A stretch of 64,000 bases of DNA from Xanthomonas sacchari. Its GTDB lineage: Bacteria; Pseudomonadota; Gammaproteobacteria; Xanthomonadales; Xanthomonadaceae. Under the pieces are notes generated by a model that was not told the DNA's origin, made no database searches, and saw nothing but the letters and a program-made list of their open reading frames with translations. Positions 1-64,000 of this stretch are shown piece after piece (position 1 is the first letter of the stretch; every line of letters starts with the position of its first letter). The stretch lies in contig NZ_CP132343.1 of assembly GCF_040529065.1 (NCBI RefSeq), positions 4,605,001-4,669,000 on the forward strand, given 5' to 3'. The translations under genes were made by a program, and so were the position numbers.

Positions 1-637
<637 letters not shown>

Positions 638-805
638 AACAGGAACTCCGGCGAATGGCGTCAACAAACGTGAATGGCGTTAAGAGCGAGTTAACCGTGC
701 AGCCAGGTGAAAATTCGAGCCGGCTCAATGGTTTGACGCGCTGTGGAACGATGTTTATGGTAGCCGAGTTTTGAGCTCGCGCTTCGGGCTCGTGAGGAAG
801 CCTTG

Positions 806-2260
806 ATGCCCAACAGTGATCAGGAACGCGCGCGCCGGCAGCGGTTCCAGCAACGCCTTCACGTTCTCCACGACACTGCGCTGCATCGCAAGTTGAAGGA
901 ACACCTTCCCGCCGGCCGCTGGACGCGCCGCCACTGGATCCACGCCAGCCTGTTCGCCACCATCGGTGCGATGGTCGCCACCATCGTCCCGGGCTTCTCC
1001 AACGCCATCGACGTGCCGCTGCAGACCACGCAGGCGACGCTGGCGCTGCCGTTGCCGCCGATCTCGCTGGCGCAGCAACAGCAGGCGGCGATCACCGACA
1101 ACTGGCAGGTGGTGCGGATCGAGTCTGGGCAGACCCTGGGCTCGGTGTTCGAGAAGCTCGGCATCCCCGCCACGGTGATGCAGCGGGTGCTGGACCATCC
1201 GGGCACCCACGACGCGCTGACCAAGCTGCGCCCGGGCGCGGAAATCGGCTTCGACCTGGCGACGACCGGCGACCTGCGCGCCCTGCGCTTCGACCGCGAT
1301 GCCACCCACCGGGTGGAGCTGTCGCTGTTGGGCGACGACATCAAGGAGAAGGTGATCGAGCGCGAGACCAGCACGCGCACCGTGGTCACCAGCGGCGAGA
1401 TCACCAGCTCGCTGTACGTGGCCGCACGCAAGGCCGGGCTGTCGCCGTCGGCGATCGCGACGATGACCGACGAGATCTTCAAGTACGACATCGACTTCGA
1501 CAAGGACCTGCAGCCGGGCGACCGCTTCAGCGTGGTCATGGACGAGACCTGGCGCGAAGGCGAGCGCATCGACACCAGCAAGATCCTGGCGGCGACCTTC
1601 ACCACCCGCGGCAAGACCTACAGCGGCTTCCGCTTCGAGCGCGGCGGCAAGCCGGCCGAGTACTTCGACGTGACCGGGCGGCCGCTGAAGAAGAGCTTCA
1701 TCCGCATGCCGGTGTCCTACAGCCGCATCAGCTCCACCTTCGGCGCGCGCAAGCACCCGGTGCTGGGCACCATGCGCATGCACAAGGGCATCGACTATGC
1801 GGCGCCGACCGGCACCCCGATCATGGCCGCCGGCGATGCGCGGGTGCAGTTCGTCGGCACCCAGCGCGGCTACGGCAACGTCGTCATCCTGGATCACGGC
1901 AAGGGCTACAGCACGCTGTACGGGCACATGTCGCGCTTCGGCGGGATCAAGGCCGGCCAGCGCATCAACCAGGGCACGGTGATCGGCTATGTCGGCATGA
2001 CCGGCATGGCCACCGGTCCGCACCTGCACTACGAATTCCGCGTGGACGGCGTGCAGCGCAATCCGGCCTCGGTGACGATGCCGCCGCCGACCCCGCTGGC
2101 CGGGGCTGAACTGGCCGCGTTCCGCGCGCAGACCTCGCCGGCGCTGGCGCGCATCCAGCGCGTGGAGAAGCTGATCTACGCCGATGCCGACGAGCCGGGG
2201 GCGAAGAAGAAGAAGGTCGTCGCCTCGTCCAAGGCCGCCGCCTCGCACGACGCCGGCTGA
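806..2260 (+). CDS. M23 family zinc metallopeptidase (murein DD-endopeptidase type, MepM/OapA-like)
   Basis: Predicted peptidoglycan cross-link hydrolase, 484 residues, anchored in the inner membrane. A single membrane segment lies at about residues 44-64 after a basic cytoplasmic N-terminus, followed by an OapA/LysM-like region (VRIESGQTLGSVFEKLG, near 103). The C-terminal LytM domain has the zinc-ligand pattern H326-x3-D330 (HKGID) and H406-x-H408 (GPHLHYE). The start is the ATG at 806, preceded by GAGGAAG; an overlapping TTG three bases earlier is less likely. It lies between tyrS and anmK as in Pseudomonas. It would trim the wall and release fragments that AnmK and AmpG help recycle. The Lys/Ala-rich tail is probably unstructured. 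Confidence 0.88.
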   Translation: MPNSDQERARRQRFQQRLHVLHDTALHRKLKEHLPAGRWTRRHWIHASLFATIGAMVATIVPGFSNAIDVPLQTTQATLALPLPPISLAQQQQAAITDNWQVVRIESGQTLGSVFEKLGIPATVMQRVLDHPGTHDALTKLRPGAEIGFDLATTGDLRALRFDRDATHRVELSLLGDDIKEKVIERETSTRTVVTSGEITSSLYVAARKAGLSPSAIATMTDEIFKYDIDFDKDLQPGDRFSVVMDETWREGERIDTSKILAATFTTRGKTYSGFRFERGGKPAEYFDVTGRPLKKSFIRMPVSYSRISSTFGARKHPVLGTMRMHKGIDYAAPTGTPIMAAGDARVQFVGTQRGYGNVVILDHGKGYSTLYGHMSRFGGIKAGQRINQGTVIGYVGMTGMATGPHLHYEFRVDGVQRNPASVTMPPPTPLAGAELAAFRAQTSPALARIQRVEKLIYADADEPGAKKKKVVASSKAAASHDAG

Positions 2261-2349
2261 GCACTGGCGTCCGCTTCCGCCGCGCCGCGCATTGACGGGC
2301 GGCGGCGCCTGGCACACGCTGCGGCGCCGACCGCCGCCTGGTGCCTAGC

Positions 2350-3480
2350 ATGTCCTCGCCTTCCGCCGTTCCCGACGACGCCCTGTTCCTGGGCCTGATG
2401 TCCGGCACCAGCGCCGACGGCATCGATGCCGCGCTGGTGCGCTTCGGCCACGACGGCAACCCGCAGCTGCAACTGGGCCGCACCTATGTCTGGGCACCGC
2501 AGCAGCGCGCGGCGCTGATCGCGCTGGGCGAAGGCGGCGACATCGCCTCGCTGGACGCGCTGGGGCAACTCGATGCCGAGGTCGCGATCGCCTTCGCCGA
2601 GGCGGCGCTGCGCCTGCTCGACGACGCCGGGGTGGCGCCGGCCGCGGTGCGCGCGATCGGGTCGCACGGGCAGACCGTGCGCCATCGCCCGCTGGCGAAC
2701 CCGGCCTTCACTTGGCAGCTCGGCGACGGCAACCGCATCGCCGAACTGACCGGCATCGCCACGGTCTGCGATTTCCGCCGCCGCGACGTCGCCGCCGGCG
2801 GCCACGGCGCGCCGCTGATGCCGGCCTTCCACGCGGCGATGCTGGGCGCGGCGCACGAGGACCGGGCGGTGCTCAACCTCGGCGGCATTGGCAACCTGAC
2901 CCTGCTGCCGGCGCACGGTGCCGTGCGCGGTTTCGACACCGGCCCGGCCAACGCGCTGCTCGATGCCTGGTGCCAGCGCCATCGCGGCCAGCCCTACGAT
3001 GCCGGCGGCGCCTTCGCCGCCAGCGGCGCGGTCGACGCCAACCTGCTGCAGCGCCTGCTGGCCGATCCGTGGTTCGCGCTGCCGCCGCCCAAGAGCACCG
3101 GGCGCGAGCAGTTCCACCTGCGCTGGCTGGAGGCCTGCCTGGACACCCCGGCACCCGCGCCGGCCAGCGTGCAGGCAACGCTGCTGGAACTGACCGCGGC
3201 CACCGTCGCCGACGCCTTGCTGGCGCAGCAACCGGCGACCCGGCAGTTGCTGGTGTGCGGCGGCGGCGTGCACAACCCGCTGCTGCTGGCGCGGCTGCAG
3301 GCGCGGTTGCCGGGGGTGCAGGTGCAGTCGACCCAGGCGCAGGGCCTGGACCCGGACTACATCGAGGCGATGGGCTTCGCCTGGCTGGCGCGACAGACCC
3401 TGGCCGGGCTGCCGGGCAACCTGCCGTCGGTCAGCGGCGCGCGCGGGCCGCGCATCCTCGGCGCGATCCACCCCGCGTAA
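2350..3480 (+). CDS. anmK: Anhydro-N-acetylmuramic acid kinase
   Basis: Phosphorylates and hydrates 1,6-anhydro-MurNAc to MurNAc-6-phosphate in muropeptide recycling. The protein is 376 residues, normal for the family. The family signature [16 protein letters not shown] is at residues 15-30, followed by [20 protein letters not shown], the [13 protein letters not shown] nucleotide-binding segment and [10 protein letters not shown] of the ASKHA fold. ATG 2350 is chosen over the in-frame GTG at 2341 because homologues begin shortly before the signature; no clear Shine-Dalgarno is seen. The convergent neighbour beyond a small gene is ampG, whose product imports the precursor of the AnmK substrate. 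Confidence 0.95.
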
Positions 3481-3495
3481 GCGAGGCGTCGGGAT

Positions 3496-3723
3496 TCAGA
3501 AACCGCTGCCGGCGGGCAGCGCGCGCAAGGCCGCGATTGCCTCCGACAGCGCATCCACTTCGCGGTGCTCGAACCCGCTGCGTACGTCGTACTCGCTGGA
3601 GAACAGGCCCTGCTCGATCAGCGCCAGCACCGCCTGGCGCTGGGTCCAGCCGCGCGCGACGGCGATGCGGCGGATGCGTTCGAGCAGGAACGGGTCGATA
3701 TCGCGCAACACAAGGTCGCTCAT
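3496..3723 (-). CDS. Small conserved protein with ribbon-helix-helix-like N-terminus
   Basis: A 75-residue protein with no recognised name. The N-terminal 45 residues read as a short strand (LVLRDI), a helix (PFLLERIRRIAVARG), a turn and a second helix (TQRQAVLALIEQGL), which resembles Arc/FitA-type ribbon-helix-helix proteins. The acidic C-terminal part (EHREVDALSEAIAALRAL) could be a second helical module. This fold assignment is inference. No toxin gene lies beside it, so an antitoxin role is unsupported. It follows ampG on the same strand with a 65-base gap and converges with anmK. Confidence 0.6.
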   Translation of the reverse strand: MSDLVLRDIDPFLLERIRRIAVARGWTQRQAVLALIEQGLFSSEYDVRSGFEHREVDALSEAIAALRALPAGSGF

Positions 3724-3788
3724 GCGGACTCCCGGACGGCGGCGCACGCATGCGCCGCTGCCCATCATCCCTGCCCGGGGACCGCCTT

Positions 3789-5108
3789 TCAATCGCTGGA
3801 GGCGGCCGCCTGTGGCGTCTGTTCGCGGATCCGCGGCCACAGCCAGGCCAGCAGCAACAGGGTCGGGATCACGGTGAAGGCGCTGAGCACGAAGAAGGTG
3901 CTGTAGGAGGTGGCTTCGACGATGTAGCCGGAGACGCCGCCGACGAACTTGCCCGGCAGGTTGGCCAGCGACACCAGCAGCGCGTACTGGGTGGCGGTGA
4001 AGTTGCGGTCGGTCAGCGAGGACATGAAGGCGACCAGCACGGTGCCGGCGAAGCCCTGGAACAGGTTGTCGGCGCTGAGCGCGGCGTAGAACGACCAGAG
4101 TTGGCCAGGGTTGTGCGCCATCAGCAGGAACGCCAGGTTGGACAGCGCCACGCCCAGCGCGGCGACGAGCAGCATGCGTCGGAAGCCGAAGGCCGCCACC
4201 GCCAGGCCGCCGGCGAAGGCGCCGGCAATCCCCATCCAGACCCCGAACAGCTTGGAGACGGTGGCGATGTCGGCCTTGTCGAAGCCCGAGTCCAGGTAGA
4301 ACGGGCCGGACATGACCCCGATCACCTGGTCGGGAAACTTGAACAGGCCGACGAACAGCAGCAGGGCCAGGCCCAGCGCCATGCCGTTGCTGGAGAAGAA
4401 ACTGGAGATCGGCTGCCAGAACGCACCGACCACGTCGATCCTGCGCACCACCGTCGAGGCCGGCACCTCCGGTTCGCGGCACACCAGGGTGGTCACGATC
4501 GGCAGCAGCATCAGCCCGGCCATGACCAGATAGGCCAAGGTCCAGTTGCCGAACTGCGCCAGATACAGCGCACCGGCGCCGGACAGGATCAGGCCGATGC
4601 GGTAGCCGAAGGTGTAGGTCGCAGCGAGTGCGGCCTGCGCCGAGGACGGCGCGATCTCGATGCGATAGGCATCCACCACCGAATCCTGGGTGGCGCCGGC
4701 GAAGGAGGCGATCAGCACCCACAGCACCAGCGCGCCCACGCTCAATTCCGGGCGGGTGAAGGCCAGCGCCACCAGGCCGATGGCCACGCCGAGCTGCGCG
4801 ACCAGCAGCCAGGAACGGCGCCGGCCAAGGAAGCCGAACAGCGGGAAGCGATAGCGGTCCAGCAGCGGCGCCCACAGGAACTTGAGCAGGTAGAAGAAGC
4901 TGGCCAGGCTGATCAGGCCGATGCTGCCCAGGTCCAGGCCGACGTCGCGCAGGCGCGTGGACAGGGTCTGCGAGGCGATCAGCAGGAACGGCAGGCCGCT
5001 GCCGAAGCCCAGCAGCGCCATCGTCGCCGCCGACGGCGTGGCGAAGGCGCGCTTGATCCCGGCCCAGCCCTTGTAGGACACCGGCGCCGCGGAGGTGCCG
5101 CCGCTCAT
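3789..5108 (-). CDS. ampG: AmpG-family muropeptide MFS transporter
   Basis: Inner-membrane permease for GlcNAc-1,6-anhydroMurNAc peptides released during wall turnover. The 439-residue protein is built of about 12 hydrophobic segments and carries the AmpG hallmarks GFGSGLPFLLIASQTL near residue 30, FLWAPLLDRY, the GATQDSVVDAYRIE motif and DNLFQGFAGTVLVAFMSSLTDRNFTATQYALL. The start ATG at 5108 overlaps the stop of xth by four bases (ATGA), so translation is probably coupled. With anmK nearby this forms a recycling module. In organisms with inducible AmpC, AmpG loss alters beta-lactamase induction; no ampR or ampC is in this window. Confidence 0.92.
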   Translation of the reverse strand: MSGGTSAAPVSYKGWAGIKRAFATPSAATMALLGFGSGLPFLLIASQTLSTRLRDVGLDLGSIGLISLASFFYLLKFLWAPLLDRYRFPLFGFLGRRRSWLLVAQLGVAIGLVALAFTRPELSVGALVLWVLIASFAGATQDSVVDAYRIEIAPSSAQAALAATYTFGYRIGLILSGAGALYLAQFGNWTLAYLVMAGLMLLPIVTTLVCREPEVPASTVVRRIDVVGAFWQPISSFFSSNGMALGLALLLFVGLFKFPDQVIGVMSGPFYLDSGFDKADIATVSKLFGVWMGIAGAFAGGLAVAAFGFRRMLLVAALGVALSNLAFLLMAHNPGQLWSFYAALSADNLFQGFAGTVLVAFMSSLTDRNFTATQYALLVSLANLPGKFVGGVSGYIVEATSYSTFFVLSAFTVIPTLLLLAWLWPRIREQTPQAAASSD

Positions 5109-5905
5109 TCGCGGTAGTCCACCGTGAACGGCGCATGGTCGGAGAAGCGCTGCGCGGTATAGATGGAACAGCCTTGCAGGCGCTCGCGCAGGGTCGGGGT
5201 GACGAACTGGTAGTCGATGCGCCAACCGACGTCGTTGGCGCGCGCCGCGCCGCGGTTGCTCCACCAGGTGTAGTCCTGGCCGTCCGGATGCAGCGCGCGG
5301 TAGGCATCCACCCAGCCGCGGCCGCTGGCCGGGTCGGCCTCGTCGGCACGGTCGGCGCACAGGCCGTTGAGCCAGTCACGCTCGGCCGGCAGGCAGCCGG
5401 AGTTCTTCTGGTTCGACTTCCAGTTCTTGATGTCCAGCGCCGAGCGCACGATGTTCCAGTCGCCGCACAGCACGTAGTCGCGGCCGCTGTGCAGCCACTC
5501 CACCAGGATCGGCCGCAGCCAGTCCATGACCTGGAACTTGTAGCCTTGGCGCAGCTCGCCTGAGGAACCGGAGGGAATGTAGAAGGACACCACGCTCAGG
5601 TTGCCGAAGCGGGCCTCGATGTAGCGGCCTTCCTCGTCGAACTCCGGCCAGCCCAGCGCGGTGCGCACCTCGTCGGGTTCACGCTTGCTGTAGATGGCCA
5701 CGCCGCTGTAGCCCTTCTTGGTGCTGGCGTCGCGGAACCAGACCCGGTAGCCGTCCGGCAGGAACGCCGGTCCGGCCAGTTGATGCTCCTGCGCCTTGGT
5801 CTCCTGCACGCACAGCACATCCGCCTGCTGGGTGGCGAACCACTCGAAAAAGCCCTTGGTGGCGGCCGACCGCAGGCCGTTGGCGTTGAAGCTGATGATG
5901 CGCAT
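5105..5905 (-). CDS. xth: Exodeoxyribonuclease III (AP endonuclease family)
   Basis: Removes nucleotides 3' to 5' from duplex DNA and cleaves at abasic sites in base excision repair. The 266-residue protein has the exonuclease-endonuclease-phosphatase fold: NANGLRSA at the start, metal-binding Glu in QETKAQ, YSGVAIYSK, GDWNIV, and the terminal catalytic His in SDHAPFTVDY. The start ATG at 5905 begins the standard MRIISFNANG. No Shine-Dalgarno precedes it; the leader is the C-rich repeat described at 5906-5950. It is cotranscribed with ampG by overlap and divergent from pyrE. Confidence 0.94.
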   Translation of the reverse strand: MRIISFNANGLRSAATKGFFEWFATQQADVLCVQETKAQEHQLAGPAFLPDGYRVWFRDASTKKGYSGVAIYSKREPDEVRTALGWPEFDEEGRYIEARFGNLSVVSFYIPSGSSGELRQGYKFQVMDWLRPILVEWLHSGRDYVLCGDWNIVRSALDIKNWKSNQKNSGCLPAERDWLNGLCADRADEADPASGRGWVDAYRALHPDGQDYTWWSNRGAARANDVGWRIDYQFVTPTLRERLQGCSIYTAQRFSDHAPFTVDYRE

Positions 5906-5950
5906 GAGGAGCCGGGATTCGGGATTGGGGATGACGGGATTTGTGAAAGC
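5906..5950 (-). repeat. C-rich leader repeat before xth
   Basis: On the minus strand this 45-base leader begins GCTTTCAC and runs through repeated ATCCC/AATCCC units to CCCGGCTCCTC directly before the xth ATG. It matches, in order and spacing, the leaders of pyrE (5991-6035) and the SDR gene (15382-15425). No purine-rich ribosome binding site is present. Confidence 0.7.
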
Positions 5951-5990
5951 ATAGCCGGTCACGCCCGTGCAGCGTCCGCGCATGGGGTAC

Positions 5991-6035
5991 GCTTTTACGA
6001 ATCCCCAATCTCTAATCCCGAATCCCGGCCCCCCA
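5991..6035 (+). repeat. C-rich leader repeat before pyrE
   Basis: This is a 45-base leader starting GCTTTTAC, then AATCCCCAATC, AATCCCGAATCCCGG and a run of C ending at AATG. It is inverted relative to the xth copy, so the two flank a 40-base spacer (5951-5990) that must hold the divergent promoters. It also resembles a dispersed Xanthomonas repeat (GGGATTCGGGATTGGGGA read on the other strand). Confidence 0.7.
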
Positions 6036-6695
6036 ATGACCGACTACCGGCAACGTTTCCTGCAACTGGCCCTGGACGCGGAGGCGCTGCGCTTCGGCGA
6101 GTTCACGCTGAAGTCCGGGCGCCTCAGCCCTTATTTCTTCAACGCCGGGCGCTTCGACTCCGGCGCCAGCATGGCGCGGCTGGCGGCGTGCTACGCCGAT
6201 GCGGCCGACGCGGCCGGGCTCGACTTCGACCTGCTGTTCGGCCCGGCCTACAAGGGCATCCCGCTGGCGACGGCGGTGGCCTGCGAATACGCGCGGCGCG
6301 GGCGCGACCTGCCGCTGGCGTTCAACCGCAAGGAAGCCAAGGCGCATGGCGAAGGCGGCAGCCTGATCGGCGCGCCGCTGGCCGGCCGCCGGGTGCTGAT
6401 CGTGGACGATGTGATCACCGCCGGCACCGCGATCCGCGAGGCGCTGGGCATCATCCGTGCCGCCGGTGGCAAGCCGGCCGCGATCCTGGTCGCGCTGGAC
6501 CGCCAGGAGATCGCCGCCGAGGACGACCGCCGCTCGGCGGCGCAGGCGGTGGCCGCCGAAGCCGGCGTTCCTGTGGTGTCGGTCGCGCATCTGGGCGACC
6601 TGCTTGCATTCATCGACGGAAACGCAGACCTTGTCGGCTTCCGCGAACCGCTGCTGGCCTACCGGGCCCGCTACGGTTGCGCTTCGTCTGGCTGA
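6036..6695 (+). CDS. pyrE: Orotate phosphoribosyltransferase
   Basis: Joins orotate and PRPP to give OMP in pyrimidine synthesis. The 219-residue cytoplasmic enzyme carries the type I phosphoribosyltransferase PRPP loop VLIVDDVITAGTA in its C-terminal half and the OPRT substrate motifs LKSGRLSPYFFNAG near residue 25 and GPAYKGIPLA; NRKEAKAHGEGG is the catalytic loop region. ATG 6036 fits the family start MTDYRQRFL and lies exactly at the end of the C-rich leader. An in-frame upstream ATG at 5967 would translate the repeat and is rejected. Confidence 0.95.
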   Translation: MTDYRQRFLQLALDAEALRFGEFTLKSGRLSPYFFNAGRFDSGASMARLAACYADAADAAGLDFDLLFGPAYKGIPLATAVACEYARRGRDLPLAFNRKEAKAHGEGGSLIGAPLAGRRVLIVDDVITAGTAIREALGIIRAAGGKPAAILVALDRQEIAAEDDRRSAAQAVAAEAGVPVVSVAHLGDLLAFIDGNADLVGFREPLLAYRARYGCASSG

Positions 6696-6713
6696 CAGCA
6701 GGGGGCTGCCACG

Positions 6714-7385
6714 ATGCCGATCCGACCACGCAACCGCGTCCTGCCGGCCGTGTTGGCGCTGCTGGCCTTGCCGGCCGCCGCGCAACAGGCGTCGGCACCG
6801 TCCAAGAAACTGTATTGCTGGAACCAGGGCGGCCAACGCACCTGCAGCGATGCGCTGCCGCCGGAAGCGGTGAACCAGGCGCGCGACGAGTTCAACGCCA
6901 CCAGCGGCATGCGCAGCGCCGAGGTCGGGCGTGCGCTCAACGCCGACGAACGCGCCGCGGCCGCGGCCGATGCCGCGCAGCAGCGCGCCGACCAGGCCGC
7001 GTTGGAGACGCGCAAGCGCACCGACCAGGCGATGCTGCTGTCGTACCAGACCGAGGACGAACTGCGCCGGGTGTTCGCCGAGCGCATCGGCATCGTCGAC
7101 AACAACATCAACACCGCCCGCTACAACGTCGCCAGCCTGCGCCAGGGTCTGATCGGCCTGCTGTCCGGCGCCGGCGCGCGCGAACTGGCCGGGCAGAGCG
7201 TGCCCGCCAAGATCGCCGACGACGTGCAGCAACGGCACCGTGCCCTGCTGTGGCAGCTGCGCATGCAGAAGAACTTCGAACAGCAGCGGCTCGGCCTGGA
7301 CCAGGAAATCGAGGACGTGCTGCAGCGTTATCGGGCGGCCCGCGGCGGCGGCCCGGCAGCGACCGCGACCACCGCCGGCGGCTGA
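6714..7385 (+). CDS. Exported DUF4124-like protein with coiled coil
   Basis: A 223-residue protein with a signal peptide (basic start, hydrophobic VLPAVLALLALPAAA, cleavage near residue 24). A short N-terminal module with two cysteines, KLYCWNQGGQRTCSDALPPEA, resembles the DUF4124 domain of exported proteins. Residues about 60-200 are Ala/Gln/Arg/Glu-rich and helical, likely coiled coil. Function is unknown; a periplasmic structural or adaptor role is only a guess. It follows pyrE by 18 bases and may share its transcript. Confidence 0.7.
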   Translation: MPIRPRNRVLPAVLALLALPAAAQQASAPSKKLYCWNQGGQRTCSDALPPEAVNQARDEFNATSGMRSAEVGRALNADERAAAAADAAQQRADQAALETRKRTDQAMLLSYQTEDELRRVFAERIGIVDNNINTARYNVASLRQGLIGLLSGAGARELAGQSVPAKIADDVQQRHRALLWQLRMQKNFEQQRLGLDQEIEDVLQRYRAARGGGPAATATTAGG

Positions 7386-7433
7386 GCCGCAGCGTGGCTC
7401 GGCGCCCGACCGTGCCGGGCGCGTACCGCTGGC

Positions 7434-9770
7434 TCAGAAGGTCGGCGCCACGCCCGGCAGCACTGCCTGCACCTGGGCGCGGAACAGCGCCTTGATCCGC
7501 TCCAGCGCCGCCGCGTTGTCGGCCTCGAAGCGCAGCACCAGCACCGGCGTGGTGTTGGACGCGCGCACCAGCCCCCAGCCATCCGGGAAGTCGACGCGCA
7601 GGCCGTCGATGGTCAGCAGCCGCGCGCCAGCGAACGGCGAGCCCTCCTGCTGCGCCTGGGCGACCAGGTCGGCGACCAGCGCGTGCGCATCCTGCCCGTC
7701 CACCGGCAGCTTGATCTCCGGCGTGGCCACGCTGTCGGGCAGTTCGGCCAGCACCTCCGACGGCGATTCCTCGCGCTGAGCCAGGATCTCCAGCAATCGC
7801 GCAGCTGCGTACAGGCCGTCGTCGAAGCCGTACCAGCGCTCCTTGAAGAAGAAATGGCCGCTCATCTCGCCGGCCAGTTCGGCGTCGGTCTCGCGCATCT
7901 TCGCCTTGATCAGCGAATGCCCGGTCTTCCATACCAGCGGGCTGCCGCCGTTGCGCAGCACATAGTCGGACAGCTTGCCGGTGCACTTGACGTCGTAGAT
8001 CACCAGCGCGCCGGGGTTGCGTTGCAGCACGTCGGCGGCGAACAGCATCAGCAGGCGGTCCGGGTAGATCACCGTGCCTTCCTTGGTGACCACGCCGAGG
8101 CGGTCGGCGTCGCCGTCGAAGGCCACGCCCAGGTCGGCGTCGAAGCGCCGCACCGTCTGCACCAGATCCTCGAGGTTGTGCGGCTCGCTGGGGTCGGGAT
8201 GGTGGTTGGGGAAGGTACCGTCGACGTCGCAGTACAACGGCACCACCTCGGCGCCGATCGCTTCCAGCAGCCGCGGTGCCAGTTCGCCGCCGACGCCGTT
8301 GCCGGCATCGGCCACGACCTTGAGCGGGCGGTCCAGTTGCACGTCGTCGGCGATGCGCTGGATGTAGTCGTCGCCGACGTCGCGCTGTTGCAGCCGGCCC
8401 GGCTCCTCGGCCGTGGGCAGGCGGCCGGCGCTGATCCGCGCGTACAGATCGGCGATGGCCGCGCCGGACAGCGTCTCGCCGCCGACCACGATCTTGAAGC
8501 CGTTGTAGTCGGCCGGGTTGTGGCTGCCGGTCACCGCCACGCAGCTACCGGCGCGCAGGTGATAGGCGGCGAAGTAGACCACCGGGGTCGGCGCCAGGCC
8601 GATGTCGGTGACATGGCAACCGGCGCGGCGCAGGCCTTCGATCAGCGCGGCCGACAGTTCCGGCCCGGACAGGCGGCCATCGCGGCCGACCACCACCTCG
8701 TTGAGTCCCTGCTCCTGCATCACCGCGCCGATCGCCTGGCCGATCAGCGCCGCGACCTGCGGGCTGAGGTCGCGGCCGACCACGCCGCGGATGTCGTAGG
8801 CGCGGAAGATCTCCGGCGCCACTGCTAACGCCGGCACCGGCTTGGCCGGCGCGGCCTCCTCGGCGGCCGAGGGCGGCGGCGGGGGCGGCTCCTGACGCTG
8901 CAGGCTCTGCTGCAGGGTGTGTTCTTCGGTGGCCGCGGCGTCGGCGCGGCGTACCCGCGGCTGCGGCAGGCGCCCGCGCGCGGCCAGCAATAGCAGTGCG
9001 CCCAGCACCAGGCAGAGGCCGGCAACCAGCAGGCAGGGCATCGCCCCCAGCCCCAGCGGACCGGCTTCGCTATCCGGCAGCGAGGCGACCATGCGCAGGC
9101 CGCTGTCGCCGACCGGGCGCGACAGCGCGTCGGCACGGTCGTGCAGCGCATTGTTGCCGGCGGCAATCACGTCGTAGTTGCCCTGGCGCAGCGCCAGATA
9201 GCCGCTGCCCGGCACCGGCGCCTGCGCGACCGGGTCGGTCAACAGCGCCAGCGGCAGGCGCAGGTAGACCACCGCGGGGGTGCCGCCCAGCGATACCGGC
9301 GCGGCCAGCCCGAGCCGCGGGCCGCCGCCGTCGCGAATCACCGCACTGGCGATCTTGTCGCTCAGCAGGGTCTTTTCCAGCAGCGCCAGGCGGCCGTAGC
9401 CGAAGCGCGCCGCATCGGTATAGCCCGGCTCCAGGTCGGCCGGCAGTACCTGCGCGTCCTCGGCCTGCGCCCAGTCCGCGCGCAGCGCCTGGGCCGCGGC
9501 CGCGGCGTCGCCGCGGCTCAGGGCCGCCTGCACGGCCGGCTGCTGCAGGCGCTCGGACAGGCGTTTGCCCACGCCCGCCAGCGCCTGCTGGGTCTGCGTC
9601 ACCGCGGCATCGCGCGCCTGCTCCAGGGTGGTGGCGGCCTGTTCGGCGCGCCATTGCTCGACCCCGCTCCAGCCGAACCAGACGACCATCAGCACCAGCA
9701 GCACCGTCAGCAGAGGCGCCACCTTGCGCAAACCCTGCGGCACCGGCCGCGCTTGTGTTGCCTCGCTCAT
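7434..9770 (-). CDS. algC: Phosphomannomutase/phosphoglucomutase with membrane-anchored N-terminal extension
   Basis: Interconverts hexose 6- and 1-phosphates, supplying GDP-mannose and UDP-glucose precursors for exopolysaccharide and LPS. The 778-residue protein has two parts. Residues 1 to about 310 contain a membrane helix (about 17-34), an extracytoplasmic segment and a second helix near 245-265, then a Pro/Glu linker. The rest is a full alpha-D-phosphohexomutase: catalytic Ser416 in TGSHNP, metal loop DGDADRLGV, sugar loop GEMSGHFFF and phosphate loop RASNTTPVLVLRFEA. The dut-algC order matches Pseudomonas, where a long AlgC form is also annotated. Xanthomonas also has the separate enzyme XanA, so the exact division of labour is open. 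Confidence 0.88.
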   Translation of the reverse strand: MSEATQARPVPQGLRKVAPLLTVLLVLMVVWFGWSGVEQWRAEQAATTLEQARDAAVTQTQQALAGVGKRLSERLQQPAVQAALSRGDAAAAAQALRADWAQAEDAQVLPADLEPGYTDAARFGYGRLALLEKTLLSDKIASAVIRDGGGPRLGLAAPVSLGGTPAVVYLRLPLALLTDPVAQAPVPGSGYLALRQGNYDVIAAGNNALHDRADALSRPVGDSGLRMVASLPDSEAGPLGLGAMPCLLVAGLCLVLGALLLLAARGRLPQPRVRRADAAATEEHTLQQSLQRQEPPPPPPSAAEEAAPAKPVPALAVAPEIFRAYDIRGVVGRDLSPQVAALIGQAIGAVMQEQGLNEVVVGRDGRLSGPELSAALIEGLRRAGCHVTDIGLAPTPVVYFAAYHLRAGSCVAVTGSHNPADYNGFKIVVGGETLSGAAIADLYARISAGRLPTAEEPGRLQQRDVGDDYIQRIADDVQLDRPLKVVADAGNGVGGELAPRLLEAIGAEVVPLYCDVDGTFPNHHPDPSEPHNLEDLVQTVRRFDADLGVAFDGDADRLGVVTKEGTVIYPDRLLMLFAADVLQRNPGALVIYDVKCTGKLSDYVLRNGGSPLVWKTGHSLIKAKMRETDAELAGEMSGHFFFKERWYGFDDGLYAAARLLEILAQREESPSEVLAELPDSVATPEIKLPVDGQDAHALVADLVAQAQQEGSPFAGARLLTIDGLRVDFPDGWGLVRASNTTPVLVLRFEADNAAALERIKALFRAQVQAVLPGVAPTF

Positions 9771-9785
9771 GCAGACGATCCCCTG

Positions 9786-10256
9786 TCAGCGCACTCCGGT
9801 ATGGCCGAATCCACCCGTTCCCCTGGCGCTGTCGGCGAAAGTATCCACCACCTGCAGGGCAACACGCACGACCGGCATCACCACCAGTTGCGCGATGCGG
9901 TCGCCGGGGGCGATGGTGAAGTCCTCTCGGCCGCGGTTCCAGACGCTGATCAGCAGCGGTCCCTGGTAGTCGGCATCGATCAGGCCGGTGCCGTTGCCGA
10001 GCACGATGCCGTGGCGGTGGCCCAGGCCCGAACGCGGCAGCACCACCGCGCACAGCTGCGGATCGGCGATGTAGATGGACAGGCCGCTGGGGATCAGCGC
10101 GGTGTCGCCCGGGGCCAGGGTCAGCGGCGCCTCGGTGGCCGCGCGCAGGTCGAGCCCGGCGCTGGCTTCGGTGGCGTAGTCGGGCAGCGGCCAGCTGTCG
10201 CCGAAGCGCGGATCCAGCAGCTTCACCTGCAGCGGATGGGGCGTGGGAGTGCTCAT
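9786..10256 (-). CDS. dut: Deoxyuridine 5'-triphosphate nucleotidohydrolase
   Basis: Hydrolyses dUTP to dUMP, keeping uracil out of DNA and feeding dTMP synthesis. The 156-residue trimeric-type dUTPase shows all five motifs: [40 protein letters not shown] and the C-terminal [10 protein letters not shown] arm that closes over the site. The start ATG at 10256 overlaps the coaBC stop by four bases. algC follows after 15 bases, so coaBC-dut-algC reads as one operon. Confidence 0.96.
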
Positions 10257-11530
10257 GCGTGCAGCCTCTGCGCGATCAGGTCCAGCAGTTGTTCGGCCAG
10301 CTGCGTCTTGGAGACCGCCGGGAAGTCGCGTTCGCCGTCCTGCCAATAGGCGGTGGCCGCGTTCTGGTCGCTCTCGAAGCCGTTGCCGGCCACCCCCACC
10401 CGGTTGGCCACGATCAGGTCCAGGTGCTTGTCGGCGAGTTTGCCACGGGCATAGCGCTCGATGTCGTGGGTCTCGGCGGCGAAACCGACCACCAGCTTCA
10501 GCGCCTGGGTCTGCGCGGCGACCTCGGCCAGGATGTCCGGGGTCCGGGTCAGCTCCAGGGTCAGGGTCTCGCCGCTCTTCTTGATCTTCTGCGCCGCCAC
10601 GTGTTTTGGCGTGTAATCGGCGACCGCGGCAGTGCCGATGTAGATGTCCGCCGGCAGTGCGCCCAGCACCGCCTCGCGCATCTGCGCGGCCGAGCGCACG
10701 TCGATGCGCTGCACGCCATCGGGCGTAGACAAATGCACCGGACCGCTGACCAGCACCACCTCGGCGCCCTGCCGGGCCGCGGCCGCGGCCAGCGCGTAGC
10801 CCATCTTGCCGCTGCTGCGATTGCCCAGGTAGCGCACCGGATCCAGGTCTTCGTAGGTGGGACCGGCGCTGATCAGCAGGCGCAGGCAGCGTAAGGCGCC
10901 GGTGGCGCCGGTGCCGGAACGCGACGGGACGGCGGTGGTGGCGGCCGGCGTGGCCGACGCGGCGCCCTGGTCGGTGCGCCCGGCGAGCGCCGCGACGATC
11001 TGCCCGGGCTCGGCCAGGCGGCCGGGGCCGGACTCGCCTTCGGCCAGCGGGCCGTCGTTGGGGCCGACCACCTGTGCGCCGCGCTGGCGCAGGGTGGCGA
11101 TGTTGGCCTGGGTGGCCGGGTGCAGCCACATGCGGTGGTTCATCGCCGGACACACGGTCAGCGGGGCGGTGCTGGCCAGGCACAGCGTGCCGACCAGGTC
11201 GTCGGCCAGCCCGTGCGCCAGGCGCGCCAGCAGGTCGGCGGTGGCCGGCGCCACCACGATGTGTTCGGCCCAGCGGGCCAGTTCCAGATGGCCCATCGCC
11301 TGTTCCGCGCCGCTGTCCCACAACGTGGTGCGGGTGAGATGGCCGGACAGCGCCTGGAAGCTCAGCGGGGTGACGAACTGCTGCGCGCCGGCGGTCATCG
11401 CCACCTGGACCTCGGCGCCGGCATCGCGCAGCCGCCGCACCAGTTCCAGCGCCTTGTAGGCGGCGATTCCCCCGCCGACGCACAACAGCACACGTCGCCC
11501 CGGCAGGGGCCTCTCGAAAATCGCGGTCAC
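10253..11530 (-). CDS. coaBC: Bifunctional phosphopantothenoylcysteine decarboxylase / phosphopantothenate-cysteine ligase
   Basis: Performs two steps of coenzyme A synthesis. The N-terminal CoaC flavoprotein domain (about 1-190) has [26 protein letters not shown] and the PAMNHRMW substrate motif. The C-terminal CoaB domain (from about 230) has [19 protein letters not shown]-x-SSGKMG and the ligase lysines in [10 protein letters not shown]. Between them lies an Ala/Thr/Ser-rich linker of about 35 residues that looks lineage-specific. Translation starts at GTG 11530; GGA lies about 11 bases upstream. It is divergent from radC with about 96 bases between starts. Confidence 0.95.
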
Positions 11531-11626
11531 GTCGGGAATGTCCTACCCATACAAGGACGATTAGCTTACCCGATGGCTTTTGGCGGCCTGATACCGTTGC
11601 GCCATGTCGGCCGGCACCCTGGCGAT

Positions 11627-12301
11627 ATGCACATCTCCGACTGGCCCTGCGAAGAACGTCCCCGGGAAAAGCTGCTGGCGCGCGGTCCCCGGGCCCTTTC
11701 CGACGCCGAACTGCTGGCGATCTTTCTCGGCTCCGGCCTGCCCGGCAGCGACGCGGTACGCACCTCGCGCGACCTGCTGCATCGGCACGGGCCGTTGCGC
11801 ACGCTGCTGGACCGGTCGCCCGGCGACCTGGTGCGCCTGCCCGGGCTGGGGCCGGCGCGGGCCTGCCAGCTGTCGGCGGCGCTGGAACTGGGCCAGCGCC
11901 ACCTGGCCGCGGAACTGCAGCGCGGCGACACCCTCAGCAACCCGGTCACCGCCGGCCGCTACTTCGCGCAACGCCTGCGGGCGCGGCCGTACGAGGTTTT
12001 CGCCGCCTTGTTCCTGGACACCCGGCACCGCTGGCTGGCCTTCGAGGAGCTGTTCCAGGGCACCGTGGACGGCGCCGAGGTGCATCCGCGCGAAGTGGTC
12101 CGGCGTGCGCTCACGCTCAATGCCGCCGCGGTGATCATCGGCCACAACCACCCGTCCGGGAACCCGGAACCCTCGCCCGCCGACCGCGCCGTCACCGACC
12201 GGCTGAAACAGGCGCTGGACCTGATCGACGTGCGCCTGCTCGACCACTTCATCGTCGGCGACGGCGTCCCGGTCTCGATGGCCTCGCGCGGCTGGGCCTG
12301 A
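11627..12301 (+). CDS. radC: RadC/UPF0758-family JAB-domain protein
   Basis: A 224-residue protein of the widespread RadC family, historically linked to DNA repair, with uncertain real activity. A helix-hairpin-helix-like region ([22 protein letters not shown]) precedes a JAB/MPN metalloprotease-like domain with the signature H173-N-H175-P-S-G and downstream Asp in [13 protein letters not shown]; Glu of the EVHPREV segment completes a JAMM-like site. ATG 11627 gives the standard start [14 protein letters not shown]. It is divergent from coaBC, a very common bacterial arrangement. Confidence 0.93.
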
Positions 12302-12472
12302 ACCGATGTGCGTGGCGGGCGGTGCCGGGGTGGCGCGCGTGCCGCACAAAGCAGACACCCGGCCGGCGGGCCGCGGCGGGCCCAGGCGCAGGCCTGCGCC
12401 CGGTCACGGCGTCACGGCGCCACGGCTGAGGTCGGGCTGAACCCGGGACGGGCCGGGAGGCGGCGGGTCGGG

Positions 12473-12478
12473 TAAAAT
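12473..12478 (+). promoter_or_regulatory. Probable -10 element for argS
   Basis: TAAAAT stands in a GC-rich stretch 30 bases before the argS GTG. No good -35 is found at the usual distance, so the call rests on the hexamer and its position only. Confidence 0.35.
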
Positions 12479-12508
12479 CGCCGGTTCCGCGCTTCAAGCA
12501 GAGATCTC

Positions 12509-14197
12509 GTGAAATCCCAACTCCGCGCCCTGATCGGTCAAGGCATCGAAGCCTTGCGCGCCAATGGCACCCTGCCGGCCGACACCCTGCCGCCGGACTT
12601 CGTGGTCGAGCGCCCCAAGACCCGCGAGCACGGCGACTTCGCCACCAACGCGGCAATGCTGCTGGCCAAGGCCGCGCGCACCAATCCGCGCGCCCTCGCC
12701 CAGCAACTGGTGGACGCGCTGCCGGCAAACGACGATGTCAGCAAGGTCGAGATCGCCGGCCCTGGCTTCATCAATTTCCACCTCGGCCCCGGCGCCTACC
12801 AGCGCGAGGTGCTGGCGGTGCTCAAGCAGGGCGAGGACTACGGCCGCAGCCTGGTCGGCAACGGCCGCACCGTGGGCGTGGAGTACGTCTCGGCCAACCC
12901 GACCGGGCCGCTGCACGTCGGCCACGGCCGCGCCGCGGCCATCGGCGACTGCCTGGCGCGCCTGCTCGAGGCCAACGGCTGGAATGCCAAGCGCGAGTTC
13001 TACTACAACGACGGCGGCAACCAGATCGAGAACCTGGCGCGCTCGGTGCAGGCGCGCGCCCTGGGCAAGACCCCGGACAGCCCGGACTGGCCGGAAGAAG
13101 GCTACCGCGGCGACTACATCCAGGACGTGGCCGAGGCCTACATGGCCGGCGCTGCAGTCGACCTGGAGGGCCACGTGGTCACCGGCGCCAAGGACCCGCA
13201 GGACCTGGACGCGATCCGCCGCTTCGCCGTGGCCTATCTGCGCAACGAGCAGAACCACGACCTGGCCGCGTTCGGCGTGGATTTCGACATCTACTTCCTG
13301 GAAAGCTCGCTGTACCGCGACGGCAAGGTCGAGGAAGCGGTGCAGAAGCTGGTCGCCTCCGGCCACACCTACGAGGACGGTGGCGCGCTGTGGCTGAAAT
13401 CCACCGATTTCGGCGACGACAAGGACCGCGTGATGCGCAAGTCCGACGGCACGTATACCTATTTCGTGCCGGACGTGGCCTACCACCTGAGCAAGTGGCA
13501 GCGCGGCTACGTGCGCGCCATCACCGAACTGGGCGCCGACCACCACGGCTCGCTGGCGCGCGTGCGCGCCGGCCTGCAGGCGATGGACCTGGGCATCCCC
13601 AAGGGCTGGCCGGAATACGTGCTGCACCAGATGGTCACGGTGATGCGCGGCGGCGAGGAAGTGAAGCTGTCCAAGCGCGCCGGCAGCTACCTGACCCTGC
13701 GCGACCTGATCGAGGAAGCCGGCCGCGATGCCACGCGCTGGTTCCTGATCGCGCGCAAGCCCGATTCCCAGCTCACCTTCGACATCGACCTGGCGCGCCA
13801 GCAGAGCAACGACAACCCGGTGTTCTACGTGCAGTACGCGCATGCCCGCGTGTGCAGCCTGCTGCGCCAGGCGCAGGAGAAAAAGCTGGACTACGACCAA
13901 GCCGACGGCCAGGCGCAACTGAATCGGCTGAACGACGCGACCTCGCTGGAACTGATGCAGGAACTCTCGCGCTACCCGGAAGTGGTGGAGAATGCGGGGC
14001 ATGCGCTGGAACCGCACCTGATCGCGCAATACCTGCGCGAACTGGCCACGGCCTTCCACACCTGGTACCACGGCACCCCGGTGCTGGTGGACGACGCCGG
14101 CGAACGCAACGCCAAGCTGACCCTGGCGGTGGCGGCGCAGCAGGTACTGGCGAACGGTCTGAATCTCCTGGGCGTCTCGGCCCCGGAAAAAATGTGA
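12509..14197 (+). CDS. argS: Arginyl-tRNA synthetase
   Basis: Charges tRNA-Arg; 562 residues, usual for the class Ia bacterial enzyme. It has the N-terminal Add1 domain, the catalytic signature [13 protein letters not shown] containing HVGH, a KMSKS-like loop ([12 protein letters not shown]) and a C-terminal DALR anticodon-binding domain ending at the gene end. The start is GTG at 12509. It is followed after 15 bases by the SPOR-domain gene, the same pairing as in Pseudomonas. A tRNA-Arg(CCG) gene also lies in this window at about 31.1 kb. Confidence 0.96.
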
Positions 14198-14212
14198 GTG
14201 GAGAAGCGGTAA

Positions 14213-15049
14213 ATGGCAGCACGACGCGGTAAGACCCAGGCCCGGCGAAACACCGGCAACGGCACGCCCGGATGGGTGTGGCTGATCGCCGGCGCGGCGA
14301 TCGCCGCGGTGGTGTTCCTCGGCGCGCCGGGCCTGTTCAAGAAGGACGGCGACTTCCTGCGCGTGGGCGGCCCGCGCGCCAATCCGGACGCGCAGCCCGC
14401 ACCGGTGGCCGATGCCGACGTCGATGCGGCCCCGGAGCTGCCCAAACCCGCCGCCAATGCGGCCGGCAGCACCAAGCCGGAGGCGAAGAAGGACGCGCAG
14501 ACCCAGTACGACTTCTACACCCTGCTACCCGGCAAGGAAGTGCAGATGTCCGACGCCGAACTGGCCGCCAGCGCGCGCGCCGAGGCCATTCGCCAGGCCA
14601 AGGCGCAGGCCGCCGCAGGCACGGCGGCCGCCGGCACCACCCCGGCCGCGGCCGCCACTGCGCCGACCGCGACGGCCGCCAATCCGACCCCGCTGCCGGA
14701 AACGCCTAGCACCGCGGCCAGCGCCACGCCGGCCGCCTCCAGGCCGGCGACCGCGGCGGCAACGCCGGCCGCGACCACCGCACCGGCAGCGGCCGCGGCG
14801 ACTGCGGCCCCCGACACCGCACGCTACATCCTGCAGGCCGGCTCGTTCGGCGCCTCCGGCGACGCCGAGTCGACCAAGGCCAAGCTGGCGATGCTGGGCT
14901 TGTCGGCGCGCGTGGAATCGGCGCAGATCAGCGGCAAGACCGTGTACCGCGTGCGCATGGGGCCCTACGGCACCGCCAGCGAACTGGCCGAGGCCAAGCA
15001 GAAGTTGAACGGCAGCGGGCTGTCGGCGATCGCGATCAAGGCGCAGTGA
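14213..15049 (+). CDS. SPOR-domain protein, FtsN-like
   Basis: Predicted inner-membrane, septum-associated peptidoglycan-binding protein of 278 residues. A short basic cytoplasmic tail precedes one membrane helix (about 21-38, GWVWLIAGAAIAAVVFLGA). A long Ala/Thr/Pro linker follows, and a C-terminal SPOR domain (about 203-278) begins RYILQAGSFGASGDAESTKA and contains YRVRMGPYGT. SPOR domains bind denuded glycan at division sites. The gene follows argS, where Pseudomonas carries an FtsN homologue. Whether this is the essential FtsN or a paralogue cannot be told from sequence alone. Confidence 0.85.
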   Translation: MAARRGKTQARRNTGNGTPGWVWLIAGAAIAAVVFLGAPGLFKKDGDFLRVGGPRANPDAQPAPVADADVDAAPELPKPAANAAGSTKPEAKKDAQTQYDFYTLLPGKEVQMSDAELAASARAEAIRQAKAQAAAGTAAAGTTPAAAATAPTATAANPTPLPETPSTAASATPAASRPATAAATPAATTAPAAAAATAAPDTARYILQAGSFGASGDAESTKAKLAMLGLSARVESAQISGKTVYRVRMGPYGTASELAEAKQKLNGSGLSAIAIKAQ

Positions 15050-15425
15050 GGCTGGGAATCGGGAATCGGGATTGGGGAATGGGTGAAGCGGCCTTCTTGC
15101 CGTTTTCACCTGTACGTGCGCGGATGCGTTGTCGCCGCTGACATTGGGCCGCGCTGGCCCCGAGATGACGCTGCAGTTCCACGACGGCGATCTGCTGGGG
15201 ACTACGCAAAAGACTTAGTCGCCAGGGAATCTGGAATGGGGACGCGGGCACGTCCCGTTCCGCGCGACGCGACTTGAAGACGCTTCGGATCCGCGCGCCG
15301 TCGCGCCGCGCTGACGTCATCGATCATCGAAGCCGACTCCCCCACGGGCACACGCGCTGTCGACGCGCGCGACCGGGTTTTGCTTTTACCATTCCCGATT
15401 CCCCCTCCCCATTCCCGGCCCCCCA
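15050..15425. other. Intergenic region with inverted GGGATT-type repeats
   Basis: About 375 bases without a convincing gene. The left edge (15055-15085) has GGGAATCGGGAATCGGGATT units on the plus strand. The right edge (15382-15425) has the same family in the opposite orientation as the leader of the next gene. The pair would form an inverted repeat around about 300 bases of ordinary composition. Nothing else is recognised. Confidence 0.5.
15382..15425 (+). repeat. C-rich leader repeat before the SDR gene
   Basis: This is a 44-base leader beginning GCTTTTACCATTCCC and ending in CATTCCCGGCCCCCCAATG, where the last three bases are the start codon. It is closely similar to the pyrE and xth leaders, again without a Shine-Dalgarno. 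Confidence 0.7.
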
Positions 15426-16181
15426 ATGACCCAGACTGCCCTGATCACCGGTGCCACCTCCGGTTTCGGCGCCGCCGCCGTGCGCCGCTTCGTCGACGCG
15501 GGCTGGCGCGTGATCGCCACCGGCCGCCGTGCCGAGCGCCTGCAGCCGCTGCTGGACGCCTTCGGCGCCGAACGCGTGCACATCGCCGCCTTCGACATCC
15601 GCGATACCGACGCGCTGGACGCGATGCTGGCGGCGCTGCCAGAGGCGTTCCGCGGCATCGACCTGCTGGTCAACAACGCCGGCCTGGCCCAGGGCACCGC
15701 GCCGGCGCAGGCCGCGCAACTGGACGACTGGCGCACGATGATCGACACCAACGTCACCGCGCTGGTGACGCTGACCCATCGCCTGCTGCCGACGCTGATC
15801 CAGCGCCGCGGCGCGATCATCAACATCAGTTCGGTCGCCGCGCTGTATCCCTATCCCGGCGGCAACACTTACGGCGGCACCAAGGCCTTCGTCAGTCAGT
15901 TCTCGCTGGGCCTGCGCTCGGACCTGCACGGCACCGGCGTGCGCGTGACCGCGATCGAACCGGGCATGGCCGAGACCGAGTTCACCCTGGTCCGCACCCA
16001 TGGCGACCAGAAGGCCTCGGACACGCTCTACCAGGGCGCACAGCCGATGACCGCCGAGGACATCGCCGAACAGATCTTCTGGGTGGCGACGCTGCCGCCG
16101 CACCTGAACATCAATCGGCTGGAAATCATGCCGGTGACGCAGTCCTTCGCCGGCTTCCAGGTCGCGCGGCAACCGGCCTGA
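15426..16181 (+). CDS. SDR family oxidoreductase, YdfG-like (NADP-dependent 3-hydroxy acid dehydrogenase)
   Basis: Cytoplasmic short-chain dehydrogenase of 251 residues. It has the classical glycine-rich cofactor motif TGATSGFG near the N-terminus, the basic GRRAERL after strand 2 that favours NADP, NNAG, the catalytic Ser in INISSVAALYPYPGG and the Y-x3-K pair in TYGGTKAF. Overall pattern and length match YdfG, which oxidises serine and other 3-hydroxy acids; the true substrate is inferred. No operon partner is visible. Confidence 0.85.
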   Translation: MTQTALITGATSGFGAAAVRRFVDAGWRVIATGRRAERLQPLLDAFGAERVHIAAFDIRDTDALDAMLAALPEAFRGIDLLVNNAGLAQGTAPAQAAQLDDWRTMIDTNVTALVTLTHRLLPTLIQRRGAIINISSVAALYPYPGGNTYGGTKAFVSQFSLGLRSDLHGTGVRVTAIEPGMAETEFTLVRTHGDQKASDTLYQGAQPMTAEDIAEQIFWVATLPPHLNINRLEIMPVTQSFAGFQVARQPA

Positions 16182-16320
16182 ACGGCCGCGGGGCCGCGAC
16201 GCGCGGCCCCGCCATGACGCTTCTTTTCTCACGCTCACGCGGCGGAGCCCCTCTGCCGCCGCGCGGCAGCGACGCGCATCGACTGCGCCGGTCGGATGGC
16301 AATTCCGACAATACTTTAAC

Positions 16321-16342
16321 GAAATGATATAACATATCTTTC
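16321..16342. promoter_or_regulatory. AT-rich palindrome, possible metal-regulator (Zur/Fur-type) operator
   Basis: In a 70% GC background this 22-base AT-rich element has the core GATAT-AAC-ATATC flanked by GAAA and TTTC, an almost perfect palindrome with one extra T on the left. It lies about 95 bases before the start of a TonB-dependent receptor gene. The layout recalls Zur boxes (GAAATGTTATA with an inverted partner) known from gammaproteobacteria. The match is partial, and Fur or another regulator is possible. Confidence 0.45.
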
Positions 16343-16435
16343 ATGCAGCCTTGCCCGGCATCGGGCAGCGCACCACTTGCTCGCCTGCAGCCCACCGCTG
16401 CCGCCAACCTCCCTGCCGCTTCGTCCACAGCCACC

Positions 16436-18487
16436 ATGAAGACCTACACCCATGCCCTCGCCGTGCTGGCCGGGCTCGCGGCCGGCGACGGCGCCGCGCA
16501 GACGTCGACCGAGACCACCACCACGCTGGGTACCGTGGAAGCGCGGCGCCACAGTGCCGCCTCGCTGTCCACGCGCAATATCCTCAGTTCGGTCGACGTG
16601 CTCGGCAGCGAACAGATCGCCGACAAGCAGGTCATGAACAGCTGGGAGTTGCTCGGGCAGATGCCCGGCATGCAGCTCACCGAAACCCGCCAGGGCGCCG
16701 AGTCCGGCAAGGTCACCTTCCGTGCCTTCAACGGCGAGGGCTACATCAACGGCATCAAGGTGCTGATCGACGGCGTGCCGAGCAACGTCAACAGCGGCAA
16801 CCAACGCTTCATCGACATGATCTTCCCGCTGGAGATCGCCTACATCGAGGTGGTGCGCGGCACCAACGATCCGCGTTACGGCCTGCACAACATCGGCGGC
16901 AACTTCAACATCGCCACCCGCCAGGGCGGCGACTACCAGGACCTGCGGCTGCGCTATGGCAGCTTCGCCACCCGCGAACTGCAGTACGCCGTCGGCCATG
17001 AGGCCGATGGTCTGGCGCAGAACTATTTCGTCGGCGCGCAGGCCGCGCATGGCTATCGCCAGCACGACAGCTCGCGCAAATACACCCTGGGCGGCAAATG
17101 GTTCTATGGCGAAGACGACGATGCCGCCCGCATCGGCCTGATCGCCCGCGCCTACCATCACGACGCCGACGAACCGGGCTTCCTCACTGCCACCGAGTTG
17201 GTCGAGGACCGCGAACAGTCGCCGCCGAAGAACGCCAACGACGGCGACGACCGCGACATGCGCCAGGCGAGCGTGCACGCCGACTTCAATCTCGGCGGCG
17301 GCTTGCAGCTGCGCAACACGCTGTACTTCAACCGCTATGAAGACGACCGCCGCGTCACCTTCACCAATTACCCGCTGGGCAATGCGCCGCGGCAGCGTCG
17401 GCAGTGGGACGAAACCCAGACCGGCCTGCTCAGCACCGTCACCTGGCAGGCCAGCGCCCTGCTCAGCGTGGAAGCCGGCGTCAATGCCGAGCACCAGGAC
17501 AACCGTTACCGGCGCGCGCGCTACGCCTACAGCGTACCGACAGATTTCGACCGCGCGCCGGCACGCGTGCAGAACGACGACCGCTACAGCCTGGACAACC
17601 TCGGCCTGTACCTGCAGGCGGTGATCCAACCGAGCGATGCGCTGAAGATCGTCCCCGCATTCCGTGCCGACCGCTTCTCCGGTGAGACCGCGCTGCCTGG
17701 CGGCATCCACGCGCCGCTGCAGCGCTACGGCTGGATCGACCAGCCCAAGCTCAGCGTGATCTACGCGCTGACGCCGCAGCTGAGCGTGTACGCCAATTGG
17801 GGCCGCACCTTCCAGATCCTCACCGGCTCCACCGCGCCGGCCTATCTCACCCCGGGCCAGCCGGCGTTCCGGCCCTCGATCAACACCGGCAAGGAACTGG
17901 GCCTGAAACTGCAGCCGGTGGCCGGCACCGAGGCGCGCGTGGCGGTCTGGCGCCAGGACGCCACCGACGAAGTGGCGAACATGCCCAGCACCGGCACCAC
18001 GGTCGGCCTCGGCCAGACCCGTCGGCAAGGCGTGGATCTTCAGCTAAGCACACAATTGGGCGAGCGCTGGACGCTGTGGCTGTCGCACGCGCTCCAGGAA
18101 GCCAAGGTGGTCAGCGCCTACACCGCCACCGGCGAGTCGCTGCGCGGACGCGAGGTGTTCTCCACGCCGCGCTACATCAGCAACGTCGGCCTCGACTACC
18201 GGCCCGACGCGCGCTGGAAGTTCGGCGTGCAGGCGCGCGCGCAGGGCGACTACTACATCGACGAACGCAACACGCAGGGCAAGTACGGCGGCTTCCGCGT
18301 GGTCGATGCCAGCGTGCGTTACCAGCTCAGCCCGCGCGCAAGCCTCGACCTGCAGGTGAAGAACCTCACCGACGCGCGCTATGCCTACGTCTGGTACGAC
18401 AACTTCTTCTGGGGCGGCAACGACCAGCCGATGTTTTCGCCAGCGTCCGGACGTTCTGCCTATCTCGGTTTCGAACTGCGGCTGTAG
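16436..18487 (+). CDS. TonB-dependent outer membrane receptor
   Basis: Energy-coupled outer membrane transporter, 683 residues. A signal peptide (MKTYTHALAVLAGLAAGDG) is followed by a TonB-box-like TTTLGTVEARR, then the plug domain (VMNSWELLGQMPGMQLTE, VLIDGVPSN, IEVVRGTNDPRYG) and a 22-strand-type barrel with alternating aromatic residues ending in FELRL with a C-terminal Leu. ATG 16436 is chosen because it begins the signal peptide; an upstream in-frame ATG at 16343 abuts the palindrome and gives a non-signal leader. The ligand is unknown; the operator-like sequence upstream points to metal or siderophore control. Confidence 0.88.
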   Translation: MKTYTHALAVLAGLAAGDGAAQTSTETTTTLGTVEARRHSAASLSTRNILSSVDVLGSEQIADKQVMNSWELLGQMPGMQLTETRQGAESGKVTFRAFNGEGYINGIKVLIDGVPSNVNSGNQRFIDMIFPLEIAYIEVVRGTNDPRYGLHNIGGNFNIATRQGGDYQDLRLRYGSFATRELQYAVGHEADGLAQNYFVGAQAAHGYRQHDSSRKYTLGGKWFYGEDDDAARIGLIARAYHHDADEPGFLTATELVEDREQSPPKNANDGDDRDMRQASVHADFNLGGGLQLRNTLYFNRYEDDRRVTFTNYPLGNAPRQRRQWDETQTGLLSTVTWQASALLSVEAGVNAEHQDNRYRRARYAYSVPTDFDRAPARVQNDDRYSLDNLGLYLQAVIQPSDALKIVPAFRADRFSGETALPGGIHAPLQRYGWIDQPKLSVIYALTPQLSVYANWGRTFQILTGSTAPAYLTPGQPAFRPSINTGKELGLKLQPVAGTEARVAVWRQDATDEVANMPSTGTTVGLGQTRRQGVDLQLSTQLGERWTLWLSHALQEAKVVSAYTATGESLRGREVFSTPRYISNVGLDYRPDARWKFGVQARAQGDYYIDERNTQGKYGGFRVVDASVRYQLSPRASLDLQVKNLTDARYAYVWYDNFFWGGNDQPMFSPASGRSAYLGFELRL

Positions 18488-18810
18488 GGCAACTCGCATC
18501 CCCTGCATCCGCCACAGCGTGCTGCGCAGGAGCGGCTTCAGCCGCGACGGGCTTCACCGCGAACGCGACCATCGCGTCTGAAGAAACCGCGCCGATGGGG
18601 CACGTCCCGGGGTGAGAGGTGCCCGGCAGCGGCGTTTGCCTGGGCAAGGATAGCCGCGCAGTCGTCGGATGCGACGTCCTCGCCGCATGTGGTACGGTTC
18701 CGGCGTCGCCAGCCTTCGCGCAAGCCTTCCGCCCGTTCACCGGAGTGCTTTGCGATGCTCTCTCCCTCTCCGTTCGACCGCGCCGTCCTTTTCTCGCAGG
18801 GGCCGCGGCG
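18488..18810. other. Intergenic region with one REP-like palindrome
   Basis: It holds GCAGGAGCGGCTTCAGCCGC at about 18526-18545, the same palindromic unit seen at 27.5, 37.5 and 46.7 kb, here as a single copy without its inverted partner. The rest shows no gene that I can support. The promoter of the next gene must lie here if it is separate from the receptor. Confidence 0.5.
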
Positions 18811-19818
18811 ATGACCGACTTCATTACAGACGCGGCACAGCTGCAGGATTGCGTGGGCCGTCTGGCTGGTCCACGCGACATGAAGGTGATCGACCACCTG
18901 GACGCGCACGCGCTGCGCTGGCTGGCCGCCAGCCCGCTGCTGTTCGCCGGCGTCGCGGCTCAGCGCCTGGCGCTGAGCGTGGGCAGCGGTGCGCCCGGCT
19001 TTGCGCGCGGCGACACCCCGCACCTGCTGTCGATCCCGCTGCAGGCGCTGGATACGGCCCACACGCCTGTCGGCGCCGGCTTCGGCGCGCTGTTCCTGGT
19101 GCGCGGCCTGGGCGAGACCCTGCGCATCAATGGCCGCATCGCCGGCGACGATGGCACGCGCGTGTTCGTTGCCGTCGAGGAATGCTATCTGCACTGCGCC
19201 AAGGCCCTGCTCCGCGCCAACTGGTGGCAGGCCGCGGAATCCACCGACGAAGCGCCGCCGCAGACGCCGGAGGGATTTCTGGGAAATTGCCGGCTGCTGG
19301 TCCTGGCCACCGCCGATGCCGAAGGCCGCGTCGATGTCAGCCCGCGCGGCGATCGCCCCGGCGCCTTGCTGCAAGCCCACCGCGACGCCTGGTGGTTCGC
19401 CGACCGCCCAGGCAACCGCCGCGTCGACAGCCTGGGCAATCTGCTGGCGCAGCCGCAGATCGCGCTGCTGGCGCTGCGCCCCGGCAGCGCGCGCTGCGTG
19501 CGCATCGAAGGGCTCGCCCGTCCCAGCACCGATGCAGCGATCCGCAGCGCGCTCGCGGTCGATGGACGCGTTCCGCATCTGGCGGTGTGGGTGCTGCCGG
19601 CGGTGCTCGAAGACATCCACAGTGCTGCGCTGCGCCGCTTCGACCACTGGCCGCCCACTGCCATCGCACACGACCTGGACCCGCCGACGATCTTCCGCGA
19701 CCACGTCAGGCGCAGCGGCGCGCGCGGCGCCCAGGCCACGCTGCTGCGCGCGGCGGTCTCGGTGCCCGGCATGGTCCGCAAAGGACTGCAGGCCGACTAC
19801 AAGAAGAACATGTACTGA
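18811..19818 (+). CDS. Pyridoxamine 5'-phosphate oxidase-like flavoprotein family
   Basis: A 335-residue cytoplasmic protein. The second half (from about residue 150) matches PPOX/split-barrel FMN-binding proteins of the MSMEG_1061 type: CRLLVLATADAEGRVDVSPRGD, then LAIPDRPGNRRVD-like WFADRPGNRRVDSLGNLL and a basic C-terminal tail (MVRKGLQADYKKNMY). The first half shows similar spacing (LFLVRGLGETLRINGRI) and could be a divergent repeat. The start ATG at 18811 has GCAGGGG upstream. Substrate is unknown. It lies after the TonB receptor on the same strand, but a 320-base gap argues for separate transcription. Confidence 0.65.
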   Translation: MTDFITDAAQLQDCVGRLAGPRDMKVIDHLDAHALRWLAASPLLFAGVAAQRLALSVGSGAPGFARGDTPHLLSIPLQALDTAHTPVGAGFGALFLVRGLGETLRINGRIAGDDGTRVFVAVEECYLHCAKALLRANWWQAAESTDEAPPQTPEGFLGNCRLLVLATADAEGRVDVSPRGDRPGALLQAHRDAWWFADRPGNRRVDSLGNLLAQPQIALLALRPGSARCVRIEGLARPSTDAAIRSALAVDGRVPHLAVWVLPAVLEDIHSAALRRFDHWPPTAIAHDLDPPTIFRDHVRRSGARGAQATLLRAAVSVPGMVRKGLQADYKKNMY

Positions 19819-19836
19819 GCGCGCAACGCCGCCGGT

Positions 19837-20391
19837 TCACCCGTCTGCGTCGATCGCGCCGGGCGCGCTGAGGTGATGCACCGCATAGCAGTGCGCATCG
19901 TCGTCCGCCGGCGGCAGGTCGCGCCACAGATGAAACCGCAGCCGCGTCCATCCCTGCGGTTCGTAACCGTGCACCGTGGCCAGCGTGCGTTCGTCAGGAG
20001 CACGCATAGCGTCGGCGTCGTTCTCCAAGGCCGGCGACGGCGCTTGCAGCGCGCGGGTTGCATAGCGCGCCGTGCGCAGCGCCGCGGACGTCCATGCCGT
20101 GCCGACCATCCACGACTGCACTGGCGGGCGGCCGAAGGCCTCGCACAGTGCGGCGAACGCGGGACCGGCGAGAAACGCATGCATCGCTGCCGCATCGCGC
20201 CACAGATAGAACGGCGCATACAGATTCTGCCGGCCGGGCAGGCGCGGATCGTGCCGATCGGCGACCAGGTAAGCCTTGAACCGCAGCCCCGGCAGCGTGT
20301 CGAGCAAGGGCCCTTTGTCGGCGATGCGGCGGCGGATGATCGCCATGTCGTAGTCCGCCGGCAGCGCGATGCTGTACTGCATGGCGATCAT
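19837..20391 (-). CDS. DUF4865 family protein
   Basis: A 184-residue protein beginning MIAMQYSIALPADYDM with the motif IRRRIADKGPLLD and a following NLYAPFYLWRD segment typical of DUF4865, a family of unknown function with a dimeric alpha-beta barrel look like that of small monooxygenases. The ATG at 20391 overlaps the tautomerase stop by four bases, so it is the last gene of a three-gene operon (CMD, tautomerase, DUF4865). By context it probably acts on the same small aromatic or ketone substrate or protects against it; this is inference. Confidence 0.78.
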   Translation of the reverse strand: MIAMQYSIALPADYDMAIIRRRIADKGPLLDTLPGLRFKAYLVADRHDPRLPGRQNLYAPFYLWRDAAAMHAFLAGPAFAALCEAFGRPPVQSWMVGTAWTSAALRTARYATRALQAPSPALENDADAMRAPDERTLATVHGYEPQGWTRLRFHLWRDLPPADDDAHCYAVHHLSAPGAIDADG

Positions 20392-20786
20392 GCCGGTGCT
20401 CCGCTGGCGGAAATGCCGGCGCGGCCGCCGCCGAAGGACCAGTCCTGCGCCGCGGTGGTGACGATGGTGACCATCACGTCCTCCGGGGAGATCCCCGGCG
20501 CGATCGCCAGCAATTCGACCAGGCGCCGGTAGAACGCCTGCTTGCAGGCGTCGCTGCGTTCGCGGCCGGCGGTGATGGCGATCAGCACGAAGCCCTCCGA
20601 GCGCGGCCCGCCGAGGTAGTGACGGTCGAACACCAGTTCGTCCGGGTCGTGCTGGTGGATGACCTGGAAGCAGTCGCCGTCCGGCACCTCGAAGGCCTCG
20701 TGCATGGCCTGGTAGAGGCTGGCCGACAGCGCGCGCAGGTAGGCGGGCGGATGACCGCGCAGTAGCGAGATGCGGGCGTACGGCAT
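20388..20786 (-). CDS. Tautomerase family protein (4-oxalocrotonate tautomerase/MIF-like)
   Basis: A 132-residue protein starting Met-Pro, so processing exposes the N-terminal Pro that serves as catalytic base in this superfamily (PYARISLLRGHPPAYLRALS). It has a beta-alpha-beta pattern in two halves, with FQVIHQHDPDELVFD and VLIAITAGRERSDACKQAFY. Its start overlaps the CMD gene stop (TGATG) and its stop overlaps the DUF4865 start, so the operon is tightly coupled. Substrate is unknown. Confidence 0.8.
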   Translation of the reverse strand: MPYARISLLRGHPPAYLRALSASLYQAMHEAFEVPDGDCFQVIHQHDPDELVFDRHYLGGPRSEGFVLIAITAGRERSDACKQAFYRRLVELLAIAPGISPEDVMVTIVTTAAQDWSFGGGRAGISASGAPA

Positions 20787-21136
20787 CAGCGCGTCTCCGT
20801 CGTGGCCGGCTTCGCCGCACTGGCGGCGCGCAGCAACGGCAGCGCCGATGCCGCGCACGGCCAGCCGGCGTAGAACGCCAGGTGGGTGATGGCTTCGGCC
20901 AGGGTGTCGCGGTCCAGGCCGTTGTCCAGCGCGCGCGCCAGGTGAAACGGCAACTGCTCCAGCCGATACAGCGCGACCAGCGTGGCCACCGTGATCAGGC
21001 TGCGTTCGCGCGGCGACAGCCCCGGGCGCTGCCACACCTCGGCGAACAGCACCTCGTCGGTCAGGCGGGCGAAGGCCGGCGCGATGTCGCCGAACGCGGC
21101 CTGGGGGGAAGGAAACGGGGTGGCTGGATCGGACAT
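20786..21136 (-). CDS. Carboxymuconolactone decarboxylase family protein
   Basis: A 116-residue all-helical AhpD-like/CMD protein. The family segment LSPRERSLITVATLVALYRLEQLPFHLARALDNG is present, and the C-terminal HLAFYAGWPCAASALP carries one cysteine but no CxxC, so a peroxidase role like AhpD is unlikely. ATG 21136 is preferred over an upstream ATG at 21163 that would read through the divergent promoter. It is the first gene of the operon opposite the LysR regulator. Confidence 0.82.
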   Translation of the reverse strand: MSDPATPFPSPQAAFGDIAPAFARLTDEVLFAEVWQRPGLSPRERSLITVATLVALYRLEQLPFHLARALDNGLDRDTLAEAITHLAFYAGWPCAASALPLLRAASAAKPATTETR

Positions 21137-21182
21137 CGGAAGGTCTCGCGTGGGAACGGGCACAGCCTAGTCGCGCACAACC

Positions 21183-21230
21183 TTCCGAAAAATCGGAAAA
21201 TATCGAAACGACCATCCGGAAAATCAGGAT
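21183..21230. promoter_or_regulatory. LysR-type operator pair between CMD operon and LysR gene
   Basis: Two inverted repeats lie in the 100-base divergent spacer: TTCCGA-AAAA-TCGGAA (21183-21198) and ATCC-N9-GGAT (21214-21230). The first has perfect six-base arms and lies nearer the CMD operon. The spacing of about 32 bases between centres fits the recognition and activation sites bound by a LysR tetramer. The adjacent lysR-type gene is the obvious candidate. Confidence 0.6.
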
Positions 21231-21236
21231 CGACCT

Positions 21237-22148
21237 ATGCGCCCCATCACCTTCGACCTCGACGCGCTGCGCAGCTTCGTCGCCGGCGTGGAACTGGGCA
21301 GCTTTGCCAAGGCGGCCGACCGCCGCGGGCGCTCCACCTCGGCGATCAGCGCGCAGTTGAAAAAGCTGGAGGAGCAGGCCGGGCAGCCGGTGCTGCGCCG
21401 CCAGGGCCGCGGCCTGGCCCTGACCGAGGCCGGCGAAGCCTTGCTGGGCTACGCGCGGCGGCTGCTCGAGCTCAACGACGAGGCGGTGGTGGCCCTGCAG
21501 GACACGGCGCTGCAGGGCTGGGTGCGGCTGGGGCTGCAGGAGGACTTCGGCGAGCACATGCTGCCGGACGTGCTGGGGCGCTTCGCCCGCGCCCACCCGC
21601 AGGTGCGGATCGAAGCGCGCATCGCCCGCCACCAGGAACTGCTGGCACGGGTGGAGGCGGGGCACCTGGATCTGGCCCTGGCCTGGGAGTCCGGCGCCGC
21701 CTCGCCGCATCGGCAGGCGCAAGCGGCGTGGCCGCTGCGCTGGATCGCCGCAGACGACCGTAGCAGCCTGCCCACGACGGCCACCTGGAGCGGCGACGCG
21801 CCGCTGCCGCTGGTGATGCTGGAAGCACCGTGTCTGCTGCGCACGGCGGCGACCACCGCCTTGGACCGAGCCGGCATCCCGTGGCGCATCGCCTTCACCA
21901 GCGCCAGCCTTGGCGGGGTGTGGGCGGCGGTCCGCGCCGGATTGGGCATAACCCTGCGCACCCCGGCCGGCGTGCCGGCCGGACTGACCCTGCTGGCGCC
22001 CGGCGCCGGCGGCCTGCCGACGCTGCCGGCACTGGGACTGACCCTGCACTGCGCGGTCGCCACGCCACCGCCGGCGGTGACGCGGCTGGCGGAGATCCTG
22101 CAACAGCGCCTGCAGGCGGCGCATGCGGCGCTGGCAGCGCGCGGATGA
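21237..22148 (+). CDS. LysR family transcriptional regulator
   Basis: A 303-residue regulator. The N-terminal winged helix-turn-helix (FDLDALRSFVAGVELGSFAKAADRRGRSTSAISAQLKKLE, given here only as its boundary residues 5-45) is followed by the usual linker helix and a periplasmic-binding-like effector domain ending near residue 295. It is divergent from the CMD-tautomerase-DUF4865 operon with palindromes between them, so it most likely controls that operon and itself. The effector is unknown; a small aromatic or oxidised carbonyl compound is a guess from the target genes. Confidence 0.9.
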   Translation: MRPITFDLDALRSFVAGVELGSFAKAADRRGRSTSAISAQLKKLEEQAGQPVLRRQGRGLALTEAGEALLGYARRLLELNDEAVVALQDTALQGWVRLGLQEDFGEHMLPDVLGRFARAHPQVRIEARIARHQELLARVEAGHLDLALAWESGAASPHRQAQAAWPLRWIAADDRSSLPTTATWSGDAPLPLVMLEAPCLLRTAATTALDRAGIPWRIAFTSASLGGVWAAVRAGLGITLRTPAGVPAGLTLLAPGAGGLPTLPALGLTLHCAVATPPPAVTRLAEILQQRLQAAHAALAARG

Positions 22149-22164
22149 GCACCGTCGCAGGGCG

Positions 22165-23283
22165 TCAGCTGCCGGACAGCGCGAGCGGGGCGGGAACGCT
22201 GCGTCGCTCGCGCAGGCGCAGGAACGGCCGCTCCACCGCGTAGTGCAGCACGGCCGCGAACAGCAGTGCCATGCCGGCATAGGCGGCGAAGGCGAGCAGG
22301 CCGCGGCCGTCCAGTTGCGCGCCGAACCACACCTGGGTCAGATGGAACGCGGCCTTGTGGCTCAGGTACAGGCTGTAGGACACCGCGGCCAGCCAGGCCG
22401 CACCCGGCACCCGGCAACGCCCCAGCCATCCCTGCGTGGAGGCACCGGCGCCGACCAGCAGCGCCAGCCCCAACGACAGCACCGGCCAGCCGACCGCATT
22501 GCCGAGCAGGCCGGTGCGATCGCGGAACAGCCACATCGCCAGCGCGCAGACCACGATGCCGGCAAGCGCCACCGTGCTGGCATGGCGCTGCAGGCGCTGC
22601 CACTGCTGCGGCCGGAAGGTCTTCAGCACCGCCAGCGCCACGCCGGCCAGCAGGCCGTCCAGGCGGTTCCAGGTCGGGTAGTAGAGATCCTCGATGAACC
22701 AGTTGCGCTGCAGCCCGGCACCGATGCGATCCAGTGCGCTGTCGTGCAGCCAGATGGCGCTGCGCAGGGCGATGCCGGCCAGCACCACGGTCACGCACAG
22801 CGCCACGAAACGCGGCGCGGACGGCCGCCGCAGCAGCCACGCCGCCAGCAGCGGGAACACCAGGTAGAAGTGCTCTTCCACGCACAGCGACCAGGCATGC
22901 GAGAACGCCTGCTGGTTGGCGTAGTCGATGCCCAGATTGAGGGTAAAACTGGCGAACAGCCACCACGGCGCGATCCCGGGCGCCTCGCGAAAACCGGGCC
23001 AGGCCAGATACAGCGCCAGCACCACCGCGTATGCCGGCAGGATGCGGTAGGCGCGGCGGCGATAGAACTCGCCGTAGCGCAGCGGCTCGCCGCGGGCCAG
23101 CGGCGCCAGTACCTGGCCGCCGATCAAAAAGCCGCTGAGCACGAAGAACAGGTCCACGCCCATCCAGCCATAGCGCGACAGCCACTCCCAATCCGAGCCC
23201 AGCCCACCGACCACGAAGGAGTGGAACAACATCACCCAGACGATGGCGGTGGCGCGCAGCAGGTCGAGGCCAGGATAGCGCAT
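22165..23283 (-). CDS. Acyltransferase 3 family membrane protein (OafA/YrhL-like)
   Basis: A polytopic inner-membrane O-acyltransferase of 372 residues with about ten hydrophobic segments. The family start GLDLLRATAIVWVMLFHS carries the conserved catalytic-region His, followed by DLFFVLSGFLIG, the RRAYRILPAY basic motif and SLCVEEHFYLVFPLL. Members acetylate or acylate LPS O-antigen, exopolysaccharide or glucans; no sugar biosynthesis gene is adjacent, so the acceptor cannot be named. It converges with the LysR gene at its 3' end. Confidence 0.86.
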   Translation of the reverse strand: MRYPGLDLLRATAIVWVMLFHSFVVGGLGSDWEWLSRYGWMGVDLFFVLSGFLIGGQVLAPLARGEPLRYGEFYRRRAYRILPAYAVVLALYLAWPGFREAPGIAPWWLFASFTLNLGIDYANQQAFSHAWSLCVEEHFYLVFPLLAAWLLRRPSAPRFVALCVTVVLAGIALRSAIWLHDSALDRIGAGLQRNWFIEDLYYPTWNRLDGLLAGVALAVLKTFRPQQWQRLQRHASTVALAGIVVCALAMWLFRDRTGLLGNAVGWPVLSLGLALLVGAGASTQGWLGRCRVPGAAWLAAVSYSLYLSHKAAFHLTQVWFGAQLDGRGLLAFAAYAGMALLFAAVLHYAVERPFLRLRERRSVPAPLALSGS

Positions 23284-23430
23284 CGTAGGGCGGTGGCGGT
23301 GGGGAGCGCGCAGCTTACTGGTTGCATCGCCGGTTGCGGCAGTGGGCGTTCACCGACGCCCAAGCGATCGCGCCTGGAAGATGCAGCCGCGGCGCCAGGC
23401 GGCCAACCCCAAGATTGCGTGCACGGGCGT

Positions 23431-23470
23431 ACCCTCACCCCAACCCCTCTCCCGGGGGGAGAGGGGCTTG
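23431..23470. repeat. Dispersed CCCTCACCCCAACCCCTC element
   Basis: A 40-base element with the arms CCCCTCTCCC and GGGAGAGGGG around two G residues, preceded by CCCTCACCCCAA. It recurs at 46858-46893. It lies between the acyltransferase start and the speA stop and could act as a stem-loop after speA, 15 bases past its stop. Confidence 0.75.
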
Positions 23471-23485
23471 CGTGGGTCGCCGCTG

Positions 23486-25375
23486 TCAGCCCAGCGGTTC
23501 GTCGGACAAGTAGGTGTAGCCGGTCAGGCCGGCCTCGAGCGCGTCGGCCAGTTCCGTCGCCTGCGCGGCCGGCAACTGCGCGGCGGCTACGCGTTCGGCG
23601 TAGGCGGCGCGCAGGTCGTCCAGGCGGTAGCCGACGTAGTCCAGCATCACGTCGGTTGTGTCGCCGCGGCGCTGCTGGGCGATGCGGTAGCCGTCGCCGT
23701 CCACCGCCACTTCCACCGCGTCGGTGTCGCCGAACAGGTTGTGGATGTCGCCCAGGATTTCCTGGTAGGCGCCGACCAGGAAGAAGCCGATGCGGTAGCT
23801 CTCGCCCGGGCGCAGCGCGTGCAGCGGCAGCGAGCTGTCCAGGCTTTCGTTCTCGACGTAGGTCTTGACCATGCCGTCCGAATCGCAGGTCATGTCGCAG
23901 ACCACGCCGCGCCGCGCCGGCGCCTCGTTCAGGCGTTCGATCGGCACGATCGGGAACACCTGGTCGATCGCCCACACGTCGGGGATCGACTCGAACACGC
24001 TGAAGTTGACGAAGTACTTGTCGACCAGGCGCTCGTTGAGTTCGTCCAGCACCGGGCGGTGGCTCTTTTCCTCGTGGCTCAGCCGCGCGCGCACGCCGTG
24101 GGCGATGGCGTAGAACAGGTCGTCGATGCGCGCACGGTGGGTCAGGTCGATCTGGCCCAGGGCGTAGCCACTGAGGCCTTCGGCGTGGAAATGCTGCGCC
24201 TCCTGGAACAGCTCCACCGCCGGGCGCTGGTCCAGTTCCGCATGGATCTCGCGCAGGTGGCGGATCGCCGCTGGTTCGTCGTCGTGCGCGTCGGGCACGC
24301 GGCCTTCCGGCGCCTGCTCCACCTCGGACACGTTGGCGATCAGCACCGCGTGGTGCGCGGTCATGGCGCGCCCGCACTCGGTGACGATGCGCGGCGGCGC
24401 CAGGCCGTGCTCCTCGCAGGCGCTGGCCAGCGGCTGCACGATGTTGCTGGCGTAGGAATGCAGGCCGTAGTTGATCGAGCAGTAGCTGCGCGAGCGGGTG
24501 CCTTCGTAGTCGATGCCCAGGCCGCCGCCGACGTCGACGTGGCTGATCTTCGCGCCCAGCTTGGACAGCTCGACGAAGTAGCGCGTGGCCTCGCGCATGC
24601 CGTTGGCGATGTCGCGCACGTTGGAGATCTGCGAGCCCATGTGGAAGTGCAGCAGGTTCAGCGCGTCGGCGTACTCGGTGTCGCGCAGGGTCTTCCACAG
24701 GTCCAGCACCTGCCGCGGCGACAGCCCGAACTTGGCCTTGTCGCCGCCGCTGTTCTGCCACTTGCCCGCGCCCAGCGAGGCCAGGCGCATGCGCACGCCC
24801 AGGCCCGGCTTCACGTCCAGCGCGCGCGCCTCCTCCAGCACCAGCTTCAGCTCCGACGGCTTCTCGATGACGATGAAGGTCTGCAGGCCAAGCTTGCGCC
24901 CGATCAGCGCCAGGCGGATGTATTCGCGGTCCTTGTAGCCGTTGCAGACGATCAACCCGCCCGGCCGCGACAGCGCCAGCACCGCCATCAGTTCCGGCTT
25001 GCTACCCGCCTCCAGGCCGAAGCCCTCGCCCTGGTGGCTGGCCAGGGTGCCGGCCACGCCGCGGTGCTGGTTGACCTTGATCGGGTACACCGCGGTGTAG
25101 CCGCCGGTGTAGTCCCAATCGGACTGGGCCTGGGCGAAGGCGGCCTGCAGCTTGCCCAGGCGCTCGCCGAGGATGTCGGGGAAGCGCACCAGCATCGGCA
25201 GCTTGGCGCCGGCCGCGCGCGCGGCGTCCACCACCTCCGGCAGTGCGATCGCCACGCCGTCGGCGCCCTGCGGCCGCACCACCACCCGGCCGGCCGCGTC
25301 CACGTCGAAGTACCCGTCGGCCCAGTGCGGGATCGAGTAGGTCTTGCGGGCTTGGTCGAGGGACCAATCGCTCAT
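23486..25375 (-). CDS. speA: Biosynthetic arginine decarboxylase
   Basis: Converts arginine to agmatine, the entry to putrescine by the agmatine route. The 629-residue enzyme is an alanine racemase-fold (group IV) PLP decarboxylase. The PLP lysine is K100 in YPIKVNQH, the glycine-rich phosphate loop is DVGGGLGIDYEGT, and the C-terminal VCDMTCDSDG carries the catalytic Cys-Asp pair; FFLVGAYQEILGD-like segments end the barrel. ATG 25375 gives the usual start. It is divergent from speE, so the two polyamine genes share one control region with a striking inverted repeat. Confidence 0.95.
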   Translation of the reverse strand: MSDWSLDQARKTYSIPHWADGYFDVDAAGRVVVRPQGADGVAIALPEVVDAARAAGAKLPMLVRFPDILGERLGKLQAAFAQAQSDWDYTGGYTAVYPIKVNQHRGVAGTLASHQGEGFGLEAGSKPELMAVLALSRPGGLIVCNGYKDREYIRLALIGRKLGLQTFIVIEKPSELKLVLEEARALDVKPGLGVRMRLASLGAGKWQNSGGDKAKFGLSPRQVLDLWKTLRDTEYADALNLLHFHMGSQISNVRDIANGMREATRYFVELSKLGAKISHVDVGGGLGIDYEGTRSRSYCSINYGLHSYASNIVQPLASACEEHGLAPPRIVTECGRAMTAHHAVLIANVSEVEQAPEGRVPDAHDDEPAAIRHLREIHAELDQRPAVELFQEAQHFHAEGLSGYALGQIDLTHRARIDDLFYAIAHGVRARLSHEEKSHRPVLDELNERLVDKYFVNFSVFESIPDVWAIDQVFPIVPIERLNEAPARRGVVCDMTCDSDGMVKTYVENESLDSSLPLHALRPGESYRIGFFLVGAYQEILGDIHNLFGDTDAVEVAVDGDGYRIAQQRRGDTTDVMLDYVGYRLDDLRAAYAERVAAAQLPAAQATELADALEAGLTGYTYLSDEPLG

Positions 25376-25406
25376 CGTGGCGGCTCGGCTGACGGAAAAA
25401 GGGCGT

Positions 25407-25446
25407 GGATTGTAACCCCTGCTACGCGTGGGGTCCGTTACAATCC
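25407..25446. promoter_or_regulatory. Symmetric inverted repeat in the speA-speE divergent promoter
   Basis: GGATTGTAAC (25407-25416) and GTTACAATCC (25437-25446) are perfect 10-base inverted repeats separated by 20 bases. Adding the flanks gives 15-base arms with one T-G mismatch. Each arm contains TACAAT reading away from the centre, a good -10 for the gene on that side. Half-sites are 30 bases apart centre to centre, on one face of the helix. This could be mirrored promoters, an operator for a dimeric regulator, or both. Confidence 0.55.
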
Positions 25447-25532
25447 GCGCCGTTCCGACGCCCTCGGCTCCTGGTGGAGCCGGGCCGGGTTCGCGGGCGC
25501 GTGGTGCGGGCTGGATGCGCGAGGCTGCGCCC

Positions 25533-25577
25533 GACCCTCATCCGGCGCTACGCGCCACCTTCTCCCGGTGGGAGAAG
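25533..25577. repeat. Dispersed repeat with GGGAGAAGG stem in the speE leader
   Basis: The element reads GACCCTCATCCGGCGC, then TACGCGCCACC and CTTCTCCC-GGT-GGGAGAAG. The stem has eight-base arms. It belongs to the same dispersed family as the one at 46771-46815. It would be transcribed in the speE 5' leader, 40 bases before the start codon. Confidence 0.7.
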
Positions 25578-25616
25578 GAATCGCCGCTTCTTTTCTTGCT
25601 TTCCTAGGACATCTGC

Positions 25617-26468
25617 ATGAGCGCCAACGACAACTGGTACATCGAACACTTCCAGCCCACCGGCTCGGCCATCGGCTACCGCATCACCGGCAAGCTGGAC
25701 GAGGTGCAGTCGCCGTTCCAGAAGATCGAGATCTACGACACCACCGACTGGGGCAAGCTGATGGTGATCGACGGCGCGGTGATGCTGACCACGCGCGACA
25801 ACTTCTTCTACCACGAGATGATCAGCCACCCGGCGCTGTTCACCCACGCCGCGCCCAAGCGCGTGGTGATCATCGGCGGCGGCGACTGCGGCACCCTGCG
25901 CGAAGTGCTCAAGCACCCGGGCGTGGAAAGCGCCACCCAGTGCGACATCGACGAGCAGGTCACGCGCATGGCCGAGAAGTACTTCCCGGAACTGTGCGAC
26001 TCCAACAACGACCCGCGCGCCGAACTGCTGTTCGACGACGGCGTGGCCTACATGGCCAACTGCCCGGCCGGCAGCGTGGACATCGTCATCGTCGACTCCA
26101 CCGACCCGGTCGGCCCGGCCGAAGGCCTGTTCAACAAGGCCTTCTACGAGAGCTGCTTCAATGCGCTGAAGGACGACGGCATCCTGGTGCAGCAGTCCGA
26201 ATCGCCGCTGGCGCTGCTGGACCTGATCAAGGAAATGCGCGCGGAAATGGGCAAGGCCGGCTTCGCCAGCTTCCACACCGTGCCGTTCCCGCAGCCGTGC
26301 TACCCGACCGGCTGGTGGAGCGTGACCATGGCGCGCAAGCAGGGCGGCTTCGACTTCCGCCAGGACGACGCCGCGGCCAAGCCGTTCGCCACCCGCTACT
26401 ACAGCGCGCACCTGCACACCGGCACCCAGGCGCTGCCGCCGTTCGTGGCCGAGGCGCTGGGCGGCTAA
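25617..26468 (+). CDS. speE: Spermidine synthase
   Basis: Transfers aminopropyl from decarboxylated S-adenosylmethionine to putrescine. The 283-residue protein has an N-terminal beta domain (TGKLDEVQSPFQKIEIYDT) and a Rossmann methyltransferase-like core with the ligand loop IGGGDCGTLREVLKH, the acidic QCDIDEQV and the spermidine synthase signature DSTDPVGPAEGLF. AGGA precedes ATG 25617 by about nine bases. It is divergent from speA; no speD or agmatine pathway gene is in the window. Confidence 0.95.
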   Translation: MSANDNWYIEHFQPTGSAIGYRITGKLDEVQSPFQKIEIYDTTDWGKLMVIDGAVMLTTRDNFFYHEMISHPALFTHAAPKRVVIIGGGDCGTLREVLKHPGVESATQCDIDEQVTRMAEKYFPELCDSNNDPRAELLFDDGVAYMANCPAGSVDIVIVDSTDPVGPAEGLFNKAFYESCFNALKDDGILVQQSESPLALLDLIKEMRAEMGKAGFASFHTVPFPQPCYPTGWWSVTMARKQGGFDFRQDDAAAKPFATRYYSAHLHTGTQALPPFVAEALGG

Positions 26469-26485
26469 GCCCCCCGGTCCTCTTC

Positions 26486-26518
26486 GGCATCGGCGCGCGC
26501 TCGACGTGCGCCGATGCC
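26486..26518 (+). terminator. Stem-loop after speE
   Basis: GGCATCGGCGC and GCGCCGATGCC form an 11-base perfect inverted repeat with an 11-base loop, starting 18 bases after the speE stop. No T-run follows, so it is either a Rho-assisted terminator or a 3' stabilising hairpin. Confidence 0.5.
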
Positions 26519-26715
26519 GCGGATCGCAGGCGCTGTCGCCGGCCCCTGCTCCGACGTTCGCATCCGCATCGACAGGCGCGCTGCATCGCGCATGGCATCG
26601 CCTCGCCGGTACGCGATCGCGCACTGCACAGACGCCAACGCCAAAGAAGCCGCACGCCATGGCCCGCGCGTGCGAAGATGCGCCGGCACCAATCGCACCA
26701 CACCGCGAGCCTCCC

Positions 26716-27447
26716 ATGCGCTCCCAGACGACGTCGCCGTGGACCCTGTGCGCGCTGGCCGCGATCGGCTTCGTCGTCGCCTGCGTCGCCCACGAAGCGG
26801 TGGGCCATGGCCTGGCCTGCCTGGGCAGCGGCGGCACCGTCCGCTGGCTCACGTCGGTGTACTTCCGCTGCCAGCCTGGGCGCCCCTTCGTCGATGCCGC
26901 CGGGCCGCTGGCGAATCTGTGCGTGGCCGCAATCTGCATTTTGGCGGCACACCGCCGTCGCGCGGACATGCCGCGCCTGGCGCTCGCGCTGATCGCCGCC
27001 TTCAACGGACTGTGGGGCGCCGGCTACCTGCTGTTCTCCGCAGTCACCGATGACGGCGACCTCGCCTTCGTCCTCCGCGATCTCGCCCTGCAGCCGGCCT
27101 GGGCCTGGCGGCCGGGGATGGGACTGGCCGGTGCCTGGCTGTATCTGCAGATGCTGCGCGCCATCGCCCCGTGGCTGCCGAAAGGCAGGCCAATGCTGGC
27201 AGCCTACGCCACTGCCGGCACGGTGGCCTGCGCGAGCGTGCTGTTTCATGCCGGGCCGGTGCTGCCGGCATTGCGCGAGGCGGCGCAGGAAGGACTGTTG
27301 GCACCGATCGGCCTGGTGGTCGTTGCGTTGTCGCGCCGGTCGCGTGCGCCGCTGCCGCTACCGTCCAGCCGCGCCACGGTCATCGTGGCGGTGCTGGTGG
27401 TGGCGACGTTCTGGCTCACCCTCGGCCGGGGCTACGGCGGCGTCTGA
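26716..27447 (+). CDS. Membrane protein with HExxH motif (M50-like, unnamed)
   Basis: A 243-residue polytopic protein with about six hydrophobic segments, not recognised by name. The first membrane helix contains VAHEAVGHGLACL, an HEAVGH zinc-protease pattern inside the membrane as in site-2 protease relatives, and a later helix begins DAAGPLANLCVA, like the GPxxN of M50 enzymes. The third-ligand Asp motif of true site-2 proteases is not obvious, so activity is uncertain. ATG 26716 starts immediately before the first helix and follows a CCTCCC-type sequence without clear Shine-Dalgarno. Confidence 0.65.
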   Translation: MRSQTTSPWTLCALAAIGFVVACVAHEAVGHGLACLGSGGTVRWLTSVYFRCQPGRPFVDAAGPLANLCVAAICILAAHRRRADMPRLALALIAAFNGLWGAGYLLFSAVTDDGDLAFVLRDLALQPAWAWRPGMGLAGAWLYLQMLRAIAPWLPKGRPMLAAYATAGTVACASVLFHAGPVLPALREAAQEGLLAPIGLVVVALSRRSRAPLPLPSSRATVIVAVLVVATFWLTLGRGYGGV

Positions 27448-27496
27448 GCGCGCGTCTGGCGCAGCGTGGCAGCCCATCCGGCTGGCCCGCCATGCC

Positions 27497-27564
27497 TGTA
27501 GGAGCGGCTTCAGCCGCGACAGGTTCTATCGGAAACGCCCATGGCGGCTGAAGCCGCTCCTACA
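27497..27564. repeat. REP-like palindrome pair
   Basis: Two inverted copies of GGAGCGGCTTCAGCCGC with flanks give perfect 21-base arms (27497-27517 and 27544-27564) around a 26-base spacer. It lies between the convergent HExxH protein gene and the PII gene and could end transcription from both sides. Confidence 0.85.
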
Positions 27565-27606
27565 CGACACCATCCATGCCACGGCGATGCAGCCACGGCG
27601 AGCGCG

Positions 27607-28008
<402 letters not shown>

Positions 28009-28121
28009 TCAATGGCCGCGCGCCCCCAACGCCGGAATTTTCCGACAGCGCGCCGCGTCCGATCCCGATGGTCCCGACCTGCCGGGTACCGCACTCTGAC
28101 GCCACCTGCCGGAGCACAACC

Positions 28122-28391
28122 ATGATCGACCTCAACCATCTCGACGACCTCGCCCGCCGCCTCAGCGACCTGGTGCCGCCGGGCCTGCGCCAATCCCGCG
28201 ACGAACTGCAGAGCACCTTCAAGAGCGCGCTGCAGGCCGGGCTGGGCAAGCTCGACCTGGTCACTCGCGAGGAATTCGAAGTGCAGCGCGCGGTGCTGCT
28301 GCGCACCCGCGAGAAGCTCGAGGCGCTGGAGCGCAGCGTCGCCGCGCTGGAAGCGGCACGCAGCGGGCCCTCGCCCAGCCCCACCGCCTGA
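28122..28391 (+). CDS. ubiK: Accessory factor UbiK (BMFP domain, YqiC-like)
   Basis: An 89-residue, largely helical protein. The N-terminal amphipathic stretch (LNHLDDLARRLSDLVPPGLRQSRDEL) and C-terminal coiled coil (REEFEVQRAVLLRTREKLEALE) are the BMFP pattern; UbiK trimers assist the late ubiquinone synthesis complex with UbiJ. GGAG lies eight bases before ATG 28122. It is followed 13 bases later by comM and is divergent from the PII gene, an order common in proteobacteria. ubiA lies 3 kb away but is separate. Confidence 0.85.
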   Translation: MIDLNHLDDLARRLSDLVPPGLRQSRDELQSTFKSALQAGLGKLDLVTREEFEVQRAVLLRTREKLEALERSVAALEAARSGPSPSPTA

Positions 28392-28404
28392 TCCACCCGC
28401 CACC

Positions 28405-29958
28405 ATGAGCCTGGCGCTGGTGCACAGCCGTGCCCGCGCGGGGGTGCTTGCGCCTCCGGTTCGGGTCGAAGTCCATCTCTCCGGCGGCCTGCCGGCCACC
28501 CAGATCGTCGGCCTGCCCGAGGCGGCGGTACGCGAATCGCGCGATCGCGTCCGCGCCGCCCTGCTCTGCGCGCAATACGAATTCCCGGCACGGCGGATCA
28601 CCGTCAACCTGGCGCCGGCCGACCTGCCCAAGGAGGGCGGCCGCTTCGACCTGCCGATCGCGCTGGGCATCCTCGCCGCCGCCGGCCAGCTCGACCCGCA
28701 GGTGCTCGGCCAGTACGAATTCCTCGGCGAACTGGCGCTGACCGGCGAACTGCGCCCGGTCGACGGGGTCCTGCCGGCCGCGCTGGCCGCCGCCGAGGCC
28801 GGGCGCACCCTGATCGTCCCGGCCGACAACGGCGCCGAGGCGGCACTGGCGCAACACGTGCAGGCCTTCACCGCGCGCACCCTGCTGGAGGTCTGCGGAT
28901 TGCTCAACGGCAGCAAGACCCTGCCTGCGGCGACGGCGCCGCCGGCGGTCGCCGCGCCCTTTCCCGACCTGAGCGACGTCCGCGGCCAAGCGCAGGCGCG
29001 GCGCGCCCTGGAGATCGCCGCGGCGGGGCATCACCACCTCTTGCTGATCGGCAGTCCCGGCTGCGGCAAAACCCTGCTGGCCTCGCGCCTGCCCGGGATC
29101 CTGCCCGAAGCCAGCGAAGCCGAGGCGCTTGAGAGCGCGGCCATCGCCTCGGTCAGCGGCCGCGGCGTGGATCCGGCGCGCTGGCGGCAACGCCCGTACC
29201 GCGCACCGCACCACACCGCCAGCGCGGTGTCGCTGGTCGGTGGCGGCAGCCATCCGCGTCCCGGCGAGATCTCGCTCGCGCACCATGGCGTGCTGTTCCT
29301 GGACGAGTTGCCCGAGTGGAACCGGCATGCGCTGGAAGTGCTGCGCGAGCCACTGGAGTCGGGCCAGGTGACCGTGTCACGCGCGGCACGCAGCGCCGAG
29401 TTCCCTGCGCGCTTCCAGTTGGTCGCGGCGATGAATCCCTGCTCCTGCGGCTGGGCCGGCGACCCCAGCGGCCGCTGCCGCTGCAGCGAGGACGCGGTGC
29501 GGCGCTATCGCGCACGCATCTCCGGCCCACTGCTGGACCGCATCGACCTGCACGTGGACGTACCGCGGCTGCCGCCGCAGGCGTTGCGCGCCGATGCGCC
29601 GCCAGGCGAGTCCAGTGCCGCCGTGCGCGAACGCGTGGAACAGGCACGACAACGCCAGCAGGCCCGCGCCGGCCGGCCCAACGGCCAGCTCGGCCACAGC
29701 GAAACGCTGCGCGACTGCCGCCTGCAACCGCGCGACGAGGCGCTGCTGGAACAGGCCATCGAGCGCCTGCGGCTGTCGGCACGCTCGCTGCACCGGATCC
29801 TGCGCGTGGCACGCACCATCGCCGACCTGGACGCCAGCGACGCGATCGCCACCGCGCACCTGACCGAGGCCATCGCGTACCGGCAACTGGACCGCTGCGA
29901 GCCGACGGCCAGCGCCGTGGGTCTGACGTCACCCGGAGCACGCCGCCTGGTCGGTTGA
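28405..29958 (+). CDS. comM: ComM/YifB-family AAA+ ATPase (Mg-chelatase-like)
   Basis: A hexameric helicase that promotes branch migration during natural transformation in related bacteria. Its 517 residues hold the N-terminal ChlI-like domain (VEVHLSGGLPATQIVGLPEAAVRESRDR region, within about residues 20-45), the Walker A GSPGCGKTLL near 215, Walker B LFLDELPEW, the sensor and a Mg-chelatase C-terminal domain with ARTIADLDASDAI. Translation probably couples to ubiK. With comF at 33 kb, it suggests competence functions are retained. Confidence 0.93.
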   Translation: MSLALVHSRARAGVLAPPVRVEVHLSGGLPATQIVGLPEAAVRESRDRVRAALLCAQYEFPARRITVNLAPADLPKEGGRFDLPIALGILAAAGQLDPQVLGQYEFLGELALTGELRPVDGVLPAALAAAEAGRTLIVPADNGAEAALAQHVQAFTARTLLEVCGLLNGSKTLPAATAPPAVAAPFPDLSDVRGQAQARRALEIAAAGHHHLLLIGSPGCGKTLLASRLPGILPEASEAEALESAAIASVSGRGVDPARWRQRPYRAPHHTASAVSLVGGGSHPRPGEISLAHHGVLFLDELPEWNRHALEVLREPLESGQVTVSRAARSAEFPARFQLVAAMNPCSCGWAGDPSGRCRCSEDAVRRYRARISGPLLDRIDLHVDVPRLPPQALRADAPPGESSAAVRERVEQARQRQQARAGRPNGQLGHSETLRDCRLQPRDEALLEQAIERLRLSARSLHRILRVARTIADLDASDAIATAHLTEAIAYRQLDRCEPTASAVGLTSPGARRLVG

Positions 29959-30036
29959 AGACGCCGCAGGGGGCCGGTGTGTCCCGCTCTTCGGCACCCG
30001 GCAGCGATGGACGAGCGCATCTCCTGCCATACGCGC

Positions 30037-30879
30037 CTACCCGCTGGCAGCGTTCACCCACTCGGCGAGCAAGGCATTGCACCGCCTGGCGTGGGTGAAG
30101 GTCATGCCGTGCGAGGCCCCCGCCAGCACCTCGTGGCGCGCCTGCGGCAGCCAGGACGCCAGCGCGGCGGCGTTGTCGCGGTACTGCGCCGGGCTGCGTT
30201 CGCCGGCGACCAACAACACCGGCATCATCAGGGTGGCAGCCTGCTCGGGTCGGTACGCCGGTAGTGCATCCGCGATCTGGGGTATCAGGGTCTGCGCGTT
30301 GTCGCGCACCATCTGCCGGAAGCTCGCGCTGCTGCGCGCCCAGGCACCGGACTGGCTGACCGAATCGACGAAGCATTCCAGACCGGCCTCGACCTGGCCG
30401 CCCTGCAGCAACGCGATCGCCTGCGCGCGGACCGCCTGCACCGCGGCCGGTAGGCCCTGCGGTTGCGGGCCGCCCGGATCGAACAGGGCCAGGCTGGCGA
30501 TCGCGTCTGGACGCAGCAATGCCGCCTGCCAGGCGACGGCGGCGCCGCGGGAGTGGCCGACCAGATGCATCGGCCGCGCCTCCTCGGCGATGAAGGCGGC
30601 GAGCTGCTGCGCATGCCAGCGCCAGCCGAACGCATGCCGCGACGCCGATGGCAACCGCGGGTAGTACTGGCCCAGGCTCAGCGCGCTGAGCTGCAAGCGG
30701 TCGGCAAGGCCGCGCACCTGCGGCGCCCAGTAGCGGTAGTCGCACAGCGCCCCGTGCACCAGCAGCACCGGCGCGCCCTCGCCCACCCGCAGATAGGCCA
30801 GCGCATCGTCCGCACCGAGCCGGCGGACGGCGGGCTTGGGCAACGCGGTGCGTGGACTGACGGTACGCGGAATGGTCAT
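30037..30879 (-). CDS. Alpha/beta hydrolase
   Basis: A 280-residue alpha/beta hydrolase-fold protein: oxyanion motif VLLVHGALCDYRYW, nucleophile elbow GHSRGAAVAW, a helical cap and the C-terminal His in AGASHGMTFTH. The Asp likely sits in the VAGERSPAQY segment, where Glu replaces it or a neighbour acts. Start ATG 30879; a longer frame reaching 31152 would run into the tRNA gene and is rejected. Substrate is unknown. It is convergent with comM. Confidence 0.82.
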   Translation of the reverse strand: MTIPRTVSPRTALPKPAVRRLGADDALAYLRVGEGAPVLLVHGALCDYRYWAPQVRGLADRLQLSALSLGQYYPRLPSASRHAFGWRWHAQQLAAFIAEEARPMHLVGHSRGAAVAWQAALLRPDAIASLALFDPGGPQPQGLPAAVQAVRAQAIALLQGGQVEAGLECFVDSVSQSGAWARSSASFRQMVRDNAQTLIPQIADALPAYRPEQAATLMMPVLLVAGERSPAQYRDNAAALASWLPQARHEVLAGASHGMTFTHARRCNALLAEWVNAASG

Positions 30880-31118
30880 GTCCGAGCGCAAGTCTGCGCG
30901 GAGCGCCCGATGCGCAGGCACGGGCCGACGATGCTGGCATCTGCGGCGCAACAGGCGGCAGGATGGGCAGGCACAAGAGCAGGAATGGGGACGATGAGCG
31001 CTGGCATGCGCATACGATAGCCGCGTCGCCGGCATGCGCGCTGCGGCGCCTGCGGGCCTGTTGACCAAGCACGCGCTCGTCGAAAAGACGATGCGGAGGA
31101 CGCAAGGGCAGGACTGGA

Positions 31119-31195
31119 TGGCGCGCCCGGAGGGATTCGAACCCCCGACCAATGGCTTCGGAAGCCACTACTCTATCCGGCTGAGCTACGGGCGC
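31119..31195 (-). tRNA. tRNA-Arg (anticodon CCG)
   Basis: A 77-base cloverleaf including an encoded CCA. The acceptor stem is GCGCCCG with CGGGCGC and discriminator G; the D arm starts TAGCTCAGCCGGATAGA; the anticodon loop is TTCCGAA with CCG at 31059+100, that is plus-strand positions 31159-31161; the T arm has GGTTCGAATCC. It decodes CGG, a frequent arginine codon at this GC content. Confidence 0.96.
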
Positions 31196-31527
31196 AACGG
31201 ACGCGCATTCTAACGGCATTCGTCGGCCGCGTCTCCCCCGGCCGCAACTCGCTGCGGCAACGGCGCCACGGCCAGTCCGATCCGGCTGCACCGATGTCCA
31301 GGCAAGCGGTGCGCGGCACCCGGATGACGCAGGGGCCGATCGAACGCCGGGCGTCGCAGGCGCGCCGGCGTGTCGTCCGTCTGGCGCCGGACAGACCACC
31401 AGCGCGCATCCGCAGCGCCACCAGCACCGCCGACGCCTCGCGCTGCCGCCGCCAGCGCGCGGAGCGCGGGCCAAGCGCACAACACCGCGTGCTGCCGCCC
31501 GCACGACGTGGCTGCTACCCTTGCACG
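31196..31527. other. Intergenic region, nothing recognised
   Basis: This 332-base stretch between tRNA-Arg and ubiA holds no gene, repeat or hairpin that I can support. The promoters of the leftward tRNA and rightward ubiA must lie here. Open frames through it continue out of frame with coding character and look accidental. Confidence 0.5.
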
Positions 31528-32436
31528 ATGGGTTACGAACGCTACGAAACGCCTGCCGCGCTGCCGCCGCGCGCGCGCCTGGGCCAGTACTGGAAACTGC
31601 TGCGCGGCGACCGGCCGATCGGCGTGCTGCTGCTGCTGTGGCCGACCTGGTGGGCGCTGTGGCTGGCTGCCGACAGGGTACCGCCACTGTGGACGCTGTT
31701 CGTGTTCACCGCCGGGGTCTGGCTGACCCGCTCGGCCGGCTGCGTGATCAACGACTACGCCGACCGCTGGCTGGACCCGCAGGTCGAGCGTACCCGCAGC
31801 CGGCCGCTGGCCACCGGTGCGGTCAGCGGCCGCGAGGCGCTGGCGGTGTTCGCGTTGCTGATGCTGGTCGCGTTCGCACTGGTGCTGACGATGAACGCGC
31901 TGACCATCGGCCTGAGCGTGGTCGGGCTGTTCCTGGCCGCCAGCTATCCCTACCTCAAGCGCTACACCTACCTGCCGCAGGTCTACCTGGGCATGGCCTT
32001 CGGCTGGGGCATCCCGATGGCCTTCGCCGCGGTGCGCGGCGAGGTGCCTGCGCTGGGCTGGCTGCTGTACGCGGTCAATATCCTGTGGGCCACCGCCTAC
32101 GACACCTGGTATGCGATGGTCGATCGCGAGGACGACCTGCGCGCCGGCTCCAAGTCCACCGCGATCCTGTTCGGCGAACTGGACCTGGTCATCCAGGGCG
32201 TGCTGTACGCACTGATGTTCGTCGCCCTGGCCTTCGTCGGCCACCGCGCGGATCTGGGCGTGTGGTACTGGGCCGGGCTGGGCGTGGCGGCGCTGCTGGT
32301 CGCCGCCGAGTTCCGCATGGCCCGGCACCGCGAACGCGCAGCCTGCTTCCGCGCCTTCCTGCACAACAACTGGGTCGGCCTGGCGATCTTCGCCGGCATC
32401 GCCGCGTCGCTGGCGCTGCGCGCGACATCCCACTGA
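31528..32436 (+). CDS. ubiA: 4-hydroxybenzoate octaprenyltransferase
   Basis: Attaches the prenyl tail to 4-hydroxybenzoate in ubiquinone synthesis. The 302-residue integral membrane protein has eight to nine helices and both Asp-rich metal motifs: [15 protein letters not shown] near residue 75 and [13 protein letters not shown] near 190, plus [14 protein letters not shown] typical of UbiA. ATG 31528 gives the usual MGYERYETP-like start in Xanthomonas. It stands alone; ubiK lies 3 kb upstream. Confidence 0.94.
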
Positions 32437-32667
32437 GGCCACCGACTCGCGGCCACAGCGTGAGGAAATCGCAGGCCGCTGCTCGCGGTTGGCGCGAGCG
32501 CCGCCGATAACGCAGCTGGGCCATCCCCGCTTGCCGCGCAGACCCGGCGGCATTGCCATTTCGATCCGTTCCACGCCTTGTGCCTGCAAGTCCGCCGTGG
32601 CCGCCCTGACGCGAAACCCGGCCTGCCGCCGCTTTCCCGCTATCGCATGCGGCCTTATGCTCCGTGG

Positions 32668-33147
32668 ATGTCGATGCCGATCCGTGTCCGTGCGTTTGCG
32701 CCTGCCGACGCGGACGCGCTTGCCACCTTGTTCCATGCGTCCGTGCGCCAGGCAGGCATCGGCGATTACTCGGCCGAGCAGGTCGCGGCCTGGAGTCCGT
32801 CGCGCCCCGACCCCGGCACCTATCTAAGGCGAGCCGTACACCGGACGATCCTGGTCGCAGTGGACGCAACGGGCGTGGTCGTCGGCTATGGCGATTTGGA
32901 GCCGGACGGCCACATCGATCATCTCTACTGTCACCCGGAGCGGGTGGGAACCGGCATAGGCTCGGGGATCTGCGCCGAACTGGAGGCGGTGGCTCAGAAG
33001 ACCGGCATCGCCGTGCTGTCTGTCGAAGCAAGCGAGGGCGCGCGCCGTCTCTTCGCACGCCGCGGCTTCGCGCTCGACTCCCGCAACGCGTTCTTTTTCA
33101 ATGGCGTGATGCTGCACAACTACCGTATGTCGAAACGGATTGCCTGA
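32668..33147 (+). CDS. GNAT family N-acetyltransferase
   Basis: A 159-residue acetyltransferase. It has the N-terminal RAFAPADADALATLFHASVR, the strand 4-5 region HIDHLYCHPERVGTGIGSGIC containing the acetyl-CoA pyrophosphate loop R/Q-x-x-G-x-G (RVGTGIG), and the C-terminal EGARRLFARRGFALDSRN signature of the YafP/ElaA-like branch. The start is uncertain: ATG 32668 and 32674 both fit, and no ribosome site is visible. Substrate is unknown. Confidence 0.83.
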   Translation: MSMPIRVRAFAPADADALATLFHASVRQAGIGDYSAEQVAAWSPSRPDPGTYLRRAVHRTILVAVDATGVVVGYGDLEPDGHIDHLYCHPERVGTGIGSGICAELEAVAQKTGIAVLSVEASEGARRLFARRGFALDSRNAFFFNGVMLHNYRMSKRIA

Positions 33148-33192
33148 CGGCAGGTATCCGCACACATCCGCGGACGACGGGCACGCGGACGC

Positions 33193-33924
33193 TCACGGCA
33201 CCCGCGCCACCACCCAGGCATCGACTCGTTCCACGCCGGCACGGCGCAGCGCCTTTGCCGCGGCGTGCAGGGTCGCGCCGGTGGTCATCACGTCGTCGAT
33301 CAGCGCCACATGTGCAGGTAATGCCACCGAGGCCGGTACCGCGAACGCGCCGCGCAGGTTGCGCCGACGCGCGCGGGCATCCAGTTCGGATTGCGCCGCG
33401 GTCGCCCGCACCCGCTGCATGTCCAGGCACAGCGGCAGCTCCAGCGCGCGGGCCAGTGGCCGCGCCAGTTCCAGCGCCTGGTCGTAGCCGCGCTGGCGCA
33501 GCCGGGCCGGATGCAGCGGCACCGGCAACAGCGCCTGCGGCCGCGGCAAGGCCGCGCAGCGAGTCTGCAGCAGCGCGGCGAGCAGGCGTCCGGCCGCCAG
33601 GTCCTGGTGGAACTTGAAGCGGCGCAACAGGCCATCGACCGGCGCGGCGTATACGCAGGCGCTGGCGACCCGCTCCAGCAACGGCGGCCGACGCTGGCAC
33701 ACACCGCAGACCTGCTCGGCATCCAGCGCCGGCAGCGGCAGTGCACAGCGGCAGCAGGCCGCCGCATTCCATGGCACGCCGTCGCGACAGGCCGCGCACA
33801 GGTCCAGGCCCGGCACGCCGGGCTCGCCACAGACCAGGCAGCGTTCCGGCAGCAGGCGGCGCTGCAGCCAGCGCCAGCCGCCGTCAACCAAACCGCCACT
33901 CACGAAGTTGACAGGACTTTGCAT
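33193..33924 (-). CDS. comF: ComF family phosphoribosyltransferase-like protein
   Basis: A competence-associated ComF protein of 243 residues. The N-terminal double zinc finger has four CxxC-type pairs (CLVC, CAAC, CCRC, CGVC) and the C-terminal PRTase domain holds [14 protein letters not shown]. In naturally transformable bacteria ComF aids uptake of single-stranded DNA. ATG 33924 is used; a GTG six bases upstream is an alternative. It is divergent from bioB with only about 49 bases between starts, so the promoters overlap. Confidence 0.92.
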
Positions 33925-33973
33925 GCTCACCAGACTGCCCGCTTTCCCAGCCGCTGACCGTCAGGAAACCCCC

Positions 33974-35011
33974 ATGTCCGCTGTCGTCCGACACGACTGG
34001 CAACGCCAGGAATTGCTCGCCCTGTTCGACCTGCCGTTCCCGGAACTGCTGCACCGCGCCGCCGCCGTGCACCGCGAACACTTCGATCCGGCGCAGGTGC
34101 AGGTGTCCACGCTGCTGTCGGTGAAGACCGGCGGTTGCCCGGAGGACTGCGCGTACTGCCCGCAGGCGCAGCGCTACGCCACCGGCGTGGAGGCGCAGAA
34201 GCTGATGAGCACCGAGGCGGTGCTGGACAAGGCGCGCCAGGCCAAGGCCGCCGGCGCCTCGCGGTTCTGCATGGGCGCGGCCTGGCGTTCGCCCAAGGAC
34301 CGCGACATCCCGAAGGTGGCGGAGATGATCCGCGAGGTGAAGGCGCTGGGCCTGGAGACCTGCGCCACCCTGGGCATGCTCGACGGCAACCAGGCGCAGG
34401 CGCTGAAGGCGGCGGGACTGGACTACTACAACCACAATCTGGACACCGCGCCGGATTTCTACGATTCGATCATCCACACCCGCCAGTACCAGGACCGCCT
34501 GGACACGCTGACCCACGTGCGCGACGCCGGCCTGAAGACCTGCTGCGGCGGCATCGTCGGCATGGGCGAGTCGCGCGACCAGCGCGCCGGCCTGCTGCAG
34601 GCGCTGGCCAACCTGCCGGTGCATCCGGATTCGGTGCCGATCAACCGCCTGGTGCAGGTCGCCGGCACCCCGCTGCACGGAACGGTCGAGCTGGATCCGT
34701 TCGAGTTCGTGCGCACGATCGCCGTTGCGCGCATCGCGATGCCGCGGGCGATGGTGCGGCTGTCGGCGGGGCGCGAGAGCATGAGCGACGAACTGCAGGC
34801 ACTGTGCTTCTGCGCCGGCGCCAACTCGATCTTCTACGGCGAGAAACTGCTGACCACCGGCAACCCGGACACCGAGCGCGACCAGGCGCTGTTCGCACGG
34901 CTGGGGCTGCGGCCGATGCAGGTGATGGTCGATGCCGACGCGCACGACCATCCCGGCACAGTGCACGCCGACATCACCACCCCGCCGGCGATCGCCGCCG
35001 CCCTGGTCTGA
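33974..35011 (+). CDS. bioB: Biotin synthase
   Basis: Radical SAM enzyme inserting sulfur into dethiobiotin. The 345-residue protein has the 4Fe-4S motif C55-x3-C59-x2-C62 ([12 protein letters not shown]) and the 2Fe-2S cysteines in [18 protein letters not shown] and [12 protein letters not shown], with the Arg ligand in [18 protein letters not shown] is nine bases before ATG 33974. It heads a rightward biotin gene run. Confidence 0.96.
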
Positions 35012-35111
35012 CGCCGCGCGTCCGTCCGCCGATCCGGCCGTCCATCGCCGGCGGCGTCCGGCTTGGCCGGGGACGCGCTACGCTAGCCCGCCAGATGCCC
35101 GTCCCGCGCCC

Positions 35112-36317
35112 ATGGCCCGTCCCGACCTGCACGACCGCATCCAGTCCGCGCGCGCCTTGCGCGAAGCGCAGGGGCGCCTGCGCATGCGCCGCAGCGTCGG
35201 CCGCCGCGACGGCGTGCGCCTGGAAGTCGACGGCCGCTGGCTGACCGGCTTCTGCAGCAACGACTACCTGGGCCTGGCGCAGCAGTTCGAAGTGGTCGCG
35301 GCCCTGCAGGACGCGGCCGCGCGCGAAGGCGCCGGCGCCACCGCCTCGCACTTGGTGTGCGGCCACCATGCGCTGCACGAGGCGCTGGAACGCGAGATCG
35401 CCGACTGGCTCGGCTACCCGCAGGCGCTGCTGTTCGGCAGCGGCTTCATCGCCAACCTGGCGGTGCAGCAGGCGCTGCTGAGCGAGGAAGAGGACGTGTG
35501 CGTGCAGGACCGGCTCAACCACGCCAGCCTGCTCGACGCCAGCCGCCTGGCCGGCTGCCGCCTGCGCCGCTATCCGCACCTGGATGCCGAAGGCGCGATG
35601 CGCCAGCTCAAGCACGCCGCCGACGGTGCGGCGATGCTGGCCACCGATGGCGTGTTCAGCATGGACGGCGACGTCGCTCCGCTGCGTTCGCTGGCGCTGG
35701 TGGCGCGCACGCAACAGGCGCTGCTGTACGTGGACGACGCGCACGGCGTCGGCGTGATCGGCCCGCAGGGGCGCGGCAGCGTCGCCGAGGCCGGCCTCGG
35801 TGTCGACGACGTTCCGCTGCAACTGGTGACCCTGGGCAAGGCACTGGGCGGCTACGGCGCCGCAGTGGTCGGCGATGCCACGCTGATCCGGCACCTGGCC
35901 GAGACCGCGCGGCCGTATCTGTACACCACCGCGCTGCCGCCGGCGCAAGCCGCGGCATCGCTGGCGGCGGTCAAGCTGGCGCGGCGCGACCAGTGGCGGC
36001 GCGAACGCCTGGTCGAGCTGATCGCCCTGTTCCGCGGCGGCGCGCGGCGCCATGGCCTGGAACTGATGGCCTCGGACACGCCGATCCAGCCGCTGCTGTG
36101 CGGCGAGGAGAGCACCGCGCTGGCGTGGTCGGCGGCGCTGGAACAGGCCGGCTACCTGGTCTCGGCGATCCGCCCGCCGACCGTGCCGGAAGGCAAGTCG
36201 CGGCTGCGCGTGACCCTGTCCGCACTGCACACACCGGCGCAGGTGCAGGCGCTGCTGGATGCGCTGGCGCTGGCGCGCGATCGCGTGGCCGCGCATCCGC
36301 CCGGCGTGCCAGCGTGA
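35112..36317 (+). CDS. bioF: 8-amino-7-oxononanoate synthase
   Basis: PLP enzyme condensing pimeloyl-ACP/CoA with alanine. The 401-residue protein is a fold type I alpha-oxoamine synthase: [10 protein letters not shown] near residue 50, [29 protein letters not shown] and the PLP lysine K243 in [13 protein letters not shown] 35112 starts [10 protein letters not shown]. Its stop overlaps the GTG of the next gene. The bioA and bioD steps are not in this window. Confidence 0.95.
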
Positions 36318-36667
36318 GCGCAACCGACCTCGCCGCGCGACGCGCGGTGTGGGACACGCTGGCCGAGCTGTACCTGGACGATGCGGTCGACGCGCGGCAT
36401 GCGCAGATCGCCGCGGTACTCGCCGCCTCGCCGTTCGCCACCGACACGCTGTGGCAGATGCTGCGCGAGGACGTGCATCCGCGGCTGGCACCGAACCTGC
36501 TGACGCCCGCCGGCGCCTGGCAAGGCATCGACGGCGACTGGCTGAGCGCGGCGATCGAGCAGCGTCGCGGTGCGCATCGCGTATCCGCCTGGTGCACCCG
36601 CGACTACCCGCGCCGACAGTGGCGCCTACTGCTGCCGCAGGTGCTGGCGCAGCGCGCTTCGCACTGA
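36314..36667 (+). CDS. DUF7079-like protein in the biotin operon
   Basis: A 117-residue protein starting at GTG 36314, which overlaps the bioF stop by four bases (GTGA). The core reads [21 protein letters not shown], then a [24 protein letters not shown] segment, which I recall as the DUF7079 pattern of small helical proteins. Function is unknown. Tight coupling between bioF and bioH would allow a biotin-related role, but the family occurs elsewhere without biotin genes. Confidence 0.72.
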
Positions 36668-36716
36668 CGCGACGGCCGAAGCGGCCTTTCCTGTTCCCTC
36701 GCGACGACGGACGACG

Positions 36717-37478
36717 ATGCATATCGACACCCTGGGGCAAGGCCCCGATCTGGTCCTGCTGCACGGCTGGGCGTTGAACGGCGGCATCTTCGCGCCATTG
36801 GTCGAGCGCCTGTCGGCGCAGTACCGCCTGCATCTGGTGGACCTGCCCGGGCACGGCCACAGCCGCGGTGACGACACGCCGCTGGCACTGCCGCACGTGG
36901 TCAGCGCGATCGCCGCGGCCACGCCGCCAGCAGTGTGGCTGGGCTGGTCGCTGGGCGGGCTGTTCGCGCTGCACGCCGCCGCCACGCAACCGCAGGTGCG
37001 CGGGCTGGCGATGCTCGCGGCGACGCCACGCTTCGTGCGCGGCAGCGACTGGCCGCACGCGGTGGAGCCGCAGGTGTTCGCCCAGTTCGGCCACGATCTG
37101 GCCGAGGACTACCGCGGCACCCTCGACCGCTTCCTGGCGCTGGACACGCTCGGTTCGGCGCACGCACGCGCCGAACTGCGCACCCTGCGCGAAGCGCTCG
37201 ACGCCCGCGGCGCGCCCGACCCGCACGTGCTGCAGGACGGCCTGACCCTGCTGGAACGCACCGACCTGCGCCGCGCCCTGCCCGGCCTGCGCGTGCCCAG
37301 CCTGTGGATCGGCGGCCAGCGCGACCGCCTGGTCCCACCCGCGGGCATGGAGGCCGCCGCGGCGCTGGCGCCGAACGCGCGCGCACTGATCGTCGCCGGC
37401 GGCGGCCACGCCCCGTTCCTCGGTCATGCCGATACGGTGGCCGAGGCGCTGCGCGGATTCCTGGCAACGCTGGACTAG
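36717..37478 (+). CDS. bioH: Pimeloyl-ACP methyl ester carboxylesterase
   Basis: Removes the methyl group that BioC placed on the nascent pimeloyl chain, ending the disguised fatty acid cycle. The 253-residue alpha/beta hydrolase has VLLHGWALNGGIF near residue 12, the nucleophile S78 in GWSLGG, the Asp in GGQRDRLVPP and the His in AGGGHAPFLGH. It follows the DUF7079-like gene by 49 bases. It works with bioC at 39.0 kb, which is separated by an unrelated SDR gene and repeats. Confidence 0.93.
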   Translation: MHIDTLGQGPDLVLLHGWALNGGIFAPLVERLSAQYRLHLVDLPGHGHSRGDDTPLALPHVVSAIAAATPPAVWLGWSLGGLFALHAAATQPQVRGLAMLAATPRFVRGSDWPHAVEPQVFAQFGHDLAEDYRGTLDRFLALDTLGSAHARAELRTLREALDARGAPDPHVLQDGLTLLERTDLRRALPGLRVPSLWIGGQRDRLVPPAGMEAAAALAPNARALIVAGGGHAPFLGHADTVAEALRGFLATLD

Positions 37479-37510
37479 CGGCGTCGCGCCGCGCGTTCCA
37501 CGATGCTGTC

Positions 37511-37873
37511 GTAAGAGCGGCTTCAGCCGCGACACGCCTGCTGCATCTGGTCGCGGCTCAAGCCGCTCCTACAGGCGCTTGCGGCGAGCCCGCCGGGTGC
37601 ACTGTGGGAGGGACTTCAGTCCCGACGCATTGCGCCATCGGAAAGCGCACACCACCTCGCGCGTCGCGCGCTGCATGACAGTTGACTGGCACACTGCATC
37701 ACGCGACCCGCACCGACGTCAGAAAGACGCAAGCGGCTCCGCCGTGGGATTCAACTGTCGTGCCGCCGCGACAAGCGACGCCGAAAGCCGACTGACAGCC
37801 TCCGGCGTCGGGACGGAAGTCCCTCCCACAAGGATGCCGGCCACCCCTGTGGGAGCGACTGCAGTCGCGACGC
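37511..37873. repeat. Cluster of REP-like palindromes between bioH and the SDR gene
   Basis: Within the 533-base gap after bioH are two inverted units with GAGCGGCTTCAGCCGCGAC (37511-37533 and 37550-37572) and three units of a second subfamily: TGGGAGGGACTTCAGTCCCG (37603-37628), its inverse (37806-37830) and TGGGAGCGACTGCAGTCGCG (37848-37873). The first pair can fold as a long hairpin after bioH. Nothing else is recognised in the gap. Confidence 0.8.
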
Positions 37874-38011
37874 ATGGCAGCAAAACGCTGCGCAGCCAAG
37901 CCACTCCTGCACCTGCCGTGCGTGCTCAGTGTCCTCAACGTCGCGATGCGACACTGGCCGCCACCGCACCGATATCCGATCATCCTGGTTCCATCGAACC
38001 GGAGTGCAAGC

Positions 38012-38794
38012 ATGGACCTGGGAATCGCCGGCAAGTGGGCGCTGGTGTGCGCCGCGAGCAAGGGGCTGGGACTGGGTTGCGCGCAGGCCTTGGCCCGCGA
38101 AGGCGTGCACGTGGCGATCGTGGCGCGCGGCCAGGCCGGGCTCGATGCGGCCGCGACGCAGCTGCGCGCGCTCGAGGGCGGTGGCGAGGTGGTCGCCGTG
38201 GCCGCGGACATCGCCACCGAGGCAGGACGCGCCGCCGCACTGGCCGCCTGCCCGCAGGTCGACATCCTGATCAACAACGCCGGCGGGCCGCCGCCCGGCG
38301 ATTTCCGCGAGTGGGAGCGCGAGGACTGGCTGCGCGCGCTCGACGCCAACATGCTGGCGCCGATCGCGCTGATCCGCGCCACGGTCGATGCGATGCAGGC
38401 GCGCGGCTTCGGCCGCATCGTCAACATCACCTCCGCCGCGGTGAAAGCGCCGATCGACAGCCTGGGCCTGTCCAACGGCGCGCGCGCCGGCCTCACCGGC
38501 TTCGTCGCCGGGTTGGCGCGGCGCACGGTGGCGCACAACGTCACCATCAACAACCTGCTGCCCGGGCAGTTCGACACCGACCGGCTGCGCGGCAACATCG
38601 CCCACGCCGCTCAGCGCGAGGGCATCGACCCCGCCGCGCTGGCCGAACGCAAGCGCCAGCAGATCCCGGCCGGGCGCTTCGGCACCGCGGAGGAGTTCGG
38701 CGCGGCCTGCGCCTTCCTGTGCAGCGCGCAGGCCGGCTACCTCAGCGGACAGAACCTGTTGCTGGATGGCGGCAGCTATCCGGGGACGTTCTGA
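38012..38794 (+). CDS. SDR family oxidoreductase
   Basis: A 260-residue short-chain dehydrogenase with a slightly altered cofactor loop AASKGLGLGCAQALAREG (the usual TG is replaced by AA), ILINNAGGPPPGDF, the catalytic region IVNITSAAVKAPID, and a C-terminal GYLSGQNLLLDGGSYPG. The usual Y-x3-K is missing: the segment after the Ser reads LGLSNGARAGL, with Asn in the Tyr position and Ala before Arg. This occurs in a known atypical SDR branch, so redox chemistry may differ. GGAG precedes ATG 38012. It lies between bioH and bioC without a clear biotin role. Confidence 0.82.
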   Translation: MDLGIAGKWALVCAASKGLGLGCAQALAREGVHVAIVARGQAGLDAAATQLRALEGGGEVVAVAADIATEAGRAAALAACPQVDILINNAGGPPPGDFREWEREDWLRALDANMLAPIALIRATVDAMQARGFGRIVNITSAAVKAPIDSLGLSNGARAGLTGFVAGLARRTVAHNVTINNLLPGQFDTDRLRGNIAHAAQREGIDPAALAERKRQQIPAGRFGTAEEFGAACAFLCSAQAGYLSGQNLLLDGGSYPGTF

Positions 38795-38817
38795 AGAGCC
38801 GGGATTGGGGATTCGGG

Positions 38818-39050
38818 AGTGGGGATGCACAGCCGCGGTCGCGCCGCTTGGTCGGCGCGAGGCGCTGAACATGATGATCTGCGGACCACGCTGGCCACGA
38901 GGGAAAGGCGGCGATAAGGAACCGGCTGGATTCGACATCGGGAGTACGTAGCGGCGGTCGCGCCGCTGGATCGGCGCGAAGTGCGCAACGCGGTGATCCG
39001 CGCCACCGCTGGCCGCGGCGCGACGCCGGCGGCGATAATGCGCGGATGGA
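38818..39050 (+). repeat. Tandem duplication (two diverged copies, about 120 bp) upstream of bioC
   Basis: Copy 1 (from about 38818 to 38930) and copy 2 (from about 38938 to 39050) share GCGGTCGCGCCGCT, TCGGCGCGA, TGATC, CCACGCTGGCC/CACCGCTGGCC, GGCGGCGATAA and a terminal GGCTGGA/GGATGGA at an offset of 119-121 bases. Each copy carries a hairpin TCGCGCC-N8-GGCGCGA. Copy 2 runs into the bioC start codon. Copy 1 follows a GGGATTGGGGATTCGGGA repeat. Confidence 0.7.
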
Positions 39051-39936
39051 TCCTTCCGCGTTCGACTCCCAGCACATCCGCCGCGCCTTCGCGCGTGCGG
39101 CCGCCAGTTACGACGCCGCCGCGGCGCTGCAACGCGAGGTGCAGGGGCGCTTGCTGGAATCGCTGGACTACCTCGGCGACCGCGTGCCGCAGGTGATGCT
39201 GGACGTGGGCAGCGGTCCGGCACATGCCGCGGCGGCGATGAAGAAGCGCTGGCCGCGCGCGCAGGTGATCGCGCTCGACCAGGCCCTGCCGATGCTGCAG
39301 CAGGCCAAGCGCCAGGCCGGTTGGTGGAAGCCGTTCGGCCGCGTCTGCGCCGACGCGCGCGCCCTGCCGCTGGCCGAGCACAGCGTCGATGTGATCTTCA
39401 GCAATCTGTGCCTGCAGTGGGTCGAGGACCTGCCGGCGGTGTTCGCCGGGTTCCGCCGCGTGCTGCGCCCCGGCGGCCTGTTGCTGTGCTCCAGCTTCGG
39501 CCCGGACACCCTGATCGAGCTGCGCGAGGCCTTTGCCCAGGCCGACCGCACCACGCCGCACGTGAGCCGCTTTGCGCCGATCGCGCAGTTCGGCGATGCG
39601 CTGATGCTGTCCGGCTTCCGCGATCCGGTGCTGGACCGCGACGTGTTCAACCTCACCTATCCGGACCTTGCCGCGCTGATGCGCGAACTGCGCGCGATCG
39701 GCGCCACCAACGCGCTGCAGGCGCGCCGCCATACCCTCACCGGCCGCGGCCGGTTCGCCGCCGCCACTGCCGCCTACGAGCCGCTGCGCGGCGCCGACGG
39801 CACCCTGCCCAGCACCTGGGAAGTGATCTACGCACATGCCTGGGCGCCCCCGCCGGGCGCACCGATCCGCGAGGGCGGCGGCGAGATCGCCGCGGTGCCG
39901 CTGTCAGCGATCCCGATCCGCCGCCGCGGCGACTGA
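39046..39936 (+). CDS. bioC: Malonyl-ACP O-methyltransferase
   Basis: Methylates the free carboxyl of malonyl-ACP so the fatty acid machinery can build pimeloyl. The 296-residue class I methyltransferase has the BioC start DSQHIRRAFARAAASYD, SAM motif I MLDVGSGPAHAAAAM, VIALDQALPMLQQAK, and IFSNLCLQWVEDLP. Start ATG 39046 lies at the end of the duplicated upstream block. Its last 33 bases overlap the convergent glycosyltransferase gene on the other strand. Confidence 0.93.
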   Translation: MDPSAFDSQHIRRAFARAAASYDAAAALQREVQGRLLESLDYLGDRVPQVMLDVGSGPAHAAAAMKKRWPRAQVIALDQALPMLQQAKRQAGWWKPFGRVCADARALPLAEHSVDVIFSNLCLQWVEDLPAVFAGFRRVLRPGGLLLCSSFGPDTLIELREAFAQADRTTPHVSRFAPIAQFGDALMLSGFRDPVLDRDVFNLTYPDLAALMRELRAIGATNALQARRHTLTGRGRFAAATAAYEPLRGADGTLPSTWEVIYAHAWAPPPGAPIREGGGEIAAVPLSAIPIRRRGD

Positions 39937-41418
39937 GTCCGGCCGCACCCGGAACAGCACCCGGCCCTGGTAGGGCGTGCCCAACACCTGCGCCTGCGCC
40001 CCCTGCGCGGCGAGGCGCGCGGCCACCTGCGGCCAGGCGTCCTGCTTGCACACCCACACGCGCCCGGCGCGCGGTTGCCGCAACACCGTGAGCAGATCGG
40101 CGTCGTATTCGGGACCGAAGCGCGGCGTGTCGGACAACGGGTCCAGGCGGATCTTGCGCACCTGCGCGCCCAGTTCCAGGCGCAGGCCGTAGCGCGCCAT
40201 GTCCTCGACGAACACCACCTCGCGCACCGGCGCGCCGGCACGCTGCGCGATCGCCTGCGCCCAGGCGCCGGCATCCTTGTGCGTGGGCAGCAGCGCCACG
40301 GCCAGTTCGAGCGCCAGCAGCAACCCGCACCAGCCCAGCAGCCACGGCCAGCGCCACGGCGCGCGCCCCTCCTGCGCGCGCTGCCACGCCGCCAGCAACG
40401 CCAGCGGCACGAACAGCGGCAGCACGTACAGCGGCAGCCGCGAGCGCGACAGGCACAGCACCAGCAGCGGCAGCAGCAGCCACAGGGTCAGCAGCAGCGG
40501 CGCAGCCTGCTGCAGGCGTAGCGCCGGATCGCGCCACCATTCCCGCAGCTGCCGCGGCAACTGCCAGGCCCAACGCGCCAGCGCCGGCGTCCACGGCAGC
40601 GTGCCCAGGACCAGGATCGGCGCATACGCCACCGCCCAGCCGTACCACTGCGCGTTGCGCCCGAACGCGTCGCTGGCCACGCGCTTGACCACCTCGTCGC
40701 CGACGAAGTACTGCAGCAATCCGGGATGGCCGCGGATCACCGCCAGGTACCAGGGCAGCGCCAGCACCACGAACAGGACGATGCCGGAGAGCTGCAGCGC
40801 GCGCCGCGGCGGCCCCGGCGTCACCGCGTTGAACAGCAGCAGCGCCGGCAGCGGCAGCAGGCCCGGCGGCCCCTTGGTCATGAACGCCAGGGCGAAGCCG
40901 GCCCACATCGCCGCGATCCAGCGCTTGCCCTGTCCGGGCGGATGCGCCCGCGCTTCGACGAAGGCCCACACCGCCAGGGTCTCGCAGGCGGCGAGCAGGA
41001 AGTCGGTGGAAATCCATTGCGCCGCGCCGAACGGCGCCAGCATGGTCGCGTACAGCAGCGCCGCCTGCGCCGGCAGCTCAGGGCGTTCGGGAAACAGCCG
41101 CGCGGCCAGGCGCCACACCAGCAGCACGCACAGCAGGTAGGACAGCGCCGACGGCAACCGCGCCGCCCAGGGCGACGGCCCGAACACGGCGACGCTGGCG
41201 GCGATCGCCCAGTAGGTCAGCGGCGGCTTGGTCCAGTGCGCCACGTCCTCGCTGCGGCGGGGTGTGAGCCAGTCGCCGCTGTGCAGCATGTTCAACGCGA
41301 CATTGGAGTAGCGGCCCTCGTCGGCATCCCAGATGCCGCGGGCGCCGAGCAGGGCCAGCGCGAGCGTGCAGGCCAGCAGCGCCACCGCGACGGCCGGGGA
41401 ACGAAGCAGCGCGCGCAT
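39904..41418 (-). CDS. ArnT-like glycosyltransferase family 39 membrane protein
   Basis: A 504-residue polyprenyl-phosphate-sugar-dependent transferase of the GT-C type with about 11-12 hydrophobic segments. The first loop DADEGRYSNVALNMLHSGDWLTPR carries the catalytic-type Asp/Glu-rich motif of the ArnT/PMT_2 family, and KPPLTYWAIA follows. Such proteins add 4-aminoarabinose to lipid A or sugars to proteins or glycans. No arn cluster is adjacent, so the donor is unknown. It converges with and overlaps bioC by 33 bases. Confidence 0.85.
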   Translation of the reverse strand: MRALLRSPAVAVALLACTLALALLGARGIWDADEGRYSNVALNMLHSGDWLTPRRSEDVAHWTKPPLTYWAIAASVAVFGPSPWAARLPSALSYLLCVLLVWRLAARLFPERPELPAQAALLYATMLAPFGAAQWISTDFLLAACETLAVWAFVEARAHPPGQGKRWIAAMWAGFALAFMTKGPPGLLPLPALLLFNAVTPGPPRRALQLSGIVLFVVLALPWYLAVIRGHPGLLQYFVGDEVVKRVASDAFGRNAQWYGWAVAYAPILVLGTLPWTPALARWAWQLPRQLREWWRDPALRLQQAAPLLLTLWLLLPLLVLCLSRSRLPLYVLPLFVPLALLAAWQRAQEGRAPWRWPWLLGWCGLLLALELAVALLPTHKDAGAWAQAIAQRAGAPVREVVFVEDMARYGLRLELGAQVRKIRLDPLSDTPRFGPEYDADLLTVLRQPRAGRVWVCKQDAWPQVAARLAAQGAQAQVLGTPYQGRVLFRVRPDSVAAAADRDR

Positions 41419-41507
41419 CGGCAGTCCTCTCGGTCGACGCGGCGACCATAGTCACCGCGCCTGCGGCCGCAGATGACGGCCGGCGGACAGTTTTGCGACA
41501 GCGCGAA

Positions 41508-41530
41508 CGCGCCGGCCTCGGGCCGGCGCG
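41508..41530 (-). terminator. GC-rich stem-loop after the NTF2-like gene
   Basis: CGCGCCGGCC-TCG-GGCCGGCGCG is a perfect ten-base stem with a three-base loop, starting five bases after the stop of the leftward NTF2-like gene. No U-run follows. Confidence 0.5.
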
Positions 41531-41534
41531 CGGC

Positions 41535-41963
41535 TCAGGCGGAGACCTGCGCGATCCAGTCTTCCAGGTTGTAGTAGTTGCTGACCCGGGCGATCCTGCC
41601 GTCGCGGATGTCGAAGAACGCCCCGCCCGGCAGCACGTAGCGTTGGCCGCGCGCCTCCGGCAGGCCGGTATCGGTGTGGTGGTATTCGCCATGCACCACG
41701 TACTCGGCGGCGGCGCGGCGGCCGTCCTGTGCGGCCAGCACCACGATGTCGTGCAGCTGCTCGCGGTAGCTGGCGTTCATGCGCTGCAGGAAGGCGGCGA
41801 ACGCGTCCTTGCCGGTCTCGCGCGCGCCCTGGTTGAGATCGTGGGCGACATCGTCGCTGAGCATGCCCAGCATGCCGTCCCAGTCGCCGCGGTTGAACGC
41901 CGCGTAATAGGCCTGGACCAGGGCGATGGCCTGGTCCTGCGCAGGAACTCCGTGGTTGCTCAT
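41535..41963 (-). CDS. NTF2-like/SnoaL-type nuclear transport factor 2 family protein
   Basis: A 142-residue cone-shaped alpha+beta protein of the SnoaL/ketosteroid isomerase-like class: VQAYYAAFNRGDWDGMLGMLSDDVAHDLNQG at the start (residues about 16-46), a middle EYVVHGEYHHTDTG with paired His, and YVLPGGAFFDIRDGRIARVSNYYNLEDW at the end. Ligand or activity cannot be named. It sits between the glycosyltransferase and ydcF genes on the same strand, with 31 bases to the latter. Confidence 0.8.
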   Translation of the reverse strand: MSNHGVPAQDQAIALVQAYYAAFNRGDWDGMLGMLSDDVAHDLNQGARETGKDAFAAFLQRMNASYREQLHDIVVLAAQDGRRAAAEYVVHGEYHHTDTGLPEARGQRYVLPGGAFFDIRDGRIARVSNYYNLEDWIAQVSA

Positions 41964-41994
41964 GGCTGCAGCCCTCCGGCCGGGGAAAGGCCCA

Positions 41995-42618
41995 TCATAC
42001 GGTCTCGCCGCCGTGCTCGACGCCCCGCTCCAGCAGGTCGCGATGGAAGAAGTACAGCTCCTGCAGCAGGAAGCGCCAGCGGGTCTGGAAGCTGCGGAAG
42101 CGGCTGCTCGGCGTCGACGACGCCAGCGCGTCGATCTGCAGCTCCTCGCACAGCCGCAGCGCCCGCGCCATGTGCAGCGGATCGCTGACCACGATGGCCC
42201 GGTGCAGGCCGTGTTCGCGCATCAGCCGGCGCGCCTCGATCAGGTTCTGCCGGGTGGTGCGCGAGACCGTCTCGATCAGGATCGCGTCGGCCGGCACGTC
42301 GTGGCGCAGCGCGTAGCGCCTTGCGACCTGCGACTCGGCGAAGCGCGCGCCGTTGCCGAAGCCGCCGGTGAAGATCAGGGTCGGCGCGTAGCCGCGCTGG
42401 TACAGGTCCAGGCCGTGGCGGATGCGCTCCTCGAACACCGGCGAGGGCTTGGCGTCGTAGGCCGCCGCGCCGAGCACGATGATCGCGTCGGCCGGCGCCG
42501 CCTGGTCGCGGTCGCCGACCCAGACGATGTAGATCGCCACGCCCAGCAACCACAGCCCCAGCAGCGCCGCCAGGCGCAGCAGCCAGCGCAGCCAGCGGAA
42601 CCCGCGCCGCGCGCTCAT
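41995..42618 (-). CDS. YdcF/DUF218 family membrane-anchored protein
   Basis: A 207-residue protein with one N-terminal membrane helix (LLRLAALLGLWLLGVAIYIVWV) and a DUF218 Rossmann-like domain: ADAIIVLGAAAYDAKPSPVFEERIRHGLDLY, TGGFGNGARFAES, ETVSRTTRQNLIEAR and VVSDPLHMARAL. The family (YdcF, SanA, ElyC) affects envelope processes, but the reaction is unknown. The ATG at 42618 overlaps the upstream gene stop by four bases. Confidence 0.85.
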   Translation of the reverse strand: MSARRGFRWLRWLLRLAALLGLWLLGVAIYIVWVGDRDQAAPADAIIVLGAAAYDAKPSPVFEERIRHGLDLYQRGYAPTLIFTGGFGNGARFAESQVARRYALRHDVPADAILIETVSRTTRQNLIEARRLMREHGLHRAIVVSDPLHMARALRLCEELQIDALASSTPSSRFRSFQTRWRFLLQELYFFHRDLLERGVEHGGETV

Positions 42619-43574
42619 GCCGCGCCCCACGGCAGGGCGTCCAGGTCGACGTTGCCGCCGGACAGGATCACCCCCACCCGGCGCCCGGCGAAACGCGCCG
42701 GCTGCGCCAGCACTGCCGCCAGGGCGATCGCCGAGGACGGCTCCACCACCTGCTTGAGCACCTGCCACAGCAGCCGCATCGCCGCCACGGTGGCCGCGTC
42801 CTCGACCACCAGCACCTCGGCATGGCCGTGCAGCAGGGCGAAGTTCGGCGCGCCCAGGCTGCCGCGCAGGCCGTCGCAGACGGTGTCCGGGACCATGTCC
42901 AGGCGGCGCTCGCCAGCGGCCAGTGAGCGCGCGGTGTCGGCGGCACCGGCTGGCTCGGCCAGCAGCAGCTGCGCCTGCGGCGCCCGCGCCGACAGCGCCA
43001 GGCGGCTGCCCGCGGCCAGGCCGCCGCCGCCCACCGGCACCACCAGCAGGTCCAGCCCGCCGCTGGCGTCCAGCAATTCCAGCGCGGCGGTGCCCTGCCC
43101 GGCGATCACCGCCGGATCGGCATAGGGATGCACCAGGGTCGCGCCGGTGTCGCGCTGCACCTGCGCGCACAGCGCCTCGCGTGCGGCGATGCTCGGCGCG
43201 CAGCGCCACAGCGTGGCGCCGTGGCGGGCGATGTTGGCGAGCTTGGCGGCGACCGCGCCGTCCGGCACCACCACGTGGCAGCCGATGCCGCGGGTGCGCG
43301 CGGCCAGGGCCAGGGCCGCGCCGTGGTTGCCCGAGGAGTGGGTGACCACCCCACAGGCCGCCTGGGCCGGGTCCAGCGCCCACACCGCGTTGCAGGCGCC
43401 GCGGAACTTGAACGCGCCGCCGCGCTGCAGGTGTTCGGCCTTGAAGTACAGCTGCGCACCGGTGGCGGCATCCAGCGCCCGCGAACGCAGCGCCGGGGTG
43501 GGCCGCGCGTGCGCGGCAATGCGTGCGGCGGCCGCCAGGACGTCGCCGAACTCGGGCAGAAAACGTGAGACCAT
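42615..43574 (-). CDS. PLP-dependent threonine/serine dehydratase or racemase-like enzyme
   Basis: A 319-residue fold type II PLP enzyme. The PLP lysine lies in GGAFKFRGACNAV near residue 55, the substrate loop is THSSGNHGAALALAA, and the phosphate loop is VPVGGGGLAAGSRLAL. Length without a C-terminal ACT-like regulatory domain fits catabolic dehydratases and serine racemase. It forms a two-gene unit with the ydcF-like gene by ATGA overlap and is divergent from the lipoprotein gene. Confidence 0.87.
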   Translation of the reverse strand: MVSRFLPEFGDVLAAAARIAAHARPTPALRSRALDAATGAQLYFKAEHLQRGGAFKFRGACNAVWALDPAQAACGVVTHSSGNHGAALALAARTRGIGCHVVVPDGAVAAKLANIARHGATLWRCAPSIAAREALCAQVQRDTGATLVHPYADPAVIAGQGTAALELLDASGGLDLLVVPVGGGGLAAGSRLALSARAPQAQLLLAEPAGAADTARSLAAGERRLDMVPDTVCDGLRGSLGAPNFALLHGHAEVLVVEDAATVAAMRLLWQVLKQVVEPSSAIALAAVLAQPARFAGRRVGVILSGGNVDLDALPWGAA

Positions 43575-43738
43575 GCGCGAAAGGGTAGCGTATCGTCGCC
43601 AAACTGCAGCGTCCGCAACCGGCGCAGGTTCGCCGCCGTTGCGCGCGACTTAAGCGTTCAAGTGCACCGCGGGAAGTTAAGGGGGGATTCAATGCAACGG
43701 ACCGAACCTGTCAGCCAGCCTGCTGGAGGGCAAACGCC

Positions 43739-44260
43739 ATGAAACTGCGCCTGATCTGCGCCGCTGGACTGCTGGCCGCACTGGGCGGCTGTGCCACCTA
43801 CGACTACGCCGGAGGCGGTGAGGGTGGCTACTACCGTGGCGCGCCCTCGGTCGAATACCGCTATCCGCCCGGTTACTCCGAGTACTACTCGCCGTACGGC
43901 GCCGTGCCCTATTACGGTTACGGCCCGGCCTACTACGGCTACTACGGGTACGGGGTGCCGTATTACTACTATCGCGGCTACGACGGCCCGCGCCACCGCC
44001 CGCCGCCGCGCCCGCGGCCGGACGACGGCGGTTCGGCACCGCCGCCGCCGCCACCCAGCGTCGGCGGTCGGGTGCCGTCGCCCTGGCGCAACCTGGACCG
44101 CCTGCGCCGTCCGGACGCGCTCAATTCGACGCCGCGGCCGCAGTCGATGCAGCCGCCGCGCCCGGCGATGCAGCGCCCCGAGGGGGTCCAGCGGCCGCCC
44201 GCACCGCGCCCCGGCAATATGGGACGCAGCAATGGGACACGTCGCACACTCGAACCCTGA
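43739..44260 (+). CDS. Tyr/Gly/Pro-rich lipoprotein
   Basis: A 173-residue exported lipoprotein: signal sequence MKLRLICAAGLLAALGGC with the lipobox LGGC, so lipidated Cys18. Residues 25-80 are extremely Tyr/Gly-rich (YYGYGPAYYGYYGYGVPYYYY), then a Pro/Arg-rich stretch with a run of six Pro, and an Arg/Pro-rich tail. The composition suggests a flexible, wall- or surface-interacting protein; function is unknown. It is divergent from the dehydratase. Confidence 0.72.
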   Translation: MKLRLICAAGLLAALGGCATYDYAGGGEGGYYRGAPSVEYRYPPGYSEYYSPYGAVPYYGYGPAYYGYYGYGVPYYYYRGYDGPRHRPPPRPRPDDGGSAPPPPPPSVGGRVPSPWRNLDRLRRPDALNSTPRPQSMQPPRPAMQRPEGVQRPPAPRPGNMGRSNGTRRTLEP

Positions 44261-44427
44261 GAAAGGGCTTGCGTTCGCCTGTCCCAGCACGCACTCTACG
44301 TCCTACGGGGTGACCGCCTGCGTCGCTTTATGACCCGAAGGGGTTGACCCCACCGTCTATGTCGATGTCCGGCAGGGAAATCTGGATCCCCCCTGTTCCG
44401 GCCCTGTCGGGCGTCGGCGCCTCACAA
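44261..44427. other. Non-coding stretch after the lipoprotein gene
   Basis: Between the lipoprotein stop and the first terminator hairpin there are about 170 bases without a supportable gene. Further right, up to mnmG at 44770, the sequence holds two hairpins and the predicted small RNA listed separately. Confidence 0.45.
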
Positions 44428-44457
44428 CGAAAAGCCCCGGTCCGCCGGGGCTTTTCG
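44428..44457. terminator. Bidirectional intrinsic terminator
   Basis: CGAAAAGCCCCGG-TCCG-CCGGGGCTTTTCG is a 13-base perfect stem with a tetraloop. The outer A4/T4 pairs supply a short U-run in either direction. It probably ends the lipoprotein transcript from the left and backs up the leftward RNA from the right. Confidence 0.8.
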
Positions 44458-44512
44458 CGTTGGGGCCTTGTCATTGCTGGCGCGGCGCCGGCAACCGGCG
44501 AAAGACGGGCAT

Positions 44513-44546
44513 AAAAAAGGGCCGGTAGTCCCCCGACTACCGGCCC
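44513..44546 (-). terminator. Intrinsic terminator of the predicted small RNA
   Basis: The minus strand reads a 12-base perfect GC-rich stem with a GGGG tetraloop (44519-44546), then TTTTTT (44518-44513). This is a textbook Rho-independent terminator and works only leftward. Confidence 0.88.
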
Positions 44547-44629
44547 CCAGCTCCCCCAACGTGCGCGTGACTGGCCCCTGTTCCAATTCCAGTCATACGC
44601 CCCTGACGCATTGCCACGTTGGGTGCAGT
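44513..44629 (-). ncRNA. Predicted sigma-54-dependent small RNA, about 115 nt
   Basis: On the minus strand, a start expected near 44629 (12 bases after the -12 GC) leads into an RNA with an outer stem CCCAACGTG/CACGTTGGG (44615-44623 with 44555-44563). Inside is a stem TGACTGG/CCAGTCA extended by GCG/CGC (44565-44574 with 44589-44600). A terminal 12-base stem GGGCCGGTAGTC/GACTACCGGCCC with a GGGG loop is followed by six U. Loops are G-rich and contain several GGA and GGGG motifs. No reading frame is apparent. It lies antisense to the upstream leader region of mnmG. I do not recognise the family. Confidence 0.65.
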
Positions 44630-44638
44630 AGGAATATC

Positions 44639-44655
44639 TGCAGATTGCGTGCCAA
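44639..44655 (-). promoter_or_regulatory. Sigma-54 (-24/-12) promoter
   Basis: The minus strand reads TTGGCACGCAATCTGCA. The GG and GC dinucleotides are separated by exactly ten bases, and the sequence differs from TTGGCACG-N4-TTGCA at one position. No protein gene lies downstream on this strand for 500 bases, only the structured RNA. The enhancer-binding protein is not identified. Confidence 0.75.
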
Positions 44656-44691
44656 CTTGAGGCCCGGATCTGCAATTTGTGATGCAACCGC

Positions 44692-44697
44692 TAAAAT
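44692..44697 (+). promoter_or_regulatory. Probable -10 element for mnmG
   Basis: TAAAAT is 73 bases before the mnmG ATG in otherwise GC-rich sequence. No convincing -35 is seen. If used, the mnmG transcript would begin about 75 bases right of the sigma-54 RNA start, so the two divergent promoters are about 50 bases apart. Confidence 0.35.
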
Positions 44698-44769
44698 TCC
44701 TGTTCACACCCTGGGCGACCCGCCGTGCCGCCCCCTGCCGCCGGCCCCGCGCCGGCCGACGAGACCCCG

Positions 44770-46659
44770 ATGAGCGACTCTTTCTACCGCCATGACGTGA
44801 TCGTGATCGGCGGCGGCCATGCCGGCACCGAGGCGGCGCTGGCGTCCGCGCGCGCCGGCGCCCGCACCCTGCTGCTGACCCACAACGTGGAGACGGTGGG
44901 GGCGATGAGCTGCAACCCGGCCATCGGCGGCATCGGCAAGGGCCACCTGGTCAAGGAGATCGATGCGCTGGGCGGGGCGATGGCCCACGCCGCGGACCTG
45001 GCCGGCATCCAATGGCGCACCCTCAACGCGTCCAAGGGCCCGGCGGTGCGCGCGACCCGCTGCCAGGCCGACCGCAGCCTGTACCGCAGCGCGATCCGGC
45101 GCCTGGTCGAGGCGCAGCCGAACCTGACCGTGTTCCAGGCCGCGGTGGACGACCTCGTGATGGACGGCGAGCGCGTGCGCGGCGTGCTGACCCAGACCGG
45201 GCTGCGTTTCGAGGCGGCCGCGGTGGTGCTGACCGCCGGCACCTTCCTGGCCGGCAAGATCCACATCGGCCAGACCCAGTACGCCGGCGGCCGCGCCGGC
45301 GATCCGCCGGCCACCGCGCTGGCGCAGGCGCTGCGCGACGGCCGCTTCGGCGTGGACCGGCTCAAGACCGGCACCCCGCCGCGCATCGACGGGCGCAGCC
45401 TGGACTACACGGCGATGGAGGAACAGCCCGGCGACGATCCGCTGCCGGTGATGTCGTTCCTGGGCGAGGTGGCGCAGCATCCGCGCCAGGTGTCGTGCTG
45501 GATCACCCACACCACCGAGCGCACCCACGCCATCATCCGCGGCGCGCTGGACCGCTCGCCGCTGTACACCGGCCAGATCGAAGGCATCGGCCCGCGCTAC
45601 TGCCCCTCGATCGAGGACAAGGTAGTGCGCTTCGCCGAGAAGGCCAGCCACCAGATCTTCGTCGAGCCGGAAGGCCTGGACGTGGTCGAGATCTATCCCA
45701 ACGGCATCTCCACCTCGCTGCCGTTCGATGTGCAGCTGGAGCTGGTGCGTTCGATCCGCGGCTTCGAGCGCGCGCGCATCACCCGCCCCGGCTACGCCAT
45801 CGAGTACGACTTCTTCGACCCGCGCGGGCTCAAGGCCTCGCTGGAGACCAAGGCGATGCCCGGGCTGTTCTTCGCCGGGCAGATCAACGGCACCACCGGC
45901 TACGAGGAAGCCGCTGCGCAGGGCCTGATCGCCGGCCTCAACGCCGCGCGCCAGGTGCGCGGGCTGGAGCCGTGGTCGCCGCGCCGCGACCAGGCCTACA
46001 TCGGCGTGCTGATCGACGACCTGATCACCCATGGCACCAGCGAGCCGTACCGCATGTTCACCAGCCGCGCCGAGTACCGGCTGCAACTGCGCGAGGACAA
46101 CGCCGACGCGCGTCTGACCGGCATCGGCCACGACCTGGGCATCGTCGACGAAACGCGCTGGGTCCGCTTCCAGGCCAAGCAGGAGGCGGTGGCGCGCGAG
46201 AACGAGCGCCTGCGCGGTCTGTGGGCCACGCCGGGCAACGCGCTGGGCCGCGAGGTCGCGGCCACGCTGGGCGTGGCGGTGAGCCGCGAGACCACCGTGC
46301 TGGACCTGATCAAGCGCCCCGAACTGGACTACGCCGCGCTGATGCGGGTGCCGTCGCTGGGTCCCGGCGTGGCCGACGCGCAGGTGGCCGAGCAGGTGGA
46401 GATCGGCATTAAGTACGCCGGCTACCTGGACCGCCAGCGCGAGGAGATCGCGCGCCAGCAGCGCCACGAGGACACCCCGATCCCGGCCGCCTTCGACTAT
46501 GCGCAGGTGCGCGGGTTGTCGGCCGAAGTGCAGCAGAAGCTCGAGCGCGTACGCCCGCAGACCGTGGGCCAGGCGCAGCGCATCCCCGGCATGACCCCGG
46601 CGGCGATCTCGCTGCTGCTGGTGCATCTGGAGCGGGCGCGCCGCAGTCGGGTGGCGTGA
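44770..46659 (+). CDS. mnmG: tRNA uridine-5-carboxymethylaminomethyl modification enzyme MnmG
   Basis: With MnmE, modifies U34 of certain tRNAs. The 629-residue FAD protein has the dinucleotide motif [19 protein letters not shown] near residue 10, [21 protein letters not shown], the two GidA signatures ([11 protein letters not shown] region; [21 protein letters not shown]) and a C-terminal helical MnmE/tRNA-binding domain. ATG 44770 ([12 protein letters not shown]) is chosen over an upstream ATG at 44725. It is followed by a REP hairpin with a T-run that can terminate it. Confidence 0.96.
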
Positions 46660-46695
46660 TCGGTCGCGAACGCGCATCGCGCGCAGCACTCCCAC

Positions 46696-46768
46696 GCAGG
46701 AGCGGCTTCAGCCGCGATCTGGGCGTATCGGCAATGCCCCGTCGCGGCTGAAGCCGCTCCTTGTTTTT
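46696..46768 (+). terminator. REP-like hairpin with T-run after mnmG
   Basis: GGAGCGGCTTCAGCCGCGA (within 46696-46717) and its inverse (46742-46763) form a stem of about 20 bases, followed directly by TTGTTTTT. A repeat element here doubles as an intrinsic terminator 37 bases past the mnmG stop. Confidence 0.7.
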
Positions 46769-46770
46769 CC

Positions 46771-46895
46771 CTTCTCCCCTCGGGAGAAGGTGCCCCGAAG
46801 GGGCGGATGAGGGTACGGATGGTGCACTAAGGTCCGGAGCGGCGCTGCGCTCCCGGACCCTCACCCCAACCCCTCTCCCGGGGGGAGAGGGGCTT
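46771..46895. repeat. Two dispersed intergenic elements
   Basis: 46771-46815 has CTTCTCCCCTCGGGAGAAG followed by TGCCCCGAAGGGGCGGATGA, two adjacent stem-loops, and 46858-46893 has CCCTCACCCCAACCCCTC with the CCCCTCTCCC/GGGAGAGGGG stem. They match the elements near speA and speE. Both lie between mnmG and the convergent hydrolase gene. Confidence 0.75.
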
Positions 46896-47010
46896 TGACT
46901 ACGGAAGCCGACGCATCCGCGCGACTGGCACATGGCTCCAGGCGAGGCAGCGCGTGCCAGCACCGGCGGCGATTGCCGGGAGGTGGTACGCGCTGCGGTG
47001 AGGCTCAGTC

Positions 47011-47964
47011 CTACGTGGCCACCGGCAGCAGCCGCTGGCGCAGCAGCAGCGCGGCCAGGTCCAGGGTTTCGCCGGCCACGCGCATCACGCTGCCCATGTT
47101 GATGAAGCCGTGGATCATGCCGGGGTGGACGCGCACCAGGGTTTCCACGCCGGCCTCGCGCAGGCGCTGCGCGTAGTGCAGGCCTTCGTCGTGCAGCGCG
47201 TCGCGCTCGGCGAGCACCACCAGCGCCGGGGCAACGCCGGCCACGTCCGGCGCGACCACCGGCGAGATGCGCCAGTCCGACCCCAGCGACGGGTCGGGCA
47301 GGTACTGACGGTCGAAGAAGCGCATCGCCGCTTCGGTCAACGGCGGGATGCCGGCGTTGTGCACGCGCGAGGGGAAGGGATTGTCCGCACGCAGGTTGGT
47401 CAGCGGATAGATCAGGATCTGGCAGCGCAGGGCGATGCCGGCATCGCGTGCGGCCACTGCGGCGCTGGCCGCCAGGGCGCCGCCCATGCTGTCGCCGGCG
47501 ATGGCCAAGCGCTGCGGATCGGCGCCGACCTCGCCTGGGTGCGCGGCCAGCCACTGCACCACCGCGATCACGTCCTCGATAGCAGCCGGCGCCGGATGCT
47601 CGGGCGCCAGCCGGTAGTCCACCGCCAGCACCTGGCAACCGGCACGCGCAGCCAGTTGCCTGCACACGTCGTCGTGCGAATCGAGGTCGCCGACCACGCC
47701 ACCGCCGCCGTGCGCGTAGAGGCAGGTCGGCGCCGGCCCCGTGTCGAGGCCGTGCGGGCGGTACAGGCGTAGCGGAATCGGGGCGGCCGGGCCCGGTGCC
47801 TGCAGGTCGCGCAGCTCGGCCATCTCCACGCGCGGGAAACCGAACTGCGCGGCGACGCCGCGCATCATCGCCCGCGCCTGGGGCAAGGGCAGTTCCTCCA
47901 TCGGCGGCTGCCCGGACTGCTGGGCCTGGGCGAAGAAACGGACGACGTCTGGATCGAAATACAT
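47011..47964 (-). CDS. Alpha/beta hydrolase, hormone-sensitive lipase family
   Basis: A 317-residue esterase-type protein. The HSL oxyanion motif HGGGGVVGDLDSHD is at about residue 90, followed by VDYRLAPEHPAPAAIED, the nucleophile in AGDSMGGALA, the Asp in AERDALHDEG and the His in GMIHGFINMG. These are bacterial family IV carboxylesterases acting on short acyl esters. GGGAGGG precedes ATG 47964. Its upstream region has two AT-rich palindromes that suggest regulation by a repressor encoded elsewhere. Confidence 0.88.
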   Translation of the reverse strand: MYFDPDVVRFFAQAQQSGQPPMEELPLPQARAMMRGVAAQFGFPRVEMAELRDLQAPGPAAPIPLRLYRPHGLDTGPAPTCLYAHGGGGVVGDLDSHDDVCRQLAARAGCQVLAVDYRLAPEHPAPAAIEDVIAVVQWLAAHPGEVGADPQRLAIAGDSMGGALAASAAVAARDAGIALRCQILIYPLTNLRADNPFPSRVHNAGIPPLTEAAMRFFDRQYLPDPSLGSDWRISPVVAPDVAGVAPALVVLAERDALHDEGLHYAQRLREAGVETLVRVHPGMIHGFINMGSVMRVAGETLDLAALLLRQRLLPVAT

Positions 47965-48009
47965 GGGTGGCCCTCCCGGGGCGGCTACGCAAGCGGCGTC
48001 GGGCAGATT

Positions 48010-48044
48010 GTTATTTTCAATAACCATTTTCGCAAATAAGCGAA
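48010..48044. promoter_or_regulatory. Two AT-rich palindromes upstream of the hydrolase gene
   Basis: GTTATT-TTC-AATAAC (48010-48024) and TTCGC-AAATAA-GCGAA (48029-48044) stand side by side, 46 bases before the hydrolase start, in a GC-rich setting. They look like operators for a dimeric repressor of TetR or MarR type. The AT content also makes this the likely promoter. Confidence 0.55.
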
Positions 48045-48232
48045 CCGGGACGCCCGTGCGCGCCAGCGGCGGATCAGCGACAGGCGGCCGATCGTCGCGG
48101 CGCGGATGCGCGTGCGATGCAGGCGTGGCGAGGCATTGCGCGGCTTGGGGCACACGCTGGCGGCGGGCGCGCACGCGGTGCCGCCACATTGCGGCGCAGC
48201 ATGGACTTGCGCGCTGCGTGGCGGAACGCGGC

Positions 48233-49102
48233 TCAGTCGTCCTGCGCGGCGGCTTCGCGGCCCTGCTGGCGGATGATGGCTTCCTGCCGCGCGTCCTCGA
48301 TCGAGGCGCGCACGGCGCGCACGTCGGCGCGACGGCTGTCGAAGGTGAAGCGGCCGGTGAGCACGCTGTCCGGGCGCAGCGTGCCCTTCTCGTACAGCGC
48401 CCACATCTCCTCGCCGTAGTGGGTGGCATTGAGCTCGGGCGCGAAGCGGCCCAGGCAGTCGCGCAGGTTATGCACGTCGCGCAGCAGCATGCTGCGGGCG
48501 GCGTTGTTGCCGGCGGCGCTGACCACCTGCGGGAAGTCGATCACCACCGGGCCGTCGGCGCCGACCAGCACGTTGTATTCGGACAGGTCGCCGTGGACCA
48601 GGCCCAGGCACAGCATCCTGACCACGTCGCCGACCAGTTGCGCGTGGAAGGCCTGCGCCTGCGCCGGCTCCAGTTCGACTTCGCTGAGCCGCGGCGCGCT
48701 CTGCCCGTCGGCGTCGGTGACCAGGTCCATCAGCAGCACGCCGTGAAAGTAGCCGCGCGGTTGCGGCACGTGCACGCCAGCGTCCACCAACTGGTACAGG
48801 GTGTTGGCCTCGGTGTCCTTCCACGCCGCTTCCTGCTCGCGGCGGCCGAACTTGCTGGCCTTGCCGATCGCCCGCGCCTGGCGGCTGCCGCGCACCTTGC
48901 GCCCTTCCTGGTACTGCACGCGCGCCTGGAAGCTGCGCTGCGCCATGTCCTTGTAGACCTTGGCGCAGAGCACGTCGTCGCCGGCCTGGACCACGTAGAC
49001 CGCGGCTTCCTTGCCGCTCTTGAGCGGGCGCAGCACGCCGTCGATGACGCCATCGTCGATCAGCGGCTGCAGGCTCGGGGGAATCTTCATCGGGTGCGGC
49101 AT
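48233..49102 (-). CDS. RIO-type serine protein kinase (PA4780-like)
   Basis: A 289-residue kinase-like protein. It has the nucleotide loop PLKSGKEAAVYVV, the invariant Lys in VLCAKVYKD, an insertion with QYQEGRKVRGSRQARAI, the catalytic loop GLVHGDLSEYNVLV and the metal-binding VVIDFPQVV where the usual DFG is DFP. This is the bacterial RIO1 subgroup often annotated as PA4780-family serine protein kinase. Targets are unknown. ATG 49102 or the internal ATG at 49090 could start it. Confidence 0.85.
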   Translation of the reverse strand: MPHPMKIPPSLQPLIDDGVIDGVLRPLKSGKEAAVYVVQAGDDVLCAKVYKDMAQRSFQARVQYQEGRKVRGSRQARAIGKASKFGRREQEAAWKDTEANTLYQLVDAGVHVPQPRGYFHGVLLMDLVTDADGQSAPRLSEVELEPAQAQAFHAQLVGDVVRMLCLGLVHGDLSEYNVLVGADGPVVIDFPQVVSAAGNNAARSMLLRDVHNLRDCLGRFAPELNATHYGEEMWALYEKGTLRPDSVLTGRFTFDSRRADVRAVRASIEDARQEAIIRQQGREAAAQDD

Positions 49103-49515
49103 ACCTGGAGTGAGTCGCCGCGATTATGGCGCAAGCCTGGTGTGGTGCCGGGCACGCCGCCGCGGCGCGAGGGTGGCGCCAACGCGCTGAAGCGGCGTCC
49201 GGCGCGGGCTGTGGCTTTTGCGACGAACGATCGGCGGCGCGGCGGCGTCCGGCATTTGTCTACGACATCCGCCGAGGTGCATCGCCGCGTTCAGCTTTCG
49301 AGACGGTGGCGCAGGGCTGTCGTGTTGTGGGCAAGGGCGCGCGCGAGGCGTTGCCTGGGTGGATGGTTGGGTAGGCGTTCGATTGCCGTCGCGTCGGGAC
49401 TGAAGTCCCTCCCACAAGGGAGCGTCGTGCGTGACGACGCTCCTGCTCGCTCAGGCTCGCACAGGCCTGCTTCGCGCTCGCCGCAGGCCCGCCTGGGGCC
49501 TGTCTCGATCGCGGT
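49103..49515. other. Intergenic region with one REP-like unit
   Basis: A 413-base gap between the efflux operon end and the kinase start. It contains GCGTCGGGACTGAAGTCCC (from 49391) followed by TCCCACA, the second REP subfamily seen after bioH. The remainder shows no supportable gene; short open frames lack coding character. Confidence 0.5.
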
Positions 49516-50964
49516 TCAGGGCGCGGTAGCGGCCTGAGCCGGGGCCTGGGCGTCGGCGCCGCCGCCGAGCACCTGGTACAGGGTGACGCGGTTGCTGGCG
49601 TCCTGCAGGCGCAGTGCGATCAGCGCCTGCTGCGCGGCGAACAACGAACGCTGCGCATCCAGCACCGGCAAGTGGCCGTCCAGGCCGGCGCGGTAGCGCG
49701 CGTCGGCCAGGGTGTAGCTACGCTGGCTGGCGTCGACCAGGGCCTGCTGCGCGGTCAGCTGCGCCTGCAGGTGGTCGCGCGTGGCCAGGGCGTCGGCCAC
49801 TTCGGCGAAGGCCGACTGGATCGCCTTCTCGTACTGCGCCACGGCGATGTCCTTGCCGAGCTTGGAGGCGTCCAGCGAGGCCTTCAGCGCGCCCGCGTGG
49901 AAGATCGGCGCGGTGATGCTGGGCACGAACGACCAGGTGCGGCTGCCGGCGGAGAATAGCGTGGACAATGCATCGCTGCTGCGCCCGGTGGACGCGGTGA
50001 GGCTCAGCGACGGGAAGAACGCCGCGCGCGCGGCGCCGATGTCGGCATTGGCCGCCTGCAGGCTGTGCTCGGCGGCGAGCACGTCCGGACGCTGCAGCAA
50101 CACCGTCGAGGACAGGTGCGCCGGCAGCGGCGCCAGCGCCACGCTGTCCTGCATCGCCTGCGCGGTGGGCAGCAGCGCCGCCTCCACCGGCGCGCCGACC
50201 AGCAATTGCAGCGCATCGCGCGCCTGCGCCAGCTGGGTGGCGGCGCTGGCGACGGCCACGCGCGCCGACTCCACGCTGGTCTGCTGCTGCGCCAGATCCA
50301 GCCCGGACGCGCTGCCGATGCTGTGGCGGCGTTCGGTCAGTTGCAGGGTCTGCGCCTGGCTGTCCAGGGTCTGCTGCGCCAGATCCAGTTGCGCCTGGTC
50401 GGCGCCCACGGTCAGCCACGCCGCGGCGACCTGGGCGACCAGGGTCAGGCGCACGTTACGCTGGTTTTCCGCACTGGACAGCCAGTTCTGCAGGGCTTCC
50501 TGCTTGAGACTGCGCAGTTGCCCGAACAGATCCAGCTGCCAGCTGCTCAGCCCCACCTGCAGGGTGTCGCTGGTGCTGACCTGGGAGACGCCGTCGTCGT
50601 TGCTGGCGGCGCTGCTGCGGCCGCGGCTCATGCTGGCGTTGGCGTCGAACGAGGGCAACTGCGCGGCGCGCTGGATTCGGTACTGCGCACGCGCCTTGTC
50701 GATGGACAGCACCGCCACGCGCAGGTCGCGGTTGTTCTGCAAGGCCAGCGCGATGGTCTGGCGCAGCCGCGGATCCAGGAACACCTGCTGCCAGTCCGGC
50801 ATCGCCAGGGTGTCGGTGGCGGTGCCCGCGGCGGTCGCCGCATCGACCGCAGCGAGGTCGGCCGGCACCGGCGCCGCCGGGCGTACGTAGGTCGGCGCCA
50901 GTGTGCAGCCGGACAGGGCCAGCAGCGTGGTCACCGCCACACTCATCCGAGAGATCGCGCTCAT
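49516..50964 (-). CDS. RND efflux outer membrane lipoprotein (NodT/OprM family)
   Basis: The TolC-like exit duct of a tripartite pump, 482 residues. The signal peptide ends in LLALSGC, giving lipidated Cys20, followed by TLAPTYVRPAAPVP, typical of OprM-like lipoproteins. Two OEP repeats follow with the long helical hairpins (SVESARVAVASAATQLAQARDALQLLVG, about residues 235-262). The start ATG at 50964 overlaps the stop of the RND pump gene by four bases. It is the last gene of the three-gene operon. Confidence 0.92.
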   Translation of the reverse strand: MSAISRMSVAVTTLLALSGCTLAPTYVRPAAPVPADLAAVDAATAAGTATDTLAMPDWQQVFLDPRLRQTIALALQNNRDLRVAVLSIDKARAQYRIQRAAQLPSFDANASMSRGRSSAASNDDGVSQVSTSDTLQVGLSSWQLDLFGQLRSLKQEALQNWLSSAENQRNVRLTLVAQVAAAWLTVGADQAQLDLAQQTLDSQAQTLQLTERRHSIGSASGLDLAQQQTSVESARVAVASAATQLAQARDALQLLVGAPVEAALLPTAQAMQDSVALAPLPAHLSSTVLLQRPDVLAAEHSLQAANADIGAARAAFFPSLSLTASTGRSSDALSTLFSAGSRTWSFVPSITAPIFHAGALKASLDASKLGKDIAVAQYEKAIQSAFAEVADALATRDHLQAQLTAQQALVDASQRSYTLADARYRAGLDGHLPVLDAQRSLFAAQQALIALRLQDASNRVTLYQVLGGGADAQAPAQAATAP

Positions 50965-53900
50965 GCCTGCGCCTCCGACTTGGCCACCGCCGGTCCAGGG
51001 AACAGGCGGCGCACGATCACGTAGAACAGCGGCACGAAGAACAGGCCCAGGGTGATCGAGGCCAGGGTGCCGCCGGTGACGCCGGTGCCCAGCGAGTGGC
51101 GCGCGGCCGAACCGGCGCCCTTGCTGAACACCAGCGGCAGCACGCCGAGCAGGAACGCCAGCGAGGTCATCAGGATCGGCCGCAGACGCATCTGCACTGC
51201 GTGCAGGGTCGCGGCGAGCAGGCTTTCGCCGCGGTGCTCGAGGTCGCGCGCGAACTCGACGATGAGGATGCCGTTCTTCGCCGCCAGGCCCACCGTGGTC
51301 AGCAGGCCAACCTGGAAGTACACGTCGTTCTCCAGCCCGCGCAGGGTCATCAGCAGCACTGCGCCGAACACGCCCACCGGCACCGCCAGCATCACCGCGA
51401 ACGGAATCGACCAGCTCTCGTACAGCGCCACCAGGCACAGGAATACGAACAGCAGCGAGATCGCATACAGCGCCGGCGCCTGGTTGGCCGACAGCTTTTC
51501 CTGGTAGGCCATGTCCGACCAGGCGTAGCCGAAGCCGTGCGGCAATTGCTTGCTGAGTTCGGCCATCGCGTCCATCGCCGCGCCGGAGCTGACCCCGGGC
51601 ACCGCCTGGCCGGTCAGCTCCATCGCCGACACGCCGTTGTAGCGTTCCAGCGCGGCCGGTGCGCTGGTCCAGTGCGAGCGGGTGAACGCCGACATCGGCA
51701 CCATGTCGCCGCCGCCGTTGCGCACCGTCCAGCGGTCCAGGTCCTGCGGCGCCATGCGTGCGTCGGCATCGCCCTGCACGTAGACCTTCTTGATGCGGCC
51801 CTTGTAGATGAAGTTGTTGACGAAGTCGCCGCCGAGCGCGCTGTTGAGCGTGGCGTTGATGTCGCCCGGGTCCACGCCCAGCGCCTGCGCCTTGGCGTCG
51901 TCGATCTTGACCGCGTACACCGGCGCGTCTTCCAGGCTGGCGTAGCGCACGTTCATCAGCTTGGGATCGTGCTGGGCCAGACGCAGCAGCTTGTCGCGCG
52001 CGGCGACCAGGGCGGCATGGCCGGCGCCTTCGTAGTCCATCAGCTCGAAGGTGAAGCCGGAGGCGTCGCCGAGGCCGGTGATCGCCGGCGGCGAGGTCAC
52101 GAACAGTTCCGCGTCGGGCACGTCGGCCAGCGCCTTGTTCAGATGGTCGGCGATGGTCGCCGCATCGTCGTCGCGATCGTCCCAGTCCTTCAGCCGCACG
52201 AAGGCCATGCCGACGTTCTGGCCGGCGCCGGTGACGCTGAAGCCGGCCGAGGACAGCACCGAGCGCACGCCCGGATCCTTCAGCGCGGCCTTGGTCAGCC
52301 GGTCGGTCACCGCCAGGGTCTGCTCCAGGGTGGAGCCGGCGGGCAATTTGACCAGCACGTTGAGCATGCCCTCGTCCTCGTCGGGCAGGAACGCACCGGG
52401 CAGGCGCCACAGCAGCAGGCCGGTGACCGCGATCAGCAGCGCATAGGCGACCAGGCCCAGCGCGCGCTTGCCCAGCACCCGCTCGACCAGCGTGCGGTAG
52501 CGCTCGGACAGGTGCCGGAAGCGGGTGTTGAACCAGATGAAGAACCAGCCCAGGCGCCCGTGCGAGCCGATCGGCGCTTCGCCCTGGTGCAGCGGCTTGA
52601 GGATGGTCACGCACAGCGCCGGGGTCAGGGTCATCGCCACCAGCACCGACAGGATCATCGAGGCGGCGATGGTGATCGAGAACTGGCGGTAGATCACGCC
52701 GGTGACGCCGTTGAAGAACGCCATCGGCACGAACACCGCGGTCAGCACCAGCACGATGCCGACCAGGGCGCCGCCGATCTGCTGCATCGAGCGCAGCGTG
52801 GCTTCCTTCGGCGGCAGGCCTTCCTGGCCCATCACCCGCTCCACGTTCTCCACAACCACGATGGCGTCGTCGACCAGCAGGCCGATCGCCAGCACCATCG
52901 CGAACATGGTCAGGGTGTTGATCGAGTAGCCGAACGCGGCGAGCACGCCGAAGGTGCCCATCAGCACCACCGGCACGGCGATGGTCGGGATCAGCGTGGC
53001 CCGCCAGTTCTGCAGGAACAGGTACATCACCGCCACCACCAGCAGCACCGCCTCGATCAGGGTGATCACCACTTCCTTGATCGAGGTGGTGACGAACGGC
53101 GTGGTGCTGAAGGCGATGTGGTAGTTGAAGCCGTGCGGCCAGTACTGCTTGAGTTCCTGCAGACGCTGGTCGATGGCCCTGGAGGTCTCCACCGCGTTGG
53201 CGTCGGAGTTGAGCTCGATGCCCAGCGAGGCCGAGGGCTTGCCGTTGAAGCGGGTGATGCTGTCGTAGGTCTCCGGGCCCAGGCCGATCCTGGCCACGTC
53301 CGACAGATGCACGGCCGCGCCGCTGGCATCGCTCTTGAGCACGATCGCGCCGAACTGCGCCGGGGTCTGCAGGCGGCTGCGGGTGGTCACGGTGGCGTCC
53401 AGGCGTTGCCCGCGCAGCGCCGGCTGGCCGCCGATCTCGCCGGCCGACACGTCGGTGTTCTGCGACTGCAGCGCGTTCTCCACGTCCGAGGGCATCAGCG
53501 CGTACTTGCGCAGCTTCTCCGGGTCCAGCCAGATGCGCATGGCGTATTCCGAGCCCATCGGCTGGATGTTGCCGACGCCGCTGACGCGGCTGATCTGGTC
53601 GTCGATGTTCGATTCCATGTAGTTGGCGACATCGAAGTTGTCCATGCTGCCGTCGTCGGAGGTGAACGCCACCACCTCGAACAGCGAACCGCTGGACTTG
53701 GTGATGACCAGGCCGTTCTGCTGCACCGCCTGCGGCAACACCGACATCACCGACTGCAACTGGTTCTGCACCTGCACCTGCGCGGTGTCGGCGTTGGTGC
53801 CGGTCTCGAACACCAGGTTGACCTGCGCGGTGCCGTCCGAGGCGCTGGTGGAGGTCATGTACAGCAGGTGGTCCAGGCTCTGCTGCGACTGCTCGATCAG

Positions 53901-54089
53901 CTGGGTGACGGTGTTTTCCACCGTCTGCGCCGAGGCGCCGGTGTAGGTGGCGCGCACGGTAATGGTGGGCGGCGCCATGTGCGGATAGCGTTCGACCGGC
54001 AGCCCATGGATGGCCAGCATGCCGATCAGGACGATGACGATGGCCATGACCCAGGCCACCACCGGGTGGTTGACGAAGAAGCGCGACAT
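50961..54089 (-). CDS. RND multidrug efflux transporter, inner membrane subunit (HAE-1, AcrB/MexB-like)
   Basis: Proton-driven drug exporter of 1042 residues, the expected length. Start MSRFFVNHPVVAWVMAIVI is the family form; the proton-relay Asp pair is in GLLVDDAIVVVENVERVM of TM4, with TM10 Lys in GLAAKNGILIVEFARDLE. Periplasmic docking and porter segments are complete. GAGGAC precedes ATG 54089. The MFP gene ends ten bases upstream, giving the order MFP-pump-OMF. Substrates unknown; the divergent quiA promoter makes aromatic compounds a reasonable suspicion only. Confidence 0.95.
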   Translation of the reverse strand: MSRFFVNHPVVAWVMAIVIVLIGMLAIHGLPVERYPHMAPPTITVRATYTGASAQTVENTVTQLIEQSQQSLDHLLYMTSTSASDGTAQVNLVFETGTNADTAQVQVQNQLQSVMSVLPQAVQQNGLVITKSSGSLFEVVAFTSDDGSMDNFDVANYMESNIDDQISRVSGVGNIQPMGSEYAMRIWLDPEKLRKYALMPSDVENALQSQNTDVSAGEIGGQPALRGQRLDATVTTRSRLQTPAQFGAIVLKSDASGAAVHLSDVARIGLGPETYDSITRFNGKPSASLGIELNSDANAVETSRAIDQRLQELKQYWPHGFNYHIAFSTTPFVTTSIKEVVITLIEAVLLVVAVMYLFLQNWRATLIPTIAVPVVLMGTFGVLAAFGYSINTLTMFAMVLAIGLLVDDAIVVVENVERVMGQEGLPPKEATLRSMQQIGGALVGIVLVLTAVFVPMAFFNGVTGVIYRQFSITIAASMILSVLVAMTLTPALCVTILKPLHQGEAPIGSHGRLGWFFIWFNTRFRHLSERYRTLVERVLGKRALGLVAYALLIAVTGLLLWRLPGAFLPDEDEGMLNVLVKLPAGSTLEQTLAVTDRLTKAALKDPGVRSVLSSAGFSVTGAGQNVGMAFVRLKDWDDRDDDAATIADHLNKALADVPDAELFVTSPPAITGLGDASGFTFELMDYEGAGHAALVAARDKLLRLAQHDPKLMNVRYASLEDAPVYAVKIDDAKAQALGVDPGDINATLNSALGGDFVNNFIYKGRIKKVYVQGDADARMAPQDLDRWTVRNGGGDMVPMSAFTRSHWTSAPAALERYNGVSAMELTGQAVPGVSSGAAMDAMAELSKQLPHGFGYAWSDMAYQEKLSANQAPALYAISLLFVFLCLVALYESWSIPFAVMLAVPVGVFGAVLLMTLRGLENDVYFQVGLLTTVGLAAKNGILIVEFARDLEHRGESLLAATLHAVQMRLRPILMTSLAFLLGVLPLVFSKGAGSAARHSLGTGVTGGTLASITLGLFFVPLFYVIVRRLFPGPAVAKSEAQA

Positions 54090-54099
54090 GCGGGAGTCC

Positions 54100-55290
54100 T
54101 CAGTCGGCCTGGGCGTCGTCGCCTGGCAGCGCCGGCGCGGCATCGAGCTGGGCGGCGGTGACCGGATACGGCTGCGCCGGCTTGCCGAGTTCGGCACGGC
54201 TGCCGTTGACCACGATCAGGCGCTCGCCCGGCTTGAGCCCGGACTCCACCAGCCAGTCGTGGCCGATGGCCTCGCCGGTGCGGATGTGCCGCTCCACCAC
54301 CTTGTCGTGCGCATCCAGCAGCTTCACCACCGGCTCGCCCTTGCTGTCGCGGGTCACCGCCTGCTGCGGCACCAGCACCGCGCCCTGGTCGGTGGCCATC
54401 GGCAGCACCGCGCGCAGGTACATGCCCGGCAGCAGCAGGTGTTCGGGATTGGGCACCACCGCGCGCAGGGTGACGTTGCCGGTGCCGGCGTTGACCTGGG
54501 TGCCGACGAATTCGAGGGTGCCGGCGTGCGGGTACGTGCTGCCGTCCTCCAGCCGCACCTGCACCTGCGCCTTGCCGTCGATGGCGTGGATCTGCCCGGC
54601 GTCGAGCTGGCGGCGCAGCGCCAGCATCTGCGTGCTGGACTGGGTAACGTCAAGGTAGATCGGGTCCAGGCGCTGAATGGTGGTCAGCGCCGCGTCCTGC
54701 GCGGCGGTGAGCAGCGCGCCGACGGTGTAGGCGGAGGTGCCGATGGTGCCGGAGATCGGCGCGGTGATGCGGGTGTAGTCGAGGTTGATGCGCGCCGCCT
54801 GCAACGCCGCCTTGGCCGCGACCACCGCCGCCTCGTCCTGGCGCAGCGCGGACACCGCGTCGTCGGCATCCTGCTTGCTGGCCGCGTCCATGTCGGTGAG
54901 GCTGCGGGTGCGCTCGGCCTTGGGCCGCGCGCTGGCCAGCGCCGCCTCGGCCTGCACCAGGTTGCCGCGGGCGATGTCGTAGGCGGCCTGGTACGGCGCC
55001 GGATCGATCACGTACAGCGCCTGCCCGGCCTTGACCTCCTGGCCCTCCTGGAACAGGCGCTGGCGCAGCAGCCCGCCGACCTGCGGGCGCACGTCGGCGG
55101 TCTCGTAGGCCACGGTGCGACCGGCCAGGGTGCGCTCCACCGGCAGCGTGCGCGCGCCCAGGGTCAGCACCCCCACCCGCGGCGGTGGCGCGGCCGCCGG
55201 CTTGTCGCCGGAGCAGCCTCCGGCCACGGCAATGGCCAGCAATACGGCACAGCGAACGGGACGACGAGGCGCCTGGAAGAGGTCGGACAT
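54100..55290 (-). CDS. RND efflux periplasmic adaptor (AcrA/MexA family) lipoprotein
   Basis: A 396-residue membrane fusion protein. The signal peptide ends AVAGGC, lipidating Cys26. Biotinyl-lipoyl halves (VRPQVGGLLRQRLFQEGQEVKAGQALYVIDPAPY, about 67-100; INLDYTRITAPISGTIG) flank a helical hairpin, and beta-barrel and membrane-proximal domains follow. First gene of the operon. Its 298-base upstream region is shared with quiA and contains CTGTAACAG (palindromic) near 55363, a possible repressor site; no regulator gene is adjacent. Confidence 0.93.
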   Translation of the reverse strand: MSDLFQAPRRPVRCAVLLAIAVAGGCSGDKPAAAPPPRVGVLTLGARTLPVERTLAGRTVAYETADVRPQVGGLLRQRLFQEGQEVKAGQALYVIDPAPYQAAYDIARGNLVQAEAALASARPKAERTRSLTDMDAASKQDADDAVSALRQDEAAVVAAKAALQAARINLDYTRITAPISGTIGTSAYTVGALLTAAQDAALTTIQRLDPIYLDVTQSSTQMLALRRQLDAGQIHAIDGKAQVQVRLEDGSTYPHAGTLEFVGTQVNAGTGNVTLRAVVPNPEHLLLPGMYLRAVLPMATDQGAVLVPQQAVTRDSKGEPVVKLLDAHDKVVERHIRTGEAIGHDWLVESGLKPGERLIVVNGSRAELGKPAQPYPVTAAQLDAAPALPGDDAQAD

Positions 55291-55441
55291 GGGGAGTGCG
55301 GCTGGGAAGAAACGCGCAACGCTACTCCACGGATGTGTCGCATCGCACCATCCCTGTAACAGTGCGTTGTACGGGCTTCACCAAGGTCGGAGAAACGTCG
55401 GAAACCGGCACGCAGCGTCGCGTCGGCGGGCACCGCCATTC

Positions 55442-55475
55442 GTTCTATTACCGAACACAAATGCGATAATCGCCC
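55442..55475. promoter_or_regulatory. Two IclR-type (PcaR/PcaU-like) boxes upstream of quiA
   Basis: GTTCTATTACCGAAC (55442-55456) and ATGCGATAATCGCCC (55461-55475) match, as I recall it, the PcaR box GTTCGATAATCGCAC at 11 and 12 of 15 positions, with centres 19 bases apart. The second contains the perfect palindrome GCGAT-A-ATCGC. They lie about 115 bases before the quiA start. Similar boxes precede quiC. Confidence 0.55.
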
Positions 55476-55588
55476 AACGTGGCGACGTCCTTTCCAGACG
55501 CGGCATGTCATCGTGCGCACGCCCCGCCTTCGCCACGCTCGTGGCCCTTCGCGGACGCCGTGCGTCTCCCCTGCAGAGGATCGAAAAC

Positions 55589-58018
55589 GTGCAAACCCAA
55601 TCGGATGTGTCGGCCGGCGGCCGGATCGTGCTGTGGAGCGTCGGCCTGCTGCTGGCGCTGATCGGGCTGGCGCTGCTGGTCGGCGGCATCCGCCTGGCCA
55701 CCCTCGGCGGCAGCCTCTACTTCCTGGCGATGGGCGCGGCCTGCGTGGTCTCGGCCGTGCTGCTGCTGCGCCGGCGTCCGGCCGGTGCGTGGCTGTACGC
55801 ACTGGCCTTCGTACTGAGCGTGGCCTGGGCGTGCTGGGACGCCGGCCTGGCGTTCTGGCCGCTGGTGTCGCGGCTGATGATGCCGGCGGTGCTGGCGCTG
55901 CTGGTCGCCCTGGTCTACCCGACCCTGCGCCGCGCCCGCGGCCTGCCCGGCGGCCGCGGCGCGTATGCGCTGGCAGCGGTGCTGGCGCTGGCCTGCGCCG
56001 GCGGCCTGGCCGGCATGTTCGTGCCGCATCCGCCGGTGGCCGCCAGCGGCCCCGGCCCGGCACCGGTGCCGGTGACCCCGGCGCAGGCGCAGCGCGACTG
56101 GAACCACTACGGCAACACCGCCGGCGGCAGCCGTTTCGCCGCGCTGGACCAGATCGGCCGCGGCAACGTCGACCAGTTGCAGGTGGCCTGGACCTACCGC
56201 ACCGGCGATGTCGCCGTCAGCGACGGCAACGGCGCCGAGGACCAGACCACCCCGCTGCAGATCGGCGAGACGCTGTATGTGTGCACGCCGCACAACAACG
56301 TCATCGCGCTGGACGCCAGCAGCGGCCGGCAACTGTGGAAGCGCGAGATCAACGCGCAGTCCTCGGTCTGGCAGCGCTGCCGCGGCCTGGCCTACTTCGA
56401 TGCCGACGCGGCGCTGGCCCAGCCCAGCGCCGCCAACGCCTCGCCGGTGGCGGCGGCGGTGCTGCCGGCCGGCGCCAACTGCCGGCGCCGCGTGCTGACC
56501 AACACCATCGACGCGCGGCTGATCGCGCTGGACGCGGATACCGGCGCGTTCTGCAGCGGCTTCGGCCAGAACGGCCAGATCGACCTGAAGGCCGGCCTCG
56601 GCGCCGCACCCGATCCGTTCTACCAGCTGACCTCGGCGCCGACCGTGGCCGGGACCACGGTGGTGGTGGGCGGCCGCGTCGCCGACAACGTGCAGGCCGA
56701 CATGCCCGGCGGCGTGATCCGCGGCTTCGACGTGATCACCGGCGCGCAGCGCTGGGCCTTCGATCCGGGCAACCCGCAGGACACACAGCCGCCGGCCGCG
56801 GGCAAGACCTACGTGCGCAGCACGCCGAACGTGTGGGCGCCGATGTCCTACGACGCCGCGTCCAACACGGTGTTCCTGCCGATGGGCAGCCCGTCCACCG
56901 ACCTGTACGGTGCCGAGCGCAGCGCGCTGGACCACCGCTTCGGCGCCTCGATCACCGCGCTGGATGCGAGCACCGGCCAGGTCAAGTGGGTCTACCAGAC
57001 CGTGCACAACGATCTGTGGGACTTCGACCTGCCGATGCAGCCGAGCCTGATCGACTTCCCGATGGCCGACGGCCGCAAGGTGCCGGCGCTGATCATCGGC
57101 ACCAAGGCCGGCCAGCTGTACGTGCTCGACCGCGCCACCGGCACGCCGCTGACCGAGGTCCGCGAGGTGCCGGTGAAGGCCGCCGACATCCCCCACGAAC
57201 CGTATGCGCTGACCCAACCGCTGTCGGTGGGCATGCCGCAGATTGGCACCAAGCACCTGAGCGAAGCGGACATGTGGGGCGCCACCCTGCTGGACCAGAT
57301 GCTGTGCCGCATCGCCTTCAAGAAGATGCGCTACGAGGGCCTGTACACCGCGCCCGGCACCGATGTGTCGCTGAGCTTCCCCGGCTCGCTGGGCGGCATG
57401 AACTGGGGCGGGCTGTCGGTCGACCCGGTGCACGACGTGGTGTTCGCCAACGACATGCGCCTGGGCCTGTGGGTGCAGATGATTCCGCAGAAGGCCGAGA
57501 AGGCCGCCGCCTCCAGCGGCGGCGAGGCGGTCAACACCGGCATGGGCGCGGTGCCGTTGAAGGGCACGCCGTACGCGGTCAACAAGAACCGCTTCCTGTC
57601 GGCGCTGGGCATCCCCTGCCAGGCGCCGCCGTTCGGCACGCTCAGCGCGATCGACCTGAAGACCCGCCGCATCGCCTGGCAGGTGCCGGTGGGCACCGTG
57701 CAGGACACCGGCCCGCTCGGCTTCAAGATGCACCTGCCGATTCCGGTCGGCATGCCGACCCTGGGCGGCACCCTGGCCACGCAGAGCGGCCTGGTGTTCA
57801 TCGCCGGCACCCAGGACTACTACCTGCGCGCGTTCGACAGCGACACCGGCAAGGAACTGTGGAAGGCGCGGCTGCCGGTGGGCAGCCAGGGCGGGCCGAT
57901 GACCTACGTGTCGACCAAGACCGGCAAGCAGTACATCGTGATCACCGCCGGCGGCGCGCGGCAGTCGCCGGACCGCGGCGACTACGTGATCGCCTACGCC
58001 TTGCCGAACGCCAAGTAG
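55589..58018 (+). CDS. quiA: Membrane-bound PQQ-dependent quinate/shikimate dehydrogenase
   Basis: Oxidises quinate to 3-dehydroquinate (and shikimate to 3-dehydroshikimate) at the periplasmic face, passing electrons to ubiquinone. The 809-residue protein has four to five N-terminal membrane helices (residues 15-145) and a periplasmic eight-bladed PQQ propeller with DWNHYGNTAGGSRFAALDQI, QTTPLQIGETLYVCTPHNNVIALDA, VHNDLWDFDLPMQPSLIDF and NWGGLSVDP. Membrane glucose dehydrogenase is the alternative, but the neighbours favour quinate. GTG 55589 with AGAGGA nine bases before is the start. Holoenzyme needs PQQ; no pqq genes are here. It converges with the MFS gene. Confidence 0.87.
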   Translation: MQTQSDVSAGGRIVLWSVGLLLALIGLALLVGGIRLATLGGSLYFLAMGAACVVSAVLLLRRRPAGAWLYALAFVLSVAWACWDAGLAFWPLVSRLMMPAVLALLVALVYPTLRRARGLPGGRGAYALAAVLALACAGGLAGMFVPHPPVAASGPGPAPVPVTPAQAQRDWNHYGNTAGGSRFAALDQIGRGNVDQLQVAWTYRTGDVAVSDGNGAEDQTTPLQIGETLYVCTPHNNVIALDASSGRQLWKREINAQSSVWQRCRGLAYFDADAALAQPSAANASPVAAAVLPAGANCRRRVLTNTIDARLIALDADTGAFCSGFGQNGQIDLKAGLGAAPDPFYQLTSAPTVAGTTVVVGGRVADNVQADMPGGVIRGFDVITGAQRWAFDPGNPQDTQPPAAGKTYVRSTPNVWAPMSYDAASNTVFLPMGSPSTDLYGAERSALDHRFGASITALDASTGQVKWVYQTVHNDLWDFDLPMQPSLIDFPMADGRKVPALIIGTKAGQLYVLDRATGTPLTEVREVPVKAADIPHEPYALTQPLSVGMPQIGTKHLSEADMWGATLLDQMLCRIAFKKMRYEGLYTAPGTDVSLSFPGSLGGMNWGGLSVDPVHDVVFANDMRLGLWVQMIPQKAEKAAASSGGEAVNTGMGAVPLKGTPYAVNKNRFLSALGIPCQAPPFGTLSAIDLKTRRIAWQVPVGTVQDTGPLGFKMHLPIPVGMPTLGGTLATQSGLVFIAGTQDYYLRAFDSDTGKELWKARLPVGSQGGPMTYVSTKTGKQYIVITAGGARQSPDRGDYVIAYALPNAK

Positions 58019-58030
58019 GAAAACGGCACG

Positions 58031-58059
58031 CCATTGCCACCTGCGTGCGGTGGCAATGG
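58031..58059 (+). terminator. Stem-loop after quiA
   Basis: CCATTGCCACC and GGTGGCAATGG form an 11-base perfect stem with the loop TGCGTGC, starting 12 bases after the quiA stop. No U-run follows. It separates quiA from the convergent transporter gene. Confidence 0.6.
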
Positions 58060-58234
58060 ATGGACCCGCGTTCGTGAGACCTCACAGCGCCTCGACCGAG
58101 ACGCCGCAGGTTGGCCGACACATGGGGGGGTACGGCGCCGGGCACGGCGCCGATCGGGTGACGCAGAACAGGCCGCGCCGCAAAGCGCGTTGTCCTCGAA
58201 GCCTAGACAGACCCGCGCCCGCGCCGCCCTGCCC

Positions 58235-59542
58235 TCAACGCGCCGGCTGCAGCCGCATCGTCAGCACCGCGGCAATGGCCACCAGCAACGGCAACGCCAG
58301 CACGTAGTACAGGTTGGCCGGCTGCCAGCCGGCATCGACCAGCACGCCGACGGTCATCGGCGAGAGGATCGCGCCGACGCGGCCGATGCCGATCGCCCAG
58401 CCCAGGCCGGTGGTGCGCACGGTGGGCGCGAACACGATCGGCGCCACCGCATACAGGCCGGCCATCGAGCCGAACAGCGCCGCGCCGATCACGAAGGCCA
58501 CGGGGAAGGCCAGCTGAAGCTGCGTGCCGAGCGTGGCGAACGCCGCCATTCCCAGTGCGGCGATCAGGAAGCTGGCTGCGGTCAGCCGTGGCAGCAGAAA
58601 ACGTGCGGCCAGACCGCCGAACAAGGCGCCGCCGACGATGCCGCCCAGGTTCAACAGCACCCCGCCGGTGACGCCCTGCTCGGCCGACAGCCCGGCTTGC
58701 ACCAGCAGTTTCGGCGTCCAGCTCAGCACGAAATAGAAGGCGAACATGTGCATGAAGAAGCCCAACGCGATCAGCACGCTGTTGCGGCGCAGGCGCGGGG
58801 TGAACAGCGCCGCGTAGCCGGCCTGCTCCTGCGCCGGCGGGCGCGGCGGCAGGGCATCCAGGGTCGGTGCGCGCATGCGCGTCAGCAACGCGTTGAGCCG
58901 CGCCAGCGCATCCGGCGGGCGCCGGCTGAGCAGGAAATCCAGCGATTCGGGCAGCAGCGCCAGCACCACCGGGATGCACAGCAGCGAGGCGAGTGCGCCG
59001 AACAGGAAGGCCGCATGCCAGCCCCAGCGTTCCAGCAGCATCGCGGCGATCAACCCGCCCAGCGTGGCGCCGATGGGATAGCCGGTGGCCTGCAGCGCCA
59101 CGGCGGTGCTGCGCCACTTCGGACTGGCGTATTCGGCGGTGATCACGCCAACGCCGGCGAGCATGCCGCCGATGCCGATGCCGGTGAACACGCGCAGCGC
59201 GGCCAGTTGCCAGATGTCCTGCGCCAGCGCCGAGGCGGCCATGCCGACGGTCAGGATCGCCAGGCAGCACAGGATCATGCTGCGCCGGCCCCAACGGTCG
59301 GCCAGCGGCGCCAGCAGCAGCGAGCCCAGCGCCATGCCTACCAGGCCGGCGCTGAGCGCGATGCCCAGCAGCTTGCCGGACAGATGCCAGGCCTCCGACA
59401 CGTGCGGGGCGATGAAGGCCATCACCATCACGTCGAAGCCGTCCAGCATGTTCAACAGCACGCAGACCGCGATGGCCGTCCACTGGAAACCGCTCATGCG
59501 GTCCAGGACGAGCGCGGTGGGCGGGGCGGCGGCATGGCTCAT
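58235..59542 (-). CDS. MFS aromatic acid:H+ symporter (PcaK/BenK-like)
   Basis: A 435-residue, 12-helix importer of the AAHS family. It starts with the family region GFQWTAIAVCVLLNMLDGFDVMVMAFIAP (residues 18-46), whose DGFD is the conserved TM1 motif, and has GSLLLAPLADRWGRRSMIL between TM2 and TM3. Members import protocatechuate, 4-hydroxybenzoate, benzoate or related acids. It is the last gene of the leftward qui operon, with 48 bases from the dehydratase gene, so protocatechuate, dehydroshikimate or quinate is the expected substrate. GGAG precedes ATG 59542. Confidence 0.87.
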   Translation of the reverse strand: MSHAAAPPTALVLDRMSGFQWTAIAVCVLLNMLDGFDVMVMAFIAPHVSEAWHLSGKLLGIALSAGLVGMALGSLLLAPLADRWGRRSMILCCLAILTVGMAASALAQDIWQLAALRVFTGIGIGGMLAGVGVITAEYASPKWRSTAVALQATGYPIGATLGGLIAAMLLERWGWHAAFLFGALASLLCIPVVLALLPESLDFLLSRRPPDALARLNALLTRMRAPTLDALPPRPPAQEQAGYAALFTPRLRRNSVLIALGFFMHMFAFYFVLSWTPKLLVQAGLSAEQGVTGGVLLNLGGIVGGALFGGLAARFLLPRLTAASFLIAALGMAAFATLGTQLQLAFPVAFVIGAALFGSMAGLYAVAPIVFAPTVRTTGLGWAIGIGRVGAILSPMTVGVLVDAGWQPANLYYVLALPLLVAIAAVLTMRLQPAR

Positions 59543-59590
59543 GGGGTCACTCCTGCTGGAACGGCGAACGAGAACCGCGGCGATGCGGCG

Positions 59591-60496
59591 TCACTTGGCG
59601 GGCGCGGCCGCGTGCAGGGCGTCGAGCGCCTGGCGCAGGCGCGCCGCGTCGATCTGCCCCGGCGCCGAGGCGCTGCCGAGCATGCCGAAGGTCAGGCTCT
59701 GCCCGAAGGTGCCGCCGGACAGCCGCGACACCGCGCCCAGCGGCCCCATCGCCATGGTCAGCAGCGGCTGCCCGCTGCGCTGGCGCAGTTGCCAGGTGGC
59801 GTCGAGCAGGTGCAGCACGTCGCCGGGATCGCGCGGCATCACCGCGATCTTCAGCACGTCGGCGCCTAGCGCCTGCTGCCGCTGCAGCCGCGCCACGATC
59901 TCCGCCACCGGCGGGGTGGCGTGGAAGTCGTGGCTGGACATCACCACGTACACGCCCTGCCGGTGTGCGCGCTCGACCACCTGCCGCAGCACCGCCGGGT
60001 CGCGGAACATCTCCACGTCGAGCAGGTCGGCGAAGCGCGCCTCCAGCAGGCGCGCGTACAGCGCGCCGTAGGCGGCATCGTCGATCGCCACCGCACCGCC
60101 CTCGGCCTTGGTGCGGAAGGTCAGCAGCAGCGGCTTGCCGTGCAGCGCCTGCGCCAGACGCGGACCCAGGGCGGCCAGCGCGGCGGCGTCGGTGGCGCCG
60201 TCCATCAGGTCGATGCGCCACTCGGCCAGGTCCGCATCGGGCGAGGCGGCGATGCGCTGCGCCTGCGCCTGCGCCTCCCCGGCGTCGTGCGCGGTGATCG
60301 GCACGATGATCTTGGGCAGGCCGGCGCCGATGTCGAGTCCGCGGATCTGCAGCACGCGCGGCGGCGGCAGCGGCGCGGTCGCGGACGGCGCGGCGGGCGC
60401 CGCTGCCGCGGGTGCCGCGGGTGCGGCCTGCAGCGGCGATGCCAGCAGCAGGCCGGCGCAGCACAGGAAGGTCAGTCGTCGTGGGAACAAGGGCAT
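59591..60496 (-). CDS. quiB: Type I 3-dehydroquinate dehydratase, exported
   Basis: Dehydrates 3-dehydroquinate to 3-dehydroshikimate by Schiff-base chemistry. The 301-residue protein has an N-terminal signal (MPLFPRRLTFLCCAGLLLASPLQAA) and Ala/Pro linker, then an AroD-type TIM barrel: KIIVPITAHDAGEA, ADLAEWRIDLMDG, TFRTKAEGG, the catalytic H189 in MSSHDFH and the Schiff-base lysine K216 in DVLKIAVMP. Export and neighbours mark it as the catabolic QuiB form, not the biosynthetic enzyme. It lies between the porin and transporter genes. Confidence 0.88.
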   Translation of the reverse strand: MPLFPRRLTFLCCAGLLLASPLQAAPAAPAAAAPAAPSATAPLPPPRVLQIRGLDIGAGLPKIIVPITAHDAGEAQAQAQRIAASPDADLAEWRIDLMDGATDAAALAALGPRLAQALHGKPLLLTFRTKAEGGAVAIDDAAYGALYARLLEARFADLLDVEMFRDPAVLRQVVERAHRQGVYVVMSSHDFHATPPVAEIVARLQRQQALGADVLKIAVMPRDPGDVLHLLDATWQLRQRSGQPLLTMAMGPLGAVSRLSGGTFGQSLTFGMLGSASAPGQIDAARLRQALDALHAAAPAK

Positions 60497-60532
60497 CGGG
60501 ATCGGCCTGGGCAGGAGGCGCGCAGCGCGCGC

Positions 60533-61861
60533 TCAGAAGGTGAGCTTGACCTGCAGCCCCACCGCCAGCGCGTTTTCGGTACGCGCATAGGCGAAGGTGC
60601 CGGGGTTGACGATGTACTGCACGTCCGGCCGCAGCATCAGCCATGGCGTCAGCTGCGCGCTGTAGGACAGTTCGTAGAGTTCCTCGGCGGTATCGAGCGC
60701 GAACACCGGCGCCTCCGGCGGCACACCGGCATCGAGCAGCGCCGCCCTCCGCGCATCGAGCAGGCGGTGGTTGATGTCGGCGCCGACGTAGCCCAGCGCG
60801 ATGCGGTCCTGGCTGCGCCGGCCGATGCCCTGGTACACACCGCCCACGGCGTACCAACGGGTGATCTGCGCGGTGGCATGGTCGGACACCATGTACTGGG
60901 CGAAGCCGGTGAGGCCGCGGCCACGCTCGCCGCCGGGCGAATACAGCTTCTGTTCCACCAGCAGGTAGGCGCCGTCGCGGCCGGTGGTGGCGCGCGGGTC
61001 CAGGCCCTTGCGCGGCACGCGCGAGGAGTCGTAATAGCCGCCGAACTTGTAGGTGCCCGGGTAGTTGCCGCCGGCACCCGGCGTCCAGGTGAGTTCGACG
61101 GGGAACAGCGAGCCGGTGGTGCCGCGCGCGGCCAGGTCGAACGCGGTGTGCACGTTGTTGTTGGTACTGGGGTTGACCTGGAACCAGCCGACCCGCAGGT
61201 TCGCCGCCGGCGTCAGTTGCTGCGCCACTTCCGCGCCCCAGCGCGCGTTCGGATAGTTGTACCAGCCGCTGTTGCCGGACATCGCCAGCGGATGCGCGCA
61301 GAACGCGGCGTTGACGAAGTTGGTCAGCAGCGTGTGCGCGCCGAACTGGTTGCCCATCGCGTAGAAGCCGGCCTTGATGTAGCTGCGACCGTCGTTGAAG
61401 CGGCGGTCGTAGCTCAGTTCGGTCAGCCGGGTGAACTGGCCGCCGTAGGCTTCCTGGATCGGGAAGCGGTTGCCGAGCAGATCGGCCGAGGTGCTGCGGC
61501 CGCGGCGGTCGTTGACGGTCACGTGCAGCGTGCCGCCGTCCCAACCGGCCAGTTTCGCCAAGTCCAGGTCCACGCCCAGCCGCACCTGCTGCGCATAGCG
61601 CGCGCCGCGCTCGCCGCGGCCGCCGTCGACCAGGCCCATGGCTTCGCCGACGTAGTCGCCGCGCACGTTGACGCCGCGCCGCAGCCAGTCGCTGCGCACA
61701 CCACCCCAGTCGCCGCTGAAGGTGCTGTGCGCCAGGTCGGTGGCGTCCTGCGCAGCGGCAACGGCCGGGACGAAGGCGATGGCCACGGCCAACAACGACC
61801 AGGCCGGGAACGACGGCAGGCGGCGCGGCGCACGCGCGCCGGCGGAGACGGCGCGGCTCAC
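60533..61861 (-). CDS. quiX: OprB-family carbohydrate-selective porin (QuiX-like)
   Basis: Outer membrane porin, 442 residues. A signal peptide (LLAVAIAFVPAVAAA, cleaved near residue 38) precedes a barrel that begins STFSGDWGGVRSDWLRRGV, the OprB hallmark, and ends ENALAVGLQVKLTF with a C-terminal Phe. It starts at GTG 61861, overlapping the stop of the beta-helix gene by four bases (GTGA). In Acinetobacter the qui operon also contains a porin-like gene, quiX. It presumably admits quinate and shikimate. Confidence 0.82.
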   Translation of the reverse strand: MSRAVSAGARAPRRLPSFPAWSLLAVAIAFVPAVAAAQDATDLAHSTFSGDWGGVRSDWLRRGVNVRGDYVGEAMGLVDGGRGERGARYAQQVRLGVDLDLAKLAGWDGGTLHVTVNDRRGRSTSADLLGNRFPIQEAYGGQFTRLTELSYDRRFNDGRSYIKAGFYAMGNQFGAHTLLTNFVNAAFCAHPLAMSGNSGWYNYPNARWGAEVAQQLTPAANLRVGWFQVNPSTNNNVHTAFDLAARGTTGSLFPVELTWTPGAGGNYPGTYKFGGYYDSSRVPRKGLDPRATTGRDGAYLLVEQKLYSPGGERGRGLTGFAQYMVSDHATAQITRWYAVGGVYQGIGRRSQDRIALGYVGADINHRLLDARRAALLDAGVPPEAPVFALDTAEELYELSYSAQLTPWLMLRPDVQYIVNPGTFAYARTENALAVGLQVKLTF

Positions 61862-63369
61862 GGCGTCACCGCCAGCGGTGCGCTCAGCGGCGAGGTCGCG
61901 CCATCGTCGCTGGTGACGGTGGCGGTGAGCGTGGCCAATCCTGCGCTGTCGCCGTCCAGCGGCAGCGCAAAGCGGCCCTGTCCCTGCGCATCCACCGCCG
62001 CCTCGACGCGGCCGAGATAGCGTTCGGCTTCGTCGTCGCCGCGGTGGCGATTGCCGAACAGCTCCACCGTGTACAGATGGCCGGGGCGGCCGACGAAGCT
62101 GCCCTGCACCTGCGGCACGCCGGCGCCGCGTTCGATCGTGCGCAACTGCGGGGCGGCCTGGCCGAAGTTCGGCGCAGGCTGGCAACCGTCCGCCGCCGTG
62201 GCGCCGCAGATCGTCGCGCGCTTGCGCGGGTCCGGATCGACGCCGATGCCGCGCGAACCGACGAAGGGCGCGTGCTCCAGGCCCGGCACGCCGAACACGA
62301 TGGCGCCGCGCGGCTGGCCGGGCACGCAGGCGCCGCCGGCGAAACAGCGCTCGATCTTCAGGCCGTTGCCGGACAGCAGGTTGGCGCTGAACCGGTTGGC
62401 TTCGCTGCGCGGCTGCGGGCGCACCGCGATGCCGATACCGTTGCCGGTCAGGCGGTTGCCCTCGATCAGGTTGTCGCGGCCGGTGACGCTGACCCCGATC
62501 GAATTGCCGGCGAAGTCGTTGTCGGCGATGGTGTTGCGGTTGCCCCAGTTGATCTGCAACCCGTCGGAGTAGCGCTCGAAGCGGTTGCGCAGCACGGTGT
62601 TGTCGTTGCCCCACAGGATCTCGATGCCCTGCGATGGCTCGGGATTGGCGTCGGTGGAGCGGAACACGTTGTCGGCCACCAGGTTCCAGGCCGCGCCGCG
62701 GGTCAGCTCCAGGCCGTCGCCGTTGTCGAGGAAGGTATTGCGCTCGATGCGGTTGCGCACCGTGGTGGTGGCGGTGGACTGGCCGTTGCCGTCGTCGCCG
62801 GTCAGCATCACCCCGGCGCCGCCGTGGTTGGCGACGATGCGGTTGTCGCGCAGCACATTGTCGCTGGCGCGGTTGAGCAGCACGCCGATGCAGAAGTTGC
62901 GGATCTCCAGGCCGCTCAGTTCCACGCCCCGGGTGTCGCGCAGCAGCAGGCCCGGCAGCGTGGTGCTGCGCACGTTGGTGCCGAACTGGCCCTTCTCCGC
63001 GCCCGGGCAGGCCGCGGTGCCCTTGCCGCGGATGTAACCGGCGCCGTCGATGGCGATGTACTGGCCGTCGTGCGCCCGCGCCAGGCCCACCACCTGCAGC
63101 GGCCCCTGCAGTGCCGGCAACGGCGCGCGCGGGCGGATCACGTACGGCGGCGCGCCTACTGCGGCGATCTCGATGCGGTAACGGCCGGGCGCCTGGTTGG
63201 CGGTGGTGATCGCCCAGCGCAGCGATCCCGGGGCATCGTCGTCGGCGTAGCGGTCCACGGTGAGCACGCTGCGCTCCGGCGGCGCCGGCTCGGCCTGGTA
63301 GGCGCGCACGGCACCGGGAAGCAGGGCCGCCGCCAACAGGGCCAGGCCGCGGGAAAACGCACAGGACAT
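61858..63369 (-). CDS. quiC: Exported right-handed beta-helix protein, probable 3-dehydroshikimate dehydratase (QuiC-like)
   Basis: Would convert 3-dehydroshikimate to protocatechuate in the periplasm. The 503-residue protein has a signal peptide (ending near AVRA, residue 23), a short N-terminal domain (LTVDRYADDDAPGSLRWAI) and a series of about ten parallel beta-helix coils marked by NxI/NxF ladders (NRIVANHGGAGVMLTG, NVFRSTDANPEPSQGIEI, NTIADNDFAGNSIGVSV, NRLTGNGIGIAV), then a C-terminal beta domain. From memory, Acinetobacter QuiC is also a periplasmic protein with PbH1 repeats and similar size. Catalytic residues are not identified. GGAG precedes ATG 63369. First gene of the operon. Confidence 0.72.
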   Translation of the reverse strand: MSCAFSRGLALLAAALLPGAVRAYQAEPAPPERSVLTVDRYADDDAPGSLRWAITTANQAPGRYRIEIAAVGAPPYVIRPRAPLPALQGPLQVVGLARAHDGQYIAIDGAGYIRGKGTAACPGAEKGQFGTNVRSTTLPGLLLRDTRGVELSGLEIRNFCIGVLLNRASDNVLRDNRIVANHGGAGVMLTGDDGNGQSTATTTVRNRIERNTFLDNGDGLELTRGAAWNLVADNVFRSTDANPEPSQGIEILWGNDNTVLRNRFERYSDGLQINWGNRNTIADNDFAGNSIGVSVTGRDNLIEGNRLTGNGIGIAVRPQPRSEANRFSANLLSGNGLKIERCFAGGACVPGQPRGAIVFGVPGLEHAPFVGSRGIGVDPDPRKRATICGATAADGCQPAPNFGQAAPQLRTIERGAGVPQVQGSFVGRPGHLYTVELFGNRHRGDDEAERYLGRVEAAVDAQGQGRFALPLDGDSAGLATLTATVTSDDGATSPLSAPLAVTP

Positions 63370-63475
63370 GCACCATCTCCAACAGAATCGGGACCGCACC
63401 GGCGGCGGGCGGCGCCGCGGCCGCCAGCGGCGCACGCGTCGCGCGCTGCCAGGCGCCGGGACAGCGGCAACGCTA

Positions 63476-63533
63476 GTTTTATCGCACTGCACCATTCAAG
63501 TGCGAATATCGATTCGCGGTGCGTTTATCGCAC
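63476..63533. promoter_or_regulatory. Three IclR-type half-site repeats upstream of quiC
   Basis: TTTATCGCAC occurs at 63478-63487 and 63524-63533, and its inverse-like GTGCGAATAT at 63500-63509. The right copy forms GTGCGTTTATCGCAC (63519-63533), 12 of 15 positions like the remembered PcaR box and palindromic, and GCGAAT-ATCG-ATTCGC (63502-63517) is a perfect palindrome beside it. A palindrome plus one direct repeat is the layout described for PcaU sites. It lies 107-165 bases before the quiC start. Confidence 0.6.
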
Positions 63534-63575
63534 AACCGGAGTCGCCGACCGCGCCGCAAGGCTAGGTGCATGGCG

Positions 63576-64000
63576 CTATGCGGCGGCGGCGGCCTTGCGC
63601 GCGATCAGCCGATGCACGCGCTTGCCGGAGGAGGCGCTGACGACCTCCTGGTCGTCGATCAGCTGCATGCCGGCACCCAGCGCCGCACGCATCCGCGTCG
63701 CATCCAGCACGGTATACAGGCGGCCATGCGCATCGCGCGGCGCGTCGTTTCCGGCCACCCGCCAGCTCAGGTACAAGGTGCCCTCCGGCATCAGCAGCTC
63801 GGCCAGCCGCTCGGCGGCGGCGGCCGCGTCCGCCTGGTCGAGATGCATCACCACCGTTTCGCACAGCACGTTGCGAAACGCGCCGGACGGGACGCCGGCC
63901 AGTGCCGGCAACGCGGCCAGTTCGAACCGCAGGCCGCGGTAGCGCCGCCGCGCCTCCTTGAGCAGCCCGGCGCTCGCATCGTAGCCGCACACCTCGAAAC
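63576..64000 (-). CDS. Class I SAM-dependent methyltransferase, partial (C-terminal part)
   Basis: The C-terminal about 141 residues of a methyltransferase running off the right edge. VCGYDASAGLLKEARRRY is the acidic-loop strand after motif I, FRNVLCETVVMHLDQADA corresponds to motif IV and its following helix, and LMPEGTLYLSWRV to the strand 5 region. Motif I itself is outside. Substrate is unknown. It ends 206 bases before the qui operon start, on the same strand. Confidence 0.8.
   Translation of the reverse strand, partial: FEVCGYDASAGLLKEARRRYRGLRFELAALPALAGVPSGAFRNVLCETVVMHLDQADAAAAAERLAELLMPEGTLYLSWRVAGNDAPRDAHGRLYTVLDATRMRAALGAGMQLIDDQEVVSASSGKRVHRLIARKAAAAA

Follow-up and report, generated by a model that had tools for sequence, protein, structure and literature searches.

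The window analysed here, i.e. the whole 64,000-nt stretch of Xanthomonas sacchari DNA, carries on its plus strand the mnmG (gidA) gene (44770..46659; Pfam GIDA, PF01134, E 1.3e-167), which starts at 44770 (or 44725) and reads away from a small RNA gene on the minus strand at 44512..44625. Beyond the 3' end of this RNA lies a second, convergent element on the plus strand (44354..44433), and a small Tyr-/Pro-rich protein, a putative lipoprotein that matched no Pfam family at E 1e-5, is encoded at 43739-44260 (+). The small RNA was not recognised in the initial annotation. An Rfam scan matched it to asX1 (RF02235) at 44625-44512, with a score of 117.8 bits as compared to the gathering score of 70, and over the full length of the model (positions 1-115). 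Judged by this covariance model match, the RNA is the known Xanthomonadaceae sRNA asX1, of which the genome of the window has one copy. Its start probably lies at about 44628-44625, as estimated from promoter spacing.

Relatives were compared using 127 fetched loci, one per genome and including that of the window, which do not comprise every asX1 match and of which L001 is a duplicate of L006. Wherever distinct sequences are counted below, identical ones have been omitted, leaving 110 of the 127 asX1s, 106 of the 122 rows of the convergent element and 62 of the 64 rows of the asX1 alignment A2. The mnmG N-terminus was divergent from asX1 and located within 600 bp of it in 119 of the 127 loci. 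The mnmG ATG lay at a median distance of 142 bp (n=116), and in the window asX1 lies 145 bp before it. In one rearranged locus (L034, genome G237), mnmG is downstream of asX1 and the convergent element upstream. The RNA had initially been described as antisense to the mnmG leader. Since the two genes are divergent, such an overlap requires a long mnmG leader, which could in principle exist; the hexamer ATTTTA, a possible reversed mnmG -10 element, was present between mnmG and asX1 in only 45 of the 127 loci. The name asX1 reportedly suggests that its discoverers classed the RNA as antisense. However, in addition to the divergent gene order, a terminator candidate at 44430-44455 precedes the asX1 3' end on the plus strand, and we consider it very unlikely that asX1 acts in cis as an antisense RNA, be it against the mnmG leader or against long transcripts of the plus strand.

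The asX1 of the window is about 114 nt long and carries a GC hairpin and a U-tail (U6) at its 3' end. Its predicted fold comprises a closing stem of 9+2 pairs, two inner hairpins of 7 and 6+2 pairs, and a terminator hairpin of 14 pairs; the stems of nine, ten and twelve bases reported initially were thus near the mark, though not exact. In the consensus structure 95.1% of the cells were paired (alignment A2, 64 sequences, 62 distinct). The covariance comparison of these stems that the initial annotation had proposed showed changes on both sides in 20 of 25 pairs, a value reached in 0 of 500 shuffles, thereby bearing out its description of a structured small RNA. The first inner hairpin kept just one consensus pair, and the fixed positions of the RNA were mostly in loops. 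The central loop GGAACAGGGG (44575..44584, minus strand) reads GAACAGGGG in 86 of the 110 distinct asX1s and GAACAGGG in a further 19. A second CAGGGG, in the first hairpin (44600..44605, minus strand), was not retained in every genus. The terminator hairpin (44517..44548, minus strand) is predicted to present a G-rich loop, GUC-GGGG-GAC, ahead of the U-tail; a run of at least 4 G occurred in the middle of this hairpin in 107 of the 110 distinct asX1s, and 103 had at least three such runs. A small ORF was considered as well and rejected, as the 19-codon ATG frame of the window is not kept, the relatives having GTACGA on inspection.

ANGGA is the core motif of RsmA/CsrA, and titration of a protein of this type had been suggested for the RNA at the outset. 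GGA triplets do occur in asX1, most often four per RNA. ANGGA, however, was missing from 89 of the 110 distinct asX1s, present once in 18 and present twice in 3, so that the multiple exposed ANGGA motifs of CsrB/RsmY-type RNAs were not found among them. Moreover, eight loci (L071, L074, L076-L079, L084 and L085) have lost the GGA next to the central loop and yet retain GAACAGGG. These counts disfavour the suggestion, and titration of RsmA/CsrA by asX1 appears extremely unlikely.

Upstream of asX1, TTGGCACGCAATCTGCA at 44655-44639 on the minus strand shows the exact GG-N10-GC spacing of a sigma-54-type promoter, reading TTGGCACG-CAAT-CTGCA (44639..44655). When up to one mismatch was allowed, the 64,000-nt window contained 3 matches to the sigma-54 motif against 1.82 expected, and at least 3 were obtained in 27 of 100 shuffles; the sole exact match in the window was the asX1 site. 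Taken alone, without its conservation, the motif is only suggestive. TGGCA-N6-NTGC was located 27-30 nt upstream of asX1 in all 127 fetched loci, where base-composition arithmetic gives about 0.1 chance site over all 127 upstream stretches together. Because the Rfam asX1 model spans the RNA only, the upstream DNA served as an independent test of the promoter, and the motif was judged to be real because it is conserved in 127/127 loci. The sigma-54 promoter recognised initially by its spacing therefore holds as a sequence feature. This conservation strongly supports a sigma-54-type promoter before asX1, from which we infer that its expression is sigma-54-dependent. CrcZ/NrsZ of Pseudomonas resemble asX1 in being intergenic small RNAs with a sigma-54 promoter, but belong to another lineage, and the asX1 of the window differs from them in its G-rich loops and in showing no A-rich Hfq/Crc motifs on inspection. 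A CRP/Clp-like TGTGA-N6-TCACA sequence was also observed between mnmG and asX1 in 7 of the 127 loci (L017, L020, L022-L025 and L028) and in 0 shuffles.

RpoN (PF04552) was present in 195 of the 198 genomes drawn from the family, the exceptions being G332 (99% complete), G320 (82%) and G358 (86%). G332 and G320 were likewise without asX1, whereas G358, with no RpoN detected, has asX1; the joint loss of RpoN and asX1 thus comes down to one near-complete genome, G332. In that 2.3 Mb genome none of RpoN, asX1, the convergent element and the sRNA sX13 was found. In the eight genomes of another genus (g91), RpoN and sX13 were detected, and asX1 and the convergent element were both not found.

Six near-complete small genomes having asX1 (G405, G416, G427, G246, G289 and G130) each gave two or three strong matches to sigma-54 activators, and one kind of activator, the sole such kind, was common to all six. 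G427 has only this activator and one more that lacked a close match among the proteins compared. The survey covered seven genomes besides that of the window, with G338 (81% complete) set aside, and the activators L206, L219 and L220 were classified by Pfam match only. A histidine kinase adjoins the common activator (tested with Pfam for L202 and L203), a pilin lies beside the copy L211 and a prepilin peptidase beside L208. Its C-terminus we take to be PilR-type, and from this and the neighbouring genes the common activator is probably PilR. Among the NCBIfam matches of seven activator proteins there was no PilR model, and none of the matches was above cut-off. No PilR- or NtrC-like sites were found upstream of asX1 with general consensus sequences for such sites.

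The convergent element was spotted while searching for copies of the asX1 loop, as the sequence GGAACAGGGGGGATCC, which lies on the same strand as asX1 and 25-297 nt beyond its end in 124 of the 127 loci. On the plus strand it is predicted to form a hairpin (44361-44418) with a 5' arm at 44361..44377, a 3' arm at 44402..44418 and a near-invariant 16-nt loop, GGATCCCCCCTGTTCC, at 44384..44399, for which the consensus is GGAUYCCCCCUGUUCC, one position being C or T in the family. The 16-letter pattern was present downstream of asX1 in 122 of the 127 loci, and L021 and L028 differ from it by one letter each. The element was not in the fetched flank of L034 (rearranged), L086 (contig end) and L115 (element 0.9 kb off), and a covariance model of it (R1) matched in the genomes of these three loci (G237, G254 and G359, respectively). 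An A/T-flanked GC hairpin at 44430..44455 (+) is a candidate terminator of the element and, being symmetric, could serve both strands; at L103 no terminator was seen on inspection. A peptide-coding element was considered and rejected, since the reading frame is broken across genera.

When the stem was read on the plus strand, 1380 cells were Watson-Crick, 242 G-U (79 of them from one pair) and 14 A-C, as compared to 1312, 156 (a single pair contributing 106) and 75, respectively, on the minus strand. As the plus reading has fewer A-C cells, the RNA would be a plus-strand transcript convergent with asX1; the strand can be read from the alignment, and transcription of the element is presumed from it. 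Among 64 distinct rows (alignment A3), 15 of 18 pairs had changed on both sides, with 0 of 500 shuffles as high, and 15 of the 16 loop positions were unvarying, although part of this invariance is selection because the rows were chosen by GGAACAGGGGG, which makes up 11 of the 16 loop letters. Twenty loci found later by the covariance model keep the 16-letter loop, with L296 short by one C. A further sequence, GTC-N7-GAC (GTCGCTTTATGAC; 44322..44334, plus strand), lies upstream of the element or in the 5' part of its RNA. It was conserved in 108 of 122 loci of the family as against 5.5 expected from shuffles, mostly with a TGAC half-site in front, and could be the site of a regulator or a small hairpin; in 101 distinct rows its pair 4-10 gave 37 G-U and 2 A-C combinations and its pair 5-9 hardly pairs.

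Rfam scans over the convergent element matched no family. The sX13 model (RF02232) did not match over 44300-44800 at E up to 1, nor at its gathering score. The element is absent from Rfam 15 and was not met in literature text searches, which cannot query by sequence. Model R1 matched in 185 of the 198 family genomes and in 167 of 299 genomes drawn from the order, comprising 79/79 of the family of the window and 88/220 others, mainly of one further family (f12) at about 40-50 bits. In a draw of 274 genomes from the class, the three genomes with a match were all of the family of the window. The element was present in all 173 family genomes with an Rfam asX1 match, and 12 further genomes have it without detectable asX1.

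In the window, the asX1 loop GGAACAGGGG is perfectly complementary to CCCCUGUUCC of the convergent loop. The longest match between asX1 and this loop was 9-10 nt in 119 of 122 loci and 6-7 nt in the other 3, while shuffled asX1 reached 9 nt in 5 of 610 cases. With opening costs included, the duplex was calculated at -10.41 kcal/mol, a value that 6 of 1000 random 155-nt pieces of the genome equalled. The promoter motif, the two structures, the strand on which the element is read, the complementarity and the co-occurrence are all legible in the compared genomes, and together they suggest that asX1 and the convergent RNA may be a pair binding each other. Qrr RNAs are sigma-54-driven sRNAs that pair with mRNAs, and asX1, with its several exposed conserved motifs, might in the same way be a direct sigma-54-induced regulator of mRNAs acting through its G-rich loops, leaving the convergent hairpin as an unrelated RNA or DNA element. 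The co-occurrence and complementarity with this neighbour argue against such a reading, and we regard it as quite unlikely. In three genomes, CCCCTGTTCC was found in 21, 15 and 6 copies, with 1, 4 and 5 for the reversed control; since composition alone predicts about 20 copies in the genome of the window by arithmetic, enrichment of GGAACAGGGG is not clear. In three genomes, AACAGGGG-N3-10-ATG, taken as a signature of mRNA targets of the convergent RNA, gave 15, 5 and 9 occurrences, one of the nine being the element itself, against 0, 0 and 2 for the reversed control; no two of the proteins concerned matched between these genomes.

The convergent RNA shares its design, a C-rich apical loop on a stable stem, with the sRNA sX13 (RF02232). 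The two are not homologous by Rfam; sX13 has three such hairpins, whereas the convergent RNA has one, beside mnmG, with a near-invariant 16-nt loop. sX13 was found in 189 of the 198 family genomes, in 153 of them above the Rfam cut-off, and its loops carry CCCC(C), as read in 28 of 30 loci, the other two being of insufficient length, and in 40 more that were retrieved by position. In Xcv, according to the part of the report available, sX13 represses G-rich mRNAs and needs G-rich targets, and when it is deleted, 14 genes for type IV pili are expressed more strongly (PMC3771888). The same part makes no mention of asX or RpoN and uses neither of the terms sponge and decoy. The initial annotation had suggested pairing with C-rich-loop RNAs such as sX13; this is supported in kind, but the best candidate partner found was the convergent element, with sX13 a possible one. 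The sum of three contacts between asX1 and sX13 was -12.7 kcal/mol, a value that 20 of 1200 random segments equalled or bettered, and the best single contact was -5.69 kcal/mol, equalled by 102 of 1200 random segments.

It could be argued from these data that asX1 serves as a sponge for sX13 and nothing else, in which case the convergent hairpin would have some other role and the shared motif would be incidental. The prevalence of sX13 and its CCCC(C) loops, the three or more G runs in 103 of 110 distinct asX1s, the summed contacts and the need of sX13 for G-rich targets are all in line with this. On the other hand, 102 of the 1200 random segments equal the best single contact, and GAA is kept before CAGGGG without a counterpart in the sX13 loops, yet pairs with the convergent RNA. 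We consider a sponge restricted to sX13 unlikely, and prefer the reading in which the convergent RNA is a partner of asX1.

Twenty further loci were examined, comprising 13 from family f12, two from f3, three from f11 and two divergent members of the family of the window (f1). The sigma-54 motif preceded the hairpin on the same strand in 17 of the 20, and in those of the further loci that were inspected it was followed by an asX1-like RNA whose loop contains CAGGG(G). An asX1 model (R2) matched 15 of the 20 at E up to 1, and 13 of these at 0.02 or below. In the 15 loci scored for complementarity, the asX1-like loop matched the convergent loop over 6-7 nt in 13 and over 9 nt in 2; L280, L289, L290, L291 and L294, with the promoter beyond range or none, were left unscored. 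As 13 of these 15 loci match over only 6-7 nt, conservation of the convergent loop cannot be put down to asX1 alone. In the three f11 loci (L290, L291 and L294) the convergent element is present without a sigma-54 motif before it, and the element therefore seems to be wider spread and to have a role of its own. It looks as if the convergent RNA does its own work and asX1 acts as its modulator. As separate observations, the same three f11 loci carry a second CCCCCTGA motif on the plus strand after a further inverted repeat, and a second sigma-54 motif was seen in 13 of the 20 loci (L279-L283, L285, L287-L289, L292, L293, L297 and L298), 217-406 nt beyond the hairpin start in the direction of asX1; at L279 a 71-aa ORF follows it.

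We propose that asX1 is a sigma-54-dependent decoy RNA capturing the C-rich loop of the convergent RNA, and perhaps sX13 as well, a proposal for which the arguments are close to evenly balanced, with slightly more room for doubt than for belief. asX1 would be turned on by a sigma-54 activator, perhaps PilR, which regulates type IV pili, and the central hairpin of asX1 would expose GGAACAGGGG for a loop-loop contact with CCCCUGUUCC of the convergent RNA. The latter, with its sX13-like design, presumably binds G-rich ribosome-binding sites, and its capture by asX1, perhaps along with that of sX13, would relieve this repression. Because the convergent RNA shares the design of sX13, asX1 would free G-rich mRNAs of the sX13 type, and may do so when pili are needed. 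Within this scheme, sigma-54 dependence, transcription of the convergent RNA, its pairing with asX1 and the direction of control are proposals, as are the choice of activator and the targets. A more extended picture, doubtful as a whole, is that of a module beside mnmG, shared by several families within one order, in which PilR and sigma-54 induce asX1, asX1 kisses the convergent RNA, and both together with sX13 set the translation of mRNAs with G-rich leaders, e.g. those for type IV pili.

Decoy RNAs and sigma-54-driven sRNAs are known kinds of system, and the present arrangement is a variant of them. GlmY and GlmZ are under sigma-54 control. As far as the available descriptions go, that pair and the one described here are alike in joining a decoy RNA to a partner RNA with a sigma-54-type promoter, but GlmY decoys the protein RapZ, whereas asX1 and its putative partner have complementary loops and adjacent convergent genes. 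The asX1 RNA itself was already known: in the passages available, it is among the ncRNAs of X. campestris genomes, with expression detected in pv. raphani (PMC4652430), and in Xylella it was found in cells and not in vesicles, sX13, asX1 and sRNA-Xcc1 being linked there to virulence with citation of papers from 2011-2012 (PMC12189769). The accessible portions of the literature on asX1 describe neither a sigma-54 promoter nor a partner nor a mechanism, and the assignment of the sigma-54 promoter is, as far as can be seen, new.

Many genome annotations list asX1 by name, and the sigma-54-type promoter found universally in the loci checked points to its sigma factor. The neighbouring RNA, with its near-invariant complementary loop, offers a testable partner for it. 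If true, the arrangement would provide a route from sigma-54 to a sponge acting on C-rich sRNAs, in addition to an RNA element that Rfam 15 does not contain.
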